A stretch of DNA of 64,000 nt from Hyphomicrobiales bacterium (lineage in GTDB: Bacteria; Pseudomonadota; Alphaproteobacteria; Rhizobiales; Rhizobiaceae), in assembly GCA_021775415.1 (NCBI GenBank), contig JAJFHV010000013.1, positions 186,001 to 250,000 on the forward strand, given 5' to 3'. The notes under the pieces are model-generated. The model worked only from the letters and a program-made list of their open reading frames with translations, was not told where the DNA came from and did not search any database. Each line of letters starts with the position of its first letter. Positions within the stretch are counted from its first letter, which is position 1. Shown here one piece after another: positions 1 to 64,000 of this stretch. The translations under genes and the position numbers were made by a program.

Positions 1-30
1 ATAAAACCCTATTCTAGCAGCCTAAATTAT

Positions 31-107
31 TGGCGCACCCGACAGGATTCGAACCTGTGACCTCTGCCTTCGGAGGGCAGCACTCTATCCAGCTGAGCTA
101 CGGGTGC
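31..107 (-). tRNA. tRNA-Arg (anticodon CCG)
   Basis: Read on the minus strand this is a 77-nt cloverleaf. The acceptor stem GCACCCG pairs with CGGGTGC, the T-loop is GGTTCGAATCC, and the anticodon stem CTGCC/GGCAG encloses the loop CTCCGAA, giving anticodon CCG, which reads the arginine codon CGG. The discriminator G and the terminal CCA are encoded. It stands alone next to the window edge and shows no sign of an integrated element. Confidence 0.97.
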
Positions 108-203
108 ATAAAAGCCAATGCGAATGTGCGTTCTGGAATTTCGCTTCGCGTGAATTCTTTAGCTGAACATTTCCCCCACGACAATTGATTATCAGTGCAT
201 TCA

Positions 204-575
204 TTACGCTGTAATCGTCACCTTGTCGGGATAAAAGGCCACATGGCCCTCCAGCGCCAGACATTCATCATACGGCGCTTCATATCCCCAGACTGCGTTC
301 TCAACCAATCCGGTGGTGGTTTCGAGGTGCCAGTAACTGGCCGTTCCCTTGAACGGGCAAAAAGTTGAATGGTCTGATTTCTCCAGCGCAGCCTTCTCCA
401 CATCGACAAGCGGGATATAATATACCGGATCATAGCTGCTTTCTAAAAGCTTCAGCACATTGCGGCTTCGTCCGATCTCTTTCTCGTCGATCATGATCGT
501 CACTTCGCCATCGTGTTTTTCGATAGTGACTTCATGATCAGGATGGGTTGCAAAGCCTGGCGCTGCATTAGTCAT
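204..575 (-). CDS. DUF427 family protein
   Basis: A protein of 123 residues. It has the small beta-rich DUF427 fold signature: SRNVLKLLESSYDPVYYIP, then FCPFKGTASYW, and a C-terminal segment with ENAVWGYEAPYDE and VAFYPDKV. The biochemical role of DUF427 is not established. The ATG at 573-575 is preferred over an upstream in-frame start because AGGAGC lies 8 bases before it. An earlier start would run into the end of polA, whose stop codon is only 10 bases upstream, so the gene is probably co-transcribed with polA. Confidence 0.85.
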   Translation of the reverse strand: MTNAAPGFATHPDHEVTIEKHDGEVTIMIDEKEIGRSRNVLKLLESSYDPVYYIPLVDVEKAALEKSDHSTFCPFKGTASYWHLETTTGLVENAVWGYEAPYDECLALEGHVAFYPDKVTITA

Positions 576-585
576 GTTACTGCTC

Positions 586-3495
586 CTAGTGTGCTTCGTC
601 CCAGTTTTGCGCCGCCCTTGCATCCACTTTCAATGGTACCGAAAGGGAAAGGGCTGGATGTGGCGCGTCTTCCATAATTTTGGAAACAACCGGAATGGTC
701 TTTTCAACTTCTGCGTCTGCGACTTCAAAAATCAGTTCATCATGCACCTGCAGCAGCATTTGGGCACCCAAATTTTCGGTGACAAGCGCTTCCTCCATCC
801 GCACCATCGCCCGGCGAATGATGTCTGCGGCAGAACCTTGAATCGGTGCATTGATTGCAGCGCGCTCGTTGAATGCCCGCATATGCGGATTTGAGGTTTT
901 GATGTCCGGATAATGCGCCCGGCGGCCAAAGATAGTTTCCACATAGCCATTCTCGCGGGCAAACGCCTTGGTTTGATCCATATAATCGCGAATGCCGGGG
1001 AAGCGTTCGAAATATTTCTTGATGTAATCCGATGCCTCGGATCGGCCAATGCCAAGCTGGTTGGCCAAGCCAAAAGCGGAAATGCCGTAGATAATACCAA
1101 AATTGATTGCTTTTGCGCGACGACGAACCATCGGGTCCATGCCCTCAATGGGAGTATCAAACATTTCCGAAGCGGTCATCGCATGAATATCAAGCCCGTC
1201 AGCAAACGCCTGTTTTAACTGCCCAATATCGGCGATATGTGCCAGCACTCTCAACTCAATCTGTGAATAGTCGGCTGATAAAAGTTTTGAACCCTTGCCT
1301 GCCACAAAAGCAGTACGGATACGGCGACCCTCCTCGGTCCGCACCGGTATGTTTTGCAAATTCGGGTCAGAGGATGAAAGCCTGCCGGTGGATGTTGATG
1401 CCATTGCATAAGAGGTGTGTACGCGACCGGTATCCTGATTGATGAAATCCGGCAGGGCATCCGTATAGGTGGACTTGAGTTTTGTGAGTTGCCGCCAGAA
1501 CACGATTTTTCTCGGTAGCTCATGTCCTTCAGCGGCCAGATCTTCCAGTATCTGCGCTGATGTTGAATGCTGCCCGGTTGCGGTTTTCTTGGCACCCGGC
1601 AAGCCAAGTTTGCCAAACAGAATTTCACCAAGTTGTTTGGGTGAACCAATGTTGAAGCGCTCGCCGGCAAGTTCATAAATTTCTGCTTCCAGGCTCGCGG
1701 CGGCCTGTGCCAGTTCTCCAGAAAGCCGCGAAAGAATTTGCCTGTCTACTGTAATGCCGCGCTGTTCCATTCGCGCCAGCACTTCAATCAGCGGTCGCTC
1801 CAGCCGTTCATAGACCGTGATCATTCCCTCCGCGACCAGTCGAGGCTTCAACACTTGCCACAAACGAAACGTTACATCCGCGTCCTCTGCTGCATAGGCG
1901 GTGGCTTTTTCTATTTCAACGTGATCGAAAGTGATCGAGGATCGACCGCTACCGGTCAGTTCCTTGTAGGAAATACAGGTATGTCCAAGCCAGCGTTTGG
2001 ATAGTTCATCCATGCCATGATTGCCAGCACCTGCATCAAGCACATATGACATCAGCATGGTGTCATCGAGACCCTGCGCGCTAATGCCGTGCTGTTCAAA
2101 CACCAGCCAGTCATATTTCATGTTCTGGCCGATTTTCAGGATGGATGAATCTTCCAGCAACGGCTTTAGTATTTCAAGCGCCCGGGTTGTTTCAATCTGG
2201 TTTTCAGCCAATCCCCCGCCCAAAAGGTCATCGATACCGGTCTTGTGGGCAAGCGGGATGTAGCAGGCATTTCCTGCTTCGGTTGCCAGAGAAATGCCAA
2301 CCAGTTCAGCAGTCATTGGATCAAGCGACGTGGTTTCCGTGTCCACCGCAACAACGCCCGCTGCAACGGCCCGCTCGACCCATTGTTGAAGAGCGATTTC
2401 GTCCCTTACGCAGTCATATTTGTCTGTGGCAATTTTGTCTGCAAACGCTATCCCTGCTCGGCGGCTTGAAAGATCGGCAGGCGTGGTGCCGGGACCGTCC
2501 GAGCTGTTTTTGAGTTCTGAACTCTCGGAGGCATCAAGGTCCGGGCCGCGTGTCGACACGAACTCTGGAAGCGTAACCTTTGCCGGTTCAATTTGCGACG
2601 CATCCGTTTCCGTTACCTCCGCCACTTTGCGGGTGATCGAGGTAAATTCCATAGCCTTCAAAAACCCGACAAGCTTTGGGCCATCCGTCGGTTCAAGTAG
2701 CAACTCATCGAGACTTTGCTCGAGCGGCACCTGATCATCCAGAGTGACGAGTTTCTTCGATACCCTCGCAAGATCAGCAAATTCAATCAGGTTCTCGCGG
2801 CGCTTGTTCTGCTTGATCTCGGAAGCCCGCTCCAGAAGTGTTTCAAGGTTGCCGTATTCTTCCAGCAATTGTGCAGCCGTCTTTGGGCCAATGCCCGGCA
2901 CACCCGGAACATTATCGGTTGAGTCTCCGGCAAGTGCCTGTAGATCAATCATTTTCTCCGGCTTTACGCCGAATTTTTCTATCACCTCATCTGTACCAAC
3001 CCGGCGGTCCTTCATTGTGTCATACATGATGACCTGAGGACCAATGAGCTGCATCAAATCCTTGTCGGAAGAGATAATGGTGGCATCGCCCCCGGCCTCG
3101 CGGGCAAGCCGCGCATAAGTGGCAATCAGATCGTCTGCCTCATACCCCTTGGCTTCGATGCAGGGAACGTTAAAGGACCGGGTCGCCTCACGGATCAGAC
3201 TGAATTGTGGGCGCAAGTCTTCCGGTGGCGCTTCGCGGTTTGCCTTGTATTCCGGGTAAATTTCATTGCGGAAAGTTTTTGAGGAGTAGTCGAAGATAAC
3301 CGCGAAATGGGTCGGTACCACGCCAACAGAGGTATCACGCGCCTCCTGCAGTAATTTCCATAACATGTTGCAGAAACCCGACACCGCCCCAACCGGCAAT
3401 CCGTCAGACTTGCGGGTAAGTGGCGGAAGTGCATGATAGGCACGAAAGATGTATGCCGATCCGTCGACCAGAAACAGGTGATCGCCTGCTTTCAT
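586..3495 (-). CDS. polA: DNA polymerase I
   Basis: Family A DNA polymerase of 969 residues, used in Okazaki fragment maturation and repair synthesis. Three domains are visible: an N-terminal 5' nuclease (about 1-300, with SSDKDLMQL and DSTDNVPGVPGIGPKTA), a proofreading 3'-5' exonuclease beginning near residue 380 with the intact acidic motif DTETTSLDP, and a C-terminal polymerase with motif A (DYSQIELRVLAH), motif B (RRAKAINFGIIYG) and motif C (QVHDELIFE). Length is usual for alphaproteobacteria, and all three activities look intact. An SD-like GGAG precedes the ATG. It is transcribed divergently from the isomerase gene at 3620. Confidence 0.97.
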   Translation of the reverse strand: MKAGDHLFLVDGSAYIFRAYHALPPLTRKSDGLPVGAVSGFCNMLWKLLQEARDTSVGVVPTHFAVIFDYSSKTFRNEIYPEYKANREAPPEDLRPQFSLIREATRSFNVPCIEAKGYEADDLIATYARLAREAGGDATIISSDKDLMQLIGPQVIMYDTMKDRRVGTDEVIEKFGVKPEKMIDLQALAGDSTDNVPGVPGIGPKTAAQLLEEYGNLETLLERASEIKQNKRRENLIEFADLARVSKKLVTLDDQVPLEQSLDELLLEPTDGPKLVGFLKAMEFTSITRKVAEVTETDASQIEPAKVTLPEFVSTRGPDLDASESSELKNSSDGPGTTPADLSSRRAGIAFADKIATDKYDCVRDEIALQQWVERAVAAGVVAVDTETTSLDPMTAELVGISLATEAGNACYIPLAHKTGIDDLLGGGLAENQIETTRALEILKPLLEDSSILKIGQNMKYDWLVFEQHGISAQGLDDTMLMSYVLDAGAGNHGMDELSKRWLGHTCISYKELTGSGRSSITFDHVEIEKATAYAAEDADVTFRLWQVLKPRLVAEGMITVYERLERPLIEVLARMEQRGITVDRQILSRLSGELAQAAASLEAEIYELAGERFNIGSPKQLGEILFGKLGLPGAKKTATGQHSTSAQILEDLAAEGHELPRKIVFWRQLTKLKSTYTDALPDFINQDTGRVHTSYAMASTSTGRLSSSDPNLQNIPVRTEEGRRIRTAFVAGKGSKLLSADYSQIELRVLAHIADIGQLKQAFADGLDIHAMTASEMFDTPIEGMDPMVRRRAKAINFGIIYGISAFGLANQLGIGRSEASDYIKKYFERFPGIRDYMDQTKAFARENGYVETIFGRRAHYPDIKTSNPHMRAFNERAAINAPIQGSAADIIRRAMVRMEEALVTENLGAQMLLQVHDELIFEVADAEVEKTIPVVSKIMEDAPHPALSLSVPLKVDARAAQNWDEAH

Positions 3496-3619
3496 TGATG
3501 TTTACTCCGTCGGGATGTCAATTTGCTGCGATGCACGATTGCCTACCCGTGCCGTAATTACAAGTCCGGTGGTCAGGCTTTGAACGTTATACAAAGTTGA
3601 GGAGCTAACAGGGCGAACA

Positions 3620-4207
3620 ATGGTCAAGCAAGTTGAATTCTTTTTCGATATCGTAAGTCCCGCAAGTTATCTGGCCTGGACTCAAATGCCGAAGCTGGCT
3701 GCCGAGACCGGCGCGGAAATTATCTATCGGCCCTTTTTTGTGCCCGGCGTATTCAAGGAGGCTGGCAGTTCCAGCCCGATTACAGTGCCGCCCAAAAGAA
3801 AATGGCTGTTCGATGATCTTAACCGCTTCGCAAAGCGCTATGGTGTCCCCTTTGTCATGAATGACAAATTCCCCCTGAGCTCGCTTTATGTGATGCGCGG
3901 GTTGATCGCGTATCGCGAGGCACCGGAATTCAGGGCGCTTGGCGACGGGTTCTATCAGGCAATGTGGGTCGACAATAAGGACATCACAGACCCTGAAATT
4001 GTCAAAGAAATCGTTGAACAGGCAGGAATTGATCCTGCCCAATACGCAGTGGCTCTTGAAGATCCCGCAATCAAGCAGGCAGTGTTCGATATCTCCAAAG
4101 AAGCTGCTTCACGCGGCGTATTTGGAGCGCCAACTTTTTTTGTTGGCAACGAAATGCACTGGGGTCAGGACAGACTCGATTTCGTGCAGGAAGCTTTGCT
4201 GGATTAG
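3620..4207 (+). CDS. DsbA-like 2-hydroxychromene-2-carboxylate isomerase family protein
   Basis: A 195-residue protein of the kappa-class GST / DsbA superfamily. The N-terminus (VEFFFDIVSPASYLAW) has the serine-containing SP motif that replaces the CxxC of thiol oxidoreductases and binds glutathione in HCCA isomerases. The C-terminus has RGVFGAPTFFVGNEMHWGQDRLDF, the hallmark cis-Pro motif (APTFFV). Family members isomerise 2-hydroxychromene-2-carboxylate in naphthalene degradation, but most chromosomal copies have unknown substrates, and no aromatic-degradation genes lie nearby. It is divergent from polA with a 124-bp shared upstream region. Confidence 0.85.
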   Translation: MVKQVEFFFDIVSPASYLAWTQMPKLAAETGAEIIYRPFFVPGVFKEAGSSSPITVPPKRKWLFDDLNRFAKRYGVPFVMNDKFPLSSLYVMRGLIAYREAPEFRALGDGFYQAMWVDNKDITDPEIVKEIVEQAGIDPAQYAVALEDPAIKQAVFDISKEAASRGVFGAPTFFVGNEMHWGQDRLDFVQEALLD

Positions 4208-4354
4208 AGGCCTCCTAATCCTCGATAATAATCTCGGGTTCATAGTGCACCGGAAGATTTATTGAGCGGCAATGTAGTAATACCAAATTCCTGTCACAGC
4301 CATGTGATCAAGGGGGTATTGAAAACCACAGACCGGCGTCCCAAATCAAGATCA

Positions 4355-4503
4355 GGTTGTTCATACACAACCCCTTTCGGATGTGCCTTCCCCTGGCAAC
4401 ATCCGAACCGATGGCGATCTACAGCCCAAGCCGATCGCCGCGGAATCTGACACGGATTGCTGTGGTTTATCCCCCAACCCGCCGACAAAACCACGGCAAT
4501 CCG
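4355..4503. repeat. run of four consecutive hairpins in a gene-free gap
   Basis: The 411 bases between the isomerase stop and the M20 peptidase start hold no credible gene. They contain four adjacent inverted repeats: 4355-4360/4367-4372 (GGTTGT/ACAACC, 6-nt loop); 4378-4384/4399-4405 (CGGATGT/ACATCCG, with an inner GCC/GGC); 4413-4419/4433-4439 (GGCGATC/GATCGCC); and 4453-4468/4488-4503 (16 bp, one mismatch). Two loops are C-rich (TTCCCCT and ATCCCCCAACCC). It could be a structured leader or small RNA, or an intergenic palindromic repeat. No promoter or terminator was identified. Confidence 0.6.
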
Positions 4504-4618
4504 GTCAGGCCGCTTGCACCTTGTAAAAATTCTTCTCCAATGTGATCTAGAGGTTTTTGGCCAATGCTTTACAACGCTTTGGCAATCAGACCTGAATGTG
4601 TCGTAATTGGAGATATTA

Positions 4619-6007
4619 ATGAGTAATCTCAGCAGTGTTTTAGACCAAGTAGATGCGGAATTGGATTCTTCCCTAGAGCGGTTATTTGCGCTTTTGCGAA
4701 TGGAAAGCATTTCTACTGATCCAATTTATGCAGATGCCTGTGCCGCCACCGCTGAATGGCTGGCGAGCGATCTTCAATCAATAGGATTTGAGGCAAGGGT
4801 AGCACCCACTAAGGGCCACCCAATGGTTGTTGCCCATCACGAGGGCCCGGCGGGCGCACCCCACGTGTTGTTCTACGGTCATTATGATGTTCAGCCGGTT
4901 GATCCGCTCGAACTGTGGGATCGCCCTCCATTCGATCCTCAAATCATGGATATGCCGGATGGCAGCAAGCGCCTGATTGGCCGGGGTACTTCCGATGACA
5001 AGGGACAGTTGATGACTTTTGTCGAGGCCTGTCGCGCCTGGAAGGCTGAGACTGCTTCGCTGCCCATCAAGGTTTCAATCCTGTTTGAAGGGGAAGAAGA
5101 ATCCGGATCGCCCTCGCTCCTGCCCTTCCTTGAAGCAAACAAGGAAGAGTTGCAGGCGGATTTCGCGTTGGTGTGCGATACCAACATGTGGGATCTGAAA
5201 ACGCCGGCGATTGCAACTGCATTGCGTGGGTTGGTTGGTGAAGAGATCACAATCCACGCCGCTGATCGGGATCTGCATTCCGGTTACTATGGCTCTGCTG
5301 CTGCCAATCCAATTCACATTCTGTCGAAAATTCTTGCCGGATTGCATGACGATGCGGGTCGGGTGACGCTGGACGGATTTTACGATGCAGTTTCTGAAAC
5401 TCCGGATGAAATATTGAAACAATGGGACGGATTGGGCTTTTCTGCCGAAGATTTCCTTGGCGAAATAGGCCTTTCATCGCCTGCGGGTGAAAATGACAGA
5501 TCCGTTTTGGAGCAGGTATGGTCGCGCCCGACTTGTGAAGTAAACGGTATATACGGCGGGTACTCCGGAGAGGGATCCAAAACCGTTATTCCTTCAGAGG
5601 CATCAGCCAAGATTTCCTTTCGTCTTGTGGGAGACCAGGAACCGGAAACAATTCGCAAGTCATTCAGAAAGTTTGTCTCAGACCGGCTGCCAGCCGATTG
5701 CACGGTTTCATTTAAGGATCATGGCGGCAGCCCGGCAGTCCATCTTGATTATGAGATGCCGGAGCTGCAGAAAGCAGCCAATGCCCTTGAAGAGGAGTGG
5801 AACACCAAAACGGCGTTGATTGCGATGGGTGGATCAATCCCTATCGTTGGTGATTTTAAATCGATCTTTGGCATGAATTCATTGCTGATTGGCTTCGCGC
5901 TTGGCGATGACCGTATCCATTCGCCCAACGAAAAATATGAACTCTCGAGCTATCACAAGGGAACCCGATCCTGGGCGCGCATTCTGGACGCGCTGGCGGT
6001 AAGTTGA
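4619..6007 (+). CDS. M20 family metallopeptidase (dipeptidase)
   Basis: A 462-residue zinc exopeptidase of the M20 family, ArgE/DapE/carnosinase-like group. Metal and catalytic motifs are present: FYGHYDVQPVDP (zinc His plus catalytic Asp), GRGTSDDKGQ (bridging Asp), FEGEEESGSPSL (catalytic and zinc Glu) and VCDTNMWD. A dimerisation lid with DLHSGYYGSAAANPIH follows. It probably hydrolyses dipeptides in the cytoplasm, since no signal peptide is seen. The ATG at 4619 has GGAG six bases upstream. A TTG at 4607 in the same frame overlaps that SD and is rejected. It sits downstream of the hairpin-rich gap. Confidence 0.9.
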   Translation: MSNLSSVLDQVDAELDSSLERLFALLRMESISTDPIYADACAATAEWLASDLQSIGFEARVAPTKGHPMVVAHHEGPAGAPHVLFYGHYDVQPVDPLELWDRPPFDPQIMDMPDGSKRLIGRGTSDDKGQLMTFVEACRAWKAETASLPIKVSILFEGEEESGSPSLLPFLEANKEELQADFALVCDTNMWDLKTPAIATALRGLVGEEITIHAADRDLHSGYYGSAAANPIHILSKILAGLHDDAGRVTLDGFYDAVSETPDEILKQWDGLGFSAEDFLGEIGLSSPAGENDRSVLEQVWSRPTCEVNGIYGGYSGEGSKTVIPSEASAKISFRLVGDQEPETIRKSFRKFVSDRLPADCTVSFKDHGGSPAVHLDYEMPELQKAANALEEEWNTKTALIAMGGSIPIVGDFKSIFGMNSLLIGFALGDDRIHSPNEKYELSSYHKGTRSWARILDALAVS

Positions 6008-6016
6008 TTTTACCCG

Positions 6017-7138
6017 CTATTCGGCCGGGTGCAGGGCAGCTTTTGTGGATTGTGAACCGGATTGCTTATCGATCCAGGCCCATTTCGGACGCATGAACAA
6101 AAACGTGCCCCAGCCGGTGAAGCGCGTGAATTCAAACAGAATTACCGGACCTATCACAGCTGAGATGGTCACAATCAGTGAGATGGTGCCGATATCCAAA
6201 AAGGGTGCATAACGAAGCAGGATCATCCTGGTCGCAACCATCGGTATGAAGAATGCGAGATAGAGCACAATCGAATTGCTGCCGAGATAGCGCAGGAATT
6301 CAGCAACCTTGAATTGGGAAAGTACCGCGCAAAGCGTTACCACCGCAATTGCGCCCGCTGCGCCAAGAACCAGGGAAATCACCGGGAAAGCGCTCATGTT
6401 TACTGGTGGAACAAGTCCATTCGCATTAAAAAGCGCCACCAGCGATTGGGGAACTGCTGTAAAACAGAACGCACCATTAATTACCATCCAGACGCCCAGA
6501 TAGGCGAGTGCCTTGGCATTATTTTCTCGTGCCCAGGTAGCAAGTCGGAAAATTGCAGGTGCAAGGGCGTACCCGGCAAAGAAATAGACATAGCGTGATG
6601 CAAATTCGTCGATGATTGTACTTCCGGTATGTACGGGAAGAATTTCAAGTACCGCGGCGGCGGCCAGTACGACGGGCCATGGAATACGCTTTATCAAACG
6701 GGTGATAATGAAAAATACGGGCAGCATGTAGATGAACCAGAGAACCCCAAATGGCTCGACCAGTGACAGAACGAAATGTTGCAGAATTTCTGTTGTTTCT
6801 TGTCCCTCGCCGACCCAGCCCACCGAGCGGATAACAAAGTTGATCGCAAGCCACAAAACGTAGAAATAGGCAAAATGCACTACTTTTCGGTCAAAATAGC
6901 GGATCCATGGCCGATCAATCACGAATCCGAGAAACAGGCCCGATATCAGAAAAAAGTCCGGCATGCGAAATGGACGTGCGAAGGTGACAATCGCGTTCAT
7001 CCAGCCGGTATCGCCGGCGTATTTTTCCACGCCCAGCACGGAATGCATCATCACGACAAAAATAATGCAAAAACCCTTTGCATAATCGACCCAGTCTATT
7101 CGGCTTGAATTTGGTGCTGCATTGGTGTGTAGGGCCAT
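6017..7138 (-). CDS. acyltransferase-3 family integral membrane protein
   Basis: A polytopic protein of 373 residues with about ten hydrophobic segments and the acyltransferase-3 start motif (RIDWVDYAKGFCIIFVVMMHS), including the conserved His of the first helix. A second motif FRMPDFFLISGLF matches the family's R-x-P-x-F-x-x-S-G block. Members transfer acyl groups (acetyl, succinyl) to extracytoplasmic sugars, glucans or lipids; the substrate here cannot be read. It is convergent with the M20 peptidase (9 bp between stops). The start at 7138 is chosen because the motif lies about 15 residues later; a GTG at 7180 is an alternative. Confidence 0.8.
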   Translation of the reverse strand: MALHTNAAPNSSRIDWVDYAKGFCIIFVVMMHSVLGVEKYAGDTGWMNAIVTFARPFRMPDFFLISGLFLGFVIDRPWIRYFDRKVVHFAYFYVLWLAINFVIRSVGWVGEGQETTEILQHFVLSLVEPFGVLWFIYMLPVFFIITRLIKRIPWPVVLAAAAVLEILPVHTGSTIIDEFASRYVYFFAGYALAPAIFRLATWARENNAKALAYLGVWMVINGAFCFTAVPQSLVALFNANGLVPPVNMSAFPVISLVLGAAGAIAVVTLCAVLSQFKVAEFLRYLGSNSIVLYLAFFIPMVATRMILLRYAPFLDIGTISLIVTISAVIGPVILFEFTRFTGWGTFLFMRPKWAWIDKQSGSQSTKAALHPAE

Positions 7139-7395
7139 TTTAGGGCTTTCTGGTTGAATACAGACTGTCGTAATTTTCACCAGAAAAGCACCTTTTGACT
7201 AAAGTCTGGTTAAGGGATGCCTGAAAATTAGAGCTTCCAAAGAATTTCACGATTTATTGATCATCTTGCAGTTCCTTTACGGCCCATTAAATAGCCTCAA
7301 TTATTCTCCACCCCGATTGGGCCGGATTTCCGGATTTTGACGGGACCGCATCTTGAACTTCATGGTGCAGGTAATGGAACGACTTGAAAATACCG

Positions 7396-9573
7396 ATGGC
7401 AAATAAACGCGATAACCAGAGACGAATTGAACCCACGTTTGACACCCCACGCAAGTCGCGAACGGGCGATGTGCGTGTGAGCCGTGCAGATCGTGTGTCT
7501 GCCGCCCCAAACAAGCCTCGTGCAAAAAGTGCCCGCAGGAAAAAGCGGCGCAGCACCGCCGCACGTTCGAAAAGCGGAATTTGGCGGTTTGTCGGCAAAA
7601 GCTTCTACTGGTCATTTGTTATTGGTATTTGGGGTGCTATCGGTGTCGCATGCATCGTTGGATACTACGCAGCGCAATTACCGCAATCCTCGAACTGGTC
7701 CATTCCGCAGCGCCCGCCAAATGCCCGAATAGTTTCCCTTAACGGTGACTTGATTGCCAATCGCGGCACAACCGGTGGTGCAGCAATGCCACTTGATGAA
7801 ATGTCCCCCTATATTCCAATGGCGGTAATTGCCATTGAGGATAGAAGGTTCAAATGGCATTTTGGCTTTGATCCCGTTGGTTTTACCCGTGCCATGGTGA
7901 GCAACATTTTGGCAGGCAAACTGGTTCAAGGCGGTTCGACCCTTACACAGCAGCTCGCAAAAAACCTCTTTCTCGAACCAGAGCGTACAATCGAACGCAA
8001 GATTCAGGAACTTATCCTTGCGGTTTGGCTAGAGACAAAATTCAGCAAGGACGAGATTCTCGAACTCTACTTGAACCGGGTTTATTTTGGTTCGGGTGCT
8101 TACGGGGTTGATGCGGCATCGCGACGTTATTTCAACAAATCCGCACGTGATGTAAATCTGGCTGAAGCGGCGATTCTCGCTGGTGTGTTGAAGGCGCCGT
8201 CGAGGCTTTCCCCGGCTCGCAATCCAAAACTTGCCGAAGATCGCGCCCAAATCGTGCTTGGCGCAATGCGAAGGGCAAATTTCGTTACCGATCGAGAAAC
8301 CGCCAAAGCGCTTACAATGCAGGCCAAAAAGGCCAAGCGTTACTGGAGTGGTTCAGAACACTACGTAGCGGATATGGTGATGAAGGAATTGCCGACGCTG
8401 ATTGGTGAGATGCGGGCCGATGTGGTCGTTGATACCACGTTTGATCTCGAGCTGCAGAAACTTGCTGGAAAAATCATCGCAGAGACCCTCGATAAATACG
8501 GAACCAAGCGTAAGGTAAGTCAGGGTGCGCTGGTTACCATGTCACCCAATGGTGCACTTCGTGCACTGGTCGGTGGTCGTGAATACGCTGACAGCCAGTT
8601 TAACCGGGCGACGGACGCACTGCGCCAGCCAGGCTCTGCATTCAAGCCATTCGTTTATCTTGCCGCCCTTGAAGCTGGACGTACACCGGTTTCGGTACGA
8701 CAAGATGCGCCGGTCAAGATCGGCAATTGGACACCGGAGAACTACGACCGGAAGTATCGTGGACCTGTGACGCTTGATACAGCTCTGTCTAAATCGCTCA
8801 ACACGGTCGCTGCCCAGCTTGTGATGGAGGTTGGTCCAATAACCGTTATTGAGACAGCCCGGAGACTGGGAATTCGCTCAAAGCTTCAGCAAAATGCTTC
8901 AATTGCACTTGGCACTTCTGAGGTGACGCTTCTGGAATTGGTAACCGCCTTCGCACCGTTTTCCAATGGCGGTGATGCGGTAGCCCCTTTCCTGATCAAG
9001 CGGGTGAAGGATCTTGACGGTAATGTGCTGTACGAACGCAAAACATCACCTTCCAACAAGGTGATTCGATCCCGTGAGCTTGGCATGATGAATGCAATGC
9101 TTTCCAATGTCATATCAACCGGTACCGGTAAAGCGGCTTCACTTGGCGACCGCCCTGCGGCTGGAAAAACCGGCACCACTCAAAACTCAAGAGACGGATT
9201 GTTTGTTGGTTATACAGCCAATTTGATAACCGGTGTTTGGTATGGAAATGATGATGGTAGTCCGACTGTAAAGGTAACAGGCGGGTCGCTTCCAGCCTCA
9301 AGCTGGCAGCGCCTGATGTCAAAAGTACATGAAGGATTGCCGCTGTCTGCTTTGCCGGGAAATTATGCGCCTGAAGTTGCTGCAGTTCCTACAATTCGAC
9401 CAAAAACCAATGTTGCGGGCGGCGGTGAAGTTGATCGAATACGCCCAAGTAATCAACAGGCGAACAAGAGGCGCTCCCTGTCAGAATTGGAAAACCCGAC
9501 CCCGTCAGTCGGGGTCGGGCAGGCATCCGCGCCAAGGCGCAGAACTATTCTGGATTTGATTTTCGGCGGTTAA
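7396..9573 (+). CDS. class A penicillin-binding protein (PBP1A-type)
   Basis: A bifunctional peptidoglycan synthase of 725 residues. After a basic cytoplasmic tail of about 65 residues (RRKKRRS) there is one transmembrane helix. The glycosyltransferase domain follows with its catalytic Glu in AIEDRRFKWHFGFD and the GGSTLTQQLAKNLFLEP motif. The transpeptidase carries SxxK (PGSAFKPF), SxN (SKSLNTVA) and KTG (AGKTGTTQNSRDG). It is on the short side for PBP1A and lacks an obvious OB-fold insertion. The C-terminal tail (about 640-725) is Pro/Ser-rich and contains a GC-rich inverted repeat at the DNA level (9495-9519). The ATG at 7396 is preferred to a TTG at 7384. Confidence 0.92.
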   Translation: MANKRDNQRRIEPTFDTPRKSRTGDVRVSRADRVSAAPNKPRAKSARRKKRRSTAARSKSGIWRFVGKSFYWSFVIGIWGAIGVACIVGYYAAQLPQSSNWSIPQRPPNARIVSLNGDLIANRGTTGGAAMPLDEMSPYIPMAVIAIEDRRFKWHFGFDPVGFTRAMVSNILAGKLVQGGSTLTQQLAKNLFLEPERTIERKIQELILAVWLETKFSKDEILELYLNRVYFGSGAYGVDAASRRYFNKSARDVNLAEAAILAGVLKAPSRLSPARNPKLAEDRAQIVLGAMRRANFVTDRETAKALTMQAKKAKRYWSGSEHYVADMVMKELPTLIGEMRADVVVDTTFDLELQKLAGKIIAETLDKYGTKRKVSQGALVTMSPNGALRALVGGREYADSQFNRATDALRQPGSAFKPFVYLAALEAGRTPVSVRQDAPVKIGNWTPENYDRKYRGPVTLDTALSKSLNTVAAQLVMEVGPITVIETARRLGIRSKLQQNASIALGTSEVTLLELVTAFAPFSNGGDAVAPFLIKRVKDLDGNVLYERKTSPSNKVIRSRELGMMNAMLSNVISTGTGKAASLGDRPAAGKTGTTQNSRDGLFVGYTANLITGVWYGNDDGSPTVKVTGGSLPASSWQRLMSKVHEGLPLSALPGNYAPEVAAVPTIRPKTNVAGGGEVDRIRPSNQQANKRRSLSELENPTPSVGVGQASAPRRRTILDLIFGG

Positions 9574-9593
9574 CTTTTCCCGCTCAAATCCTG

Positions 9594-10049
9594 TTATTTT
9601 TCGAGCGATGGAATGCGGAGCATTTGACCTGGATAAATCAAATCCGGATCCTTCAGCATAGGCTTGTTGGCTTCAAAAATCACTGGATATTTTGACCCGT
9701 TGCCATAATGTTTGGTCGCGATCTTCCACAAATTATCGCCTTTTTTGACCTCATGCAGAACCGGGTCAGTTGGTGCACCGCTACCTCCAGAGACATTGAC
9801 TTCCGAGGCTTCAACCTTGGATACGCCCAGCGTATTACCCACTGCAATAATTGCTTTTTCAAATATCGATTGATCGGCAACTTCGCCTTTGATTATTGCT
9901 TTGTCACCTTCAATTGAAACTTCAACGCCTTCGGTGCCGAGACCGTGGCTATCCAGTTCCTTTTTCAGGTCTTCAGCAGTTGGTGGAGTTTCCTCATCCC
10001 CGATGCCGAGTTGTTTGCCAACTGCTTTTACAAAATCAAATATTCCCAT
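9594..10049 (-). CDS. kbp: BON and LysM domain protein, Kbp/YgaU-like
   Basis: A 151-residue protein. The first half is a BON domain (about 25-90, with GVEVSIEGDKAIIKGEVAD). The second is a LysM domain (about 97-148, HEVKKGDNLWKIATKHYGNGSKYPVIFEANKP and PGQMLRIP). This matches the YgaU/Kbp protein, which in E. coli binds potassium in the cytoplasm; no signal peptide is seen here either. The length agrees with the family (about 149). It is convergent with the penicillin-binding protein gene. Confidence 0.93.
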   Translation of the reverse strand: MGIFDFVKAVGKQLGIGDEETPPTAEDLKKELDSHGLGTEGVEVSIEGDKAIIKGEVADQSIFEKAIIAVGNTLGVSKVEASEVNVSGGSGAPTDPVLHEVKKGDNLWKIATKHYGNGSKYPVIFEANKPMLKDPDLIYPGQMLRIPSLEK

Positions 10050-10155
10050 GTCGTTCTCCCGTTATGCAAATTTGTTTGCGCCCAATAATCGAGGCAAAGA
10101 CTGGCATTTACGATGCGTAAGGGCAAGGCCCCAACTAGCCGGTCAGTGTAAAATT

Positions 10156-11826
10156 TCATCCAGCCAAGGGAGCTGCTTCTCGTACAGAAGTATCGACATG
10201 CGCCGCGAACTGCTCAAAATTGGCGCTAAACATTGCAACAAGTTTTTGGGCCTGCTTGTCGTAAGCTTGCGGATCATCCCAGGTGCTGCGTGGATCGAGA
10301 ATATTGCGATCAACACCGACAACAGTTTCTGGAACTGAAAACCCGAAATTGGGATCTTTGCGAAATCTCCCATCCTTGAGCGATCCATCGAGTGCTGCGG
10401 ACAACAGCGCTCGGGTTGCTTTAATCGGCATACGGGACCCAATGCCATAGGCACCTCCCGTCCAGCCGGTATTTACCAGCCAGCAATCAACATTGTGCTC
10501 GGCAATCAGGGTGCGGAGTAAATTACCGTATTCAGATGGGTGCCGGGGCATAAAGGGCGCGCCAAAGCACGTCGAGAATGTGGCTTGCGGTTCGGTGATG
10601 CCTTTTTCAGTGCCGGCAACTTTGGCGGTGTATCCTGAAAGGAAATGATACATCGCCTGTGCCGGCGTCAATTTTGCGATCGGCGGCAAAACGCCAAACG
10701 CATCGGCAGTAAGCATAATTATGTTTGTTGGATGTGACGCCATGCCGGAGGTGGAGGCATTCGGAATAAACTCGATTGGGTAGGCGCATCGGGCATTCTC
10801 GGTTAGCCGCACTTCTTCAAAATCGGGGTTGCGATCAGCATCGACAACTACATTTTCAAGGATGGTACCAAAGCGCTGCGTTGCGCCGTAAATTTCCGGT
10901 TCGGATTCTTCGGACAGACGGATCGTTTTGGCGTAGCAACCGCCTTCAAAATTGAAAATACCGTCGCTGTTCCAGCCATGCTCATCGTCACCAACCAGTA
11001 TTCTTTCCGGGTCTGCGGAAAGAGTTGTCTTGCCGGTTCCTGAAAGCCCAAAAAATACCGCACTGCTACCGGCCTCATCATGATTGGCAGAACAATGCAT
11101 TGGCATGATACCTTCACTCGGCAATTTGAAGTTAAGGTAGGAGAACACTGACTTCTTCATTTCACCGGCATAGGATGTGCCGCCGATTAAAACGAGTTTT
11201 CTGGAAAAATCGCCGGCAATCACGGTCTCGCTACGACAATCATGGCGCTCCGGAATTGCCTTGAAATCAGGAAGATTGATAATTGTCAGCTCAGGAGAAA
11301 ACCCGGGAAGCTGATTTTTATCCGGCCGAATTAACAAATTGCGAATGAACAATGCATGCCATGCCTTGACTGTAATCACCCGAACCGGCAAGCGTGAGCT
11401 CGGCGCAGCACCTCCAAACAGATCCTGAACAAAAAATTTCTTGCGCTTGGCATAAGCCATCATGTCTTGATGCAAAAGGTCGAAAGTTTCGGACGTCATC
11501 GCCTTGTTGTTGTCCCACCAGACCGTGTCCCGTGTCAGTTCATCCTTGATGATGAATTTGTCTTCTGCCGATCGTCCGGTATGAAATCCGGTTTCAACGG
11601 CAAGTGCTCCGGCATTCGTGATTTTACCCTCCGCGCGGGCAATAGACGCTTCGTAAAGTTCAGGCGCTGTTAGATTCCAAAGAACGTTTTTTGGGTCGGT
11701 AATACCAATTGAATCCAACTTCTGGCGAATGTTTCGGTTACTCTTGTTTGTCACAATAGATGCCTTTGAAGAACGGGGTTGACCGTGATGAAAGGGTGTT
11801 GGATGGACACAAAGTACATCGCTCAT
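10156..11826 (-). CDS. pckA: phosphoenolpyruvate carboxykinase (ATP)
   Basis: An enzyme of 556 residues that converts oxaloacetate and ATP to phosphoenolpyruvate, the first step of gluconeogenesis. Visible motifs are the arginine-bearing [10 protein letters not shown], the metal-binding [15 protein letters not shown], the P-loop [34 protein letters not shown] and the C-terminal [13 protein letters not shown]. It lies divergently from chvI with about 275 bp between starts, an arrangement conserved in rhizobia, where ChvI is reported to affect pckA expression. The N-terminal 25 residues are not conserved, so the ATG at 11826 is a best guess; TAGGCGA lies upstream of it. Confidence 0.95.
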
Positions 11827-12050
11827 GGCAATTCGCCTATAGGGCAAACGTCGATATACACCGAATGGTAAACACTGAACTCCACGCGTTATCCACTCGA
11901 TTACACTTGTCTGGTAAGCTCGGTTAACGTTGAAAATGGCTGTTTTAAGCGCGATTGCGCTGCTCGTTAACCCATCTGCGGTTGTAGATATGGCAAGCGA
12001 TGGTCATATGGGGTAAATTACCGCCACAATTTGTGCGCAATTCTAAAGCC

Positions 12051-12080
12051 AATGCGAAGCCTCACGGTGGGGATCGCATT
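12051..12080 (+). promoter_or_regulatory. leader hairpin before chvI
   Basis: An inverted repeat AATGCGA (12051-12057) / TCGCATT (12074-12080) with an inner CCTC/GGGG pairing (one G-U) sits 8 bases before the GGAG of chvI. In the transcript it would form a hairpin close to the ribosome-binding site. It could also be a protein-binding palindrome. There is no T-run, so it is not an intrinsic terminator. Confidence 0.45.
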
Positions 12081-12100
12081 TGCCTATGGAGAATTTTAAC

Positions 12101-12805
12101 ATGCCGACAATCGCACTGGTCGATGATGACCGAAATATTTTGACTTCCGTGTCCATTGCGCTGGAGTCGGAGGGTTACAAGGTCGAAACCTACACCGATG
12201 GTGCATCCGCACTAGACGGACTGGCTGTAAAGCGACCTGATCTTGCGATTTTTGATATCAAGATGCCTCGAATGGACGGCATGGAATTACTTCGCAGGCT
12301 GCGTCAAACATCTGATCTACCGGTAATATTTTTGACTTCCAAGGACGAAGAAATCGACGAACTCTTTGGTCTGAAGATGGGTGCGGATGATTTTATCAAA
12401 AAGCCTTTTTCACAACGCCTGTTGGTCGAGCGGGTAAAGGCCGTGATGCGGCGGGTTGCGGCATTGCCGGAAAATGGCGCCAAGGCAGAAAATGGATCTG
12501 CCAAATCATTGGAGCGCGGCCAATTGATTATGGATCAGGAACGCCACACCTGCACATGGAACAACAAGCCGGTGACACTTACGGTAACGGAATTTCTCAT
12601 TCTTTATGCGCTTGCCCAGCGTCCAGGCGTTGTTAAAAGCCGTGATTCACTAATGGATGCGGCGTATGACGACCAAGTATATGTCGATGACCGCACCATC
12701 GACAGTCACATCAAGCGGCTCAGGAAGAAATTCAAAGTCGAAGACAATAGTTTCGACATGATAGAAACCCTGTATGGTGTGGGCTACAGGTTCCGTGAAA
12801 GTTGA
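12101..12805 (+). CDS. chvI: two-component response regulator ChvI
   Basis: An OmpR-family DNA-binding response regulator of 234 residues. The receiver has its acidic pocket (VDDDRNI), the phosphoacceptor Asp in [13 protein letters not shown], the Thr/Ser in FLTSKD and the Lys in DFIKKPF. The winged-helix domain follows with [19 protein letters not shown] and [10 protein letters not shown]. In Agrobacterium and Sinorhizobium ChvI with the kinase ChvG/ExoS controls acid response, exopolysaccharide and envelope genes. The start at 12101 has GGAG nine bases upstream; two earlier in-frame starts are less likely. chvG follows 44 bp downstream. Confidence 0.95.
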
Positions 12806-12849
12806 TTGGTCAGCGTTCACGGTAATCGGTTTCGGCCGGAAAGTCATGT

Positions 12850-14763
12850 TTGTCTATGGAGTTGGAGCTGGAAAAACCGGACACGGGGTCCAACGAGATT
12901 TCTGCTGGAAACTCGGCGGACACCACCACACGTGTTTCAAAAAAGCTCAAGAAGCCAGCCTCCGACATCCCTCGTAAAATCAACACTTCCGGCGAGCTCA
13001 ATCCCCCGGCAGGAGGGGATGTGGCATCAACGCCAGATCAACCTGGCCCGGTGAAACGAAAAGGCCCGCTGTCGAGATTGTTCCGGATTGTGCGGGTAAA
13101 CCTGTTTTCCTCGCTGACCCGGCGCATCATGTTTCTCAATCTCGCAGCGCTGGCGGTGCTGTTGTCCAGTATTCTTTATCTCAATCAGTTTCGCGAGGGA
13201 TTGATTGATGCACGTATTGAAAGCTTGCTGACCCAGGGACGTATCATCGCTGGTGCAATCGCGGCATCCGCAACGGTAGGTCCCGATGCCGTTACGATCG
13301 ATCCCGAAAAATTGCTGGAACTGCAGGCGGGCGAGAGCACATTGCCGACCATCGATTCGTTTGACAGTCTTAATTATCCAATCAATCCTGAAGTAATAGC
13401 GCCGGCCTTGCGTTTCTTGATCAAGCCAACCCGGACGCGGGCTCGAATATACGATCCAGAAGGGCTTCTGGTTCTTGATTCACGACATCTTTATACCGGC
13501 GGGCAAATTCTGCGAAACAATCTCCCTTCGCTGGGCGGCAAAGATGATACCGGATGGATCGACCGGATTGGCAACGCGCTAAATCGGGTACTCCAGCGTC
13601 GGGACCTTCCGGAATACCAGGAGCTGGATGGTGCCGGAACGCAATATCCGGAAGTCGCATCAGCACTGATTGGCGCACCAAAGCCTGTTGTTCGCATGAC
13701 CAAGGAAGGTGAACTCACAGTTTCCGTTGCGGTTCCAATTCAGCGTTTCCGGGCGGTGCTTGGTGTTTTGCTGCTTTCAACGGAAGGGGATGATATTGAC
13801 CGTATCGTTACGGAAGAACGGGTTGCGATCATGCGTGTTTTTCTCGTTGCCGGGATAGTCACTTTCGTACTTTCGATTTTGCTTGCCAGCACAATCGCCA
13901 ACCCGCTGAGGCGACTTTCGGAAGCCGCAATTCGCGTCAAACGCGGTGTTAAATCGCGCATCGAAATCCCGGATTTTTCCGCCCGCCAGGATGAGATTGG
14001 TGACTTATCAACATCGTTTGGTGACATGACGAAATCGCTTTACCAGCGGATCGAGGCAATTGAGAGTTTCGCTGCCGACGTCAGTCATGAACTCAAAAAT
14101 CCACTGACTTCATTGCGAAGTGCTGTAGAGACATTGCCGCTTGCAAAGAACCAGGCATCGCGGGACCGATTAATGGAAGTCATCCAGCATGACGTGCGCC
14201 GGCTTGACCGGTTGATTACCGACATTTCCGACGCTTCCCGGCTGGATGCAGAACTGGTCCGTGATATTGCCGAAAAGGTAGATATGGCAGTGCTTCTGCA
14301 AAATGTGGTCGAAGCCAGTCGCGACGTTGGTAGCCGCAACAGGAATATCAAATTCAATCTGGAAATAGTCAGACACGGGGCGGGGAAACGTGGGTTCAAT
14401 GTGGCAGGTCATGACACCCGTCTTGGCCAGGTCATCAATAATTTGATCGACAACGCCCGCTCATTCGTGCCTGAAAACACCGGGCAAGTTGATATCGAAC
14501 TTCGCCGGGAAGGTGATACCATTCACATGGTTGTTGAAGATAACGGCCGGGGCATTCAGGCAGACCACATTGATCGTATCTTTGAGCGGTTTTATACAGA
14601 CCGTTCCGATACCGATGGTTTCGGCCAAAATTCGGGACTGGGCCTTTCGATCAGTCGTCAGATCATCGAAGCTCACGGAGGTACTATCCACGCCGAAAAT
14701 CGTACCGGGAAAATCACAGGAGCGAGATTCCTGGTGGCGCTGCCTGCAGATGATACCAAATGA
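12850..14763 (+). CDS. chvG: sensor histidine kinase ChvG (ExoS)
   Basis: A membrane histidine kinase of 637 residues. A cytoplasmic N-terminal extension of about 85 residues precedes a first transmembrane helix (near 95-115), a periplasmic sensor region of about 210 residues (stimulus-sensing domain type), a second helix (near 330-350), a HAMP domain, the HisKA box with the phosphorylated His in DVSHELKNPLTSL, and the HATPase domain (NLIDNAR, VEDNGRGI, GLGLSISRQIIEAHGG). It partners ChvI. TTG at 12850 has GGAAAG at good spacing; ATG at 12856 is equally possible. Its stop overlaps the hprK start (ATGA). Confidence 0.95.
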   Translation: MSMELELEKPDTGSNEISAGNSADTTTRVSKKLKKPASDIPRKINTSGELNPPAGGDVASTPDQPGPVKRKGPLSRLFRIVRVNLFSSLTRRIMFLNLAALAVLLSSILYLNQFREGLIDARIESLLTQGRIIAGAIAASATVGPDAVTIDPEKLLELQAGESTLPTIDSFDSLNYPINPEVIAPALRFLIKPTRTRARIYDPEGLLVLDSRHLYTGGQILRNNLPSLGGKDDTGWIDRIGNALNRVLQRRDLPEYQELDGAGTQYPEVASALIGAPKPVVRMTKEGELTVSVAVPIQRFRAVLGVLLLSTEGDDIDRIVTEERVAIMRVFLVAGIVTFVLSILLASTIANPLRRLSEAAIRVKRGVKSRIEIPDFSARQDEIGDLSTSFGDMTKSLYQRIEAIESFAADVSHELKNPLTSLRSAVETLPLAKNQASRDRLMEVIQHDVRRLDRLITDISDASRLDAELVRDIAEKVDMAVLLQNVVEASRDVGSRNRNIKFNLEIVRHGAGKRGFNVAGHDTRLGQVINNLIDNARSFVPENTGQVDIELRREGDTIHMVVEDNGRGIQADHIDRIFERFYTDRSDTDGFGQNSGLGLSISRQIIEAHGGTIHAENRTGKITGARFLVALPADDTK

Positions 14764-15230
14764 TAAAACTGGCCAATCATTATTGTTGTGTAGTCGAAAT
14801 CTCCGGTACAGGAATACTGATAGAAGGTTCTTCAGGGAGCGGTAAGTCATCCCTTGCGCTGGGCCTTGTGGAACGGGCTGTCAATCGCGGGCTTCAAGGA
14901 TTTTTGATCGCCGATGACCAGGCAATTCTTGAAGCCAAAGGCGGGGTGCTGCATGCTCGTGTTCCCCCGCAGCTTGCCGGAAAAGTGGAAATCCGTGGAT
15001 TTGGAATTTCAACCACGCCATATAAGGAAAGTGCGGCGGTAAGCATCGTAGCTAAAATGGTGGGAGATGAACTGGTGGAGCGAATGCCTGACGCAGCGAC
15101 TTGTTCGGTTCAGGGCTTGAAAATTCCGCTTGTTAAAGTACCAATCCGCCATGAGGAGGCTGCGGTGAGAATCATTTTTGCTTGCCTGGAGGCCATGAAC
15201 CGCAATTCCGATCAATCTGCAGCTTGCTAG
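14760..15230 (+). CDS. hprK: HPr kinase/phosphorylase, short alphaproteobacterial form
   Basis: A 156-residue protein containing only the C-terminal catalytic half of HprK. It has the P-loop EGSSGSGKSSLALGL, the ADDQA motif, and the HprK signature LAGKVEIRGFGI. The full-length Firmicutes enzyme is about 310 residues; the missing N-terminal domain is normal in alphaproteobacteria. It phosphorylates or dephosphorylates HPr on the regulatory Ser. The start codon overlaps the chvG stop, so the genes are translationally coupled. The target, HPr, is encoded at 15705. Confidence 0.93.
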   Translation: MIKLANHYCCVVEISGTGILIEGSSGSGKSSLALGLVERAVNRGLQGFLIADDQAILEAKGGVLHARVPPQLAGKVEIRGFGISTTPYKESAAVSIVAKMVGDELVERMPDAATCSVQGLKIPLVKVPIRHEEAAVRIIFACLEAMNRNSDQSAAC

Positions 15231-15303
15231 CGAGCGGCAGATTTGCAAATGGCAATTATTGAAAACAGCGTGCTGAAAATCACCCAATGAAGAAAATACA
15301 GTC

Positions 15304-15708
15304 ATGATCGGTTTGGTTCTAGTCACCCATTGTAAACTTGCCTCCGAATTCAAATCGGCTGTTGAACATGTGGTTGGACCCCAATCGCAGATGGATGCAA
15401 TTGATATTGGTCCGGATGATGACATGGAGCAACGCCGCAAGGACATTGTTGCAGCGGTCGAAAATGTCGACGCCGGATCAGGTGTAATCATTCTCACCGA
15501 TCTGTTTGGCGGGACACCCAGTAATCTCGCAATCTCGCTGATGCAGGAAGACAAGGTGGAGGTAATAGCCGGTATGAATCTTCCCATGCTGGTCAAGCTT
15601 GCCAGCCTTCGTGAAACTGCTGACCTCAATGAGGCCTCTGCTGCTGCCCGCGAAGCTGGGAGAAAATACATCCATGTGGCAAGCCAGGTATTACAGGGCA
15701 ATACATGA
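15304..15708 (+). CDS. PTS EIIA component, mannose-type
   Basis: A 134-residue EIIA-Man fold protein. The active-site His is His9 in IGLVLVTHCKLASEF, and the nucleotide-like motif VIILTDLFGGTPSNLA is typical. With HprK and HPr it forms the incomplete PTS of alphaproteobacteria, which lacks sugar permeases and acts in regulation. In Sinorhizobium the homologue is called ManX or EIIA-Man. Its stop overlaps the start of the HPr gene by 4 bases. About 70 bp separate it from hprK. Confidence 0.92.
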   Translation: MIGLVLVTHCKLASEFKSAVEHVVGPQSQMDAIDIGPDDDMEQRRKDIVAAVENVDAGSGVIILTDLFGGTPSNLAISLMQEDKVEVIAGMNLPMLVKLASLRETADLNEASAAAREAGRKYIHVASQVLQGNT

Positions 15709-15998
15709 CCGCCAGACAAGATGAGGATGATTCCGGACAGGTTTTTCGGATCGAAAACAGGCTTGGCCTTCACGCCCGGGCTTCTGCGAAATTTGTCCAG
15801 TGCGTGGAAAAATTTAATGCCGAGGTGCGGGTAACCAAGGACGGACATATGGTGGGAGGCACATCAATTATGGGATTGATGATGCTTGCTGCCTCCAAGG
15901 GAAGCAGCATACACGTCTCCGCTACTGGTCCCGATGCAAAAGCAGCGCTTAGCGCAATTGCCAGCCTAATTGATCAAAAATTTGGTGAATCCGATTAG
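15705..15998 (+). CDS. ptsH: phosphocarrier protein HPr
   Basis: A 97-residue HPr-like protein. The phospho-accepting His lies in [14 protein letters not shown], and the regulatory Ser lies in [14 protein letters not shown], the site expected to be modified by HprK at 14760. The protein has about 10 extra N-terminal residues compared with E. coli HPr, which is common for alphaproteobacterial copies. The start overlaps the EIIA stop by 4 bases. Confidence 0.92.
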
Positions 15999-16054
15999 GT
16001 GACAAGGAAATCCGCATTTGTTGTTCATCAGGCAACAAACCTGCTGAATTGAAG

Positions 16055-16076
16055 CATATAAAGAAACCTTTATATG
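16055..16076. promoter_or_regulatory. palindrome upstream of ahcY
   Basis: A perfect 9-bp inverted repeat, CATATAAAG (16055-16063) and CTTTATATG (16068-16076), separated by AAAC, lies 135 bp before the ahcY start in a 212-bp gap after the HPr gene. Its AT-rich symmetry suggests an operator for a dimeric regulator. SahR-type ArsR regulators are known to control ahcY in proteobacteria, but the match to their motif cannot be confirmed here. Confidence 0.4.
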
Positions 16077-16210
16077 TTATTGCAGATCAAGACACTTCCT
16101 GCTACAGGAGAAAATTGAACATTTCTGTCGTCATGACAGAACCATTACATCCATGGATCAAACCACTCACCTGTGCGCTAGCCGGGTTTAAACTCTCCAA
16201 AGGAACAATC

Positions 16211-17611
16211 ATGCCGGAATTCACCGACTATATCGTGAAAGATATCAGTCTTGCAGACTTTGGCCGCAAGGAATTGGATATTGCAGAAACTGAAATGCCG
16301 GGCTTGATGTCCCTGCGTGAAGAATTCGGCGACGCCAAGCCATTAAAAGGTGCCCGAATTGCTGGATCACTGCATATGACAATTCAAACCGCGGTGCTGA
16401 TAGAGACACTGACTGCGCTGGGTGCAGAAGTTCGCTGGGCATCATGCAACATCTATTCAACACAAGATCATGCCGCCGCCGCAATTGCTGCTTCCGGAGT
16501 GCCGGTGTTTGCCATCAAGGGACAATCTTTGGAAGAACATTGGGACTATCAGGACAAGATCTTTTTGTTCGAAGATGGCGTGTGTAATATGATTTTGGAT
16601 GATGGAGGCGATGCTACATTGTATGTTCTGATGGGCGCGCGCGTTGAGAATGGCGAGGCCAATCTGATCGAAAATCCCTCATCAGAAGAAGAAGAAGCAA
16701 TCTTTGCACAAATCAAAAAGCGCATGGCAGCCAGCCCGGGCTGGTTCACCAAGCAGCGTGATGCAATCAAGGGCGTTTCCGAGGAAACAACCACTGGTGT
16801 TCACCGTCTTTATCAATTGGTGGAAAAAGGCCTGCTGCCATTCCCGGCGATTAATGTGAACGACTCTGTCACGAAGTCAAAATTCGACAACAAATATGGC
16901 TGTAAGGAATCGCTGGTTGATGGTATCCGCCGCGCTACTGACACAATGATGGCAGGAAAGACCGCCGTTGTTTGTGGTTACGGCGATGTAGGCAAGGGTT
17001 CAGCAGCGTCTCTGCGCGGTGCTGGTGCCCGGGTCAAGGTAACTGAAATTGATCCAATCTGTGCGCTTCAGGCCGCCATGGATGGTTTTGAGGTTACAAC
17101 ATTGGAAGATGCGGTGTCCGAAGCGGATATTTTTATCACCACCACAGGTAACAAGGACATCATCCGCCTTGAGCACATGCAAGCCATGAAAGACATGGCG
17201 ATTGTTGGCAACATCGGCCACTTCGACAATGAAATTCAGGTTGCTGCTCTAAAGAACCACAAGATGATCAACATCAAGGATCAGGTGGACATGTTCGAAA
17301 TGCCTTCCGGCAATCGCATGATTCTTCTTTCCCAGGGTCGCCTGCTTAATCTTGGTAATGCTACCGGCCATCCGTCTTTCGTGATGTCAGCCAGCTTCAC
17401 CAACCAAGTGCTTGCTCAAATCGAACTTTGGACCAAAGGGGATGAGTACAAGAACGAAGTATACATCCTGCCAAAGCATCTGGATGAGAAAGTTGCGCGT
17501 TTGCATCTTGCCAAAATCGGTGTGAAATTAACTGAACTTTCTACGGAACAAGCTGAATATATCGGGGTTACCACAAATGGCCCCTACAAGCCTGAGCACT
17601 ATAGGTACTAA
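16211..17611 (+). CDS. ahcY: adenosylhomocysteinase (S-adenosyl-L-homocysteine hydrolase)
   Basis: A 466-residue NAD-dependent enzyme that splits S-adenosylhomocysteine into adenosine and homocysteine, relieving product inhibition of methyltransferases. Motifs include [34 protein letters not shown], the NAD-binding [29 protein letters not shown] and the C-terminal [10 protein letters not shown]. The insertion around residues 150-200 ([13 protein letters not shown]) is the usual bacterial-type extension. The ATG at 16211 has AAAGGA seven bases upstream; an open stretch from 16049 is not conserved. A strong terminator follows. The adenosine product could be used by the PfkB kinase at 45703. Confidence 0.97.
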
Positions 17612-17674
17612 GAACAAGGCCCAATATATGGGCTAAATCCATACTTTCTTAATACTTATCCACAATATGTTGTG

Positions 17675-17709
17675 GCCATCGGATTGACAAATCCGGTGGC
17701 TATTTTTTT
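17675..17709 (+). terminator. intrinsic terminator after ahcY
   Basis: An 11-bp stem (17675-17685 with 17690-17700, one G-U pair) with a GACA loop is followed directly by TATTTTTTT. It closes the ahcY transcript, so the divL operon downstream needs its own promoter in 17710-17842. Confidence 0.9.
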
Positions 17710-17842
17710 GCGTGACCTACTTTCAGCCGATTCGCGAATTAGGTATTGTATAAAGAATCAAAAACTTCAGGGAATCAGTTGATTTCACAATGAAGTACAC
17801 GGCAGGGCGGTCTTGGGTTTAAGCGGTGAGAGGACCAAAGGC

Positions 17843-20443
17843 ATGCCAGGGGAATATCCCAAACAGACATCAAGTCCGATTGTCTGGACGCATCTAATTG
17901 CGGCACAATGCAAGGCACAGAAAACGCCATTGCGTTCACTCCTGTGTCGACGGTTCTTGTTAAAATCAACGACAGTGTTGTCAGGCTTGACGCTTACCGC
18001 TGGCGCAGCCCACGCGGCTGCTGATCAAGGATTTGCTGCCCTGATGAAAGAGGGGCTTTTTCAGTCAATGGAATCAACAAATATATTGATGCTTGCCGTA
18101 TTTGGTGGCGCAATGAGCTTTGCCTTGATGTCCGCGTCTTGGCTTATTCGTGAGCGCAATCAGGTTTCGCTGGAAAACCGCAAGTTGAAGGCAGGCCTTG
18201 CAGACTTGCGCGCCCGAAACCATCTCAATGAAGCACTGATCAATATCCCGGATCAGAAAATTGTGGTTTGGAATGGGTCGGATGAAAAGCCGGTCGTTCT
18301 GGGAAACCTTTCCAGTTCCTCTGGTGCACCGGAAAAGAGAGCCGAATTTCTTGGCTTTGGAACCTGGCTAACCGCTGAATCCGCATCGCAGTTTGACCGG
18401 ATGCTTAAAGACCTCCGGGTTAATGCAAAAAGCTTTGAAATGCCACTTCAAACCAGGGGTGGCGGCATACTTGAATCAGAAGGAAGCACGTCTGGCAGCC
18501 ATGCATTTGTACGTTTCCGTGAGCTTTCAGGTGAGCGTGCTGAACACGCGACACTCACCAGCCAACACACCGAGCTTCTTGCCACATTTAATACGATCCA
18601 GAAATTGTTTGAAAAAATGCCGATGCCGGTTTGGCTTCGGCGAAATGATGGTGGGTTATTTTGGGCAAATCAGGCCTACGCGGGCGCTGTGGAAGTATCG
18701 TCTCCTGAAAATGCGGTCGAGCGTAATGCCGAACTTTTCGATCAGGAACAGCGAAACGAAATTCAGGAGCAACAAAATACCAATGGATTTTTCTCAGGTG
18801 TGCGTCCTGCGATTGTAGCTGGCGACCGACGTAGTTTGGATATCTTTACGGTCAAGACCGACGCAGGCATTGCAGGTATTGCCAATGACAAGAGCGATGT
18901 GGACACGATGAGAGGGTCCCTGGCTGAAACAGTTGAGGGCCATTCCCGCATGCTTGACCAATTGGCCACAGCTGTCGCGATCTTTGATGAAAAACAGCGG
19001 CTCACCTTCCACAATTCCGGGTTCCAGAAACTGTGGAAACTGGAGGCCACACAGCTTCAAAATGAACCGTCCAATGGCGAACTTCTGGATGCGATGCGGG
19101 ATCGAAAGATGTTGCCCGAACATCCGGATTGGCGCAAATGGCGGGAGTCACAACTTGAGATTTACACAGCTCTTGAGCCGGTTGAGGATTGGTGGCATTT
19201 GCCGGATGGCCAGACTTTGCGAGTTGTCATCAGTCCACGCAATGAAGGCGGGGCCACCTGGATATTTGAAAACGTCACCGAAAAGCTCGAACTTGAAAGC
19301 AGCTATAATTCCTTGATGCGCGTGCAGGGTGAAACCCTTGATCACCTGTCGGAAGCGGTGGCTGTGTTTGGTTCAGATGGAAAGTTGAAACTGTTCAATC
19401 CCGCCCTCGCGCTGCTTTGGAAATTTCCGAAACTGGAAATGGCTGAAGGCGTTCATATCGCACAAATCATCGAGGCCTGGACGGATTCGATTTCCAATGA
19501 ATCAGATTTGGAGAACATCATTGGAAAGGTTACCGGGTTTGACGATGAACGAGCAAATCTGGAAGGGCGGCTTCATCTGCGCAACGATGTGACGCTTGAA
19601 TATACCCTGGTTCCATTACCTGATGGTCAGACCATGATGACGCTTGCCGATATTACTTCGAACGTGAATTTCGAAAAAGCACTTCGCGACAGGGCGGAGG
19701 CGCTTGAAGAGTCGGACCATTTGAAAAACCGGTTCATCCAGCATGTGTCTTATGAATTGCGCGCTCCATTGACCAATATCTCCGGATTTGGCGAAATGCT
19801 GACTACTGCTGAGGTGGGCGGCCTCAATGACAAGCAGTCTGAGTATTTGGAGCACATCAATTCATCTGCCGAAGTTTTGCGGGCGATTGTTGACGATATA
19901 CTTGATCTTGCCTCGATTGATGCCCAAACTATGGTTCTGGATTATGAAACCGTAAACTTGCGAGATACTTTAGATGAAATTCTGACGTCCTTTGAAACCG
20001 CAATGTTACGGCAGAAAATTACCGCGGATATCGAAATAGAAAAGCAATGCGAGGAAGTCGTCGCAGACCGCGATCGTTTGGCACATATCCTGCAAAACCT
20101 TGTTTCCAATGCGGTTAATTATTCACCGGATGGCGGCAAGGTTTCTATCAGCGCACACCAAAAAGATGGTTTTCACGAAATTTCTGTCAGCGATCAGGGC
20201 CCGGGAGTTCCTGAAGAGTTGCGGCAGTCCATATTTGACCGGTTTGAGGGGCGCTCTGCCGATGGCCGCCGCGCGGGAACCGGCTTGGGGCTTTCGATTG
20301 TCCAAAGTTTTGTCGAGCTGCATGGTGGAACGGTTCGCCTTGAAGCGGCAGATGAACGCGGTGCCAGGTTTGTTTGCCGGATGCCCGTCTCTCCCAAGAT
20401 TACCGCCATTGATGAACCTGCAAGTTCCGGGAAAGCAGCCTAG
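17843..20443 (+). CDS. divL: DivL-like PAS sensor kinase with tyrosine at the phosphorylation site
   Basis: An 866-residue protein. The N-terminus carries a Tat-like stretch (RRFLLKSTTVLSG ending AHA), then one transmembrane helix near residue 75. Several PAS-type segments lie at about 130-630, with a HisKA-like helix pair and a HATPase domain (NLVSNAVNYSPDGG, DQGPGVPEEL, GTGLGLSIV). The dimerisation box reads HVSYELRAPLT: a Tyr occupies the place of the phospho-His, as in Caulobacter DivL, which senses DivK and tunes CckA-CtrA signalling. Synteny with ahcY and tsaE is usual in rhizobia. The ATG at 17843 has AGAGGA upstream. tsaE-amgK follows after 9 bp. Confidence 0.88.
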   Translation: MPGEYPKQTSSPIVWTHLIAAQCKAQKTPLRSLLCRRFLLKSTTVLSGLTLTAGAAHAAADQGFAALMKEGLFQSMESTNILMLAVFGGAMSFALMSASWLIRERNQVSLENRKLKAGLADLRARNHLNEALINIPDQKIVVWNGSDEKPVVLGNLSSSSGAPEKRAEFLGFGTWLTAESASQFDRMLKDLRVNAKSFEMPLQTRGGGILESEGSTSGSHAFVRFRELSGERAEHATLTSQHTELLATFNTIQKLFEKMPMPVWLRRNDGGLFWANQAYAGAVEVSSPENAVERNAELFDQEQRNEIQEQQNTNGFFSGVRPAIVAGDRRSLDIFTVKTDAGIAGIANDKSDVDTMRGSLAETVEGHSRMLDQLATAVAIFDEKQRLTFHNSGFQKLWKLEATQLQNEPSNGELLDAMRDRKMLPEHPDWRKWRESQLEIYTALEPVEDWWHLPDGQTLRVVISPRNEGGATWIFENVTEKLELESSYNSLMRVQGETLDHLSEAVAVFGSDGKLKLFNPALALLWKFPKLEMAEGVHIAQIIEAWTDSISNESDLENIIGKVTGFDDERANLEGRLHLRNDVTLEYTLVPLPDGQTMMTLADITSNVNFEKALRDRAEALEESDHLKNRFIQHVSYELRAPLTNISGFGEMLTTAEVGGLNDKQSEYLEHINSSAEVLRAIVDDILDLASIDAQTMVLDYETVNLRDTLDEILTSFETAMLRQKITADIEIEKQCEEVVADRDRLAHILQNLVSNAVNYSPDGGKVSISAHQKDGFHEISVSDQGPGVPEELRQSIFDRFEGRSADGRRAGTGLGLSIVQSFVELHGGTVRLEAADERGARFVCRMPVSPKITAIDEPASSGKAA

Positions 20444-20452
20444 AGTGTCCCC

Positions 20453-21946
20453 ATGAACACACAGCGGGTGAATTCGGCATCCGAAGCGGAGACCCGTCAG
20501 GTCGGCGCTGACATTGCGATGGCATTGCAGCCGGGAGATATTGTTGGTCTTTCGGGAAAGCTCGGTAGCGGCAAGACGGTTCTTGCTCGCGCCATCATCA
20601 GAAATCTCGTTGGCGATCCGGATTTTGAGGTTCCAAGCCCAACCTATACGCTTTGCCAAAATTACGATGCAAACCTGCCGGTTTCGCACTTTGATCTTTA
20701 TCGCATTAATGATGCAGCTGAACTTGATGAACTTGGGCTTGATGACGCGCTGGAAGAAGGCTGCGCCCTGATTGAATGGCCTGAAATGGCATTTGATCCG
20801 TTCCCGGCCCATGCATTGTTGATCTCGATTTGTGATAACGAAGGAGATAACCGGACACTGGAGATTTCTGGAAGCGGGCCATTGTTTGAGCGAATTTCCC
20901 ACAGTTTGTTGGTTCGTGAATTTCTTGTGCAGAATGATTTTGATGGTGCAATCCGCAGCCGTTTTTCCGCTGATGCTTCTGCGAGAAATTACGAGCTGAT
21001 AAATCATCAAGGTGAAATACTCTATCTAATGGATGCACCAGCTCAGCCGGACGGACCGCCAGTTAGGGACGGCAAACCTTATAGCCAGATCGCCCATTTG
21101 GCCGAAGATGTTTCAGCCTTTGTCGCCGTTGGCAATGCACTGCGGGAGAAAGGGTTTGTCGCTCCGCGAATTTATGCAAGCGACTTGCACAAAGGCCTTC
21201 TGCTGCTGGAGAATCTGGGTAACGTGGGCATAATTGATGATGCCCGAAAGCCGATTGAAACGCGTTACATCGCGGCAATTGAATTTCTTGCCAAGCTGCA
21301 TGATTGCAGCTGGAAACCCTCCCTTGAAGTTGAACCCGGACGATATCACCAGATTCCCCGATATGATCCCGGTGCGATGCTTGCAGAAGTGGCGCTGCTG
21401 ATTGATTGGTATGTGCCCGCGACGTTGAAGAGCCAGGCGAGCAAGGCGCAGATTCAACAATTTTTTTCCATCTGGCAGGGATATGCGGAACGTCTTCAGT
21501 TGCATGAACAGTCTTTGGTGCTGAGAGATTTTCATTCTCCCAACATCTTGTGGAGACAGAAGAGTTCCGGAATCAATAAAATAGGTGTGATTGACTATCA
21601 AGATGCGTTGATCGGATCCACCGCATATGATGTAGCCTCACTCGCACAGGATGGGCGGGTCGATGTGGAAGCGGCACTCGAACAGCGGCTGGTTGAGCAT
21701 TATATTACCGTTAGGAAATCAAACCGAGCTGAATTCGATGAAGATCAGTTCCGCGAATCCTACGCCTTGATGGCCGCCCAACGTGCAACGAAGATACTGG
21801 GAATATTCGTTCGATTAGATGTACGTGACGCTAAGCCCGAATATTTGGCACATCTGCCCCGCATTCGGGATTATCTGAAACGCTGCCTCAAGCATCCGGC
21901 GTTGATGGAATACAAAACCTGGTTGGAAACCGTCACAGAATTGTAA
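20453..21946 (+). CDS. TsaE - AmgK fusion: t6A synthesis ATPase with anomeric sugar kinase
   Basis: A 497-residue two-domain protein. Residues 1-150 are TsaE, the ATPase of tRNA t6A37 synthesis: P-loop GKLGSGKTVLARAI, VPSPTYTL, HFDLYR, ALIEWPE. Residues 160-497 are an aminoglycoside-phosphotransferase-like kinase with LVLRDFHSPNILW (catalytic loop) and VIDYQDALIGSTAYDVASL (metal site), matching AmgK, which phosphorylates MurNAc/GlcNAc at C1 in cell-wall recycling. MurU, the next enzyme of that path, is encoded immediately downstream. Each domain has close to its stand-alone length, so the fusion looks functional. It is a recurring arrangement in this order. Confidence 0.9.
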   Translation: MNTQRVNSASEAETRQVGADIAMALQPGDIVGLSGKLGSGKTVLARAIIRNLVGDPDFEVPSPTYTLCQNYDANLPVSHFDLYRINDAAELDELGLDDALEEGCALIEWPEMAFDPFPAHALLISICDNEGDNRTLEISGSGPLFERISHSLLVREFLVQNDFDGAIRSRFSADASARNYELINHQGEILYLMDAPAQPDGPPVRDGKPYSQIAHLAEDVSAFVAVGNALREKGFVAPRIYASDLHKGLLLLENLGNVGIIDDARKPIETRYIAAIEFLAKLHDCSWKPSLEVEPGRYHQIPRYDPGAMLAEVALLIDWYVPATLKSQASKAQIQQFFSIWQGYAERLQLHEQSLVLRDFHSPNILWRQKSSGINKIGVIDYQDALIGSTAYDVASLAQDGRVDVEAALEQRLVEHYITVRKSNRAEFDEDQFRESYALMAAQRATKILGIFVRLDVRDAKPEYLAHLPRIRDYLKRCLKHPALMEYKTWLETVTEL

Positions 21947-22017
21947 CCGGCTTGGTCTAGCTCCCGATGGACCGCATTCGGCGGACGAAAATTGAAATCT
22001 GGTAAAACATAACTGAA

Positions 22018-22764
22018 ATGAACACACGAAAAACGAACATTAAATCGCCAGCTCCCCGCACCGGAATGATGCTGGCGGCCGGTCTTGGCAAGCGGATGCA
22101 TCCAATTACCCAAACGATGCCCAAGCCGCTGGTCAAGGTTCAAGGCAAAACCTTGCTGGATCGCGGCCTTGATACGCTTCAAGGCGCGGGTGTTGAAACG
22201 GCTGTCGTGAATGTTCATCACCATGCCGAACAGATCGAGGCACATGTTAAATCGCGTGCCACACCCCAAATCCACATCAGCGATGAGAGAGACGCATTGC
22301 TCGATTCCGGTGGGGGCATCAAGAAAGCGTTGTCACAATTGGGCACCGAACCGTTTTACGTTCTCAATTCCGATTCTTTCTGGATTGAAGGTACACGGCC
22401 AAATCTCATGGGAATGGCGGATTTTTGGAATGCGGATACGATGGATATCTTGTTGCTGGTTGCTTCTATGGCTGGTGCAATTGGGTTCAACACAAAGGGT
22501 GACTTCCTGATGGATCCCGATGGCCGTCTTGCAAGACGGGGCGAACACAAAACCGCACCCTTCGCCTATGCCGGCGCCGCAATTTTCAATCCTGGGGTTT
22601 TTGATGGTGCCCCCGATGGTCCCTTCTCCATCAACACCTTGTTCGACAAAGCACTTGAACAAGGTCGACTCTTCGGGCTACGCCTTGATGGTCTTTGGCT
22701 GCATGTGGGAACACCGGAAGCAATCCGCGAAGCTGAAGAAGCGATAGCCAAAAGCGCCACCTGA
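22018..22764 (+). CDS. murU: N-acetylmuramate 1-phosphate uridylyltransferase (MurU)
   Basis: A 248-residue nucleotidyltransferase. The N-terminal signature MLAAGLGKRMHPITQTMPKPLVKVQGKTLLDRGLD binds the nucleotide; YVLNSDSFW holds the metal Asp, and the C-terminal GLWLHVGTPEAI is typical of sugar-nucleotide transferases. With AmgK encoded upstream it completes the MurNAc to UDP-MurNAc salvage route, which bypasses fosfomycin-sensitive MurA in Pseudomonas. A 71-bp gap separates it from tsaE-amgK. Its TGA stop is followed in the same frame by an open stretch that runs into addB. Confidence 0.9.
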   Translation: MNTRKTNIKSPAPRTGMMLAAGLGKRMHPITQTMPKPLVKVQGKTLLDRGLDTLQGAGVETAVVNVHHHAEQIEAHVKSRATPQIHISDERDALLDSGGGIKKALSQLGTEPFYVLNSDSFWIEGTRPNLMGMADFWNADTMDILLLVASMAGAIGFNTKGDFLMDPDGRLARRGEHKTAPFAYAGAAIFNPGVFDGAPDGPFSINTLFDKALEQGRLFGLRLDGLWLHVGTPEAIREAEEAIAKSAT

Positions 22765-22905
22765 AAGCCGTGCGGGTGTTACCTTGACGGTGAGGCGCAT
22801 CGTCAATGGAGTGCCTGCAAGATTAGCTCTCAACAAGCATCAGACATCCCTGCAAGCCGGAGAAACAACGTTTTCTCTATCGCACCGGGGTGCGATTTTC
22901 TCCAT

Positions 22906-25900
22906 GTGCTTGTTGAAAACCTGATCCATGGGAAACTGCTCCCGGAATTCTTGCCGGTGAACGATCCACAAATATTGTCCACGGCGACTATATTTGTGCC
23001 CAACAGGCGGGCAGCACGCGAACTCGCAACAACATTTTTGAGGGCGGGGCATCAAGATGCATCCATTTTGCCAGCCATTAGAATGCTGGGTGATGTCGAC
23101 GATGAGGAATTCGGTCTCGGTACCGGGAGCGAAGATCAACGGGATCTGGATGAAACTATCCATCCCCGTGAAAGACAGTTGGAGCTTGCCCATCTCATCG
23201 AGCATTGGGTTTCGAGTCTGACAACCGAAACCCGCGCACTTTTGGATGATGAAGATATTACCATTCCTGCGTCAAAGACGGATGCCATTGGTCTTGCAGA
23301 TGATTTGTCGCGACTGCTTGACCAGATCACCCTGGAGGAAGTTCCCTGGTCAGCAATTGGTAAAATTATCCCCCAGGATCATGATTGGGCGGAGTGGTGG
23401 CGACTGACAGCCACTTTCTTGAAAATTGTTATGGAAAATTGGCCAGCCCACCTGGAAGCTCGCGGTCTTATGGATCCGGCACAGCGTCAGGCCGCATTGC
23501 TCGACCGGCGAGCCTCCCGCTATGAAAAACAAGGTTCTAAAGGGCCGGTAATTATAGCCGGCTCAACCGGCTCGGTTCCCGCGACCCAACGATTGTTGAA
23601 AGCCGTGGCCGCGCTGGATAATGGGGTCATTGTCCTTCCTGGTATGGATAAGCACATGGCCATCAAGCAATGGCAGCGATTATCGGTGTCATATACACAG
23701 GGAGATCCATCGCTGGAGACCCATCCGCAATTTGGCTTGGCACAGCTTGTGGCAAAGCTCGGACTGGAGCGGGACAACATAACCGAGCTTTCGGGAATTT
23801 CCGGGGCACTGGAAGAACGTACGCGGATTGTCAGTCTGGCTTTGGCACCTGCCGAAACGACCGCTGATTGGTATGACAGCGCACAAGGGTTTGATGCTGT
23901 CAAACTATCAGCCGCACTTTCCGGCGTTGGTATTGTTGAAGCGCCGGGGGAGCAGCAAGAGGCTTTGGCAATTGCAATCGCCATGCGCGAGGTGCTGGAA
24001 CAGCCGGGTAAAACCGCCGCCCTGGTTACCCCGGACCGAAATCTCGCAAGGCGGGTTTCAGCGGAGCTCCAGCGATTTGGCGTGGAAGTGGACGACACCG
24101 GCGGCACACCCTTGAAGATCACTCCAGCCGCCCAGTTTCTACGCAATCTGATAGATGTCTGTTTCGGTGACAGTGGTAATGTTGCGCTGGCTTCCCTGAT
24201 CAAGAATCCATTTTGCCTGGCGGGCTCATCGCCTGTCGATGCCCGCCGCCATGCCGGTAATTTCGAGATTGTCTCCCTGCGCGGGGTCATTCATTCGCCG
24301 GAGCCTGGCTTCTTTGAAACGTTCTTGAAGCAACGGCGAGAGGCTCTGTCGAGCGCTCACCATGTACTTAATGCAGTCCGACTGGTGGGTGATGATGATT
24401 GGGAGGGATTGTTGATCCATGCGGCCAGGATTGACAAAATACTAGAACCGCTCGCATCGTTAAAACAGCCGCAAACGCTTGCCACAATGTTTGGTAAACT
24501 GGGTGAGGCCGCACAGGCGCTGGCAAGTGATGAAGCTGGCGACATTGCATTGCTGAACGGGTTGGGGGGTGCAGAGCTGCTCGCCCTGTTTGAAGACTTT
24601 GCGATAACCGGTGCAGGGCTTCACCAAATTGCGCCAGAAATCTTTCCGAGGGTTTTCGATGCACTGGTGGGTGAACAACTTGTCAGGCCGCAATACGCAG
24701 CCAATCCGCGGCTTCACATATTTGGACCGCTTGAAGTGCGCCTGTTGCAGCATGACCGGGTTATCCTTGCAGGCCTGAATGAAGGTACATGGCCGCAACT
24801 CGCGAAGAATGATGCATTTCTCAACCGGGCAATGCGACAAGAACTTGGCATGGCCTCACCCGAGCGGCGAACCGGACTTGCAGCGCATGACTTTCAACAA
24901 TTGATGGGAAAGCATGAAGTCATCCTCACAAGATCGCAGCGGGTCGACAAGGCACCCACTGTAGCGTCACGCTGGCTTCAAAGGCTGTCCGCGCTGGCCG
25001 GCAAGGATGTCACTGCGCAAATGATAGCGCGAGGCGATAATCTACTTCACCTTGCAAGGCGTATTGACCAGCTGGATGTCCCGGCAAGTCGCGCGGTTCG
25101 ACCCTGTCCTGCGCCGCCGGTTGATGTGCGCCCGAAATCACTCGCAGTGACCGACATCGAACTTTGGGTGCGCGATCCCTATGCGTTGTATGCCAAGCGC
25201 ATACTGGATCTCCAGCCACTCCCGCCCCTGGAGCGTATGCCGGATGCTTTACTGCGCGGGACGCTGTACCATGCTATAGTTGCAGAGTTGATTGGCAAGA
25301 ATGACAATATCAACGGCGCTGACGCTATGCTTGCCGAAGCTTGCGAGATCGCGCGTCGACACATCGATCAGGAAAACCTGGCACCCGATCTTGCCAACAT
25401 CTGGTATCTGCGGTTTTGCGAAATCGCCCGGGATTTTGTGAATTGGGAGATAAAGCGCCGCGCCGAACTGGCAATTGTAGAAAGTCATTGCGAGACAAGG
25501 GGTGAATTACCGCTCGCCGATAGCACGTTTAAACTACGGGCCACCGCAGACCGGATTGACCGCCTGCAAGATGGGTCGTTGATCGTACTCGACTACAAAA
25601 CCGGCATTCGGCCATCGCTTTCGCAAGCGCGCCTCACCTCGCCACCCTTGGCACCACAAATGGCGCTTGAGGGTGCAATCGCCCGGGCAGGTGGGTTTTC
25701 GGGCATACCGGCAGGTGACCTCAACAAACTCGCATTCTATCGGCTTCGGCGCGATAAAAGTGCCGGCGAACAAGATCTTTCGACAAGCAAACTGAGTGAA
25801 AATGAACTTGCGGATGACATGCTTGCCGCGCTTGGTGACCTGGTACGGGCTTTCAACAATCCGGCGCGTGGCTACATATCGAGGCTTCATCCGTTCAAGG

Positions 25901-25983
25901 AAAACGAGATCTCCGGTGACTATGATCATCTGGCCCGTACCCGCGAATGGTCCTTTGCAAGCGAGGGGGACGGCGATGAGTAA
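22906..25983 (+). CDS. addB: AddB subunit of the AddAB helicase-nuclease
   Basis: The alphaproteobacterial AddB, at least 1025 residues. It partners AddA in resecting double-strand breaks for RecA loading. The UvrD-like inactive helicase body includes VPNRRAARELATTF and LAGLNEGTWPQ; the C-terminal nuclease domain has VLDYKTGIRPS (DYK) and WVRDPYALYAKRIL. The first usual start codon is the GTG at 22906, yet residues upstream in frame (RRNNVFSIAPGCDFLH, 22858-22905) look like the family's conserved N-terminus. The real start is therefore probably further upstream and non-canonical, or a base is missing. The end overlaps addA by 8 bp. Confidence 0.92.
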   Translation: MLVENLIHGKLLPEFLPVNDPQILSTATIFVPNRRAARELATTFLRAGHQDASILPAIRMLGDVDDEEFGLGTGSEDQRDLDETIHPRERQLELAHLIEHWVSSLTTETRALLDDEDITIPASKTDAIGLADDLSRLLDQITLEEVPWSAIGKIIPQDHDWAEWWRLTATFLKIVMENWPAHLEARGLMDPAQRQAALLDRRASRYEKQGSKGPVIIAGSTGSVPATQRLLKAVAALDNGVIVLPGMDKHMAIKQWQRLSVSYTQGDPSLETHPQFGLAQLVAKLGLERDNITELSGISGALEERTRIVSLALAPAETTADWYDSAQGFDAVKLSAALSGVGIVEAPGEQQEALAIAIAMREVLEQPGKTAALVTPDRNLARRVSAELQRFGVEVDDTGGTPLKITPAAQFLRNLIDVCFGDSGNVALASLIKNPFCLAGSSPVDARRHAGNFEIVSLRGVIHSPEPGFFETFLKQRREALSSAHHVLNAVRLVGDDDWEGLLIHAARIDKILEPLASLKQPQTLATMFGKLGEAAQALASDEAGDIALLNGLGGAELLALFEDFAITGAGLHQIAPEIFPRVFDALVGEQLVRPQYAANPRLHIFGPLEVRLLQHDRVILAGLNEGTWPQLAKNDAFLNRAMRQELGMASPERRTGLAAHDFQQLMGKHEVILTRSQRVDKAPTVASRWLQRLSALAGKDVTAQMIARGDNLLHLARRIDQLDVPASRAVRPCPAPPVDVRPKSLAVTDIELWVRDPYALYAKRILDLQPLPPLERMPDALLRGTLYHAIVAELIGKNDNINGADAMLAEACEIARRHIDQENLAPDLANIWYLRFCEIARDFVNWEIKRRAELAIVESHCETRGELPLADSTFKLRATADRIDRLQDGSLIVLDYKTGIRPSLSQARLTSPPLAPQMALEGAIARAGGFSGIPAGDLNKLAFYRLRRDKSAGEQDLSTSKLSENELADDMLAALGDLVRAFNNPARGYISRLHPFKENEISGDYDHLARTREWSFASEGDGDE

Positions 25984-28900
25984 GCAAATCGTTATTCCGC
26001 AAACCACACGAGCCGATCAGCTGGCCGCATCAAATCCGGATGCTTCGGCCTGGGTGTCGGCCAATGCCGGATCCGGCAAGACGCACGTGCTGACCCAACG
26101 GGTAATCCGCCTGATGTTGGCGGGCAATGCACCGGATAGAATTCTATGCCTGACTTTCACGAAAGCGGCGGCTGCGGAGATGAAGAAGCGGGTTTTTGAA
26201 ACACTCGCCAAATGGACCATGATGGCCGATGACGATCTGGATACCGCTATCCAGGATATGTCAGGCAAACCGGCAAGCGCCAAACATCGCCAGCGTGCCC
26301 GTCAATTATTTGCCCGTGCACTCGATACGCCCGGCGGGTTGAAAATCCAGACCATTCACGCATTCTGCGAAGCACTGCTGCATCAGTTTCCGTTAGAAGC
26401 CAATGTGCCGGGGCATTTTGAAACCTTGCAGGATACTGAGCAACTTCGCCTTCTCGAAATTGCCCGGCGTGACGTGCTTTCCAATTCAAATGAAGCTGCA
26501 GGACATTACGCTGCGCTGGTAGATTACGCATCGGATGCTGCCATTGAAGATGGCTTGAACGCAGTGATTGCCATGCGTGAATCGTTTCGTCTTTGGATCA
26601 ACAATGGTGTCGATACGGCGATAGAGAAACTTTGTGAAACGGTTGGTCTTTCACCACAGGACACGACAGAAAGTGTCCACAGCGAGATTATCAGTACTTT
26701 TTCTGCTTCCAAATCCCGGCTGCTGGATTTGATCGGGGCGGTAGGTGAGGGAAAGGGTGCATCAGATCAGCGGGTGCTGGAAGCGCTCGATGCGGTCGTG
26801 TCTGGCCAACCTCCAGATCAAACACTATCGCTGCTGCGCAAAGCACTGCTGAAAAAGGATGATACGGTTCGCGACAAGGATTTGGTCACCAAGGCCGTGT
26901 GGGAACCACGTCCTGATGTAAAAGAAACCCTGATTGAATTTGGTGTAATTCTGCAAGCCGGGCTCGACAAGATACGGGCGCTTCGTTTGCTCACCAACTC
27001 GGCTCATTTGTTCAAAATCGCCAGGGAGGTCTTGGCACGCTATGAGCATTTGAAGCACACGCGCGGTGCGATTGATTTTGATGATCAAATTCAAAAATGC
27101 GCTTCCCTGCTCAACCGCGCGCACATCCGCGAATGGATTCGCTACCGGCTTGATCGCGGCATTGATCATGTGCTGGTTGACGAGGCGCAAGACACAAGCC
27201 CGGCCCAGTGGCAGGTCATCAATGCAATTGTTGAAGATTTTCACGTCGGTGAAACCGCATCGCTGATCAATCGCACAGTTTTTGTAGTTGGCGATGAAAA
27301 GCAGTCCATCTATTCATTTCAGGGTGCGCGACCGGCAGAGTTTGCTTCCCAACGGCACAATCTCAAAACACGTACCATGCGTTCCGATAGTCCTTATCAC
27401 CCGGGCTCGCTCAATCTTTCGTTTCGCTCAACTCAGGATGTGTTGAAAGCGGTCGACAAGGTTTTTGAAAGCCCCGAAAACGCAGCCGGACTTGTGCAGG
27501 ATGGTGAAGCACCTCCCCATGATGCAATTCGTAAAAATGACCCGGGCGAGGTGCAAATCTGGCCGCTGTTTGAAAAGCGTGAGGCAAGCGAACCGGAGAA
27601 TTGGCTTGATCCCGTCGACCGTGCAGAAGTGGGCGATCCAGCGCTTAAACTGGCAGCGCGTATTACCGATACGATAGGCGAATGGGTCGGTAAACCACTG
27701 CCCGGCACCGGCAAGCCAATAAAATATGGCGACATCCTTGTTCTGGTGCGCAGTAGGGATAGGTTTTCTGCAGCGCTTGTCCGGGCGATGAAAGATGCTG
27801 GCCATTCAGTCGCCGGTGCGGATCGATTGAAGCTTACCGAGCATATCGCGGTGGAAGATTTGTTGGCGCTCGGGCGGGTTGTGCTGTTACCCGAAGACGA
27901 TCTTTCACTGGCGGCTGTGCTTAAAAGTCCATTTTTTGGTCTGGATGAAGACGAACTCTACGACATTGCCCAGCCACGTAAAAAGCTGTGCCTCTACCAT
28001 CAAATACAGACATTGGTTTCCGACGATTCCTATCCGCTTGCAAAGATTGCCAACCAAATATTGACCCGGATTGATCAGTTCATCTCGCTGGGTCGGCAGG
28101 CAGGCGTGTTTGAGTTTTATGCCAGAGTGTTGGGCGAATTCGGTGGCCGCAAGGCAATTCTGGCCAGACTTGGTGGTGAAGCCGAGGATGTGATTGATGC
28201 GTTTCTGGATGAAACGCTGGAAGTTGGACGGGCAGTTCCTGAAGGGCTTGAGGCGTTCATCGCCCGGCTTTCCGACGCGCAACCGGAAATCAAACGAGAA
28301 GTTGATCTGGAGCGCGATGAAGTGCGCGTTCTGACGGTCCATTCCGCCAAAGGTCTGGAGGCACCGGTGGTGTTTCTGGTGGATTCCTGCAAACCGGTTT
28401 GGACTGAGGCGTATCGCCCGAAAGTTATGAACATCAGCGATAACGAAAATCAACCCGCCTATCTCTGGATGGCTGAATCCGCCCTGCATATAACTGCTAC
28501 CCGTGCACGCGTCGAAACCATTCGTAGTGATGCGGAGGCCGAGTATCGCAGGCTGCTTTATGTTGGCATGACCCGCGCTGCCGACAGACTTGTGATTTGC
28601 GGGTACAAGGGCGCCCGCGAAATCAATACCGCGCACTGGCACAGCATGGTCTCGAATGCGCTGGTTGAGGACGCGCAGGAATTGCGAGATGAAATTGGTG
28701 AAATATCTGCTTGGCGTTGGATATATCGCGAAGGTAGTGCCGTTATCGCCGATGCCGATGAGGTAAAACCTTCCAGGCTCATTGATCCTGAAACGCCCGC
28801 CTGGCTGTTTGAACGGGTAAAGCCGGAGCCACCTTTGCCACGCCCACTCACGCCTTCTGGGGCCTTTGCGTTAATTGACCGTAATGCCGGAATGCTGAGC

Positions 28901-29458
28901 CCGAGGCTTCCCACCCGTTCAGGCCACGAAGCCGACAGGGGGCTTGAGCGTGGAAACGTTACCCACCGCTTGCTGGAGGTGTTGCCAAATCTTGCCCCTG
29001 AACAATGGCAGGTCTCGGCCGACAATTATCTCGACAGAGCTGCAGCCAACTGGGATGCCAAAGAGCGGCGGCAGATCAGGGATAGTGTCATTGCAATACT
29101 TGAACAGCCTGCGTTCTCGGACCTCTACGGCGAGGGTTCAAGTGCGGAGGTAACGCTTGCCGGTCGTATAGAGATCCCCAGTGGTCCAAGATTGGTTACC
29201 GGCCAGATTGACCGGTTGGTGGTCCTGGATGATCGTGTCGTGATTGTTGATTACAAGACCAGCCGTGTTGTTCCTGATAGACCGGATGAAGTGGCGCATG
29301 AAAATCTCGCTCAACTGGCGCTTTATCGTGAACTGGTGCGTCAGATCTATCCAAACCACAATGTTGTGGCCGCACTCTTGTGGACTCGGGTACCTGAAAT
29401 GATGGTGATCCCCGATGCTTTCCTCGATCACGCGCTGGCGGCAATCAAGAAAGGGTGA
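25976..29458 (+). CDS. addA: AddA subunit of the AddAB helicase-nuclease
   Basis: A 1160-residue UvrD-type helicase/nuclease. Helicase motif I is SANAGSGKTHVLTQR, motif Ia LTFTKAAAAEM, motif II DEAQDTSPAQWQV, motif III VVGDEKQSIYSFQGARP, motif V VLTVHSAKGLEAPVVF and motif VI LLYVGMTRAADRLVI. The C-terminal nuclease core VVIVDYKTSR completes the RecB-like fold. Both motor and nuclease appear intact. The ATG at 25976 overlaps the end of addB, so the two subunits are translationally coupled; a longer open frame back to 25796 only duplicates addB sequence. Confidence 0.95.
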   Translation: MSKQIVIPQTTRADQLAASNPDASAWVSANAGSGKTHVLTQRVIRLMLAGNAPDRILCLTFTKAAAAEMKKRVFETLAKWTMMADDDLDTAIQDMSGKPASAKHRQRARQLFARALDTPGGLKIQTIHAFCEALLHQFPLEANVPGHFETLQDTEQLRLLEIARRDVLSNSNEAAGHYAALVDYASDAAIEDGLNAVIAMRESFRLWINNGVDTAIEKLCETVGLSPQDTTESVHSEIISTFSASKSRLLDLIGAVGEGKGASDQRVLEALDAVVSGQPPDQTLSLLRKALLKKDDTVRDKDLVTKAVWEPRPDVKETLIEFGVILQAGLDKIRALRLLTNSAHLFKIAREVLARYEHLKHTRGAIDFDDQIQKCASLLNRAHIREWIRYRLDRGIDHVLVDEAQDTSPAQWQVINAIVEDFHVGETASLINRTVFVVGDEKQSIYSFQGARPAEFASQRHNLKTRTMRSDSPYHPGSLNLSFRSTQDVLKAVDKVFESPENAAGLVQDGEAPPHDAIRKNDPGEVQIWPLFEKREASEPENWLDPVDRAEVGDPALKLAARITDTIGEWVGKPLPGTGKPIKYGDILVLVRSRDRFSAALVRAMKDAGHSVAGADRLKLTEHIAVEDLLALGRVVLLPEDDLSLAAVLKSPFFGLDEDELYDIAQPRKKLCLYHQIQTLVSDDSYPLAKIANQILTRIDQFISLGRQAGVFEFYARVLGEFGGRKAILARLGGEAEDVIDAFLDETLEVGRAVPEGLEAFIARLSDAQPEIKREVDLERDEVRVLTVHSAKGLEAPVVFLVDSCKPVWTEAYRPKVMNISDNENQPAYLWMAESALHITATRARVETIRSDAEAEYRRLLYVGMTRAADRLVICGYKGAREINTAHWHSMVSNALVEDAQELRDEIGEISAWRWIYREGSAVIADADEVKPSRLIDPETPAWLFERVKPEPPLPRPLTPSGAFALIDRNAGMLSPRLPTRSGHEADRGLERGNVTHRLLEVLPNLAPEQWQVSADNYLDRAAANWDAKERRQIRDSVIAILEQPAFSDLYGEGSSAEVTLAGRIEIPSGPRLVTGQIDRLVVLDDRVVIVDYKTSRVVPDRPDEVAHENLAQLALYRELVRQIYPNHNVVAALLWTRVPEMMVIPDAFLDHALAAIKKG

Positions 29459-29536
29459 ATGCTGCTTGACCTTGGAGGTTCGCGTTCCTACGTTCAGACC
29501 CAACACAATACGAATCACAAAATCCACGGAGCTCCC

Positions 29537-29857
29537 ATGGCCACTCACAAGGTAGATACAAATAATTTTGATTCCGACGTTCTCGGCGCCGATGTTCCCG
29601 TCGTCGTTGATTTCTGGGCAGAATGGTGCGGCCCCTGTAAGGCAATCGGTCCAAGCCTTGAGGAAATTTCCGAAGAGATGGGCGAAAAGGTCAAGATCAC
29701 CAAACTCAACATTGATGAAAATCCTGATCTTGCAGCGAAATATGGAGTGCGTTCGATTCCAATGCTGATCCTTTTCAAAGGCGGTGAACCGGCTGCCATG
29801 CAGGTTGGTGCCAAGCCCAAAACTGCTCTGGTGGACTGGATCAACGAATCCGCCTGA
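29537..29857 (+). CDS. trxA: thioredoxin
   Basis: A 106-residue thioredoxin with the WCGPCK active site in [18 protein letters not shown] and the cis-Pro in [12 protein letters not shown]. It reduces protein disulfides in the cytoplasm. The ATG at 29537 has CGGAG six bases upstream. It is the last gene of the divL-addA run, 78 bp after addA, and converges on folC with 17 bp between the stops. Confidence 0.96.
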
Positions 29858-29874
29858 CTGAAATAGGTAATAAT

Positions 29875-31185
29875 CTATGTAGGCGGAGTGCCATTTAATT
29901 TGAGCACCTCGCCTACAAGATAAAGCGATCCGCAGAAAAACACCCTGAGATTTGCGTTCCGCTGACACTGCGCTGCGGCTGCATCCAATGCTGCATCCAG
30001 CGTTGAATGGCTTGATGTTTCAAGCCCGGCCTGTTTTGCAATTTCGGCCAACTCATCCGGTGGAATCCCGGCATCACTCATCAAAACGGGAATTGTCATT
30101 ACGCTCGCATTGGCGATGGAAAAAGGCTTGAAATAACCCAGTGGTTCCTTGGTGTTTATCATGCCGCAAACCAGTAGCGTGCGCACCTTGTCACCCATAC
30201 GGGATAATTCGCCGGCAATCGCTTCTCCAGCTGAAGGGTTGTGCCCACCATCAATCCAGATGTCGTCGCGGTTGCCCAACCGTTCGGTAATGATGCCTTT
30301 TGGCAACCGTTCAAATCGTCCAGGCCAGACCACTGTTTTCATGGCTTTGGCAAATGCTTCCTCAGGTATATCCGGTACGGCAGCCCGGGTGGCAGCAATC
30401 GCCAGTGCTGCATTCTCCAGCTGGTGTTTACCGGCAAGCCGTGGCAGAGGCAGGTCGAGCAACCCGTCACCGTCCTGAAAGACAAAGCCGGTTGCTGCTT
30501 GATGATGATCAAAATCCTGTCCGGCGATTTGCGTCGGCGCTTGATGTTTTGCCGCAATATCTTCAAGTACCGCCCGCGCTTCGTCCAGTTGTGACCCGAT
30601 AATCACCGGCACCTGGTTTTTGATGATCCCGGCCTTTTCACCGGCAATCGCCTCAATCGTATCCCCCAGAAAGGACTGGTGATCCACCGAGATCGGCGCA
30701 ATCACGGATACGAGCGGCTGGTTGATGACATTGGTGGCATCAAACCGGCCACCAAGGCCGACTTCCATCAAGGTGTAGTCGGCCTTGTGTTCGCTAAACA
30801 ATACAAACATCGTTGCCGACAACAGCTCAAACACCGTGATCGGCTCACCCTGGTTTGCGTCCGCCACCCGCTGGATTGCCTCTTCAAGCACCGGGTCACT
30901 CACCAGTTCGCCACCGCTTGGCCTTCCAAGCCGAAATCGCTCATGCCAGTTGACGAGATGTGGCGAGGTATGCACGTGCACGGTTTTACCTGCTGCCTGC
31001 AGAATGGCCCGGCAAAATGCGATTGTAGAACCCTTGCCATTGGTGCCTGCAACGTGAATCACCGGTGGAATTTTGTTTTGCGGATGATTAAGCCGCGCCA
31101 ACAGGTTCTCGATCCTCTCCAGCGAAAGATCGTAGCCTTTGGGGTGAATTGCCGAGAGGCTTTCAATCAGTGCGTCAGCGCTCAT
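29875..31185 (-). CDS. folC: folylpolyglutamate synthase / dihydrofolate synthase
   Basis: A 436-residue Mur-ligase-family enzyme that joins dihydropteroate to glutamate and extends the polyglutamate tail. It shows the P-loop HVAGTNGKGSTIAFC, the folate-binding TSPHLVNWHERFRL, the DYTLMEVGLGGRFDATNV block and DGGHNPSAGEAI. The ATG at 31185 has AGGAAT seven bases upstream and gives the family's usual N-terminus. accD, often just upstream in rhizobia, is not here; the upstream neighbour is an EamA exporter. Confidence 0.95.
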   Translation of the reverse strand: MSADALIESLSAIHPKGYDLSLERIENLLARLNHPQNKIPPVIHVAGTNGKGSTIAFCRAILQAAGKTVHVHTSPHLVNWHERFRLGRPSGGELVSDPVLEEAIQRVADANQGEPITVFELLSATMFVLFSEHKADYTLMEVGLGGRFDATNVINQPLVSVIAPISVDHQSFLGDTIEAIAGEKAGIIKNQVPVIIGSQLDEARAVLEDIAAKHQAPTQIAGQDFDHHQAATGFVFQDGDGLLDLPLPRLAGKHQLENAALAIAATRAAVPDIPEEAFAKAMKTVVWPGRFERLPKGIITERLGNRDDIWIDGGHNPSAGEAIAGELSRMGDKVRTLLVCGMINTKEPLGYFKPFSIANASVMTIPVLMSDAGIPPDELAEIAKQAGLETSSHSTLDAALDAAAAQCQRNANLRVFFCGSLYLVGEVLKLNGTPPT

Positions 31186-31311
31186 GAGGATTCCTGGCGG
31201 GTTGGGCTTCTTGAATTCTACCTCGAACATTTCGACCATTTGCACAAGGGTATTGATGACTATACTTGCGTCATCCCCGGAACGAGCAAGGGGGATTCCA
31301 GTAATCCATAT

Positions 31312-32325
31312 CTATCGCAGGTTCCTGTTGAAATTGGCCCTTGTGAGCTCTTGATTGTTGCGGCGCTCGCGCCAGGCAACGAAGGTGCCGGCAGAGGCGA
31401 TCAGCGCCATCCCGCCAAATGTCAAAATGTCCGGAATATTGCCGGAAAATACAAATCCCCAAAAGGTTGCAAATATCAAATATGAGTAATCAAAGGGTGC
31501 AAGCCAGCTTGACTCAGCAGTTTGATAGGACTTTGCAAGACCAATATTTGCTGTGAGGTTGAGTATCGAGCAGACAACGACCAAAAGCACAACCCATAAG
31601 GGCATATCCCGCCAACCGGTAAACAGGTAAGGCCATTCCATCCGCCACTCTGCCAGATAGGTGATGGTTGGACCGGCTGAAAACACAAGCGTTCCAATCG
31701 CTCCGACGATCAGGAATGCAAGGGCAACGCCAAATGCCAGTGTGACGGGAGATTCCTCACGGCAAAGCCTGCGTGTGGTCATTACGGTGCAGGCGTAGCC
31801 AAAGCCCGCTGCCACTGGCATCAAATTGACCAGGCCGAAATTTTCAGACCCGGGCTTCAGGATCATCAACGTCCCTATAAAGCCGGCAAGAATGGCAACA
31901 ATCCGCAAAAATCCTACCCGTTCGCCAAGCGCAATTGTTGACAGCAGCGCGATATAGAGCGGGTAAGTGTAAAGTCCAGCCGCAATCTCTGCCAGCGACA
32001 GGAAAGGTATGCCTCCAAAGAACATTACCATGGTGAACACTAAAAACAGGCTTCGCAATGTCACAGCCCAAAGGCTTTTTGGCTTCGGCGTGCCGGTTCC
32101 CCAGATTGCCCGCGCCAAAATCGCCAACAAGGCGAGGTTCATTGCTGAACGCAGCATTTGAAATTGCCATATCGAAACTTCGGAACTGGTAAACTTGATC
32201 AACGCATCCTGAAGGCCGAGCATTGACAGCGATCCGATCATCAACATTGCAGCAAGTGCCGGACGATCAACATTGTTACCCGATAAAAATCCCTTACCTC
32301 TCGAGCGGTGTGTTTCCGCGTCCAC
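31312..32325 (-). CDS. EamA/DMT family transporter (first of two)
   Basis: A 337-residue inner-membrane protein with ten predicted helices in two EamA repeats (about 25-155 and 180-315). It resembles the RhaT/YdcZ-type drug/metabolite exporters; the substrate is unknown. The GTG start at 32325 is supported by GGAG nine bases upstream, within the last codons of the preceding EamA gene; only 4 bases separate the two genes. This places both in one transcript. The basic C-terminal tail (WRERRNNQELTRANFNRN) would face the cytoplasm. Confidence 0.85.
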   Translation of the reverse strand: MDAETHRSRGKGFLSGNNVDRPALAAMLMIGSLSMLGLQDALIKFTSSEVSIWQFQMLRSAMNLALLAILARAIWGTGTPKPKSLWAVTLRSLFLVFTMVMFFGGIPFLSLAEIAAGLYTYPLYIALLSTIALGERVGFLRIVAILAGFIGTLMILKPGSENFGLVNLMPVAAGFGYACTVMTTRRLCREESPVTLAFGVALAFLIVGAIGTLVFSAGPTITYLAEWRMEWPYLFTGWRDMPLWVVLLVVVCSILNLTANIGLAKSYQTAESSWLAPFDYSYLIFATFWGFVFSGNIPDILTFGGMALIASAGTFVAWRERRNNQELTRANFNRNLR

Positions 32326-32329
32326 GGGC

Positions 32330-33211
32330 CTATTCTCCGGCTACTTCGACGGGTTGCGGTTCGCCCCGTTCAATCATGATGATCGCAACGCCGGCAATAA
32401 CAATTGCCCCGCCAATTCCGGTAAGAATTGTCAGGCGTTCACCCAGAAATCCGACCCCACCAATCACGGCAAATATCGGCAATAGCAGCAAAAATGGCGC
32501 AACCATGTTGACCGGATGGCGGCGGACCAGCGTGTACCATAAGCCGTATCCAAGCGCCGTCATGATCAGTCCAAGATAAAATACTGCAGCCCAGACATCC
32601 CACCCGGCAGTCCGGATTGCATTGATCTGGTCGGCCTCAAACAAAAAGGACATGAACAGCAATTGCGGCACCGCAAAAACGGCAACCCAGGCGGTCATGG
32701 TCAATCCATCAATATCGTGAAGCTTGCGTACAAGAACCTGTCCAATTGCCCATGTACCAGCGCCGCCGACCACCATGAACATCGAAACCCAGGCATCTCC
32801 CAGTTTGGGCTCCCCTGCAATCAGGGCAACACCCCCGAATGCCAATCCAATACCCAACCACTTGCGCAAGCCCGGCCTTTCCTTGAGTAAAATCATCCCG
32901 AACAAAACCAGAAACGGCACTTCCAATTGTACAACAAGGGCGGCAGTGGATGCATCAAGTCCACGCAAGCCGGTAAAGGTCAAACTGTACTGAATGGCTG
33001 CGGAAATTATGGCAATGCCGAAGATTTGAAGCATGACGTGATAGGGCGGTTTTACGAACCACACCAGCAAAAGGGCGGTAACTTCAAATCGCAGGGCCAT
33101 TAAAAGAATCGGTGGAAAGTGCTCGATCGCTGATTTTGCAATCACAATTCCCATACCCCACAGCAGGGCAACGGACACGCCCATGACAATATCAATCCAC
33201 GTCAGTTTCAT
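32330..33211 (-). CDS. EamA/DMT family transporter (second of two)
   Basis: A 293-residue ten-helix transporter of the EamA family, with the first repeat beginning at WIDIVMGVSVALLWGMGIVIAKSAI and the typical ALRFEVTALLLVWF block. It is related to the amino-acid metabolite exporter group (EamA/YdeD-like), but export specificity cannot be read. It is not a recent duplicate of its neighbour, since alignable identity is low. The ATG at 33211 with GGAG ten bases upstream is preferred over a start at 33256. It lies downstream of putA on the same strand, 108 bp from the putA stop. Confidence 0.83.
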   Translation of the reverse strand: MKLTWIDIVMGVSVALLWGMGIVIAKSAIEHFPPILLMALRFEVTALLLVWFVKPPYHVMLQIFGIAIISAAIQYSLTFTGLRGLDASTAALVVQLEVPFLVLFGMILLKERPGLRKWLGIGLAFGGVALIAGEPKLGDAWVSMFMVVGGAGTWAIGQVLVRKLHDIDGLTMTAWVAVFAVPQLLFMSFLFEADQINAIRTAGWDVWAAVFYLGLIMTALGYGLWYTLVRRHPVNMVAPFLLLLPIFAVIGGVGFLGERLTILTGIGGAIVIAGVAIIMIERGEPQPVEVAGE

Positions 33212-33319
33212 GATGCCTGCTCCCAGAAAGGGCATCCCATACCCCCAATATCCCATGGTGAGCAGCCCTGGATGAAATCAGTTCAGCAAAATGCCCGGAT
33301 TGTAAATCGAAATTTCACA

Positions 33320-36300
33320 TTATGCGTTGGCAGCTAACAGTGCCGCATTACCGCCGGAAGCCGTGGTGTCTACACATACATGCCGCTCAATGTGGAACAG
33401 GCCAGGATTTCCCGTTTCCATGATCAGGGGAATGATCGTTCCGGGGCGAGCCGCCAATGCCCGACGTATTTGCCTGGCATCCGCTTCATCACCCCAGAAA
33501 CAGATCGCATCAAATCCCTCAAGCTCGGTAATGTGTTGAGCACAAAGTGTGCCGCCCAAGCCAATACTGACACCAGGACCGGCACCAGGCGCAACTACCA
33601 CGCCGACACATCCTTGCGCCTCCGCTTCGCTGCATTGTTGAATTGCCGATTCCGCATCGGGTCCAAGACATAAAATTATGCCACGGGGAAAGAGTGACAG
33701 GCGGTTTGATTCACCGGTTGGGCCCGGGAGGTCCTGCACCGCAATGGGCGCGGGATCAAACTTTCGTCTGGCCGCCGTAAGCGCTGTTTGCACCTCTGCC
33801 AGCGTGGCGGGCTTGGTGGGTTTACTGCTCTTGCCAATTGGCTTGTTGGCAGGCCTGGTAAACCGTTCAACATAATGCGGCCCACCTGCCTTGGGGCCGG
33901 TACCTGACAGTCCCTCACCGCCAAACGGTTGTGATCCGACTATTGCTCCGATCTGGTTCCGGTTGACATAAATATTGCCAGCCTTCACCCGGTCCACCAC
34001 ATGCTGAACCCGATCATCAATACGGGTATGGAGCCCGAAGGTCAGGCCGTAACCGGTGTTGTTTATTGTGGTGATTACCTGATCCATGTCCTGCGCCCTG
34101 AACTTCGCCACGTGTAGTACAGGTCCGAAAATTTCTTCCTCGAGATCTGCAATAGAATTGACCTTGATGAGCGCTGGCCCAACGAAGGTTCCCGTGTTCG
34201 GAGCTTTGAGCAGTTTCAGCAACCGCCCTTCATCACGGGCAGTGTCAATGTGATCGAGAATTTTGTTACGCGCTGTTTCGTCAATCACCGGCCCGACATC
34301 GGTTGAAATTTGCCCGGGGTCTCCCAATGTCAGTGCATCCATTGCCCCTTCAAGCATTGAAAGAATGGTTTCGGCCACATCTTCCTGCACATAAAGAACG
34401 CGCAACGCGGAGCACCGCTGACCGGCGCTTTGAAAAGCAGAAACCACGATGTCACGCACTGCCTGTTCAGGTAGCGCGGTGGAATCAACAATCATTGCAT
34501 TAAGCCCGCCCGTCTCGGCTATTAGTGGCGCGCCGGGCTCAAGCGTATCAGCCATTGCCTTATGAATGGTCTGTGCGGTTTTGGTTGAGCCGGTAAAGCA
34601 CAATCCGGCAATACGCGGGTCACTCGAAAGCTTGGCACCCACAACTGAACCTTGACCAGGAAGCAATTGCAGCACTTCCCTTGGAACGCCAGCCTCGTGC
34701 AAGAGGTCAACTGCCTTGCAGGCAATCAGCGGTGTTGATTCAGCCGGTTTGGCGATAACCCCATTACCTGCAGCCAGTGCGGCACTCAGTTGACCAGTAA
34801 AAATTGCCAGGGGAAAATTCCACGGTGAAATGCAGCCGATGATACCTCTTGCATCCCGATCCTTCAGGCGAATGGCTTCGCTCGCGTAGTATCGCAAAAA
34901 GTCCACGGCTTCGCGCAATTCGCCAACGCAGTCCAAAAGGGTCTTGCCGGCTTCACGCGTTGCGAGTGCGAAAAACTCTGCGGCATTGGCTTCATAAAGA
35001 TCGGCTGCGCGGTTGAGAATTGCCGCCCGCTCCTCCGGCGAGCTGGATTGCCACGCATGCCCCTTTGCGAGCGCAGTTTCCACGTCTGCTTCACTTGCCT
35101 GTGTGATGGTTCCAACCTTGTCCAAATGGTTTGCCGGGTTGAGCAATTCAACCACAACACCGTCCCTGGGTTCTCCCGCAATCCGGGGTGAAGCCTCCCA
35201 TTTGCACGATGAGAATTTTTCCCGATCGGAGTTTATTTGCCGGATATCAATTGAGTCGTTGATGTCCCAGCCGCGTGAGTTCCTTCGTACCTCACCATAT
35301 AAATTTGCCGGTTGGGCAATCCCTGGATTGGCCGCACCTTCGAGATAAGTTGATACGGTTTTGAATGGATCAGCAGCAATCTCCAGTGGTGTAATCTCCT
35401 CATCAACAATCTGGTTGACGAAAGAACTGTTGGCACCATTTTCCAGCAATCGCCGCACCAGATAGGCAAGTAAATCACGATGTGCTCCAACCGGCGCATA
35501 GATCCGGCAGCGGGTGTTTTCACGGGTAAACACGTTTTCATGCAGGCTCTCGCCCATCCCGTGCAGGCGCTGGAATTCGAATACGGTTTTGTCCTTGGCC
35601 ATCGCCAGAATTGCAGCAACGGTATGGGCATTGTGGGTCGCAAATTGCGGATAAATCCGGTCGCTCATTTGAAGCAGCTTGCGGGCGTTGGCGATATAGG
35701 AAACATCCGTGGAGGCCTTGCGGGTAAACACCGGAAATCCATCCAGCCCCAACGTTTGTGCCCGTTTTATTTCGGTGTCCCAGTAAGCGCCCTTGACCAG
35801 CCGCACCATGATCTTTCGCTCAAGCTTTGCCGCTAGCGAATATAGCCAGTCGAGAACGTGAGCAGCACGTGGTCCATAAGCCTGAACAACTACCCCGAAA
35901 CCATCCCAGTTTTTGAGGGAGGGGTCAGACAGCACCGCCTCAATCACATCCAGTGAGAGATCCAGCCGGTCTGCTTCCTCGGCATCAATATTGAATCCCA
36001 TGCCGGCTGATTTGGCGAGCAGCGCCAATGATCTTGTGCGTGGCACCAGTTCTTCCATCACCCGTTGGCGCTGGGTAAATTCATAGCGCGGATGGAGCGC
36101 GGAAAGCTTGACCGAAATACCCGGATTGTCCCGAATGTCGGAGGCAGTACAGGCTTTGGCCAATGCACCAATCGCTTCAGAATAGGCCAGATGATAGCGT
36201 TTTGCATCGCCCTCGGTGCGTGCCGCCTCACCCAGCATGTCATAGGAATAGGTATAGCCCTTTGCTTCCAGTTTTTGGGCTTCACTCATGGCTTCCTGGA

Positions 36301-36838
36301 TGTCGCGGCCAAGTACAAACTGGTGGCCCATTTCCTTCATCGCCTGGGCAACAGCAGTGCGGATTACCGGTTCCCCCAGTCGTTTTACTGCCGCACGCAG
36401 GGTGCCAAACACCGCCTCGTCATCTTCTTTGAGCACCTTGCCGGTTAAAAGCAGCGCCCAGGTCGATGCATTGACCAGGGACGAACTGGAACGGCCAAGA
36501 TGCCTGCCCCAGTCGGAGGGTGCAATCTTGTCCTCAATCAGTGCGTCTATGGTTTCCGCATCCGGCACACGCAATAGCGCTTCGGCGAGGCACATCAGTG
36601 CCACCCCTTCATCCGTCGAAAGACCGTATTCGCCGAGGAAGGCTTCCATCAGGCCCGGATTGGAATCGTCACGAATCTCCTGAACCAGTTGGGCCGCGGC
36701 ATTTGAGATTTTCTTCCGGTCTGCAGCGGACAAATCAGCAGTTGCGATCAGAGTGCGTAAAACCGCACCCTCATCAGGCAGTGTGTGCGAGCGGATTTGC
36801 TCGCGAATTACATCAAGGCTTGATTGTGATTTGCTCAT
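33320..36838 (-). CDS. putA: bifunctional proline dehydrogenase / glutamate-semialdehyde dehydrogenase
   Basis: A 1172-residue enzyme that oxidises proline to glutamate. The proline dehydrogenase barrel (about 150-470) includes GYTYSYDMLGEAARTE, KLSALHPRYE and MVRLVKGAYWDTEIKRAQ. The aldehyde dehydrogenase half (about 560-1000) has the Glu in AETGGLNAMIVDS and the catalytic Cys in SAGQRCSALRVLY. A further C-terminal domain of about 170 residues closes the protein. There is no ribbon-helix-helix domain at the N-terminus, so, unlike E. coli PutA, it does not repress its own gene. The ATG at 36838 has GGAG five bases upstream. putR is divergent. Confidence 0.96.
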   Translation of the reverse strand: MSKSQSSLDVIREQIRSHTLPDEGAVLRTLIATADLSAADRKKISNAAAQLVQEIRDDSNPGLMEAFLGEYGLSTDEGVALMCLAEALLRVPDAETIDALIEDKIAPSDWGRHLGRSSSSLVNASTWALLLTGKVLKEDDEAVFGTLRAAVKRLGEPVIRTAVAQAMKEMGHQFVLGRDIQEAMSEAQKLEAKGYTYSYDMLGEAARTEGDAKRYHLAYSEAIGALAKACTASDIRDNPGISVKLSALHPRYEFTQRQRVMEELVPRTRSLALLAKSAGMGFNIDAEEADRLDLSLDVIEAVLSDPSLKNWDGFGVVVQAYGPRAAHVLDWLYSLAAKLERKIMVRLVKGAYWDTEIKRAQTLGLDGFPVFTRKASTDVSYIANARKLLQMSDRIYPQFATHNAHTVAAILAMAKDKTVFEFQRLHGMGESLHENVFTRENTRCRIYAPVGAHRDLLAYLVRRLLENGANSSFVNQIVDEEITPLEIAADPFKTVSTYLEGAANPGIAQPANLYGEVRRNSRGWDINDSIDIRQINSDREKFSSCKWEASPRIAGEPRDGVVVELLNPANHLDKVGTITQASEADVETALAKGHAWQSSSPEERAAILNRAADLYEANAAEFFALATREAGKTLLDCVGELREAVDFLRYYASEAIRLKDRDARGIIGCISPWNFPLAIFTGQLSAALAAGNGVIAKPAESTPLIACKAVDLLHEAGVPREVLQLLPGQGSVVGAKLSSDPRIAGLCFTGSTKTAQTIHKAMADTLEPGAPLIAETGGLNAMIVDSTALPEQAVRDIVVSAFQSAGQRCSALRVLYVQEDVAETILSMLEGAMDALTLGDPGQISTDVGPVIDETARNKILDHIDTARDEGRLLKLLKAPNTGTFVGPALIKVNSIADLEEEIFGPVLHVAKFRAQDMDQVITTINNTGYGLTFGLHTRIDDRVQHVVDRVKAGNIYVNRNQIGAIVGSQPFGGEGLSGTGPKAGGPHYVERFTRPANKPIGKSSKPTKPATLAEVQTALTAARRKFDPAPIAVQDLPGPTGESNRLSLFPRGIILCLGPDAESAIQQCSEAEAQGCVGVVVAPGAGPGVSIGLGGTLCAQHITELEGFDAICFWGDEADARQIRRALAARPGTIIPLIMETGNPGLFHIERHVCVDTTASGGNAALLAANA

Positions 36839-36951
36839 GTAGGCTCCAATGAGACCACAATAGTTCAATTTTCTAATTTTTCTTCCCTTTTTATGTGAAA
36901 GTAGTAGTGATATTCTCCAAATACATACAGAAATAAGGGCGTAAAATCTGA

Positions 36952-37425
36952 ATGAGTGAAAAAATTGAACTCGATGCGGTAGACCGGAAAATTCTGGACA
37001 TGGTTTCAGCTGAGGGACGCATTACCGTCACTGAGTTGGCTGCCCGGGTAGGCCTGTCCAAGACACCCTGCCAAATTCGTCTCAAGCGACTTGAAGAAAG
37101 CCACATCATTACCGGCTATCGCGCGAACATTGATCCGGTAAAACTGGGGCTGGATCACATTGCCTTTGTTGAGGTGAAACTTGATGACACGCGTGATGCC
37201 GCACTGAAGGCGTTCAATGATCGCGTTATCAAATTGAAGGAAGTTGAGCAGTGCCACATGATCGCCGGGGGGTATGATTATCTCTTGAAGGTGCGGACGC
37301 AAAACATGGCTGACTATCGTGGTGTATTGGGCGAGAAAATTTCTGCACTTCCCCATGTTTCGCAGACATCGACCTTTGTGGTCATGGAAGCTGTGAAGGA
37401 AGAACCTTACAGCACTCACTTGTAA
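36952..37425 (+). CDS. putR: Lrp/AsnC family regulator, proline-responsive PutR
   Basis: A 157-residue Lrp-type activator. The N-terminal helix-turn-helix (about 8-60: LDAVDRKILDMVSAEGRITVTELAARVGLSKTPCQIRLKRLEE) is followed by the RAM effector-binding domain. Placed 113 bp from the divergent putA start, it matches PutR of Agrobacterium and Rhodobacter, which activates putA when proline is present. The spacer 36839-36951 is AT-rich, as expected for an Lrp-type binding region. Confidence 0.92.
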   Translation: MSEKIELDAVDRKILDMVSAEGRITVTELAARVGLSKTPCQIRLKRLEESHIITGYRANIDPVKLGLDHIAFVEVKLDDTRDAALKAFNDRVIKLKEVEQCHMIAGGYDYLLKVRTQNMADYRGVLGEKISALPHVSQTSTFVVMEAVKEEPYSTHL

Positions 37426-37460
37426 AAAAAGTGGCAATAGACAAGCTCACCAAAACATGG

Positions 37461-37477
37461 TGACACTCAAGGTGTCA
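37461..37477. promoter_or_regulatory. short palindrome before the alcohol dehydrogenase
   Basis: A perfect inverted repeat TGACAC (37461-37466) / GTGTCA (37472-37477) with a 5-bp spacer lies 18 bp before the GTG start at 37496 and immediately before its AAGGAG. It may be an operator or a small leader hairpin. It falls inside a longer but less likely reading of the same gene that starts at 37457. Confidence 0.35.
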
Positions 37478-37495
37478 TACAACAAGGAGCTACAG

Positions 37496-38656
37496 GTGAA
37501 TCCATTTGCCTTTAATACGACACCGGGCATCATCTTTCGAAACCACGCATCCGGGGATGCAGGCAGCATTTGCGCCGGTCTTTTGGGCGAGCGGGTGCTT
37601 TTTGTGACCGATACCGGTCTGGTGTCACTCGGATTGATCGATGATGCGGTTGCTTCCCTTCGAGATGCTGGCGCGACCGTTAACATATTTGATGAAGTTG
37701 AAGCAGATCCATCCCTGAAGACCGTTGAAAATGCGACCTCACAGGCAATTGCGTCAAACGCCACGGGAATAGTGGGATTTGGCGGCGGTTCCTCCATGGA
37801 CGTGGCAAAGCTTGTTGCGCTTCTGGCCGGCTCCGGTGAAGACATTGATGAGGCTTGGGGGGTCGCAAACGCCAAGGGCCCGCGTTTACCCCTGGTGCTC
37901 GTACCAACTACTGCCGGAACCGGATCAGAGGTAACGCCGGTTTCAATTATAACCGTCGGTGAAAATGAAAAACGCGGCGTTTCCTCACCGGTGATTTTAC
38001 CGGATCTGGCTATCCTTGATCCAGAACTTACGCGCGGGCTTCCAGCGCATACCACTGCTGCAACCGGCATTGACGCCATGGTCCATGCGATCGAGGCCTA
38101 TGCTTCAAAGAGCCCGAACAACAATCCGATGTCAAAAATGCTGGCGGTTGAGGCGTTGAAGCTTCTTGGTGCCAATATAGAAAAAGCAGTGTTCTCCGGT
38201 GATGATATGAACGCGCGCGGCGCCATGCTTATGGGCTCGATGCTGGCCGGGATGGCGTTCGCAAATTCGCCCGTGGCAGCCGTCCATGCCCTAGCCTATC
38301 CGGTGGGTGGCATGTTTCACGTTCCCCACGGTCTCTCCAATGCGCTGGTGCTTCCGGCAGTTTTGCGGTTCAACGCCCCTGAAGCGGCGTCGCACTACGC
38401 TGAACTTGCGCCGCATCTCTTTCCGGATATACCGGTCGATACCGGGGTTCAGGAGATATGTGCACAATTCATCGACCGCTTGGCTGCACTTTCTGAAAGA
38501 CTGGGTCTGGAAACGAAATTGCGGCAGGTTGGTGTAAGCCAAGATGATTTACCGGTCATGGCCACCGAGGCAATGAAACAAACAAGACTGCTTGTGAACA
38601 ATCCCCGCGAAGTTGGCGAAAGCGACGCGCTTTCGATCTACAAGGCGTCCTGGTAA
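37496..38656 (+). CDS. iron-containing alcohol dehydrogenase
   Basis: A 386-residue group III metal-dependent alcohol dehydrogenase. The N-terminus NPFAFNTTPGIIF, the NAD-binding GFGGGSSMDVAKLVA and the metal site (HAIEAYAS, HALAYPVGGMFHVPHGLSNALVLP) are present. Family members oxidise or reduce small alcohols, hydroxy acids or maleylacetate. The GTG at 37496 with AAGGAG six bases upstream gives exactly the family N-terminus, whereas the ATG at 37457 adds 13 unconserved residues. Its stop overlaps the next start by one base. Confidence 0.9.
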   Translation: MNPFAFNTTPGIIFRNHASGDAGSICAGLLGERVLFVTDTGLVSLGLIDDAVASLRDAGATVNIFDEVEADPSLKTVENATSQAIASNATGIVGFGGGSSMDVAKLVALLAGSGEDIDEAWGVANAKGPRLPLVLVPTTAGTGSEVTPVSIITVGENEKRGVSSPVILPDLAILDPELTRGLPAHTTAATGIDAMVHAIEAYASKSPNNNPMSKMLAVEALKLLGANIEKAVFSGDDMNARGAMLMGSMLAGMAFANSPVAAVHALAYPVGGMFHVPHGLSNALVLPAVLRFNAPEAASHYAELAPHLFPDIPVDTGVQEICAQFIDRLAALSERLGLETKLRQVGVSQDDLPVMATEAMKQTRLLVNNPREVGESDALSIYKASW

Positions 38657-39087
38657 TGGCAAGGTCAGAGCCGCATTCACGGGCTGATTACTCCCTGTTT
38701 TGGCCGCTTCAGACTCGCTGGGGCGATAATGATGCCTATGGCCACATGAATAATGTGGTGCACTATGCCCTGTTTGATACGGCGGTTAACGCCTGGCTCA
38801 TCGATCAGGGTCTGCTGGATATACACAGTGGAAAATTAATCGGGCTGGTGGTGGAAACCCGCTGCAGTTATTTTTCCGAACTTGCTTTCCCGGATAGTGT
38901 TGAAGCAGGGATAAGGATTGCAAAGCTTGGAACCAGTTCGGTTACCTACGAGATAGCGCTGTTCAGGCAATCCGAAACTCAAGCCGCCGCTCAGGGGAGC
39001 TTCGTCCATGTATATGTGGATGCAACGAGTCGCAAGCCGGTTGCCCTACCCGACAACTGGCGCAAAATTCTGGAAAAGATCACATGA
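38656..39087 (+). CDS. hotdog-fold acyl-CoA thioesterase
   Basis: A 143-residue protein of the 4HBT/YbgC type. The hotdog signature TRWGDNDAYGHMNNVVHYALFDTAVN contains the catalytic Asp region and the helix start. It probably hydrolyses short- or medium-chain acyl-CoA. It is translationally coupled to the alcohol dehydrogenase (1-base overlap, TAATG) and overlaps the SlyX gene by 4 bases. Confidence 0.88.
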   Translation: MARSEPHSRADYSLFWPLQTRWGDNDAYGHMNNVVHYALFDTAVNAWLIDQGLLDIHSGKLIGLVVETRCSYFSELAFPDSVEAGIRIAKLGTSSVTYEIALFRQSETQAAAQGSFVHVYVDATSRKPVALPDNWRKILEKIT

Positions 39088-39296
39088 ATACCAAGACTGA
39101 AGAACGCATAAGAGTTCTTGAAGAAGAAGTTGCCCATCTGGCAAAAACCAATGATGAACTTTCCAGTGAGCTGGCCGCGCATTGGAAACAGATTGATGCC
39201 CTGTTGAAAAAGCTGGCGCTTCTGGAATCGCGGTTTATTGCAACGCAGGAAAATATCGGGTCCGCGCTGGAAAACACCAAGCCCCCGCACTGGTAG
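39084..39296 (+). CDS. slyX: SlyX family protein
   Basis: A small protein of 70 residues, almost entirely one heptad-patterned coiled coil (ERIRVLEEEVAHLAKTNDELS onward). It ends in the conserved PPHW, equivalent to the PPHY tail of SlyX. The function of SlyX is unknown. The ATG overlaps the thioesterase stop (ATGA), so the alcohol dehydrogenase, thioesterase and slyX form one operon. Confidence 0.82.
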   Translation: MNTKTEERIRVLEEEVAHLAKTNDELSSELAAHWKQIDALLKKLALLESRFIATQENIGSALENTKPPHW

Positions 39297-39395
39297 GCTA
39301 TCAAGTTATTCACTTCGTTTTCTTTGCAAATGCCTCGCGCTCTGTGTATGTAGGCCCCGATACCAAACTGCTCAATTTGTGGCTTAGAAAATCTA

Positions 39396-41225
39396 TTGGC
39401 TTCCCAGCAAAAACAACTGCCCAGCCCTGAAGAATCCAAAGCGATCTTGAAACGGGTTTTCGACGAAAACTGGCGGCGCTATTTCTGGCGCTACGCGCTG
39501 GCGTTTGTATTTCTGGTGATAGTTTCCGCCTGCACCGCCTTTCCTGCCTGGATTGTCGCCAACATCATCAACGATGTCTTCGCCAAACAAGATTTGGACT
39601 TGGCTTATTACATTGCTGCCGCGATATTTGCGACTTTTGCGATCCGCGGTTTCGCGACCTACGGCTATTTGTTCGTTCTCGGAAAAATCGGCAACAACAT
39701 CGTGGCACGTTATCAGCGACGTATTTATTCCCATCTTTTAAAACTCGGCATCGGTTTTTATAAAACCAATCGCTCGGCTTATCTGGTGGGTCAGATCAAC
39801 CAGAACATCATTGGCATGAGAGACATGCTGAATAATGTGATTACCGTATTTGCCCGGGATCTGTTCACCCTCGTGGCTCTAACCGCGGTCATGATCTACC
39901 GTGATCCGTTCATGTCGGTGATTTCCTTAATGGTGTTGCCGGTGTTGGCATTGATCATGAGCCGTTATGTGCGCCGTATGCGCAAGGTTGCCCGACAAGA
40001 GGTAGACCTCAATTCAAAGGTTACATCCTCAATAGTGGAAAGTGCGCAGGGTATCGAAATCGTCAAGTCTTTCACCATGGAAGACGCGATGTCGAAGAAA
40101 ATGAACGATCTGACGATCACTGCGGAGGATCGGTCAAACCGGATCGTCCAGATCAACGCCAAAACCAAACCGCCAACCGAAATTCTTGCGGGCTTTGCAA
40201 TTGGTGGGGTTGTGGCATTCGGCGGCTATCGGGTTGCAGAGCTCGGACATGATCCAGGCGGGCTGTTTTCATTCCTTACCGCTGCAATGCTGGCCTATGA
40301 TCCGGCGCGTAAACTGGCGAGTTTCCGGGTTTCATTCGAGCGGTCACTGGTTAATGCACGCATGCTTTACGAATTGCTCGACACCCCCGAGCGCCAGGCC
40401 GATCGCCCCGGTGCCAAGGCGCTTGAATTGAAAAAAGGCTTGATTGAACTGAAGGATGTCAGTTTCTCCTATTTCAAGGGTGAAAAAATTCTCGACCGTG
40501 TTTCAATCAGGGCAGCAGCGGGTAAGACAACTGCGTTGGTTGGTCCATCTGGCGGTGGCAAATCCACCATCATCAGCCTGTTACAACGGTTTTTTGACGC
40601 CGATAAAGGCCAGATACTGGTCGATGGCCAAAACATAAATGCCGTCACCGCTGAAAGTCTCCGCAACAACATCGCCTATGTGTCGCAGCAGCCAATGCTG
40701 TTTGAAGGGTCGATCCTTGAAAACATTCGTTACGGCCGCACAGATGCGAGCGATGAAGAAGTATTTAAGGCGGCAAAGCTCGCCCAGGCACATGAATTTA
40801 TTGTTGAACAACCCGATGGTTATGAAACGCAGGTTGGTGAGTTGGGTGGTAACCTTTCCGGTGGTCAGCGCCAGCGTCTGTCGATTGCCCGGGCGATTTT
40901 GCGTGACGCACCGATCCTGTTGCTGGATGAGGCGACTTCCGCGCTAGATAATAAATCAGAACTTCTGGTGCAGGAAGCATTGGATTATCTGATGCAGGGA
41001 CGCACCACGATTGTTGTGGCACACCGGCTATCTACCGTTCGTAATGCTGACCGGATTGTGGTCATTGATGGCGGCAAGGTTGTCGAACAGGGTACCCACC
41101 CAACCCTGATGCGCAAACGTACCGGTATCTATGCCCGCTTGCACGGCATTGGGGCAGAAATTACACCGTCAAACACAAAGCCGCGAAGAAAACCACCCGC
41201 AAGAAAGAAGGTTGCCCATGGCTGA
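39396..41225 (+). CDS. ABC exporter, fused permease-ATPase (MsbA-like)
   Basis: A 609-residue half transporter. The six-helix ABC membrane domain (about 30-320) precedes the nucleotide-binding domain (about 350-585) with Walker [15 protein letters not shown], signature [15 protein letters not shown], Walker [13 protein letters not shown] and the switch VAHRLSTV. It is in the lipid A/drug exporter (MsbA/ATM) group; the cargo is not evident. The C-terminal tail is basic ([11 protein letters not shown]). The start is TTG at 39396 with a weak upstream SD; no better start exists before the first helix. dapB begins inside its last codons. Confidence 0.88.
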
Positions 41226-42027
41226 TCTAAAACTTGCCGTGACCGGTGCTGCGGGTCGTATGGGTCAAACACTGGTCCGATTGATCCACGAAACCCGCGG
41301 CGCAACGCTTGCAGGTGCGCTTGAACACGACAAATCCGAGGCACTGGGGAAAGACAGCGGTATTCTGGCAGGTATTGGTGAAAACAAAATTGCCATTACT
41401 TGCGATGCAGAAGCTGCAATTGCGGCATGTGACGGTCTGATTGATTTTTCCGTACCCGAAGCAACCTGTCGTATGGCGGCAGTGTCGGCCGAGCAGGGCC
41501 GAATTCATGTGATTGGTACGACTGGATGCAGTGTTGAACAAGATGCTCAAATTGCCGAATGCGCAAAGACTGCTGTAATTGTCAAATCCGGAAATATGAG
41601 CCTCGGCGTGAACCTGTTGTCTGTACTTGTAGAGCGGGCCGCGGCATCACTTGCAGCCGATGACTTCGATATTGAGGTTCTGGAAATGCATCACAATCGC
41701 AAAGTTGATGCACCTTCCGGCACCGCCTTGCTGTTGGGAGATGCAGCCGCCAGAGGCCGTGAGGTTGATCTGTCAACAAACAGTGTTCGTGTTCGTGATG
41801 GGATTACCGGTGCACGTGAAGCCGGATCAATTGGCTTTGCAACCCTCAGGGGGGGCACAGTCATAGGCGAGCACTCGGTGATATTTGCAGGTGCCGGTGA
41901 ACGCATTGAGTTATCGCATGTCGCGCAAGACCGTTCGCTGTTTGCTTCGGGTGCACTAAAGGCCGCCCTTTGGGCAAATGGCAGAACACCGGGGCTTTAT
42001 TCGATGCGGGATGTGTTGGGTTTATAA
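41218..42027 (+). CDS. dapB: 4-hydroxy-tetrahydrodipicolinate reductase
   Basis: A 269-residue lysine/diaminopimelate pathway enzyme. It has the nucleotide-binding [15 protein letters not shown], the IDFSVPEAT segment, and the catalytic motif [19 protein letters not shown] (His and Lys). The ATG at 41218 overlaps the ABC gene stop by 8 bases and has GAAGG upstream. gpmA follows 17 bp downstream, so ABC exporter, dapB and gpmA are likely co-transcribed. Confidence 0.95.
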
Positions 42028-42044
42028 TATTGGGAGAATGCCGG

Positions 42045-42671
42045 ATGGAGCGTACACTTGTCATTGTGCGTCACGGACAAAGTGAATGGAATTTGAAGAA
42101 GCTCTTCACGGGCTGGCGTGATCCAGACCTGACTGAGGAGGGCATTGCCGAGGCGATTTCTGCTGGCAAGGTTCTGGCCGAACGTGGTCTGAAGTTTGAC
42201 ATTGCCTACACCAGCAAGCTCATCCGTGCCCGGAACACCTTGACGCTGATGCTCAAGGAACTGGGTCAGGAAGGTTTGCAAACCAAAGAGGACGAAGCGC
42301 TGAACGAGCGTAACTACGGTGACTTGGCCGGCCTCAACAAGGATGATGCACGCAAGACCTGGGGCGAAGCACAAGTTCACATCTGGCGACGTTCCTATGA
42401 TACGCCGCCACCGGGCAAACATGGCGAGAGTTTGAAGGACACCGGTGCCCGCGTATGGCCGTATTATCTGACCGAAATCCTGCCCCGGGTTATGGCAGGC
42501 GAAAATGTGCTGGTTTCAGCGCATGGAAATTCACTTCGATCGCTGGTGATGGTGCTCGACAACATGACACCGGAATCAATTACGAGATTGAACATCCCGA
42601 CGGGTGTTCCAATGATCTACAAATTGTCCAGTGACACGACGGTAGCCTCCAAGGAAACCCTCGAAATCTAA
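42045..42671 (+). CDS. gpmA: 2,3-bisphosphoglycerate-dependent phosphoglycerate mutase
   Basis: A 208-residue cofactor-dependent phosphoglycerate mutase that interconverts 3- and 2-phosphoglycerate. The phosphohistidine motif [11 protein letters not shown], the acid/base Glu in [16 protein letters not shown] and the second His in [11 protein letters not shown] are seen. It is shorter than the E. coli enzyme (about 250) because the C-terminal tail is reduced, as is usual in alphaproteobacteria. GGGAG lies about 10 bases before the ATG at 42045. It converges on the AraC-MGMT gene with 7 bp between stops. Confidence 0.94.
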
Positions 42672-42678
42672 CCGCAAT

Positions 42679-43533
42679 TTATGCAGCGATCCCGGCTTCC
42701 CAGCCCAACATTGCCCGCTTTCGTGTGAGCCCCCAGTGATAGCCGGTGAGATCGCCGGACTTGCCAACCACCCGGTGACAGGGAACCACGAATGATACCG
42801 GATTGCGCCCGACCGCGCGTCCAACCGCGCGCGGGGCATTGTCTTTGCCAATCTGCCTGGCGATGTCGGAATAGGTGGTTGCTTTGCCAAACGGAATACT
42901 GAGCAATCCTTCCCACACGCGCACTTCGAAATCGGTGCCAATCAATACCAGACGCAAAGGCGTGTCCTTGCACCATTTTGCCGGATCGAAACTGCGCTCC
43001 GCATAGGGGCGCGTTGCTTCGGTTTGTTCAGAATAACTTGCCTTTGGCCACCGGCCTTTCATGTCTTCAAGAGCTGTTTTTTCTTCACCGGGATCACAAA
43101 AGGCAAGACCGGCCATTCCGCGATCGGTTGCCATCACGAGCGCCCGCCCAAACTGGCAGTCGTGAAATCCGAATGCGATTTCAAGTCCTTCGCCCTTGGC
43201 TTTGTAAATGCCCGGTGACATGGCTTCATGGGTGACAAATAAATCATGCAGTCGACCGGGTCCAGACAGGCCCAGTTCATAACTTGCATCCAGCAAGGGC
43301 AGGTCATGCGACAACAGCCGTTTTGCGTGATCAAGGGTCACCGCCTGCAAGAATCCCTTTGGTGAAAGCCCGGCCCAGCGGGTAAAGGTTTTTTGAAGCC
43401 TGGTTGGTGTCATGCCCACCGCATTGGCCAGCTCTTCAAGTTCCGGCTGATCGCGCCAGTTTTCCGAAATCAGTTCAATGACCCGGCGCACAGTCTGGTA
43501 ATCGCTGCCGATACTCTGGTCGATATAGCTCAT
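42679..43533 (-). CDS. Ada-like AraC / methylated-DNA cysteine methyltransferase
   Basis: A 284-residue protein with an AraC-type helix-turn-helix domain (about 15-110) fused to an O6-alkylguanine-DNA methyltransferase (about 115-284). The suicide Cys is in VVPCHRVVGKSGDLTGYHWG, and the Arg-finger helix IGKDNAPRAVGRAVGRNP precedes it. Compared with E. coli Ada it lacks the N-terminal zinc Cys domain that senses methylphosphotriesters, so it repairs O6-methylguanine but cannot be switched on through that domain. No partner adaptive-response genes lie beside it. Confidence 0.9.
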   Translation of the reverse strand: MSYIDQSIGSDYQTVRRVIELISENWRDQPELEELANAVGMTPTRLQKTFTRWAGLSPKGFLQAVTLDHAKRLLSHDLPLLDASYELGLSGPGRLHDLFVTHEAMSPGIYKAKGEGLEIAFGFHDCQFGRALVMATDRGMAGLAFCDPGEEKTALEDMKGRWPKASYSEQTEATRPYAERSFDPAKWCKDTPLRLVLIGTDFEVRVWEGLLSIPFGKATTYSDIARQIGKDNAPRAVGRAVGRNPVSFVVPCHRVVGKSGDLTGYHWGLTRKRAMLGWEAGIAA

Positions 43534-43611
43534 GTCACGCTCCAGTTTAAATGTTGCTGTATCATTGAGACCATATTCATGAAGTCGCCGCCACCCGATT
43601 CCTGACCCGAT

Positions 43612-44112
43612 TTATGCGCGTTTTGCGCGTCCCAGTGCATTGGCGAAGGCAAGTGCAAAACTTTCCCGGTCATCCGGGTTTAGGAATGTACCGATATCAA
43701 GACGCCGTTTCCGGCTGGTTATCTGCATGCTGGTAATGCCGATCTCTTCATGTCGCTTTACTTCAAACCGGGCCCAGAAGGGATTGAACTGATGTTCGTC
43801 TACTTTTCCATTTGGTTCGAATTTTTGAACCAGCAACTGATCCGGCCAGATTGATATCCGTTCCAACTTGCGTGCGGCACGATAATTCAATTGAAACGCT
43901 CCCCAAACGATCAGCGCATCGAGCGCCAGAAAGAACAATACCGGCCAGGCGCCCATGATCAAAAACATCATGCCGGAGATAAAGCACGAACCGCCGATGA
44001 AACACATCAGGATAATAAACCCGGTCCGACCGAGTGAACGGTGCGGTGTCAGCTCGGCAAAGAATTCCGGTTCAGAAAAATCCTTGTTGAGATGTCGGTT
44101 TTCGGATTGCAT
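43612..44112 (-). CDS. DUF2244 membrane protein
   Basis: A 166-residue protein with two adjacent transmembrane helices (about 30-75, TGFIILMCFIGGSCFISG and AWPVLFFLALDALIVWGAF) flanked by soluble parts. It matches the DUF2244 family (FFAELTPHRSLGRTGF start, RISIWPDQLLVQKF, WARFEVKR). The function is unknown. It is divergent from nth; only 80 bp separate the two start codons. The ATG at 44112 is chosen because the family begins shortly before the first helix. Confidence 0.85.
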   Translation of the reverse strand: MQSENRHLNKDFSEPEFFAELTPHRSLGRTGFIILMCFIGGSCFISGMMFLIMGAWPVLFFLALDALIVWGAFQLNYRAARKLERISIWPDQLLVQKFEPNGKVDEHQFNPFWARFEVKRHEEIGITSMQITSRKRRLDIGTFLNPDDRESFALAFANALGRAKRA

Positions 44113-44192
44113 TGCCTTGTCCACAAATCCTGTATGGGCTTGTCTGTATAGCGCTGATTGTGCACACAATCCGGCAAACAAAAAGGCCCAAG

Positions 44193-44888
44193 ATGAAAAA
44201 GCGACTTCCAAGATCGAAATACAACAAGGCCGAGCTGACCGAAATATTTTCTAGATTTCGTGCGCAACGCCCTGAACCCAAGGGCGAACTTGAGCATGTA
44301 AACCCGTTTACATTAGTGGTAGCCGTGGCACTTTCCGCCCAGGCGACAGATGTTGGGGTAAATCGCGCAACAAAAGAATTGTTCAAAATTGCGGATACGC
44401 CTCAAAAAATGCTGGCGCTTGGGGAAGACGCAGTTCGTGAACATATCAAAACCATTGGCCTTTATCGCAACAAGGCAAAGAATGTCGTGGCCCTGTCCAG
44501 GAAACTGATTGAGGACTTTGGTGGCGAAGTGCCAAAAACGCGCGAGGAACTTGTCACTTTGCCAGGCGTTGGGCGCAAAACCGCAAATGTCGTGCTTTCA
44601 ATGGCATTTGGCGAAGCGACCATGGCGGTGGACACCCATATATTGCGACTTGGTAATCGCATGGGGCTGGCCCCGGCAAAGACACCCGATGACGTTGAAG
44701 CAATCTTGATGCGGATCATTCCGGAGGAATTTTTGTTTCATGCACATCATTGGCTGATTTTGCATGGTCGTTATACCTGCGTGGCACGTGGCCCCAAATG
44801 CGAAGTCTGTATTCTGGCTGATTTGTGCAAATCAAAGGAAAAGACCTGCAATGTGCCAGCAACTATTGTGCCGATGGCGCAAGACTAG
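44193..44888 (+). CDS. nth: endonuclease III
   Basis: A 231-residue base-excision repair DNA glycosylase/AP lyase for oxidised pyrimidines. The helix-hairpin-helix VTLPGVGRKTANVVLS carries the catalytic Lys; the catalytic Asp follows in AVDTHILRLGNRMG. The [4Fe-4S] cluster ligands CVARGPKCEVCILADLC show the C-x6-C-x2-C-x5-C spacing. The ATG at 44193 has AAGG upstream. The 3' end overlaps the convergent cysZ-like gene by 26 bp. Confidence 0.95.
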   Translation: MKKRLPRSKYNKAELTEIFSRFRAQRPEPKGELEHVNPFTLVVAVALSAQATDVGVNRATKELFKIADTPQKMLALGEDAVREHIKTIGLYRNKAKNVVALSRKLIEDFGGEVPKTREELVTLPGVGRKTANVVLSMAFGEATMAVDTHILRLGNRMGLAPAKTPDDVEAILMRIIPEEFLFHAHHWLILHGRYTCVARGPKCEVCILADLCKSKEKTCNVPATIVPMAQD

Positions 44889-45561
44889 CCTGCCTGGCAC
44901 CAATTGTCTTTTGCACATGCACCATCATGATGGCTGCAAATATCGGAGTGAACAGATTAAGGATTGGCACGGCCATAAATCCCGCAATTACCAGACCGGA
45001 CAGAAACACCTCAAGGCTGTGTTTTTTGCGAAGGATAGCGGCATCCTTCTCGCCGTGAAATCGCATCGCGGCAAACTGAAAATATTCGCGCCCGAGCAGA
45101 TAACCATTCACCAAGAAGAACACCGCAAAATTGATGCCGGGAAGCAAAACAAGCATCAGTGCCAGTAAATTGGCACCGATCACCAGTGCGGTAAACTTGA
45201 TTGCCAGCCAGACAGAAACCGCGATTGGAAGCGCTTTGCCGGCTTTGTCCTGTGGATAGTGGTTTTCCTCCACATGCTCAGCCACATCATCGAGAAACAA
45301 TCCAGCAAAGATTGCGGTTACCGGCGCCAGCAAAAAACCCGCCCCAACCAAAACCCCTGCGCCCAGTAGCCATACAACAATTGATGTGATCCACGGCCAT
45401 GATCCAAGCAGTGGTGTGAGGAAGGTTGACACAACCAAATCAAGTCCCAGCCACATGCCAAAAAACAACAGGAGCGTAAGTCCCAGTGATTTCCAAACGA
45501 CACCACGAAACCGTGGTTGAAGAAGCTGGCTTGCGGCCAATCGGGCAGACTGAATGATCAC
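44863..45561 (-). CDS. EI24/CysZ family membrane protein
   Basis: A 232-residue inner-membrane protein with about four to six helices and the EI24 family features (GFLLAPVTAIFAGLFLDDVAEHVE; GREYFQFAAMRFHG). E. coli CysZ of the same family is a sulfate permease; alphaproteobacterial members are usually annotated only as EI24-domain proteins, and no cysteine genes are nearby. It overlaps the nth 3' end by 26 bp on the opposite strand. Confidence 0.82.
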   Translation of the reverse strand: MIIQSARLAASQLLQPRFRGVVWKSLGLTLLLFFGMWLGLDLVVSTFLTPLLGSWPWITSIVVWLLGAGVLVGAGFLLAPVTAIFAGLFLDDVAEHVEENHYPQDKAGKALPIAVSVWLAIKFTALVIGANLLALMLVLLPGINFAVFFLVNGYLLGREYFQFAAMRFHGEKDAAILRKKHSLEVFLSGLVIAGFMAVPILNLFTPIFAAIMMVHVQKTIGARQASLAPSAQ

Positions 45562-45702
45562 TCGGCAATTTCCTGATGGTTACACTGATTTGCAGATAGG
45601 AGTTAGCAGGCCTAACCGCAAGTCGGTGTTTTAATTTACCGCTTTCCTTTGATGGGCGTCGCCGCTATTCAGGCCGTGAATTGGATAAAAGGAACCACTA
45701 CC

Positions 45703-46698
45703 ATGACAGGCAACACCCATGATGTGCTGGCGATCGGCAACGCGATTGTCGATATCATCGCTCAGGCAGAAGATGATTTTCTGGTGCGTGAGGGAATTGT
45801 CAAAGGTGCAATGAACCTGATCGATGCAGAACGGGCAGAAGCGCTCTACGCTGCGATGGGTCCAGCAATTGAGACCTCTGGCGGAAGTGCTGGTAACACC
45901 GCCGCAGGCATTGCAAGTTTTGGTGGCAAGGTGGGTTACATCGGCAAGGTGGCGAACGACCACCTTGGTGAAATTTTCCGTCACGACATCAAGGCGATCG
46001 GAGTTGATTATGACACCGAACCTCTGCCTGAAGGTGTCCCTACCGCCCGTTCGATGATCTTCGTAACCCCTGATGGTGAGCGCTCAATGAACACCTATTT
46101 GGGTGCCTGCATAGAGCTTGGGCCATCCGATATTGATACTGAGAAGGTAAAGGCTGCAGCGATCACTTATTTCGAAGGTTATCTTTGGGATCCGGCAGCG
46201 GCAAAAGATGCCATTCGCCAGGCCGCAAGCATTGCTCATGAAGCTGATCGCAAAGTTGCGATGACCCTGTCTGACCCGTTTTGTGTTGATCGTTATCGTG
46301 ATGAATTTCTTGAACTGATGCGAAGCGGTGCCGTGGATATCGTCTTTGCCAACGAAGTTGAAGCGAAATCCCTTTATCAAACTGCAAGCCTTGATAGTGC
46401 GGTTGCCGCAATTCGAGAAGACTGCGCCCTTTCAGCCATCACCATGAGTGAGAAGGGTTCCATGATTGTGACCCGCGAGCGGACGGGTGAAGTACCGGCG
46501 CATCCGATTGACAATCTGGTGGACACGACCGGTGCCGGCGATCTTTATGCGGCAGGGTTTCTGTATGGCCTGACACACGGGAGGGAGCTTGATGATTGTG
46601 CACGCCTTGGTGGATTGGCCGCATCTGAAGTTATCCAGCACATTGGACCGAGGCCACAAACCTCACTGGCGGATCTCGCCAAACAGTCTGGCCTGTAG
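45703..46698 (+). CDS. PfkB-family carbohydrate kinase, probable adenosine kinase
   Basis: A 331-residue ribokinase-fold kinase. The N-terminal DVLAIGNAIVDIIAQAEDDFL, the GGSAGNTAAGIASFGG substrate motif and the C-terminal catalytic DTTGAGDLYAAGFLYGL (anion hole and base Asp) are intact. The pattern is that of the alphaproteobacterial adenosine kinase group, which would recycle the adenosine released by AhcY, but ribokinase-type substrates cannot be excluded. AAGGA lies 9 bases before the ATG at 45703. It converges with mutS. Confidence 0.88.
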   Translation: MTGNTHDVLAIGNAIVDIIAQAEDDFLVREGIVKGAMNLIDAERAEALYAAMGPAIETSGGSAGNTAAGIASFGGKVGYIGKVANDHLGEIFRHDIKAIGVDYDTEPLPEGVPTARSMIFVTPDGERSMNTYLGACIELGPSDIDTEKVKAAAITYFEGYLWDPAAAKDAIRQAASIAHEADRKVAMTLSDPFCVDRYRDEFLELMRSGAVDIVFANEVEAKSLYQTASLDSAVAAIREDCALSAITMSEKGSMIVTRERTGEVPAHPIDNLVDTTGAGDLYAAGFLYGLTHGRELDDCARLGGLAASEVIQHIGPRPQTSLADLAKQSGL

Positions 46699-46720
46699 AT
46701 TCCAGCCCGCGTAAATCCGG

Positions 46721-49438
46721 TTACTTCGATTTCAGCATTGCCTTTAAATCGTAAAGCGCCTGCTGGGCTTCGCGAGGGGTTAGTTCATCCAGAGTAAGCG
46801 CCTCCAGCGTTTGTCTCAAAGCATTGGTTTCAGGTTTTATAGATTTGCTCTCTTCCTGAACCACAGAAAATAGCGGCAAATCATCAATCAACGTCTTTGC
46901 CGAGTTTGCCCGTTCAGTGCTTTCAAGTTGATTGAGGACGTCGCGCGCCCGTGTCACAACCGCCTCCGGCAGGCCCGCCAGCCGTGCGACCTGAATACCG
47001 TATGAGCGATCAGCGGTACCCGGCACAACCTCGTGCAGAAAAACCACATCACATTCCCATTCCTTCACTTTCATCGTTACGTTTGAAAGTCGTGCGAGCG
47101 GCTCTGCAAGCGATGTTAGCTCATGGTAATGAGTGGCAAATAGGGTTCGGCAATGGTTCACTTCATGCAAATGTTCAATCGCTGCCCAGGCAATCGATAA
47201 TCCGTCGAAGGTTGCAGTTCCTCGACCAATCTCATCCAGAATGACAAATGAGCGGTTACCGGCCTGATTCAGAATTGCAGCCGTTTCAACCATCTCAACC
47301 ATGAAGGTTGAGCGTCCTCTCGCCAAATCATCTGCCGCACCGACCCGGCTGAACAAGCGGTCAACAATTCCGATATGCGCCTCATCTGCCGGCACGTATG
47401 AACCCATTTGCGCAAGGATGGCAATCAGCGCATTTTGTCTCAGGAAAGTCGATTTACCGCCCATATTGGGTCCGGTGAGCAGCCAAAGGTCACCTGCAGA
47501 AGATTGCTCATCAGTGCCAAGATCACAATCATTCGCAACGAACGGGTCGCGCGTTTCATCCCGCAGGGCCTGTTCAACAACCGGGTGGCGGCCTCCTTTG
47601 ATCGAAAACGCAAGCGTGTCATCCACCTTCGGCCTGCAGTACCCATATCGTCCGGCAAGCCGCGCCAACCCCTGGCTGGCATCCATAACAGCAACCGCGT
47701 CGGCAGCGCGTGAAATCGGCTGCGCCTGTTTCAACACCGCACTGGTCAATTCCGTGTAAAGCGCCAATTCAATTTCGAGGGCCCGCCCGGCAGCGTTTGC
47801 AATTTTGCTTTCTATGTCTGCAAGTTCAGTGGTTGTAAACCGCATCGCGTTGGCAAGTGTTTGGCGGTGGATGAACCGGGCCTTTCCCTCCTCACTGGTT
47901 AGTTCGCCCGCATTTATGGCCGTCACCTCGATGAAATAGCCAAGTACATTGTTGTGCCGGATTTTCAGGGATTTGACGCCGGTTTCCCCGGAATACTCAG
48001 CCTGCATGCGGGCTATAATCCGGCGGCTTTCATCGCGCAATTCCCGCAACTCATCCAGTTCCGCATTGTAACCAGCCCTGATAAACCCGCCATCGCGCGC
48101 CAGTAGTGGCAGCTCTTCGCCAACCGCTGCTTCCAGCAGTGTTGCCAAATCGGCCGGCAGTGCTTTGAGGTCACTGCATGCGATGCTTAGCTCCTTGAGC
48201 GATGGATTGATTTTGCCAATCCGGTTGAGGAGTAATTCCGCGACTTCCATGCCGGTGCGAATGGCCGCCAGATCACGCGGACCACCCCGATTTAGCGACA
48301 GGCGTGACAGGGCTCTTGGCATGTCCGGCATTTGTTTAATGGCAACTCTCAGATCTTCCTGAAGCTCCGGTGCGCCAACAAGTTCAGCAATGCTGTCCTG
48401 GCGTTCTTCAATTGCAGCGGGTGACTTGAGCGGGCTCATCATCCGTTCGGCAAGCAACCTGCCGCCCGCACCACTCACCGTCATATCAATGGCCTGAAAC
48501 AGAGAGCCCTTTTTTTCACCGGAAAGCGTTCGCATCAGCTCCAGGTTTGTGCGCGTGGCCGCATCGATGAACAAGGTGTCGCCAGCTTCTTCGCGCACTG
48601 GTCGCATCAGCGCCGGACGTTCGGCAATCTGTGTTTTTTCGACATAGGCAAGGATTGCACCAGCTGCAGAAACCTCTGCCTTGGTGAAATTGCCGAACCC
48701 GTCGAGCGCCTTTACCCCGAATTCAGATTTCAACCGCTCGCTGGCCATTTGACTGTCGAAAAACCCCGGCAATTCAATACTGAGGGCTGCATCCTCAAGC
48801 AGGATCAGGTTTCGTAATTCCGGATCTTGATACAGTGTTTCAGACAGTACAAGCTCACGCGGCTCGATGCGGGCAAGCGTTGCGCCCAATTCAGCCTGGC
48901 TTATCTGGATTATGTGAAAGCTGCCGGTTGAAATATCGACCCAGGCAATTGCCATTTCGCTTGCGTCCTCGCCCTTGCGAATCCGAACAAGGGTGGCAAG
49001 ATAGTTTGACCTGGAAGGATCAAGCAGCTTTTCCTCTGTTACTGTTCCCGGTGTCACCAAGCGCACAACGTCACGGCGTACTACGGCCTTTGAGCCACGT
49101 TTTTTGGCTTCAGCAGGGTTTTCAGTTTGCTCACAAACTGCCACCCGGTATCCAAGGCCAATTAACCGCTGCAGATATTCTTCTGCCGCGTGTACCGGAA
49201 CCCCGCACATCGGAATATCTTCACCCAGATGCTTGCCACGCTTGGTCAACGTGATCCCAAGCGCTCGCGAGGCTTCTTCCGCGTCTGCAAAAAACAGCTC
49301 GTAGAAATCCCCCATCCGGTAAAACAGAAGCGAATCTGGATTGACCGATTTGATTTCGACATATTGCTCCATCATTGGCGTGACGCACGCTGGAGATGAC
49401 GGTTTCTTTTGGGCTGCTGACTGCGGCAATGAACTCAA
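46721..49438 (-). CDS. mutS: DNA mismatch repair protein MutS
   Basis: A protein of up to 905 residues. The mismatch-binding domain begins with [31 protein letters not shown] (the F-Y-E wedge), and the ATPase has Walker [16 protein letters not shown], the [18 protein letters not shown] loop, Walker [18 protein letters not shown] and the [11 protein letters not shown] switch. The best-supported protein start is uncertain: a TTG at 49438 gives a 21-residue leader as in other rhizobia, while ATG codons near 49375 would start at MMEQY. It is downstream of the hybrid kinase gene, after a 165-bp gap. Confidence 0.95.
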
Positions 49439-49603
49439 CCAGATTGAAGGATTTCACAAGATTGACGAAACCCGGTCCCAGCGCAAGTCATGCGGGAAAC
49501 AGATTGGCGAAGTCCACAGACTTGATGGCTCAAAACCGGTTATTTGCCGTGTCGCCCGATGGCCGACGTCACCGCCACGGTGCGACCGGGTAAATACGTA
49601 TAA

Positions 49604-51982
49604 CTACGCTGCCGGCTTGCAGCTTGTCACATTAAGCAGTTCATTCAGATCAAGCGGCTTGGTAAGGAAGCCGGTTGCGCCAAGCTGCGCAGCCTTTTGC
49701 CTGGTAACGGGTTGCTCGTCAGCTGTAAGAATATAGACCGGTAGCTCGGCACTTGCTTCCCTGCTTTCGGCTTCCCGGATGAATTTGAGTGCATCAAGTC
49801 CATCCATGACAGGCATTTGCAAATCCATAAACACAAGGTCAAGCAAACCCTGTTTTCGTTTTTCAAGGCACAAAGCAAGGGCTTCCTCGCCGTTTTCAGC
49901 ACGCATAACCATGTGTCCGGCCTTTTCCAGCACCGATCGGGCAAGTAACGCATTGATATCATTGTCTTCTGCCAGGAGAATGTTCAATGGCTGGTCCGCG
50001 GGTTTGAGAATTTGCCCCCATTGCCTTGCAGGTGAAGATTCCCGGTCATCCGTGGCTTCCGGCTCACTGCCATGCAGATGGGCAAGCAATGTTGCACTCC
50101 GTACCGGCTTGATCAGATACCCGTCAAATCCGCTTTTAAGGTAGTCATCCAGACGGGAGCGATTTTCCGGCTCGAGCAATATGATTGTTCTACTCGGTTT
50201 GGCGTTTTCAAGATTGATCTTCTTCAAGAAGGAAACCGGATCGGGGGTGAAATTTTGATCCACCAGGACCGTGTCCCAACTCTCGTTGCCACGTTCATAT
50301 GACCGGCCAGAGGCAAGAATTCCAGCGACACCTCCTTGCGAGGTGACGTAGCCGGAAATTGCAGCACTTTCAAAAGGAGTCCCGCCGGCAACGAGTACCC
50401 GCTTGCCGTCAAACGCCATAATCTGCTTGGAAGGCATTTTCTCCATCTGCGGAATGGTGATCCAGAATCGGAAAATCGAACCTTTGCCGCGTGCGCTTTC
50501 AAGCTCTATCTCTCCGCCCATTTTCCGGAGGATGCGTCGCGAAATTGCAAGTCCCAACCCGGCCCCGCCATGTTTGCGGGTTGAGGCAGAATCAACCTGG
50601 GCAAACTCGCCAAAGATGGTTGCCTGATCTGATTTTGAAATCCCGACACCGGTATCTGCAACTTCAAACAACAATCGGTTGCCTTTTCCATTGGCGGAAG
50701 TTTTGGACAGGCTAACGTTCACACCGCCGGTTTCGGTGAATTTCAGCGCATTGCCAACCAGATTTATCAACACCTGGCGCAAACGCCCTGAATCAACTTT
50801 CACTAACTCCGGTACATCCCGTGCAATATGGGAGGAAATCGATATGCCCTTGATATGCGCGCGTGATGCCAGAAGCTCGCATACACTTTCCACCAAATAG
50901 GTGAGATTTGTGGGTTCAGGTTTGATTTCAAGCTTGCCCGCCTCGATCAAGGTGATGTCGAGAATGTCTTCAATCAAGGTCAGTAATGCCTGGCCAGATT
51001 CGTGAACCGCATCCACATATGCTGATTGTTCCGGCGTCAAAGACGTGTCGGCAAGAAGCCCCGACATGCCGAGTATTCCGTTAAGAGGGGTTCGCATTTC
51101 ATGACTGACGCTGGCAAGGAATCTGGACTTGGCGCGACTGGAGGCTTGCGCATTGCGACTTGCTTCGCGCAGTTTCAGTTCGATGCGTTTTTGTTCTGTA
51201 ATGTCACGCGCCACGGTGCGTACAGAATTCCCGCCGGTGGTTTCATCGCGGATGGAAAGATCAAGCCATGCAAACCAACGAATGCCGTTTGGTGTCTCAA
51301 CTTTCACCTGACGAATCGTACCCGCCAGCTTGTCGGCCTGATAAACGCCCTCCTCAAGAAAATCCACATCAAAAGCACGACCCGGATATTCATCCGTATT
51401 GCCCCCAAATGCCTTGGCAAAAGCATCATTGACATAGGTGATGGTGCCATCACCCGATCGATGCATCATCAGATCCCCGAATGCATCGGCCAGACTTCGG
51501 TGCCGTTCCTCGCTTTCGCGCAATTCCCATGTGCGGTCTTGCAGTTCTTCAAGTCGCCACCGCAGCAAATCCATCGCTTTGGCATTGGCGGCACTTGAGG
51601 TGCGGTTATGGGCCCAGTGAAAAATACACGTCCCAAACGCCAAAATGGCAATGAAACTCAGCGCCACACGCAGATCGATATCGGCAGATAATTGCGCATA
51701 TCCCACAATCGCCAGAAACAACAATCCGGCAGCCGCCCAGAAAAACCCGTTCCACAGTCTGGACATACCATGAATGCGATCCGACCCGCGATCCGCAACC
51801 TTGTATTCGCCAATTGGTTTTTCGCGGGAATGCCCATGATTTGGTTCGCCCGAATTTGGACCAACAATTGATGGTGTCTTGGTCGAGGGTAAGTCGTTGT
51901 CAGATATGAGTTTTTCGGGTAATTGCACCCGTCTCTCATCAACCCGGTCAACATCTTTTTCGTATTTGTATTTGCGGTTCAT
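49604..51982 (-). CDS. hybrid sensor histidine kinase with two receiver domains
   Basis: A 792-residue membrane kinase. Two transmembrane helices lie close together (about 80-125). A PAS domain (about 160-280, TYVNDAFAKAFGG; RTVARDITEQKRIELKL), HisKA with SVSHEMRTPLNGILG, and HATPase (NLVGNALKFTETGG, DTGVGISKSD, GAGLGLAISRRI) follow. The first receiver is degenerate: it keeps an Asp in TVLVDQNF and a Lys in YLIKPV but lacks the acidic pair. The second receiver is complete (LLAEDNDIN, FMDLQMPVMDG, FLTKPL). No cognate output gene is adjacent. The ATG at 51982 is preferred over upstream starts in non-conserved sequence. Confidence 0.88.
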   Translation of the reverse strand: MNRKYKYEKDVDRVDERRVQLPEKLISDNDLPSTKTPSIVGPNSGEPNHGHSREKPIGEYKVADRGSDRIHGMSRLWNGFFWAAAGLLFLAIVGYAQLSADIDLRVALSFIAILAFGTCIFHWAHNRTSSAANAKAMDLLRWRLEELQDRTWELRESEERHRSLADAFGDLMMHRSGDGTITYVNDAFAKAFGGNTDEYPGRAFDVDFLEEGVYQADKLAGTIRQVKVETPNGIRWFAWLDLSIRDETTGGNSVRTVARDITEQKRIELKLREASRNAQASSRAKSRFLASVSHEMRTPLNGILGMSGLLADTSLTPEQSAYVDAVHESGQALLTLIEDILDITLIEAGKLEIKPEPTNLTYLVESVCELLASRAHIKGISISSHIARDVPELVKVDSGRLRQVLINLVGNALKFTETGGVNVSLSKTSANGKGNRLLFEVADTGVGISKSDQATIFGEFAQVDSASTRKHGGAGLGLAISRRILRKMGGEIELESARGKGSIFRFWITIPQMEKMPSKQIMAFDGKRVLVAGGTPFESAAISGYVTSQGGVAGILASGRSYERGNESWDTVLVDQNFTPDPVSFLKKINLENAKPSRTIILLEPENRSRLDDYLKSGFDGYLIKPVRSATLLAHLHGSEPEATDDRESSPARQWGQILKPADQPLNILLAEDNDINALLARSVLEKAGHMVMRAENGEEALALCLEKRKQGLLDLVFMDLQMPVMDGLDALKFIREAESREASAELPVYILTADEQPVTRQKAAQLGATGFLTKPLDLNELLNVTSCKPAA

Positions 51983-52115
51983 CGCCTGCCTTGCCCATGC
52001 CGTTGGGTTTGTCCGGCGGGAATCAGACCCCGCGAGACAATTAGGTATCGCAAAAAAGGATTGAAAAACCCTTGCCGAAATAGGGTTGCAAGCGGTTATT
52101 TGGAAACTTGACGAT

Positions 52116-53645
52116 TTAGGCGGCGACGGCAAACCGTTCTGTGGCAGTGCGGTAGGCGATTGCCTCTGCAAGATGGATGCGACCCACAAGTTGTGAACCG
52201 TCCAAATCCGCAATGGTGCGGGCAACCTTCAGGATCCGGTGATAAGCCCGTGCAGAAAACTTCATGTTTTCCGCTGCATCGCGCAACAATGCTTCTCCAC
52301 CAGCATCGGGCTTGGCAATGATTTCTGCAAGGGATGCGGGGGCGGTTGCATTGGTATAACAATCTGCCCCAAGTTCCCCAAACCGGAGTTGTTGTAGCTC
52401 GCGGGCCTTTAGAACACGCTTGGCAACTTCCCTCGATGGTTCGCTTTTTGTGTGTCCAATCATGTCGCTGGCACTGACGGCTGGTACATCAACCCGCAAA
52501 TCAATCCGGTCAAGCAATGGGCCGGAAATACGAGCCTGATAATCACCCGCGCATCTTGGCCCACGTCGACAGCTATGTCCGGGTTCTCCAGCCATGCCAC
52601 AGCGACAGGGATTCATCGCGGCCACCAACTGGATGCGGGAAGGATAGGTGATCCGGTGATTTGCCCGTGCAATGGTGGTTTCGCCTGCCTCAAGCGGTTG
52701 ACGAAGTGAATCGAGCACTTGCGGTGTAAACTCGGGGAACTCATCCAAAAACAACACACCATTATGGGCAAGTGATACCTCACCCGGTCGTGCCCGGACC
52801 CCACCGCCAACCATCGCAGCCATCGAGGCAGAGTGATGGGGAGCCCGGAAGGGGCGCCGGCTGGTGAGTTTCCCGCCATTCAGTTCACCGGCAATTGAAG
52901 CAATCATCGAGATTTCAAGCAATTCACGCGGAGACAGTGGTGGCAAAATTCCAGGTAGGCGCGTTGCAAGCATGGATTTACCTGAGCCCGGAGGGCCAGC
53001 CATCAATATATTATGCCCGCCTGCTGCAGCAATTTCGAGTGCCCGTTTTGCGGTTTCCTGGCCCATGATATCGGCAAGATCAGGCAGCGTGTCTTCGGAT
53101 TGGCGAATAGCGGCGGCTGGCCGCGAAAGCACCTGGGTGCCACGAAAATGATTGGCGAGCGACACCAGGCTTTGCGGAGCCAGAATATCCATATCGCGAT
53201 CTGCCCATGCAGCTTCCGCACCACAACTCTCGGGGCAAATCAGCCCTTTGGACTGTGAATTTGCTCCAATAGCAGCAGGAAGTGCTCCTGCAACCGGTGC
53301 CAGATTGCCATCCAGTGACAATTCACCAATCACCACATATCCATCCAGCGCATCTGCCGGAATGGCACCAAGCGCCGTCATCATGGCAAGTGCAATGGGA
53401 AGATCATAGTGGCTACCCTCCTTGGGAAGGTCGGCTGGTGCCAGATTGACGGTAACCCGCTTGGGCGGCATTGAAAGGCCGGATGCGTGAAGTGCTGCCT
53501 GCACCCGCTCACGGCTTTCCGCCACCGCCTTGTCCGGCAAACCGACAATCGACATGTTGACTTTGCCCGGTGCGATCATCACCTGCACATCGACCGGAAC
53601 AGCCTCGATACCTTGAAAGGCAACGGTGTGCACTCTTGAAACCAT
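52116..53645 (-). CDS. comM: ComM/YifB Mg-chelatase-like AAA+ ATPase
   Basis: A 509-residue protein with an N-terminal Lon-protease-like domain (VDVQVMIAPGKVNMSIVGLPDKAVAESRERV), a Mg-chelatase-type AAA+ core (Walker A AGPPGSGKSMLATRLPGILPP, Walker B VLFLDEFPEF) and a zinc-ligand insert (CRCGMAGEPGHSC). ComM is a hexameric helicase that promotes branch migration in natural transformation. The ATG at 53645 gives the family N-terminus VSRVHTVAFQG. A mobile element is inserted 49 bp upstream of this start, so the native promoter may be altered. Confidence 0.93.
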   Translation of the reverse strand: MVSRVHTVAFQGIEAVPVDVQVMIAPGKVNMSIVGLPDKAVAESRERVQAALHASGLSMPPKRVTVNLAPADLPKEGSHYDLPIALAMMTALGAIPADALDGYVVIGELSLDGNLAPVAGALPAAIGANSQSKGLICPESCGAEAAWADRDMDILAPQSLVSLANHFRGTQVLSRPAAAIRQSEDTLPDLADIMGQETAKRALEIAAAGGHNILMAGPPGSGKSMLATRLPGILPPLSPRELLEISMIASIAGELNGGKLTSRRPFRAPHHSASMAAMVGGGVRARPGEVSLAHNGVLFLDEFPEFTPQVLDSLRQPLEAGETTIARANHRITYPSRIQLVAAMNPCRCGMAGEPGHSCRRGPRCAGDYQARISGPLLDRIDLRVDVPAVSASDMIGHTKSEPSREVAKRVLKARELQQLRFGELGADCYTNATAPASLAEIIAKPDAGGEALLRDAAENMKFSARAYHRILKVARTIADLDGSQLVGRIHLAEAIAYRTATERFAVAA

Positions 53646-53686
53646 GACGATTAACCCTCCCACATTACAACCGTAGCATCAGGTAA

Positions 53687-53694
53687 TCACTCAA
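53687..53694. repeat. left copy of the 8-bp target-site duplication
   Basis: TCACTCAA, identical to 57102-57109 on the other side of the element. Eight base pairs is the duplication length reported for IS1595-family transposition. Confidence 0.9.
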
Positions 53695-53720
53695 GGCGTT
53701 ATTATCTTTTACAAACCCAA
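53695..53720 (+). repeat. left terminal inverted repeat
   Basis: A 26-bp repeat starting GGCGTTATTAT and ending ACAAACCCAA. It matches the reverse complement of 57076-57101 at 23 positions; the three differences are at positions 12, 13 and 16. Unlike the right copy it has TTTTACA where the right copy has TTGACA. Confidence 0.92.
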
Positions 53721-53742
53721 AGGAATCTACGATGGATAAGGC

Positions 53743-54279
53743 ATGGGATTTCTCAATCATGTATCAAAGGAATGGACCGTGCTGAAAGGTGCGCCAATTG
53801 CTTTTGTTGTTTTGGTCGTCTTTAGTTTGTGCACTGGATTTTTTGGTGGAACAGAATTTAAATCACAGGAGGTCAAAGCAATACAAGCTAGGCTGGACCT
53901 CAGGAATGATGAGCTGGACGATTACAAATCCAAACTAGAAGAGCGCTTGGACGATGTTGAAAAAAAATTGTCTGAAGTTCAGGTATCAAAAATAAAATCA
54001 GCGCTTGAGGGTAAATCCTCGTCTGTGGATATTTATTGGAACAATAGTTCAAAGTCAGCAATCGGTTATGCCGCCGAAATGTCGAAGGCGTTCGAAGAAA
54101 GCGGTTGGGATGTAATTGGCAAGCACTCAGCCACATTGCCTATCGGCAGGGCAGTTATCAGAACCGATAATACTCAAAACTCAGAAACAATTGGACGCGC
54201 CCTCGATGATGCTGGTGTGAAATATAATATTGGTGGCATTGCAACGGGTGACGGGTCAACAGACTTCATTCTGGAATAG
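53743..54279 (+). CDS. passenger protein: membrane anchor, coiled coil and unknown C-terminal domain
   Basis: An unrecognised 178-residue protein. One transmembrane helix (about 17-36) is followed by a charged coiled coil (about 42-85, ARLDLRNDELDDYKSKLEE onward) and a soluble alpha/beta C-terminal domain (about 93-178, with VDIYWNNSSKSAIGYAAEM). It would sit in the inner membrane with the C-terminus probably outside. The start is suspect: AAAGGA at 53720 is well spaced only for an ATG at 53732, which is out of frame. Reading from 53732 with one extra T in the run 53750-53752 would give MDKAWDFLNHVSKEW, in frame with the rest, so a one-base frameshift is likely. Confidence 0.6.
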   Translation: MGFLNHVSKEWTVLKGAPIAFVVLVVFSLCTGFFGGTEFKSQEVKAIQARLDLRNDELDDYKSKLEERLDDVEKKLSEVQVSKIKSALEGKSSSVDIYWNNSSKSAIGYAAEMSKAFEESGWDVIGKHSATLPIGRAVIRTDNTQNSETIGRALDDAGVKYNIGGIATGDGSTDFILE

Positions 54280-54323
54280 GTACCCACTTACTTGCAATGT
54301 AAGCGGCTTCACTATTGCCGATC

Positions 54324-54437
54324 TTATTTGTATTTTCTAGCAAGAAAAAATGCAGCAATTAGAAAAAGTACCGCAAGACCTATTTGGCCGAACAATGTCT
54401 CTGTAATGGCGGTGATTCCATAGCTTAAGGAAACCAT
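54324..54437 (-). CDS. 37-residue single-helix membrane peptide
   Basis: A small open frame that begins with an ATG directly after the stop of the preceding gene (TAAATG). The peptide is MVSLSYGITA... with a hydrophobic helix of about 20 residues (GLAVLFLIAAFFLA) and a basic end RKYK. Translational coupling and a membrane-spanning, positively ended helix make it credible, although a frame of this length can arise by chance. It might be a membrane-active peptide or a small regulator of the neighbouring membrane protein. No family is recognised. Confidence 0.45.
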   Translation of the reverse strand: MVSLSYGITAITETLFGQIGLAVLFLIAAFFLARKYK

Positions 54438-54707
54438 TTAGCCACCCCTGCCACCTCTGCCCCTATGGCCACCAACTCTGCCAACTTTTACTATTGGCGA
54501 TTTCACCGGTGTATTTGTCACGAAACTGCTCTCTACCTTTGGTGACTTGGCAATCTTGCGTAGCTTTTTATCAAACACGGTTTCGTCATTGTCCGTATCT
54601 GCCTCTTTTGCGGCATCCTCGAACTTCTGTTTTTGAGTGCGGGTGTCTTTTGTCATAGACCCAACATACATCAAATCCGCTAAGAACTCATTATCATTCA
54701 CGATCAT
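54438..54707 (-). CDS. small passenger protein with Gly/Arg-rich tail
   Basis: An unrecognised 89-residue protein. The first 55 residues are charged and helical (DNEFLADLMYVGSMTKDTR, then KFEDAAKEADTDNDE); the tail is basic and ends in a glycine/arginine repeat (GGHRGRGGRGG) of the kind that can bind nucleic acid. The ATG at 54707 overlaps the end of the upstream gene by 14 bases; ATG at 54656 is an alternative. It is the middle gene of a three-gene minus-strand unit in the element. Confidence 0.65.
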   Translation of the reverse strand: MIVNDNEFLADLMYVGSMTKDTRTQKQKFEDAAKEADTDNDETVFDKKLRKIAKSPKVESSFVTNTPVKSPIVKVGRVGGHRGRGGRGG

Positions 54708-55536
54708 CTTCGTCAGATTCAGCAAGAATTTCTTTATCCAATTCCAATTTTGCAATGAGGCGGTCGATTTCTTTAGCGCCGATCTTACCATTTACAATCA
54801 GTCGAAATCCCGCATCTTTAGAGAGCAATCCTGTTGTCAGCTCGCGTTCGCCCATCTGAATATCTCCTTTTGTGTCCGCAGGAGGTGTCTTGTTTCCTGT
54901 ACCCGAACGATCTTGAATTTTGCTCAATTCGCTACGGGTTTTTTCAGAAATATCTTCCTCTTCATCCGCATCCTTGTCTTCGTTATCAGGGGGTAGAGTA
55001 CCAGAATCTTTGATTCCTGCATAGTCTATTGTTTGCCTAAAGATCGAAATTAGGTCATCCGCAGCTTGGTCACTGAACAAAGCTTTCCCAGATTCAGCCC
55101 TATCTAAAATCAGGTAATTTTTTAATATAACTTCGGAGACATTTTGGCTTGTTCCAAATTTCTCAATCAACTCCGCAAACACAGTTGGGGAAGTTGCGGC
55201 GCTTTGGATGGCAGCCTTTCGTTTTTCGGAATCAGGATCAGCATCGCGAATGATGCGCAAAGCCTTATCCGTCAATATTACCTTGCGAGACGCGCCTGAG
55301 CCTTCGTCAGTTGCTAAACCATACTGCAAAAGAGCGGCTGCAGTAGCCCAAAGGCCGCTGCTCTTGGCACCGTAACCCCACGCCTCACCAAGAACACTTC
55401 CACCAGCGGGGTGATGCATAGCCGTACCATAAAGCTGCTTAGAGCGTTCTATCGCTTTGGCCAAGCCTATAGAGGGGTATGGCGGGCTGCGATAGCGAGG
55501 TTTATTATTGGGTTCCGTCTGCTCTACATCTGCCAT
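54694..55536 (-). CDS. passenger protein with winged-helix-like N-terminus and acidic linker
   Basis: An unrecognised 280-residue protein. Residues 15-130 (RYRSPPYPSIGLAKAIERSK, an Ala/Leu-rich helix with LQYGLAT, then VILTDKALRIIRDA and AELIEKFG) look like the helix-wing layout of DUF5343-type winged-helix proteins; this is resemblance only. A strongly acidic linker (DNEDKDADEEEDISEK) separates a C-terminal domain (about 230-280, FRLIVNGKIGAKEIDRLIAKLELDKEIL). The start has a near-perfect AAGGAGG eight bases upstream. It heads the minus-strand unit and has its own promoter upstream. Confidence 0.8.
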   Translation of the reverse strand: MADVEQTEPNNKPRYRSPPYPSIGLAKAIERSKQLYGTAMHHPAGGSVLGEAWGYGAKSSGLWATAAALLQYGLATDEGSGASRKVILTDKALRIIRDADPDSEKRKAAIQSAATSPTVFAELIEKFGTSQNVSEVILKNYLILDRAESGKALFSDQAADDLISIFRQTIDYAGIKDSGTLPPDNEDKDADEEEDISEKTRSELSKIQDRSGTGNKTPPADTKGDIQMGERELTTGLLSKDAGFRLIVNGKIGAKEIDRLIAKLELDKEILAESDEDDRE

Positions 55537-55571
55537 TGGGTAAGCCTCCTTCGTTTTGAACTACCACACGT

Positions 55572-55599
55572 GTTATACACGCATTTCCAAAAAACGCAA
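55572..55599 (-). promoter_or_regulatory. predicted sigma-70 promoter of the winged-helix gene
   Basis: On the minus strand, TTGCGT (55594-55599) and TATAAC (55572-55577) are separated by 16 bp, ending about 35 bp before the start codon. The promoter lies back-to-back with the plus-strand RNA promoter at 55632, with 32 bp between them. Confidence 0.5.
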
Positions 55600-55631
55600 G
55601 GTATAGCTTACCTTCCTACCTTTTTTATGTC

Positions 55632-55660
55632 TTGACTCCATTTCTCAGTGATTCTATAAT
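55632..55660 (+). promoter_or_regulatory. consensus sigma-70 promoter of the candidate RNA
   Basis: TTGACT (55632-55637) and a perfect TATAAT (55655-55660) with the optimal 17-bp spacer. It is the strongest-looking promoter in the window. Transcription should begin near 55667. Confidence 0.8.
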
Positions 55661-55666
55661 GCGTGA

Positions 55667-55996
55667 AAACCTGGAGATCAACTATGCAGAGAAGATACTA
55701 GCTCCCCCGTTTGGCCATTGGCGGTCGGGAGAAAGACGAAAGCCGAGACTGCGCAAACAGACTCGGCTCTCTAAATGGTCAAAGTCACGTCGGATGAAAC
55801 CGCGTTCTTCAACTATAACACCTGTAGAATCGCACAAAGTTTCATCCGGCTCAACCCCTCTTGTGAAGAAAGGGTTAGCCAATGGTATGGATTAGTTCGT
55901 ATCTACGGAGACGCTTTGGTAGGATAGAGCTAGTGCAAGCGCACTGGCGTTCTTTGCCAGCATAAGTGACTAGCGGCTTTAGCCGCTTTCATTTTT
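55667..55996 (+). ncRNA. candidate structured non-coding RNA of about 330 nt
   Basis: No convincing coding frame fits, yet the segment has a consensus promoter, an intrinsic terminator and dense pairing. Long-range helices nest: 55697-55704 with 55927-55934 (ACTAGCTC/GAGCTAGT, 8 bp) encloses 55715-55722 with 55878-55885 (CCATTGGC/GCCAATGG, 8 bp), which encloses three hairpins: 55741-55747/55762-55768 (AGCCGAG/CTCGGCT), 55791-55800/55839-55848 (CGGATGAAAC/GTTTCATCCG, 10 bp) and 55853-55857/55872-55876. Two more hairpins lie at 55932-55945 and 55944-55960. I do not recognise it as tmRNA, RNase P, SRP, 6S, HEARO or omega RNA. Boundaries are inferred. Confidence 0.65.
55972..55996 (+). terminator. 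intrinsic terminator of the candidate RNA
   Basis: AGCGGCT (55972-55978) pairs with AGCCGCT (55981-55987) across a very short loop, followed by TTCATTTTT. It ends the transcript started at about 55667. Confidence 0.8.
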
Positions 55997-56011
55997 CCGA
56001 TCAACCAACTT

Positions 56012-56044
56012 GCCGGGGAGAACAATCTTCCCGGCCTTTTATTT
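56012..56044 (+). terminator. second intrinsic terminator
   Basis: A 9-bp stem 56012-56020 / 56027-56035 (GCCGGGGAG with CTTCCCGGC, one G-U) with a 6-nt loop is followed by CTTTTATTT. It backs up the first terminator and shields the transposase gene, which runs in the opposite direction, from plus-strand transcription. Confidence 0.75.
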
Positions 56045-56084
56045 GTTGAATGGTAATTTCCATTGGTAAGGTTTCCTGCGGAAC

Positions 56085-57035
56085 TTAAGCCTGTACTCCG
56101 TCAGTTCTCCGATATGTCAAACGCTTGCCCATTGCGCCGATTAATGCGCGGGTAGCACGCTCACTATCATCACAACCAGTTTTGATTCGATTGGAATATC
56201 GGAAATCAAACTCAGCCAGATAGCGGTGCAGATGGTGTTCGGCACAGAGCTGATAGATACCCTTCATGCCGCGTTTGAAAATGCTGTAGTAGCCTTCCAC
56301 GGTGTTTGTGTGGATTTCACCACGGACATATTCCTCTTTCGAATGGTTCACCGAACGATGCTTATGAACCAGTTTGCCAGCGTTTCGATACTGCGATGCT
56401 TCATCGGTCATCATCGTAGCCTCTAGAGAAAGGTTTTCACATACGATTGGCATTACCTGTGCAATGCTGGTGCTTTCCACATGGAAACTACGAGCGCGTC
56501 CACCACGTTCAACCATTGTCAAAACGACATTCTTGTGAGCAACTCCCGGACCCTTGGGAACACCCTTGAGATTGCCATAGAAAGTTTCATCAACCTCCAC
56601 CGGCTGATCTGGACCACCCATTTCTGAAAAGTCATTAGTCTGCATTGCATGACGAATACGGTGCGAAAGAAACCATGCCGACTTAACGGTGATTTCCAGA
56701 ACTCGCGCCAGTTGATTGCTTGAAATGCCCTTCTTGCTGGAACACATCAAGTGGATTGCCTGAAGCCATTTATGCAATGGCAATTTGCTTTCTTCAAAGA
56801 TGGTTCCAATGCGCACAGTGAACTGTTTGCGGCAATGTCCACACTTGTACAATCCATGCCGTTCAATGCCTTCAGGATGCTTCTTTGAGGGCTTGGAGCG
56901 CACACCTTTCAGGGCATAGGCTTTATCCAGTCCACCACAGTGTGGACAGGCCGGACCATCGGGCCACAAGAGGTCTTCTACATGAGTAAAGGCAGAAGAC
57001 TCATCGTAGAAATATGGGCGGTTCATTACAGACAT
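56085..57035 (-). CDS. IS1595-family transposase
   Basis: A 316-residue transposase of the IS1595 (ISXO2-like) family. The N-terminal zinc ribbon has CPHC and CGHC pairs (about 31-34 and 71-74). A helical linker (WLQAIHLMCSSKKGISSNQLARVLEI) leads to the DDE catalytic core: VEVDETFYGN (first Asp), TMMTDEASQYRN (second Asp) and HTNTVEGYYSIFKRGMKGIYQ (Glu block), ending HLHRYLAEFDFRYSNR. Length and all motifs are intact, so the enzyme may be active. AGGA lies 7 bases before the ATG at 57035. The promoter is in and just inside the right terminal repeat. Confidence 0.95.
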   Translation of the reverse strand: MSVMNRPYFYDESSAFTHVEDLLWPDGPACPHCGGLDKAYALKGVRSKPSKKHPEGIERHGLYKCGHCRKQFTVRIGTIFEESKLPLHKWLQAIHLMCSSKKGISSNQLARVLEITVKSAWFLSHRIRHAMQTNDFSEMGGPDQPVEVDETFYGNLKGVPKGPGVAHKNVVLTMVERGGRARSFHVESTSIAQVMPIVCENLSLEATMMTDEASQYRNAGKLVHKHRSVNHSKEEYVRGEIHTNTVEGYYSIFKRGMKGIYQLCAEHHLHRYLAEFDFRYSNRIKTGCDDSERATRALIGAMGKRLTYRRTDGVQA

Positions 57036-57053
57036 GACGTTTCCTAACTTGTT

Positions 57054-57088
57054 GATTCCAATATAGGAATCTAAGTTGGGTTTGTCAA
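57054..57088 (-). promoter_or_regulatory. transposase promoter with operator-like palindrome
   Basis: On the minus strand TTGACA (57083-57088) and TATATT (57060-57065) are spaced by 17 bp. The -35 box is inside the right terminal repeat. A perfect inverted repeat GATTCC/GGAATC (57054-57059 and 57066-57071) is centred on the -10 box, a layout suited to repression by a dimeric protein or by the transposase. Confidence 0.7.
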
Positions 57089-57101
57089 GTATAATAACGC
57101 C
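57076..57101 (-). repeat. right terminal inverted repeat
   Basis: A 26-bp repeat, the inverted partner of 53695-53720 (23/26). It ends AACGCC at 57101 and is followed directly by the duplicated target TCACTCAA. Confidence 0.92.
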
Positions 57102-57109
57102 TCACTCAA
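57102..57109. repeat. right copy of the 8-bp target-site duplication
   Basis: TCACTCAA, identical to 53687-53694. Joining the flanks through one copy restores a continuous comM-cyclase intergenic sequence. Confidence 0.9.
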
Positions 57110-57226
57110 TCAAGAACAAAATAGGAACATCGCCTGATTACCGATATCATCCAGAATTGATGGGCAGTTGATCGCTCGATTGGTATAGATAGCGAACAAA
57201 CCAATATTTGTGATGGAGCCGCGCAA

Positions 57227-58585
57227 TTGGGCTTTCTTGACTACATCAGGGTAAATATCCTCAGTTCACATCATATGGGAGGCCTGCCCGAAAGCGTTCG
57301 CGAAACCCTGCGTGCCCGTGAGCGGGCAAATGAAGTGCTGGTTCGAGTCATTCAGGTGATGATCCTTTTACTGTTTGCAACGCTCTATTCCCTTGCTGCC
57401 AAAACCGGTGCGACAACCAAGTTCCAGCCGGTGCCGTTTGTGCTGGGTGCCTATCTGGTATTGAGCATTATCGGCCTCATCTGGTCGATTAGAAGTGAGT
57501 TGCCGGATTGGTCGGTGTATTGTTCAATCCTGTTTGATTTCAGTCTGCTCTATGCATTAATGATCAGTTTTCATTACCAGTATCAGCAACCGGCATCGTT
57601 TATTCTCAAGGCACCTACTCTGCTCTACGTATTCATCTTCATTGCCTTGCGGGCCTTGAGGCTTGAATGGAAATTTGTTGCCGCCGCAGGCCTGACGGCT
57701 GCTGCGGGGTGGATGGCTGTGGTGATTTATGTGGTCAACATTGATCCTGAACACACCATGATCACCCGTTCCTATGTGCAGTATCTGACGTCCAACTCAA
57801 TATTGATCGGTGCGGAGGTCGACAAGATCATTTCGATCCTTGCCGTCACCGCAATTCTGGCGCTGGTGGTCAACAGTTCCAGCAATTTACTGGTAACAGC
57901 TGTTAGTGAACAGCTTGCAGCGCGCAGCTTTTCCAGGTTCTTTGACAAGCGTATTGCGCAAGGTATTCGCTCCAGCGGAGGCACGCTTGAAGCCGGGCAG
58001 GGAGAGCGGCGCACTACCGCCATCGTCAACATCGATATTCGCGGGTTTTCCAAAATTGCCGCGGACCGCGAACCCTCGGAAGTGATGCAAATTCTTTCTG
58101 CCTATCAGGGCCGGGTGGTTCCCATTCTTCAAGCTCATGGTGCCATCATCGACAAGTTTATGGGCGATGGTATCATGGCAACCTTCGGAATTGATGATCC
58201 TGATTCCACGCATTCGCGCCCGGCAATCGAGGCGGCAGAGGCTGTTTTGCTGGATTGCCGAAAGTGGCGCAATGAAGAAGCCGTGCTCGCCGCGTCCGGT
58301 GCGATCCATATCGGCATCGGCATTGCTACCGGTACGGTATCCTTTGGTGCGGTTGGCAAGGATGATCGGCTTGAGATGACTGTAATCGGCGCACCGGTGA
58401 ACACTTCTGCCAAGCTCGAAAAACACAACAAGGTGCTTGGTACGGATTGTATTGTCCTGCGGGAGACCTGGGATGAAGCGGTCGCACAAGGATATCAGGG
58501 CAGTTTGAAATCAAAGTTTCTTGAAACCGAGATTGAAGGCATTTCACAGCCGAAACAAATCGCGATTTTAAAGGTTTCCGATTAA
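57227..58585 (+). CDS. class III adenylate/guanylate cyclase, membrane type (first of two)
   Basis: A 452-residue protein with six predicted transmembrane helices (about 40-230) and a C-terminal class III cyclase domain (about 260-450). Metal-binding Asp residues are in NIDIRGFSKIA and DKFMGDGIMATFG; the latter also carries the base-contacting Lys. In MTVIGAPVNTSAKLEKHNK the Asn of the transition-state pair is present, but the Arg four residues later is Lys, and the usual Asp before the V-N is Ala. Activity is therefore uncertain. The start is TTG at 57227 with GGAG eight bases upstream. It is 125 bp from the mobile element's right end. Confidence 0.87.
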   Translation: MGFLDYIRVNILSSHHMGGLPESVRETLRARERANEVLVRVIQVMILLLFATLYSLAAKTGATTKFQPVPFVLGAYLVLSIIGLIWSIRSELPDWSVYCSILFDFSLLYALMISFHYQYQQPASFILKAPTLLYVFIFIALRALRLEWKFVAAAGLTAAAGWMAVVIYVVNIDPEHTMITRSYVQYLTSNSILIGAEVDKIISILAVTAILALVVNSSSNLLVTAVSEQLAARSFSRFFDKRIAQGIRSSGGTLEAGQGERRTTAIVNIDIRGFSKIAADREPSEVMQILSAYQGRVVPILQAHGAIIDKFMGDGIMATFGIDDPDSTHSRPAIEAAEAVLLDCRKWRNEEAVLAASGAIHIGIGIATGTVSFGAVGKDDRLEMTVIGAPVNTSAKLEKHNKVLGTDCIVLRETWDEAVAQGYQGSLKSKFLETEIEGISQPKQIAILKVSD

Positions 58586-58725
58586 TCGGCTTGAAAATTT
58601 CTGCAGTGCGGGGCTTGAGCGGATGGAAAGTTTTTTGAAAGAGCGATAAGACTATGGGAGAAGTTCCCGAGAGAATTGGGAACAAGGCATAGGACTGCCG
58701 TTTTGATATTAAATCTCTAAAACCC

Positions 58726-60024
58726 ATGTCGGATCAGCTCGCCAGTTCGATTTTTAAAAATGCAGGCATTGATGAGAATGCATCGCGTAGTTTGCCTACG
58801 CGATGGCTCGATTGGGCCATGCGGATTGGCATCAGCGGCTATGACCGGGAAACCAGGCGCCGGCTCTCAATTGTGAACATGGCCGGGTATTTGTCGGCCC
58901 TTTCTTCATTGTCTTTCGCCATTAATTTTTCGATGTATGATTTCATGGCCCTGAAATGGGTCGTGGCGGTCAACATCCTTTCGGCGATCATCACAACCAC
59001 GGCACCGTTCTGGCATCGATACAATTCAATCGCCAGTGCATCAGTGCTGGCAACAACCGTCGCGATCACATTGTTCTTTTTCATCTCTGAATTGGGACGT
59101 GATTCAGGAATCCAGCTCAACTACATCGGCTCGGTGGCGATTGCCTTTGTAATCTTTGGACTTGGCCATCTGCGCATAATTGCGCTTGTAACCCTGGTTT
59201 GTATCGTCGGGCATCTGTCGAGTTTCTTCCTGTTCCAGACCGGCCGGGTTCAATCGGCAATCGATGATGGTTTCATGGCACAAATTTATACATTGTCCGC
59301 CACATCCATCATGATCGTATTGGCCGTCGTCGTCTGGTATGCGTTCAAGATTGCAGCCGATGCAGACGCCCGCTCCGAGCGCCTGCTTAAGAACGTTCTG
59401 CCAGTTACAATCGCTGAAAGGCTTCAGGATCAGCCCGATCAGCCAATCGCCAACAGTTTTGATGAGGCAACCGTGATGTTTGCAGACATCGTCGGCTTCA
59501 CAAAATTGTCCAAACGTCTTGGTGCAGAAGAGATGGTGTTTCTTCTAAACGAGATATTTACGGAGTTTGACCGGGTCGGCACCGAGTTGAATACGGAAAA
59601 AATCAAGACCATCGGCGATGCCTACATGGCGGTGAGTGGGGTGCCCGAACCGGTAGAAGACCATGCGGAAAAAGTGGTTCAACTGGCACTTGGTCTTCAA
59701 AAGGCAATTGAAGGAAAATCGGAAACCTTGAAAATCAAGCTGAACATGCGCATTGGGATTGCGACCGGACCGATTACCGCCGGCGTGATTGGCAAGGCCA
59801 AATTTGCCTATGATGTATGGTCCCCTACAGTGAACCTGGCATCCCGGTTGGAGTCTTATGGAGCCGCCGGACGCATCCACGTTTCACAGGCAACCTATCA
59901 GGCCCTGAAACGCAAATTCAAATTCGAAAAAGCGCCATCACAAAATTTGAAAGGCATAGGTCGGGTGCGCAGCTGGTATCTTGCTGGTGAGAACCTAAAC
60001 ACCAGTCGATCCAAAACCGCCTGA
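58726..60024 (+). CDS. class III adenylate cyclase, membrane type (second of two)
   Basis: A 432-residue protein with about six transmembrane helices (about 48-215) and a cyclase domain (about 235-420). All key residues are visible: metal Asp in [12 protein letters not shown] and in [11 protein letters not shown], the adenine-contacting Lys in [11 protein letters not shown] and Asp in YDVWSPTVN, and Asn plus Arg in VNLASRLE. It should make cAMP. It is 140 bp downstream of the first cyclase and shares its layout, though the two differ clearly in sequence. The 3' end overlaps the convergent dut gene by 30 bp. Confidence 0.9.
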
Positions 60025-60447
60025 TCCACGTTCGGTTTCGTTTGCAAGGTTGGATTCAACAATGCTCACCTGGGTGGTCGGTGCGATCACCATTTGTGCG
60101 ATCCGCATGCCACGCTCGATGACAAAAGCCACGCTCCCATGATTGATCAACAATACCTGCACTTCACCACGATAATCCGCATCAATTGTTCCAGGTGTAT
60201 TGAGGCAGGTAATACCGTTCTTGTAGGCCAGACCGGATCGTGGACGTATTTGTCCTTCATGACCGGATGGAATTTCCATCACCAGGCCAGTGGGTACCAG
60301 CATCCGTTCACCGGGGTTTAACTGAATTGGATCGGATTTTGGACAGGCAGCGCGAAGGTCAAAGCCTGCTGCATCAGCAGTTTCATAGGCCGGAAGATCA
60401 AGTCCTTCTGCGTGTGGAAGGCGAATAATGGAAAGCGTGTTTGTCAT
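59995..60447 (-). CDS. dut: dUTP diphosphatase
   Basis: A 150-residue trimeric dUTPase that removes dUTP and supplies dUMP. Conserved motifs are GFDLRAA (I), [11 protein letters not shown] (II), [11 protein letters not shown] (III, catalytic Asp), [12 protein letters not shown] (IV) and the C-terminal Gly-rich arm [10 protein letters not shown] (V), all intact. It is upstream of nothing on its strand but the cyclase's antisense end, and 11 bp downstream of the VOC gene; dut, VOC and coaBC read in the same direction and may share a transcript. Confidence 0.96.
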
Positions 60448-60458
60448 GGAATTGGATT

Positions 60459-60860
60459 TTACCGTGGATCGTAGGAAAATTCTAACCGGTTGCCACCGGG
60501 CTCATTGATCATGAAGTGGACTTTCGGTCCTTTTCCCGAAAACTCCGGTGCAAACTCCACATTCACCTTCGGCCAGTTTTTCACCTGTTCAAAGAGTGCA
60601 TTGAGATCATCCTCATTGGCAATTTTCAGCGCAAGATGATGCAGGCCGATGTTGGCATGGCGATCAAACGTCACTGGCGTGTCAGTCTTGGCCTGCCAAA
60701 GGGTGATGGTGGAGCTGTCATCTGAAACATAAGCGGATGGATAAGCTTCATTGCCGCCCCGCTTGTTCCAGCCCAGGCAGTCTGTAAAAAATGCCAGCGT
60801 TTCCGCAAGATCTGGAACCGTCAGGCCGGCATGATCTATGCCTTTGGTAAGCGGGGTCAT
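60459..60860 (-). CDS. VOC superfamily (glyoxalase/bleomycin-resistance-like) protein
   Basis: A 133-residue vicinal-oxygen-chelate protein with two beta-alpha-beta-beta-beta modules. Candidate metal ligands are the His in [11 protein letters not shown], the His in [10 protein letters not shown] and the Glu in [11 protein letters not shown]. Substrate unknown. Its start overlaps the coaBC stop by 4 bases, so it is translationally coupled to coaBC. Confidence 0.85.
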
Positions 60861-62257
60861 GTCTCTACGGTCTCCGTTTCAAAGTGTGCCACGATACGTT
60901 CGACCAATCGTTCAGCTACTTCTGTTTTATCCATTGTTGGCCAGGCTTCAACACCCTTGTTGCTCAAAAGCCTGATGGTGTTGTTGTCTCCCCCCATAAC
61001 GCCATTTTCCGCTGAAACATCATTGGCGAGGATCCAGTCCGCCTTTTTGCGTTTTAGTTTGGCGCGCCCGTGTTCTTCAAGCTTTTCTGTCTCCGCAGCA
61101 AAGCCAATCAGCAATTGTGGCCTGTTATGGTGATGGCCCAGGCCTTTCAGGATATCTGGGTTTTCCGTAAGTGCGAGGGAGTCAGGCCCTTTTCCATCCT
61201 GTTTTTTCATTTTTTCATCTGCGGTTTCAGCACTTCGCCAGTCCGCAACCGCGGCCACCATCACCGCAATATCCGCTGGAAGGGCGGTTTCAACCATTTT
61301 CTGCATCTCGCGTGCGGTTTGAACGTGGATTATTTCCGCATGTTTGGGGTCTGGAATGTTAACCGGACCGGAAACCAGTATAACTTCAGCCCCGGCCCGC
61401 CCCAGGGCTTCGGCTATTGCATGCCCCTGCTTGCCGGAGGAACGATTGGCAATGTAGCGCACCGGGTCAATCGGTTCATGCGTTGGACCGGAGGTGACGA
61501 TTGCTCGTCTGCCAGCAAGTGGTTTTGGTGAACTGTCGAGCAACCCTGTGATGGCATTCGCGATTTCCAGTGGCTCGGCCATCCGGCCAACGCCTGCTTC
61601 GCCGGATTCTGCCATTTCACCTGAGTTGGGACCGACAAAATGAATACCGTCGCCTTCAAGCGTTTTGACATTGCGACGTGTTGCAGGATGGGCCCACATC
61701 GCCGGGTTCATTGCCGGTACGACTAAAATTGGCTTGTCACTTGCCATCAAGCAGGTTGAAGCCAGATCATCCGCGAGGCCGTTTGCCATTTTTGCCATCA
61801 AATCGGCGGTGGCCGGTGCGACGACGACCAAATCCGCTTCGCGGGACAGGCGGATATGGCCGATATCATGCTCTGCCTCACGTTCGAACAGATTTGTCAG
61901 CACCTTGTCATGGGAAAGCGCCTCCAAAGACAGGGGCGTGATGAACTCTTGAGCAGCCCTGGTCATTATCACGCGCACCGCCATTTCTTTCTTTTTGAGA
62001 TGGCGGATCAACTCCAGGCATTTATAAGCGGCAATTCCCCCGCCAATAATCAGGAGAATGCGATTATCCGCTTTCGAAAACGCATCCTCATGCTCTGTTG
62101 TCGAGGGTTTGGCGGTTAGGGGCGGTGGTGATTGGCCCTCAGTCGCGGCAAGCATCAGCCGAGCCTCTTCCTCCATGGAGCGACCATTGCGCGCTGCGCG
62201 CTCCCTGAGCGCCTGCTTGGTATCTTCATCGAGGTTTCTGACGGTAATGCTTGGCAT
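60857..62257 (-). CDS. coaBC: CoaBC (phosphopantothenoylcysteine synthase/decarboxylase) with N-terminal ribbon-helix-helix domain
   Basis: A 466-residue protein for two steps of coenzyme A synthesis. Residues 1-42 (PSITVRNLDEDTKQALRERAARNGRSMEEEARLML) form a ribbon-helix-helix DNA-binding fold like FitA/VapB antitoxins, an addition to the usual about 400-residue enzyme. The CoaC flavodomain follows (IGGGIAAYKCLELIRHL, catalytic Cys in ASTCLMAS, VVPAMNPAMW), then CoaB (SGPTHEPIDPVRYIANRSSGKQG, ANDVSAENGVMGG). An operator-like repeat lies 16-45 bp upstream, which suggests autoregulation. The ATG at 62257 is the only start that includes the RHH strand. Confidence 0.93.
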   Translation of the reverse strand: MPSITVRNLDEDTKQALRERAARNGRSMEEEARLMLAATEGQSPPPLTAKPSTTEHEDAFSKADNRILLIIGGGIAAYKCLELIRHLKKKEMAVRVIMTRAAQEFITPLSLEALSHDKVLTNLFEREAEHDIGHIRLSREADLVVVAPATADLMAKMANGLADDLASTCLMASDKPILVVPAMNPAMWAHPATRRNVKTLEGDGIHFVGPNSGEMAESGEAGVGRMAEPLEIANAITGLLDSSPKPLAGRRAIVTSGPTHEPIDPVRYIANRSSGKQGHAIAEALGRAGAEVILVSGPVNIPDPKHAEIIHVQTAREMQKMVETALPADIAVMVAAVADWRSAETADEKMKKQDGKGPDSLALTENPDILKGLGHHHNRPQLLIGFAAETEKLEEHGRAKLKRKKADWILANDVSAENGVMGGDNNTIRLLSNKGVEAWPTMDKTEVAERLVERIVAHFETETVET

Positions 62258-62272
62258 ATCGCCAAAATAGAG

Positions 62273-62302
62273 ATTGATTGCATTGATTGCAATGCAATCA
62301 AT
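62273..62302. promoter_or_regulatory. operator-like repeats before coaBC
   Basis: Two direct copies of ATTGATTGC (62273-62281 and 62282-62290) and an inverted copy make a perfect palindrome: ATTGATTGCA (62282-62291), one base, TGCAATCAAT (62293-62302). Three half-sites fill most of the 49-bp gap between the lytic transglycosylase stop and coaBC. Tandem and inverted half-sites are the normal binding pattern of ribbon-helix-helix repressors. Confidence 0.7.
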
Positions 62303-62306
62303 TTGG

Positions 62307-63551
62307 TTATTTGACCAGTTTCACCAAAGCCTCGCTTGGAAAACAGGTTGGCTTGCGACCATTCTTTTCCTGCCACCAGCCAATTGAACGGCGGGTTTTG
62401 AAGCCTGCCAGCCCGTCAGCGCCTCCGACATCGCGGCCCAGTGCGACCAGCTTTTCCTGGATTACCATCACATTGCCGCGCGTCAGGCCTGTAACTTTCT
62501 GCCATTTCGCTATAAACGGCTTGTTGGCCCACTGGATGCGGTCCGCGACATTGCCGACAAACAATCCATAAAGGTCGGAGTTATTGTATTGCTTGATGAC
62601 GTAAAAATTCGGCGTGGCGATGAACACCGGCCCGCTGCGTCCAGCAGGCATCAGAATTGCCCCTTTTCTTGGTAATTCAGCAGCAGGAAACGGTTTGCCG
62701 GAAATTCGGCTGACACCGACACTGGCCCAGTCCGATATCTTGCGCATCTGGTCCGGTCCCTCCAGCGCACAGGAAATTTCCGCCGGGATATGCGCTTCAA
62801 AGCCCCAGTCGCGGGATTTCTGCCAGCCAAACTTGTTGAGGTAATTCGCAATCGAGGCCAGCGTGTCAGGTACGGATGACCAGATGTTGCGTTTGCCATC
62901 ACCGTCAAAATCAACTGCGTATTCCAGATAACTTGAAGGCAGGAATTGCGGTTGGCCCATGGCACCTGCCCAGGAACTTTTCATGGCTGCCGGTGATGCA
63001 TAACCTTTTTGAACAATACGTAGTCCAGCCAGCACTTCCTTGCGAAACAATTCCTTTCGCGTCGACATGAATGCCTTGGTGCCCAGAACCTGAAACGCAC
63101 TATGCGGGATACTGACCCGTCCAAATGCGGATTCACGCCCCCAGATCGCCAGAAGAATTCGCCCAGGAACGCCATACTTCTTCTCAATGCGCGCAAGCAG
63201 ACCTTTGTGTTTTGCAGCCAGTTTGCGGCCAGTGGCGACCACCGGTGCAATATTGTTTTCGCTGAAATAGCTGGCCGGGCTGCGAAACTCCGCCTGCGCC
63301 TGGGGTCGTGATGGTTTTGCTTCGGTGCCCGGGGGTACGAGATCCGGCAGATCCCATTTGATGCGAACGCCCTTAAAAGATGAATTAAAATTTCGCTTCG
63401 AAACGCCAAGCGCTTTGGCATCTGGCCAAAGATCGTTTTGCAGCCATGTTTGAAATTGCCGCTCGATTTCCGGTTTGTCGAGGGCGAGCGCGGGTAAGGA
63501 AGCGAACAAGGCCAGAGTGGTCAAAAACAACAGGGTTGGCAGGTTTTTCAT
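62307..63551 (-). CDS. lytic murein transglycosylase, MltB-type
   Basis: A 414-residue secreted enzyme. A signal peptide of about 23 residues ends in ALA. The MltB/SLT-2 catalytic domain (about 25-330) has the catalytic Glu in AIWGRESAFGRVSIPHSAFQVLGT and the family motif SSWAGAMGQPQFLPSSYLEYAVDFDGDG. A C-terminal peptidoglycan-binding domain (about 350-410, ALGRDVGGADGLAGFKTRRSI) follows. It cleaves glycan strands to 1,6-anhydroMurNAc, the precursor pool that AmgK and MurU can recycle after further processing. No lipobox is seen, so it is likely periplasmic. Confidence 0.93.
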   Translation of the reverse strand: MKNLPTLLFLTTLALFASLPALALDKPEIERQFQTWLQNDLWPDAKALGVSKRNFNSSFKGVRIKWDLPDLVPPGTEAKPSRPQAQAEFRSPASYFSENNIAPVVATGRKLAAKHKGLLARIEKKYGVPGRILLAIWGRESAFGRVSIPHSAFQVLGTKAFMSTRKELFRKEVLAGLRIVQKGYASPAAMKSSWAGAMGQPQFLPSSYLEYAVDFDGDGKRNIWSSVPDTLASIANYLNKFGWQKSRDWGFEAHIPAEISCALEGPDQMRKISDWASVGVSRISGKPFPAAELPRKGAILMPAGRSGPVFIATPNFYVIKQYNNSDLYGLFVGNVADRIQWANKPFIAKWQKVTGLTRGNVMVIQEKLVALGRDVGGADGLAGFKTRRSIGWWQEKNGRKPTCFPSEALVKLVK

Positions 63552-63617
63552 CGACTGAGAATCACAAATGGTTCATCGAACCGCCAAGGTATCGTTCACG
63601 ACGAAAATTTGAAACCG

Positions 63618-63648
63618 TTGACATTCTATAATTTAACAAATATGTTAA
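63618..63648 (+). promoter_or_regulatory. promoter and palindromic operator of the ArsR gene
   Basis: TTGACA (63618-63623) and TATGTT (63641-63646) are 17 bp apart. An inverted repeat TTAACA (63633-63638) / TGTTAA (63643-63648) overlaps the -10 box, the usual site for ArsR-type autorepression. The start codon lies 29 bp downstream. Confidence 0.6.
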
Positions 63649-63677
63649 TTAACGCAATAGTGAAATAGAGATAACCC

Positions 63678-64000
63678 ATGTCAAACCTACCCGCCACCTT
63701 TGCAGCCCTTGGAGACCCTACCCGTTTTGCCATAGTCGAAAGGCTTCTGACGGAAGGGGAGTTGAATGCGGGTGCTGTTCAGGACGGAATGTCGATATCG
63801 GCACCGGCAATCTCTCGTCATCTAAAGGTGCTGAGGTCTGCCGGTGTGATCAACCAGCGAGTTGAGCGGCAACAGCGCATCTACTCGGTCCGACCGGAAG
63901 CGGTTCAGGGCATCAGCGCCTGGACGATGAGTTATCGTGAATTCTGGCAGGCAAGTCTCGACCGGCTTGAAATGGCCCTTCAACAGGAGATCAAACGAAA
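63678..64000 (+). CDS. ArsR-family transcriptional regulator (cut by window end)
   Basis: The first 107 codons of a winged-helix regulator with the ArsR core (FAALGDPTRFAIVERLLTEGEL, SAPAISRHLKVLRSAGVINQRVERQQRIYSV). The trailing YREFWQASLDRLEMAL is typical of SdpR-like members that are often paired with an SRPBCC/AHSA1-family gene. No CxC metal motif is present in the recognition helix, so metal sensing is unlikely. No stop occurs before base 64000. A consensus-like promoter with an overlapping palindrome lies just upstream. Confidence 0.85.
   Translation, partial: MSNLPATFAALGDPTRFAIVERLLTEGELNAGAVQDGMSISAPAISRHLKVLRSAGVINQRVERQQRIYSVRPEAVQGISAWTMSYREFWQASLDRLEMALQQEIKR

What the first reader, a model, noticed from the sequence alone, without database searches (positions are those of the whole stretch)
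53695..57101. Intact IS1595-family transposon carrying uncharacterised passengers
The sequence directly shows 26-bp terminal inverted repeats (23/26), an 8-bp perfect target duplication, and an intact DDE transposase. The family is known for 8-bp duplications and simple transposase-only elements of about 1 kb; here about 2.4 kb of extra cargo lies between the left end and the transposase. The cargo consists of genes I do not recognise plus a structured RNA, which could be a selfish-element accessory or a defence/regulatory module.
Basis: partly seen in the sequence, partly recalled or inferred. Interest (0 to 1): 0.85.

Follow-up and report, generated by a model that had tools for sequence, protein, structure and literature searches.

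The report
Jumping gene carrying ribosome-stalling-type RNA
This is an intact bacterial jumping gene that carries a probable DNA-binding protein and a folded RNA not found in the RNA family library, whose start looks built to make ribosomes stall; other kinds of jumping genes carry the same pair, which suggests it helps the element persist.

Summary
Window 53695-57101 is a 3,407-bp IS1595-family transposon (TIR 23/26, TSD TCACTCAA); a same-genus genome has the joined, empty site. The cargo is not arbitrary: its 280-aa winged-helix-like protein (ORF3) and the divergent structured RNA recur together. The RNA has SD, AUG and in-frame rare AGA/AGG codons, then, usually 6-7 nt on, a covarying pseudoknot. 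I count 15 such RNAs (three, the window's among them, only marginal by covariance model); 11 lie beside an IS1595- or IS1-type transposase, and five ORF3+RNA elements have perfect 8-bp duplications. Twelve of the first 13 have AGA/AGG in codons 2-5, eight in tandem; both later ones have AGG-AGG. The window mini-ORF, AUG-CAG-AGA-AGA-UAC-UAG, has the reported anatomy of CreT, a tRNA-sequestering RNA toxin (type VIII). Downstream, the RNA ends (5 of 15), or carries a tRNA(-like) domain (7) or a microprotein (3, window included). No Rfam family matches the RNA; no Pfam, NCBIfam or PADLOC family matches ORF3. Best guess: a persistence module, a ribosome-stalling, tRNA-sequestering RNA kept off by ORF3. 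Anatomy is shown; toxicity and repression are inferred, and no shared operator was found.

The parts
53687..53694 (.). left target-site duplication TCACTCAA
   Evidence: identical to 57102-57109
53695..53720 (+). left terminal inverted repeat
   Evidence: 23 of 26 identical to the right end
53743..54279 (+). ORF1, 178 aa, by eye a hydrophobic stretch then a coiled-coil-like region; passenger
   Evidence: only weak, coiled-coil-like family matches
54438..54656 (-). ORF2, 72 aa (longer 117-aa start possible); uncertain passenger
   Evidence: no family match
54694..55536 (-). ORF3, 280 aa, winged-helix-like N-terminal domain, disordered linker, small C-terminal beta-alpha domain
   Evidence: AF2 block pLDDT 83-94 for residues 21-170, mean 67.8 overall; weak MarR-type matches, none below E 0.001; homologues
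55632..55660 (+). promoter-like site TTGACT-17-TATAAT for the RNA
   Evidence: 11 of 12 matches
55684..55701 (+). mini-ORF AUG-CAG-AGA-AGA-UAC-UAG behind CTGGAG
   Evidence: R2 aligns its AUG to model position 1
55702..55731 (+). pseudoknot stem A: arms 55702-55706 and 55727-55731, loop contains strand B5'
   Evidence: family alignment
55710..55783 (+). pseudoknot stem B: 55710-55719 with 55774-55783, 10 pairs
   Evidence: P(shuffle)=0.0046
55742..55767 (+). hairpin C inside the pseudoknot
55791..55848 (+). hairpin D, third stem, seen in the window-type RNAs
   Evidence: L008 and L010 by eye
55882..55965 (+). micro-ORF, 27 aa, MVWISSYLRRRFGRIELVQAHWRSLPA
   Evidence: phrog_21154 E=2.3e-7; homologues at the same place in L008 and L010
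55972..56035 (+). two terminator-like hairpins ending the RNA
56085..57035 (-). IS1595-family transposase, 316 aa
57076..57101 (-). right terminal inverted repeat
57102..57109 (.). right target-site duplication TCACTCAA

Best explanation
The element is an IS1595-family transposon whose cargo contains a two-part persistence module. Part one is a small RNA gene: promoter, short leader, SD, AUG, then rare AGA/AGG codons placed a few nt (6 in the window) in front of an H-type pseudoknot. Ribosomes should start efficiently, meet rare Arg codons against the pseudoknot, stall or abort, and so tie up the scarce tRNA-Arg(UCU/CCU) and ribosomes, as CreT RNAs do. Part two is ORF3, a winged-helix-like protein transcribed divergently, proposed to keep the RNA off; loss of the transposon would remove that protein. 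Shown: the transposon, RNA structure by covariation in relatives, mini-ORF geometry, recurrence of ORF3+RNA inside transposons. Inferred: toxicity, tRNA sequestration, repression by ORF3, addiction. The downstream parts (microprotein here, tRNA-like domain elsewhere) are read as optional additions, because five of 15 RNAs seem to have neither.
For: Covariation: 10 aligned RNAs, 90.7% of 281 cells paired, 20 of 30 pairs with two-sided changes, 0 of 500 shuffles on all five measures. R2, built without the three window-type RNAs, ranks L010, L008 and the window RNA 1-3 of 4 hits in 200.6 kb, overlapping the places marked beforehand. AGR in frame in codons 2-5 in 12 of 13, tandem in 8 of 13, against 9.5 AGR per 1000 codons in 31 host ORFs. 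Spacing from the AGR block to stem A is 6-7 nt in 10 of 12. Out of sample: both further RNAs found by R2 carry in-frame AGG-AGG. One tRNA-Arg(TCT) and one tRNA-Arg(CCT) gene among the 30 tRNA loci inspected of 38. CreT needs a strong SD, an efficient start, two consecutive AGA and a stable stem-loop (PMC8501985, passages). Five complete ORF3+RNA elements with perfect 8-bp TSDs. Forms with no seen downstream gene (five of 15) argue against a mere leader.
Against: No experiment. No conserved operator between ORF3 and the RNA: palindromes beat shuffles (p=0.03) in only three of 13. No RNA antitoxin was looked for. L008 has no AGR near its AUG and its SD abuts the AUG; L048's SD is weak. In 11 of 13 the mini-ORF has 19-35 codons and runs into the pseudoknot, unlike CreT's four to six codons. 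Window, L008 and L010 were not found by R1 and match R2 only at E 0.29, 0.23 and 0.069; in L008 and L010 the R2 match does not begin at the AUG I chose. Spacing is 3 nt in L029 and L149, 9 in L010. Two RNAs (L048, L105) have no ORF3 by the searches made, so protein partners vary. The tRNA-like domain is not explained. The RNAs share descent, so codon conservation is not 13 independent events, and only in-frame AGR were counted.
Confidence: 0.38

Rival explanations
1. Leader/attenuator: the mini-ORF and pseudoknot sense translation of rare Arg codons (or charged tRNA) and control the downstream product, the 27-aa basic microprotein in the window and a tRNA in other elements. The microprotein or tRNA would be the effector.
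For: Window, L008 and L010 have a conserved microprotein right behind the folded region; L150 and L151 have ORF3 plus a stretch that reads by eye as a microprotein homologue, without an R2 hit; seven of 15 RNAs have a tRNA or tRNA-like domain close behind; lambdoid phages pair the same microprotein family with another protein and a folded region.
Against: Five of 15 RNAs (L026, L029, L105, L148, L149) show neither behind the pseudoknot (by eye; ARAGORN calls no tRNA there; diverged tRNA-like units were sought only by eye); downstream products are unrelated to each other.
Confidence: 0.3
2. tmRNA-like ribosome visitor: mini-ORF, pseudoknot and a chargeable tRNA-like domain act together on ribosomes; the window copy has lost or replaced the tRNA-like part.
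For: In L027, L048 and L050 the 3' domain has a G3.U70 acceptor pair followed by A and, by eye, a T-arm, but no tRNA call; that these are features of tmRNA is recalled. L028 and L030 carry a tRNA with UUA (stop) anticodon and L009 one with a 4-base anticodon.
Against: Starts with SD-AUG, unlike tmRNA (recalled); eight of 15 RNAs, the window's among them, lack the domain; no Rfam tmRNA match in window, L008-L010, L025-L030 and no ARAGORN tmRNA call in the loci tested.
Confidence: 0.1
3. Plain cargo: ORF3 is a regulator of unknown genes and the RNA its sRNA; neither helps the element, and association with transposases reflects hitchhiking.
For: ORF3+RNA also occur beside an integrase element by eye (L010) and without a detected IS1/IS1595 transposase in L027, L148 and L149.
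Against: Transposase beside 9 of 13 ORF3 loci with the RNA but 1 of 12 without (Fisher p=0.0036; 0.032 in the strictest version); two transposase families share the module.
Confidence: 0.17
4. The RNA or ORF3 controls transposition itself (transposase dosage or target choice).
For: Frequent company of related transposases.
Against: RNA position and orientation relative to the transposase vary: convergent in window and L008, upstream on the same strand in L009, L025, L029, L048, L050, L105, beyond ORF3 in L026, L028, L030 (coordinates); complementarity to the transposase mRNA was not tested.
Confidence: 0.05

Closest known systems
IS1595 family insertion sequences (ISXO2-like transposase)
   Same: Zn-ribbon plus DDE_Tnp_IS1595 transposase, TIRs, 8-bp TSD
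   Different: 3.4 kb with ORF1, ORF2, ORF3 and an RNA gene; the ORF3+RNA module is shared with IS1-type elements
CreT RNA of CreTA (type VIII toxin-antitoxin)
   Same: SD, AUG, tandem AGA in a five-codon ORF, stable structure behind it (PMC8501985 passages)
   Different: pseudoknot rather than stem-loop; one codon between AUG and AGA; transposon-borne; candidate antitoxin is a protein; 11 of 13 RNAs have 19-35-codon ORFs; CRISPR loci were not looked for
Toxin-antitoxin passengers of Tn3-family transposons (PMC7157771, search listing and start of abstract only)
   Same: selfish module inside a transposon
   Different: other transposase family, RNA instead of a toxin protein
Lambdoid phage phrog_2602 plus phrog_21154 genes (phage Oslo; phi-8 by tblastn only)
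   Same: a regulator-sized protein, a folded region (z=-3.1) and a microprotein of the same family
   Different: same strand, no R2 match, protein not matched by the ORF3 profile
tmRNA
   Same: some relatives join an ORF, a pseudoknot and a tRNA-like domain with G3.U70
   Different: SD-AUG start, complete 3' tRNA-like unit, no Rfam match; window copy lacks it

Membership tests
IS1595 family | Zn-ribbon plus DDE transposase of the family | tested here: met
IS1595 family | terminal inverted repeats and 8-bp target duplication | tested here: met
   empty site
IS1595 family | present transposition activity | not testable with these tools
   single copy in own genome
pseudoknot mini-ORF RNA family defined here (models R1, R2) | match to covariance model | tested here: inconclusive
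   not found by R1; R2 14.4 bits, E=0.29 in 200.6 kb, rank 3 of 4, its AUG on model position 1
pseudoknot mini-ORF RNA family defined here (models R1, R2) | stems A, B, C and SD-AUG with AGR, divergent from ORF3 | tested here: met
   (arms chosen by hand)
CreT / type VIII toxin-antitoxin | SD, AUG, two consecutive minor codons, stable structure | tested here: met
   criterion
CreT / type VIII toxin-antitoxin | RNA is toxic by sequestering the cognate tRNA | not testable with these tools
   needs expression tests
CreT / type VIII toxin-antitoxin | RNA antitoxin (antisense or CRISPR-like guide) | not tested
   no CRISPR or antisense search was made; candidate antitoxin is protein ORF3
tmRNA | Rfam tmRNA match or ARAGORN tmRNA call | tested here: not met
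   window; relatives:
known anti-phage defence systems | PADLOC family match of ORF3 or ORF1 | tested here: not met
   ORF3 no match at E 0.5; ORF1 weak matches over its coiled-coil-like part, best E=6.7e-5 over residues 19-90 of 178

The most novel reading that the evidence does not exclude
A new class of mobile RNA: IS1/IS1595-type transposons carry an RNA that joins a ribosome-stalling mini-ORF, a conserved pseudoknot and, in about half of cases (7 of 15), a tRNA or tRNA-like domain, some with stop or four-base anticodons, and that forms with a winged-helix protein an RNA-toxin/protein-antitoxin system addicting cells to a transposon.
Probability: 0.25. Interest if true: 0.88.

Novelty: new variant of a known kind. 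Interest (0 to 1): 0.68.

Why it matters
If right, small transposons usually thought of as little more than a transposase carry an addiction system made of a tRNA-sequestering RNA, extending CreT-like toxins beyond CRISPR loci and giving them a protein partner. The RNA is a compact, covarying structure that makes ribosome stalling at rare codons in front of a pseudoknot directly testable, and the tRNA-bearing forms raise the question why a selfish element would carry tRNAs with stop or four-base anticodons.

Tried and rejected
Rfam search of the window and of 11 relatives: at gathering scores only tRNAs and one rpsB match in L029 away from the RNA; at E up to 5 three sub-threshold matches in 53600-57200. 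ORF3 in Pfam, NCBIfam, PHROGs, PADLOC and PDB sequences: no accepted match. Fold search: none of 694 PDB matches below E 0.001; top ranks mix MarR-type wHTH proteins and O-methyltransferases; none of 285 viral matches below 0.001. ORF3 not found in phage records with two query proteins; one weak plasmid hit in Tistrella; first genome-contig scan with ORF3 alone found nothing; one viral locus, L052, matched 30 residues of the L010 protein and was not examined. A shared operator between ORF3 and RNA: looked for, not supported. Pattern scan of 84,980 species: 70 stretches, of which R1 supports five, four of them contigs already in hand; eight viral stretches, none supported. The R1 scan of 385 whole genomes found five and missed two loci (G421, G410) that R1 finds locally, so genome counts by R1 are lower bounds. 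Stem B tested alone is significant in three of nine RNAs (window, L008, L027) and not in six; in the alignment only one of its eight pairs has a two-sided change and 81.4% of its cells pair. Stem arms were chosen by hand for complementarity, so its near-100% is circular; only the drop on swapping partners is informative. L147 has an IS1595 transposase, an ORF3 with one internal TAA, 60-nt TIRs (82%) and a 6-bp end repeat AGTTCC rather than a clean 8-bp TSD; a mini-ORF-like stretch seen there by eye has no R2 support and was counted as RNA-negative.
Full report
OBSERVATION. The element is real. Its ends are 53695 and 57101: left and right TIR agree in 23 of 26 bases and the 8 bases outside are TCACTCAA on both sides. 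The transposase 56085-57035(-) is uninterrupted and matches the IS1595 family in Pfam and NCBIfam. The target lies between a comM/YifB-like gene and an adenylate-cyclase-like gene (names by eye). In a genome of the same genus (G686) these two genes are adjacent with about 160 bp between them, and an imperfect alignment of the joined flanks runs through the site with only small gaps. The joined-flank query matched 59 of 61 family genomes, the own one included; apart from the own genome and one 50-bp match the listed matches lie in the comM-side flank. The own genome has one copy.

CARGO. From the left: ORF1 (178 aa), ORF2 (72 aa, doubtful), ORF3 (280 aa, minus), and on the plus strand an RNA gene between ORF3 and the transposase. 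ORF3 reaches no family cut-off. AlphaFold2, on an alignment of five sequences, gives a confident N-terminal domain (residues about 21-170) with a helix-helix-helix-strand-strand start, a disordered middle and a small C-terminal part (mean pLDDT 67.8, pTM 0.56). Weak MarR-type fold matches and weak profile matches to wHTH parts (Csa3 chains E 0.034-0.048; LexA and CARF-associated HTH, one member each of 12) make a winged helix likely; it is not proven.

A SECOND ELEMENT, THEN A FAMILY. An ORF3 search of 297 genomes of the order found five, the own one included. One, L008, is another IS1595 element, 4951-7653, TSD CTCTTGAA, with the same order ORF3(-), RNA(+), transposase(-), at 35% and 38% identity over the aligned parts. 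Further ORF3-profile searches, own genome included each time: 12 of 385 class genomes, seven of 297 order genomes, nine of 398 phylum genomes; the sets overlap.

THE RNA. Beside many ORF3 homologues, reading away from ORF3, lies an RNA with the same plan. Model R1, from four of them, found L009, L025, L029, L048, L050 and L105, none used to build it; it did not find the window, L008 or L010 RNAs. On the 10-row alignment 90.7% of 281 cells are paired, 20 of 30 pairs show two-sided changes, and no shuffle of 500 reaches any of five measures; stems A and C have eight of 11 and 11 of 11 covarying pairs, stem B one of eight. The alignment was fitted to stems A and C, which favours them. R2, from these 10, was run on 14 sources (200.6 kb) including the window: four hits to E=10, the first three being L010 (E=0.069), L008 (0.23) and the window (0.29), overlapping the places I had marked by eye. 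The window AUG falls on model position 1; in L008 and L010 the match starts 9 nt inside and 6 nt outside the AUG I chose. I treat the window RNA as a diverged member, with that reservation. In a fresh set of seven ORF3 loci R2 found two more RNAs beside ORF3, L148 (E=4.6e-20) and L149 (E=1.8e-7). That makes 15.

THE MINI-ORF. By eye 11 of the first 13 RNAs have a purine-rich SD at a usual distance from the AUG; L048's is weak and L008's abuts the AUG. In-frame AGA or AGG stands in codons 2-5 in 12 of 13 (not L008) and in tandem in eight of 13. Three different AUG-to-AGR distances (0, 3, 6 nt) occur; only in-frame codons were counted, so the frame itself is not an independent test. The last AGR of the block lies 6-7 nt from stem A in 10 of 12, 3 in L029 and 9 in L010. 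L148 and L149 have AUG-UUC-AGG-AGG (6 nt to the stem; a further AGA abuts it) and AUG-AUU-CUU-AGG-AGG (3 nt). Host ORFs in the window use AGA 4.2 and AGG 5.3 per 1000 codons (31 mechanical ORFs, 16,108 codons). In the window the ORF is AUG-CAG-AGA-AGA-UAC-UAG. TTGAC sites with 17-nt spacing and 23-24 nt from the -10 to the AUG recur in five of 13 (window, L025, L026, L030, L149, no chance estimate made).

WHAT FOLLOWS THE PSEUDOKNOT. Three kinds, sorted by eye and by ARAGORN. End of RNA: L026, L029, L105, L148, L149. A tRNA called by ARAGORN (L009 with a four-base anticodon, L025 Thr-CGU, L028 and L030 anticodon UUA) or a tRNA-like unit seen by hand with G3.U70 (L027, L048, L050). A microprotein of phrog_21154 type: window, L008, L010. 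A microprotein-first search (phrog_21154) of 162 class genomes found three: the window's and two loci with no ORF3 match in the roughly 3 kb fetched, so the microprotein also lives alone.

MOBILE CONTEXT. Of the first 13 RNA loci, 11 have an IS1-type (L009, L025, L026, L028, L029, L030, L105) or IS1595-type (window, L008, L048, L050) transposase in the fetched stretch; the five queries came from five of these loci, so six are independent matches. 'IS1-type' is my label from the protein's look; these proteins were not run against family libraries. L010 lies by an integrase-like gene (by eye) and L027 is on a 5.7-kb contig. L148 (cut by a contig end) and L149 have none, so 11 of 15. Among 25 ORF3-search loci (RNA status assigned by me) a transposase stands by nine of 13 with the RNA and one of 12 without, Fisher p=0.0036. 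Two fragments were left out of that table: L011, which has a transposase remnant and no RNA match, and L012; with them it is nine of 13 against two of 14, p=0.0063; without the three loci that supplied queries six of 10 against one of 12, p=0.020; with both changes p=0.032. Complete elements with perfect 8-bp TSDs: window, L008, L025 (GAAAATTC), L029 (CCCTGTTT) and L030 (TGGAGCGG). L048 and L050 carry by eye an Xre-like gene between transposase and RNA; their ends were not established.

MECHANISM. [quoted passage not shown] a second CreT uses AUA-AUA in a six-codon ORF (PMC8501985, passages). The window RNA has each of these parts, with one codon between AUG and AGA. A 2025 review lists RNA toxins that sequester rare tRNAs as type VIII, mainly with prophages, rarely with genomic islands and IS/Tn (PMC12548467, passages). 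I propose a transposon-borne relative in function, not shown in descent, with ORF3 as the protein that silences it. Against this: no operator found, long mini-ORFs in most relatives, variable partners, no experiment. The leader/attenuator reading is close behind. That 6-7 nt to a pseudoknot suits stalling or frameshifting is my own knowledge, from no call.

NOVELTY. No Rfam family. Paper searches for tRNA-like or structured RNAs in insertion sequences and for tRNA-sequestering RNAs in transposons showed no report of this (none; 93: three listed; 94: two listed; 134: eight of 65 seen in listing; 90: 14 listings on IS1595 and passenger genes, one of them, PMC7371123, seen in passages); the library is open-licence PMC only. 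A transposon with cargo is ordinary; this RNA with ORF3, shared across two transposase types, appears undescribed as far as these searches go.

Noticed in passing
L028:5257-5343, L030:5617-5714, L009:858-932, L025:6698-6771: tRNA genes directly behind the pseudoknot with odd anticodons (UUA twice, four-base CUAC) or CGU; possible stop-codon-reading or mis-decoding tRNAs on transposons.
   Followed up: partly
L027:3310-3377, L048:2601-2669, L050:4872-4942: tRNA-like units with G3.U70 acceptor pair that ARAGORN does not call, resembling the alanine-accepting end of tmRNA (recalled).
   Followed up: partly
L053 (phage Oslo) 1763-2581, L055 (phage phi-8) about 1761-2580: Lambdoid phages carry downstream of cI a phrog_2602-type protein, a folded region (z=-3.1 in Oslo) and a phrog_21154 microprotein, resembling the window arrangement (families tested for Oslo only).
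   Followed up: partly
L150 and L151: ORF3 homologues divergent from a stretch that reads by eye as a microprotein homologue, without an R2 match; L150 looks AT-rich.
   Followed up: partly
L147:5497-9265: Element with 60-nt TIRs (82%), IS1595 transposase and an ORF3 with one internal TAA; six-base end repeat AGTTCC.
   Followed up: partly
L011:6924-7324: Remnant in which an IS1-type transposase C-terminus abuts an ORF3 C-terminus, perhaps a decayed element of the same kind.
   Followed up: no
window 31-107: tRNA-Arg(CCG) gene at the left edge of the window.
   Followed up: no
window 57227-60024: Two adjacent adenylate-cyclase-like genes on the plus strand beside the insertion (names from the translation by eye).
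   Followed up: no
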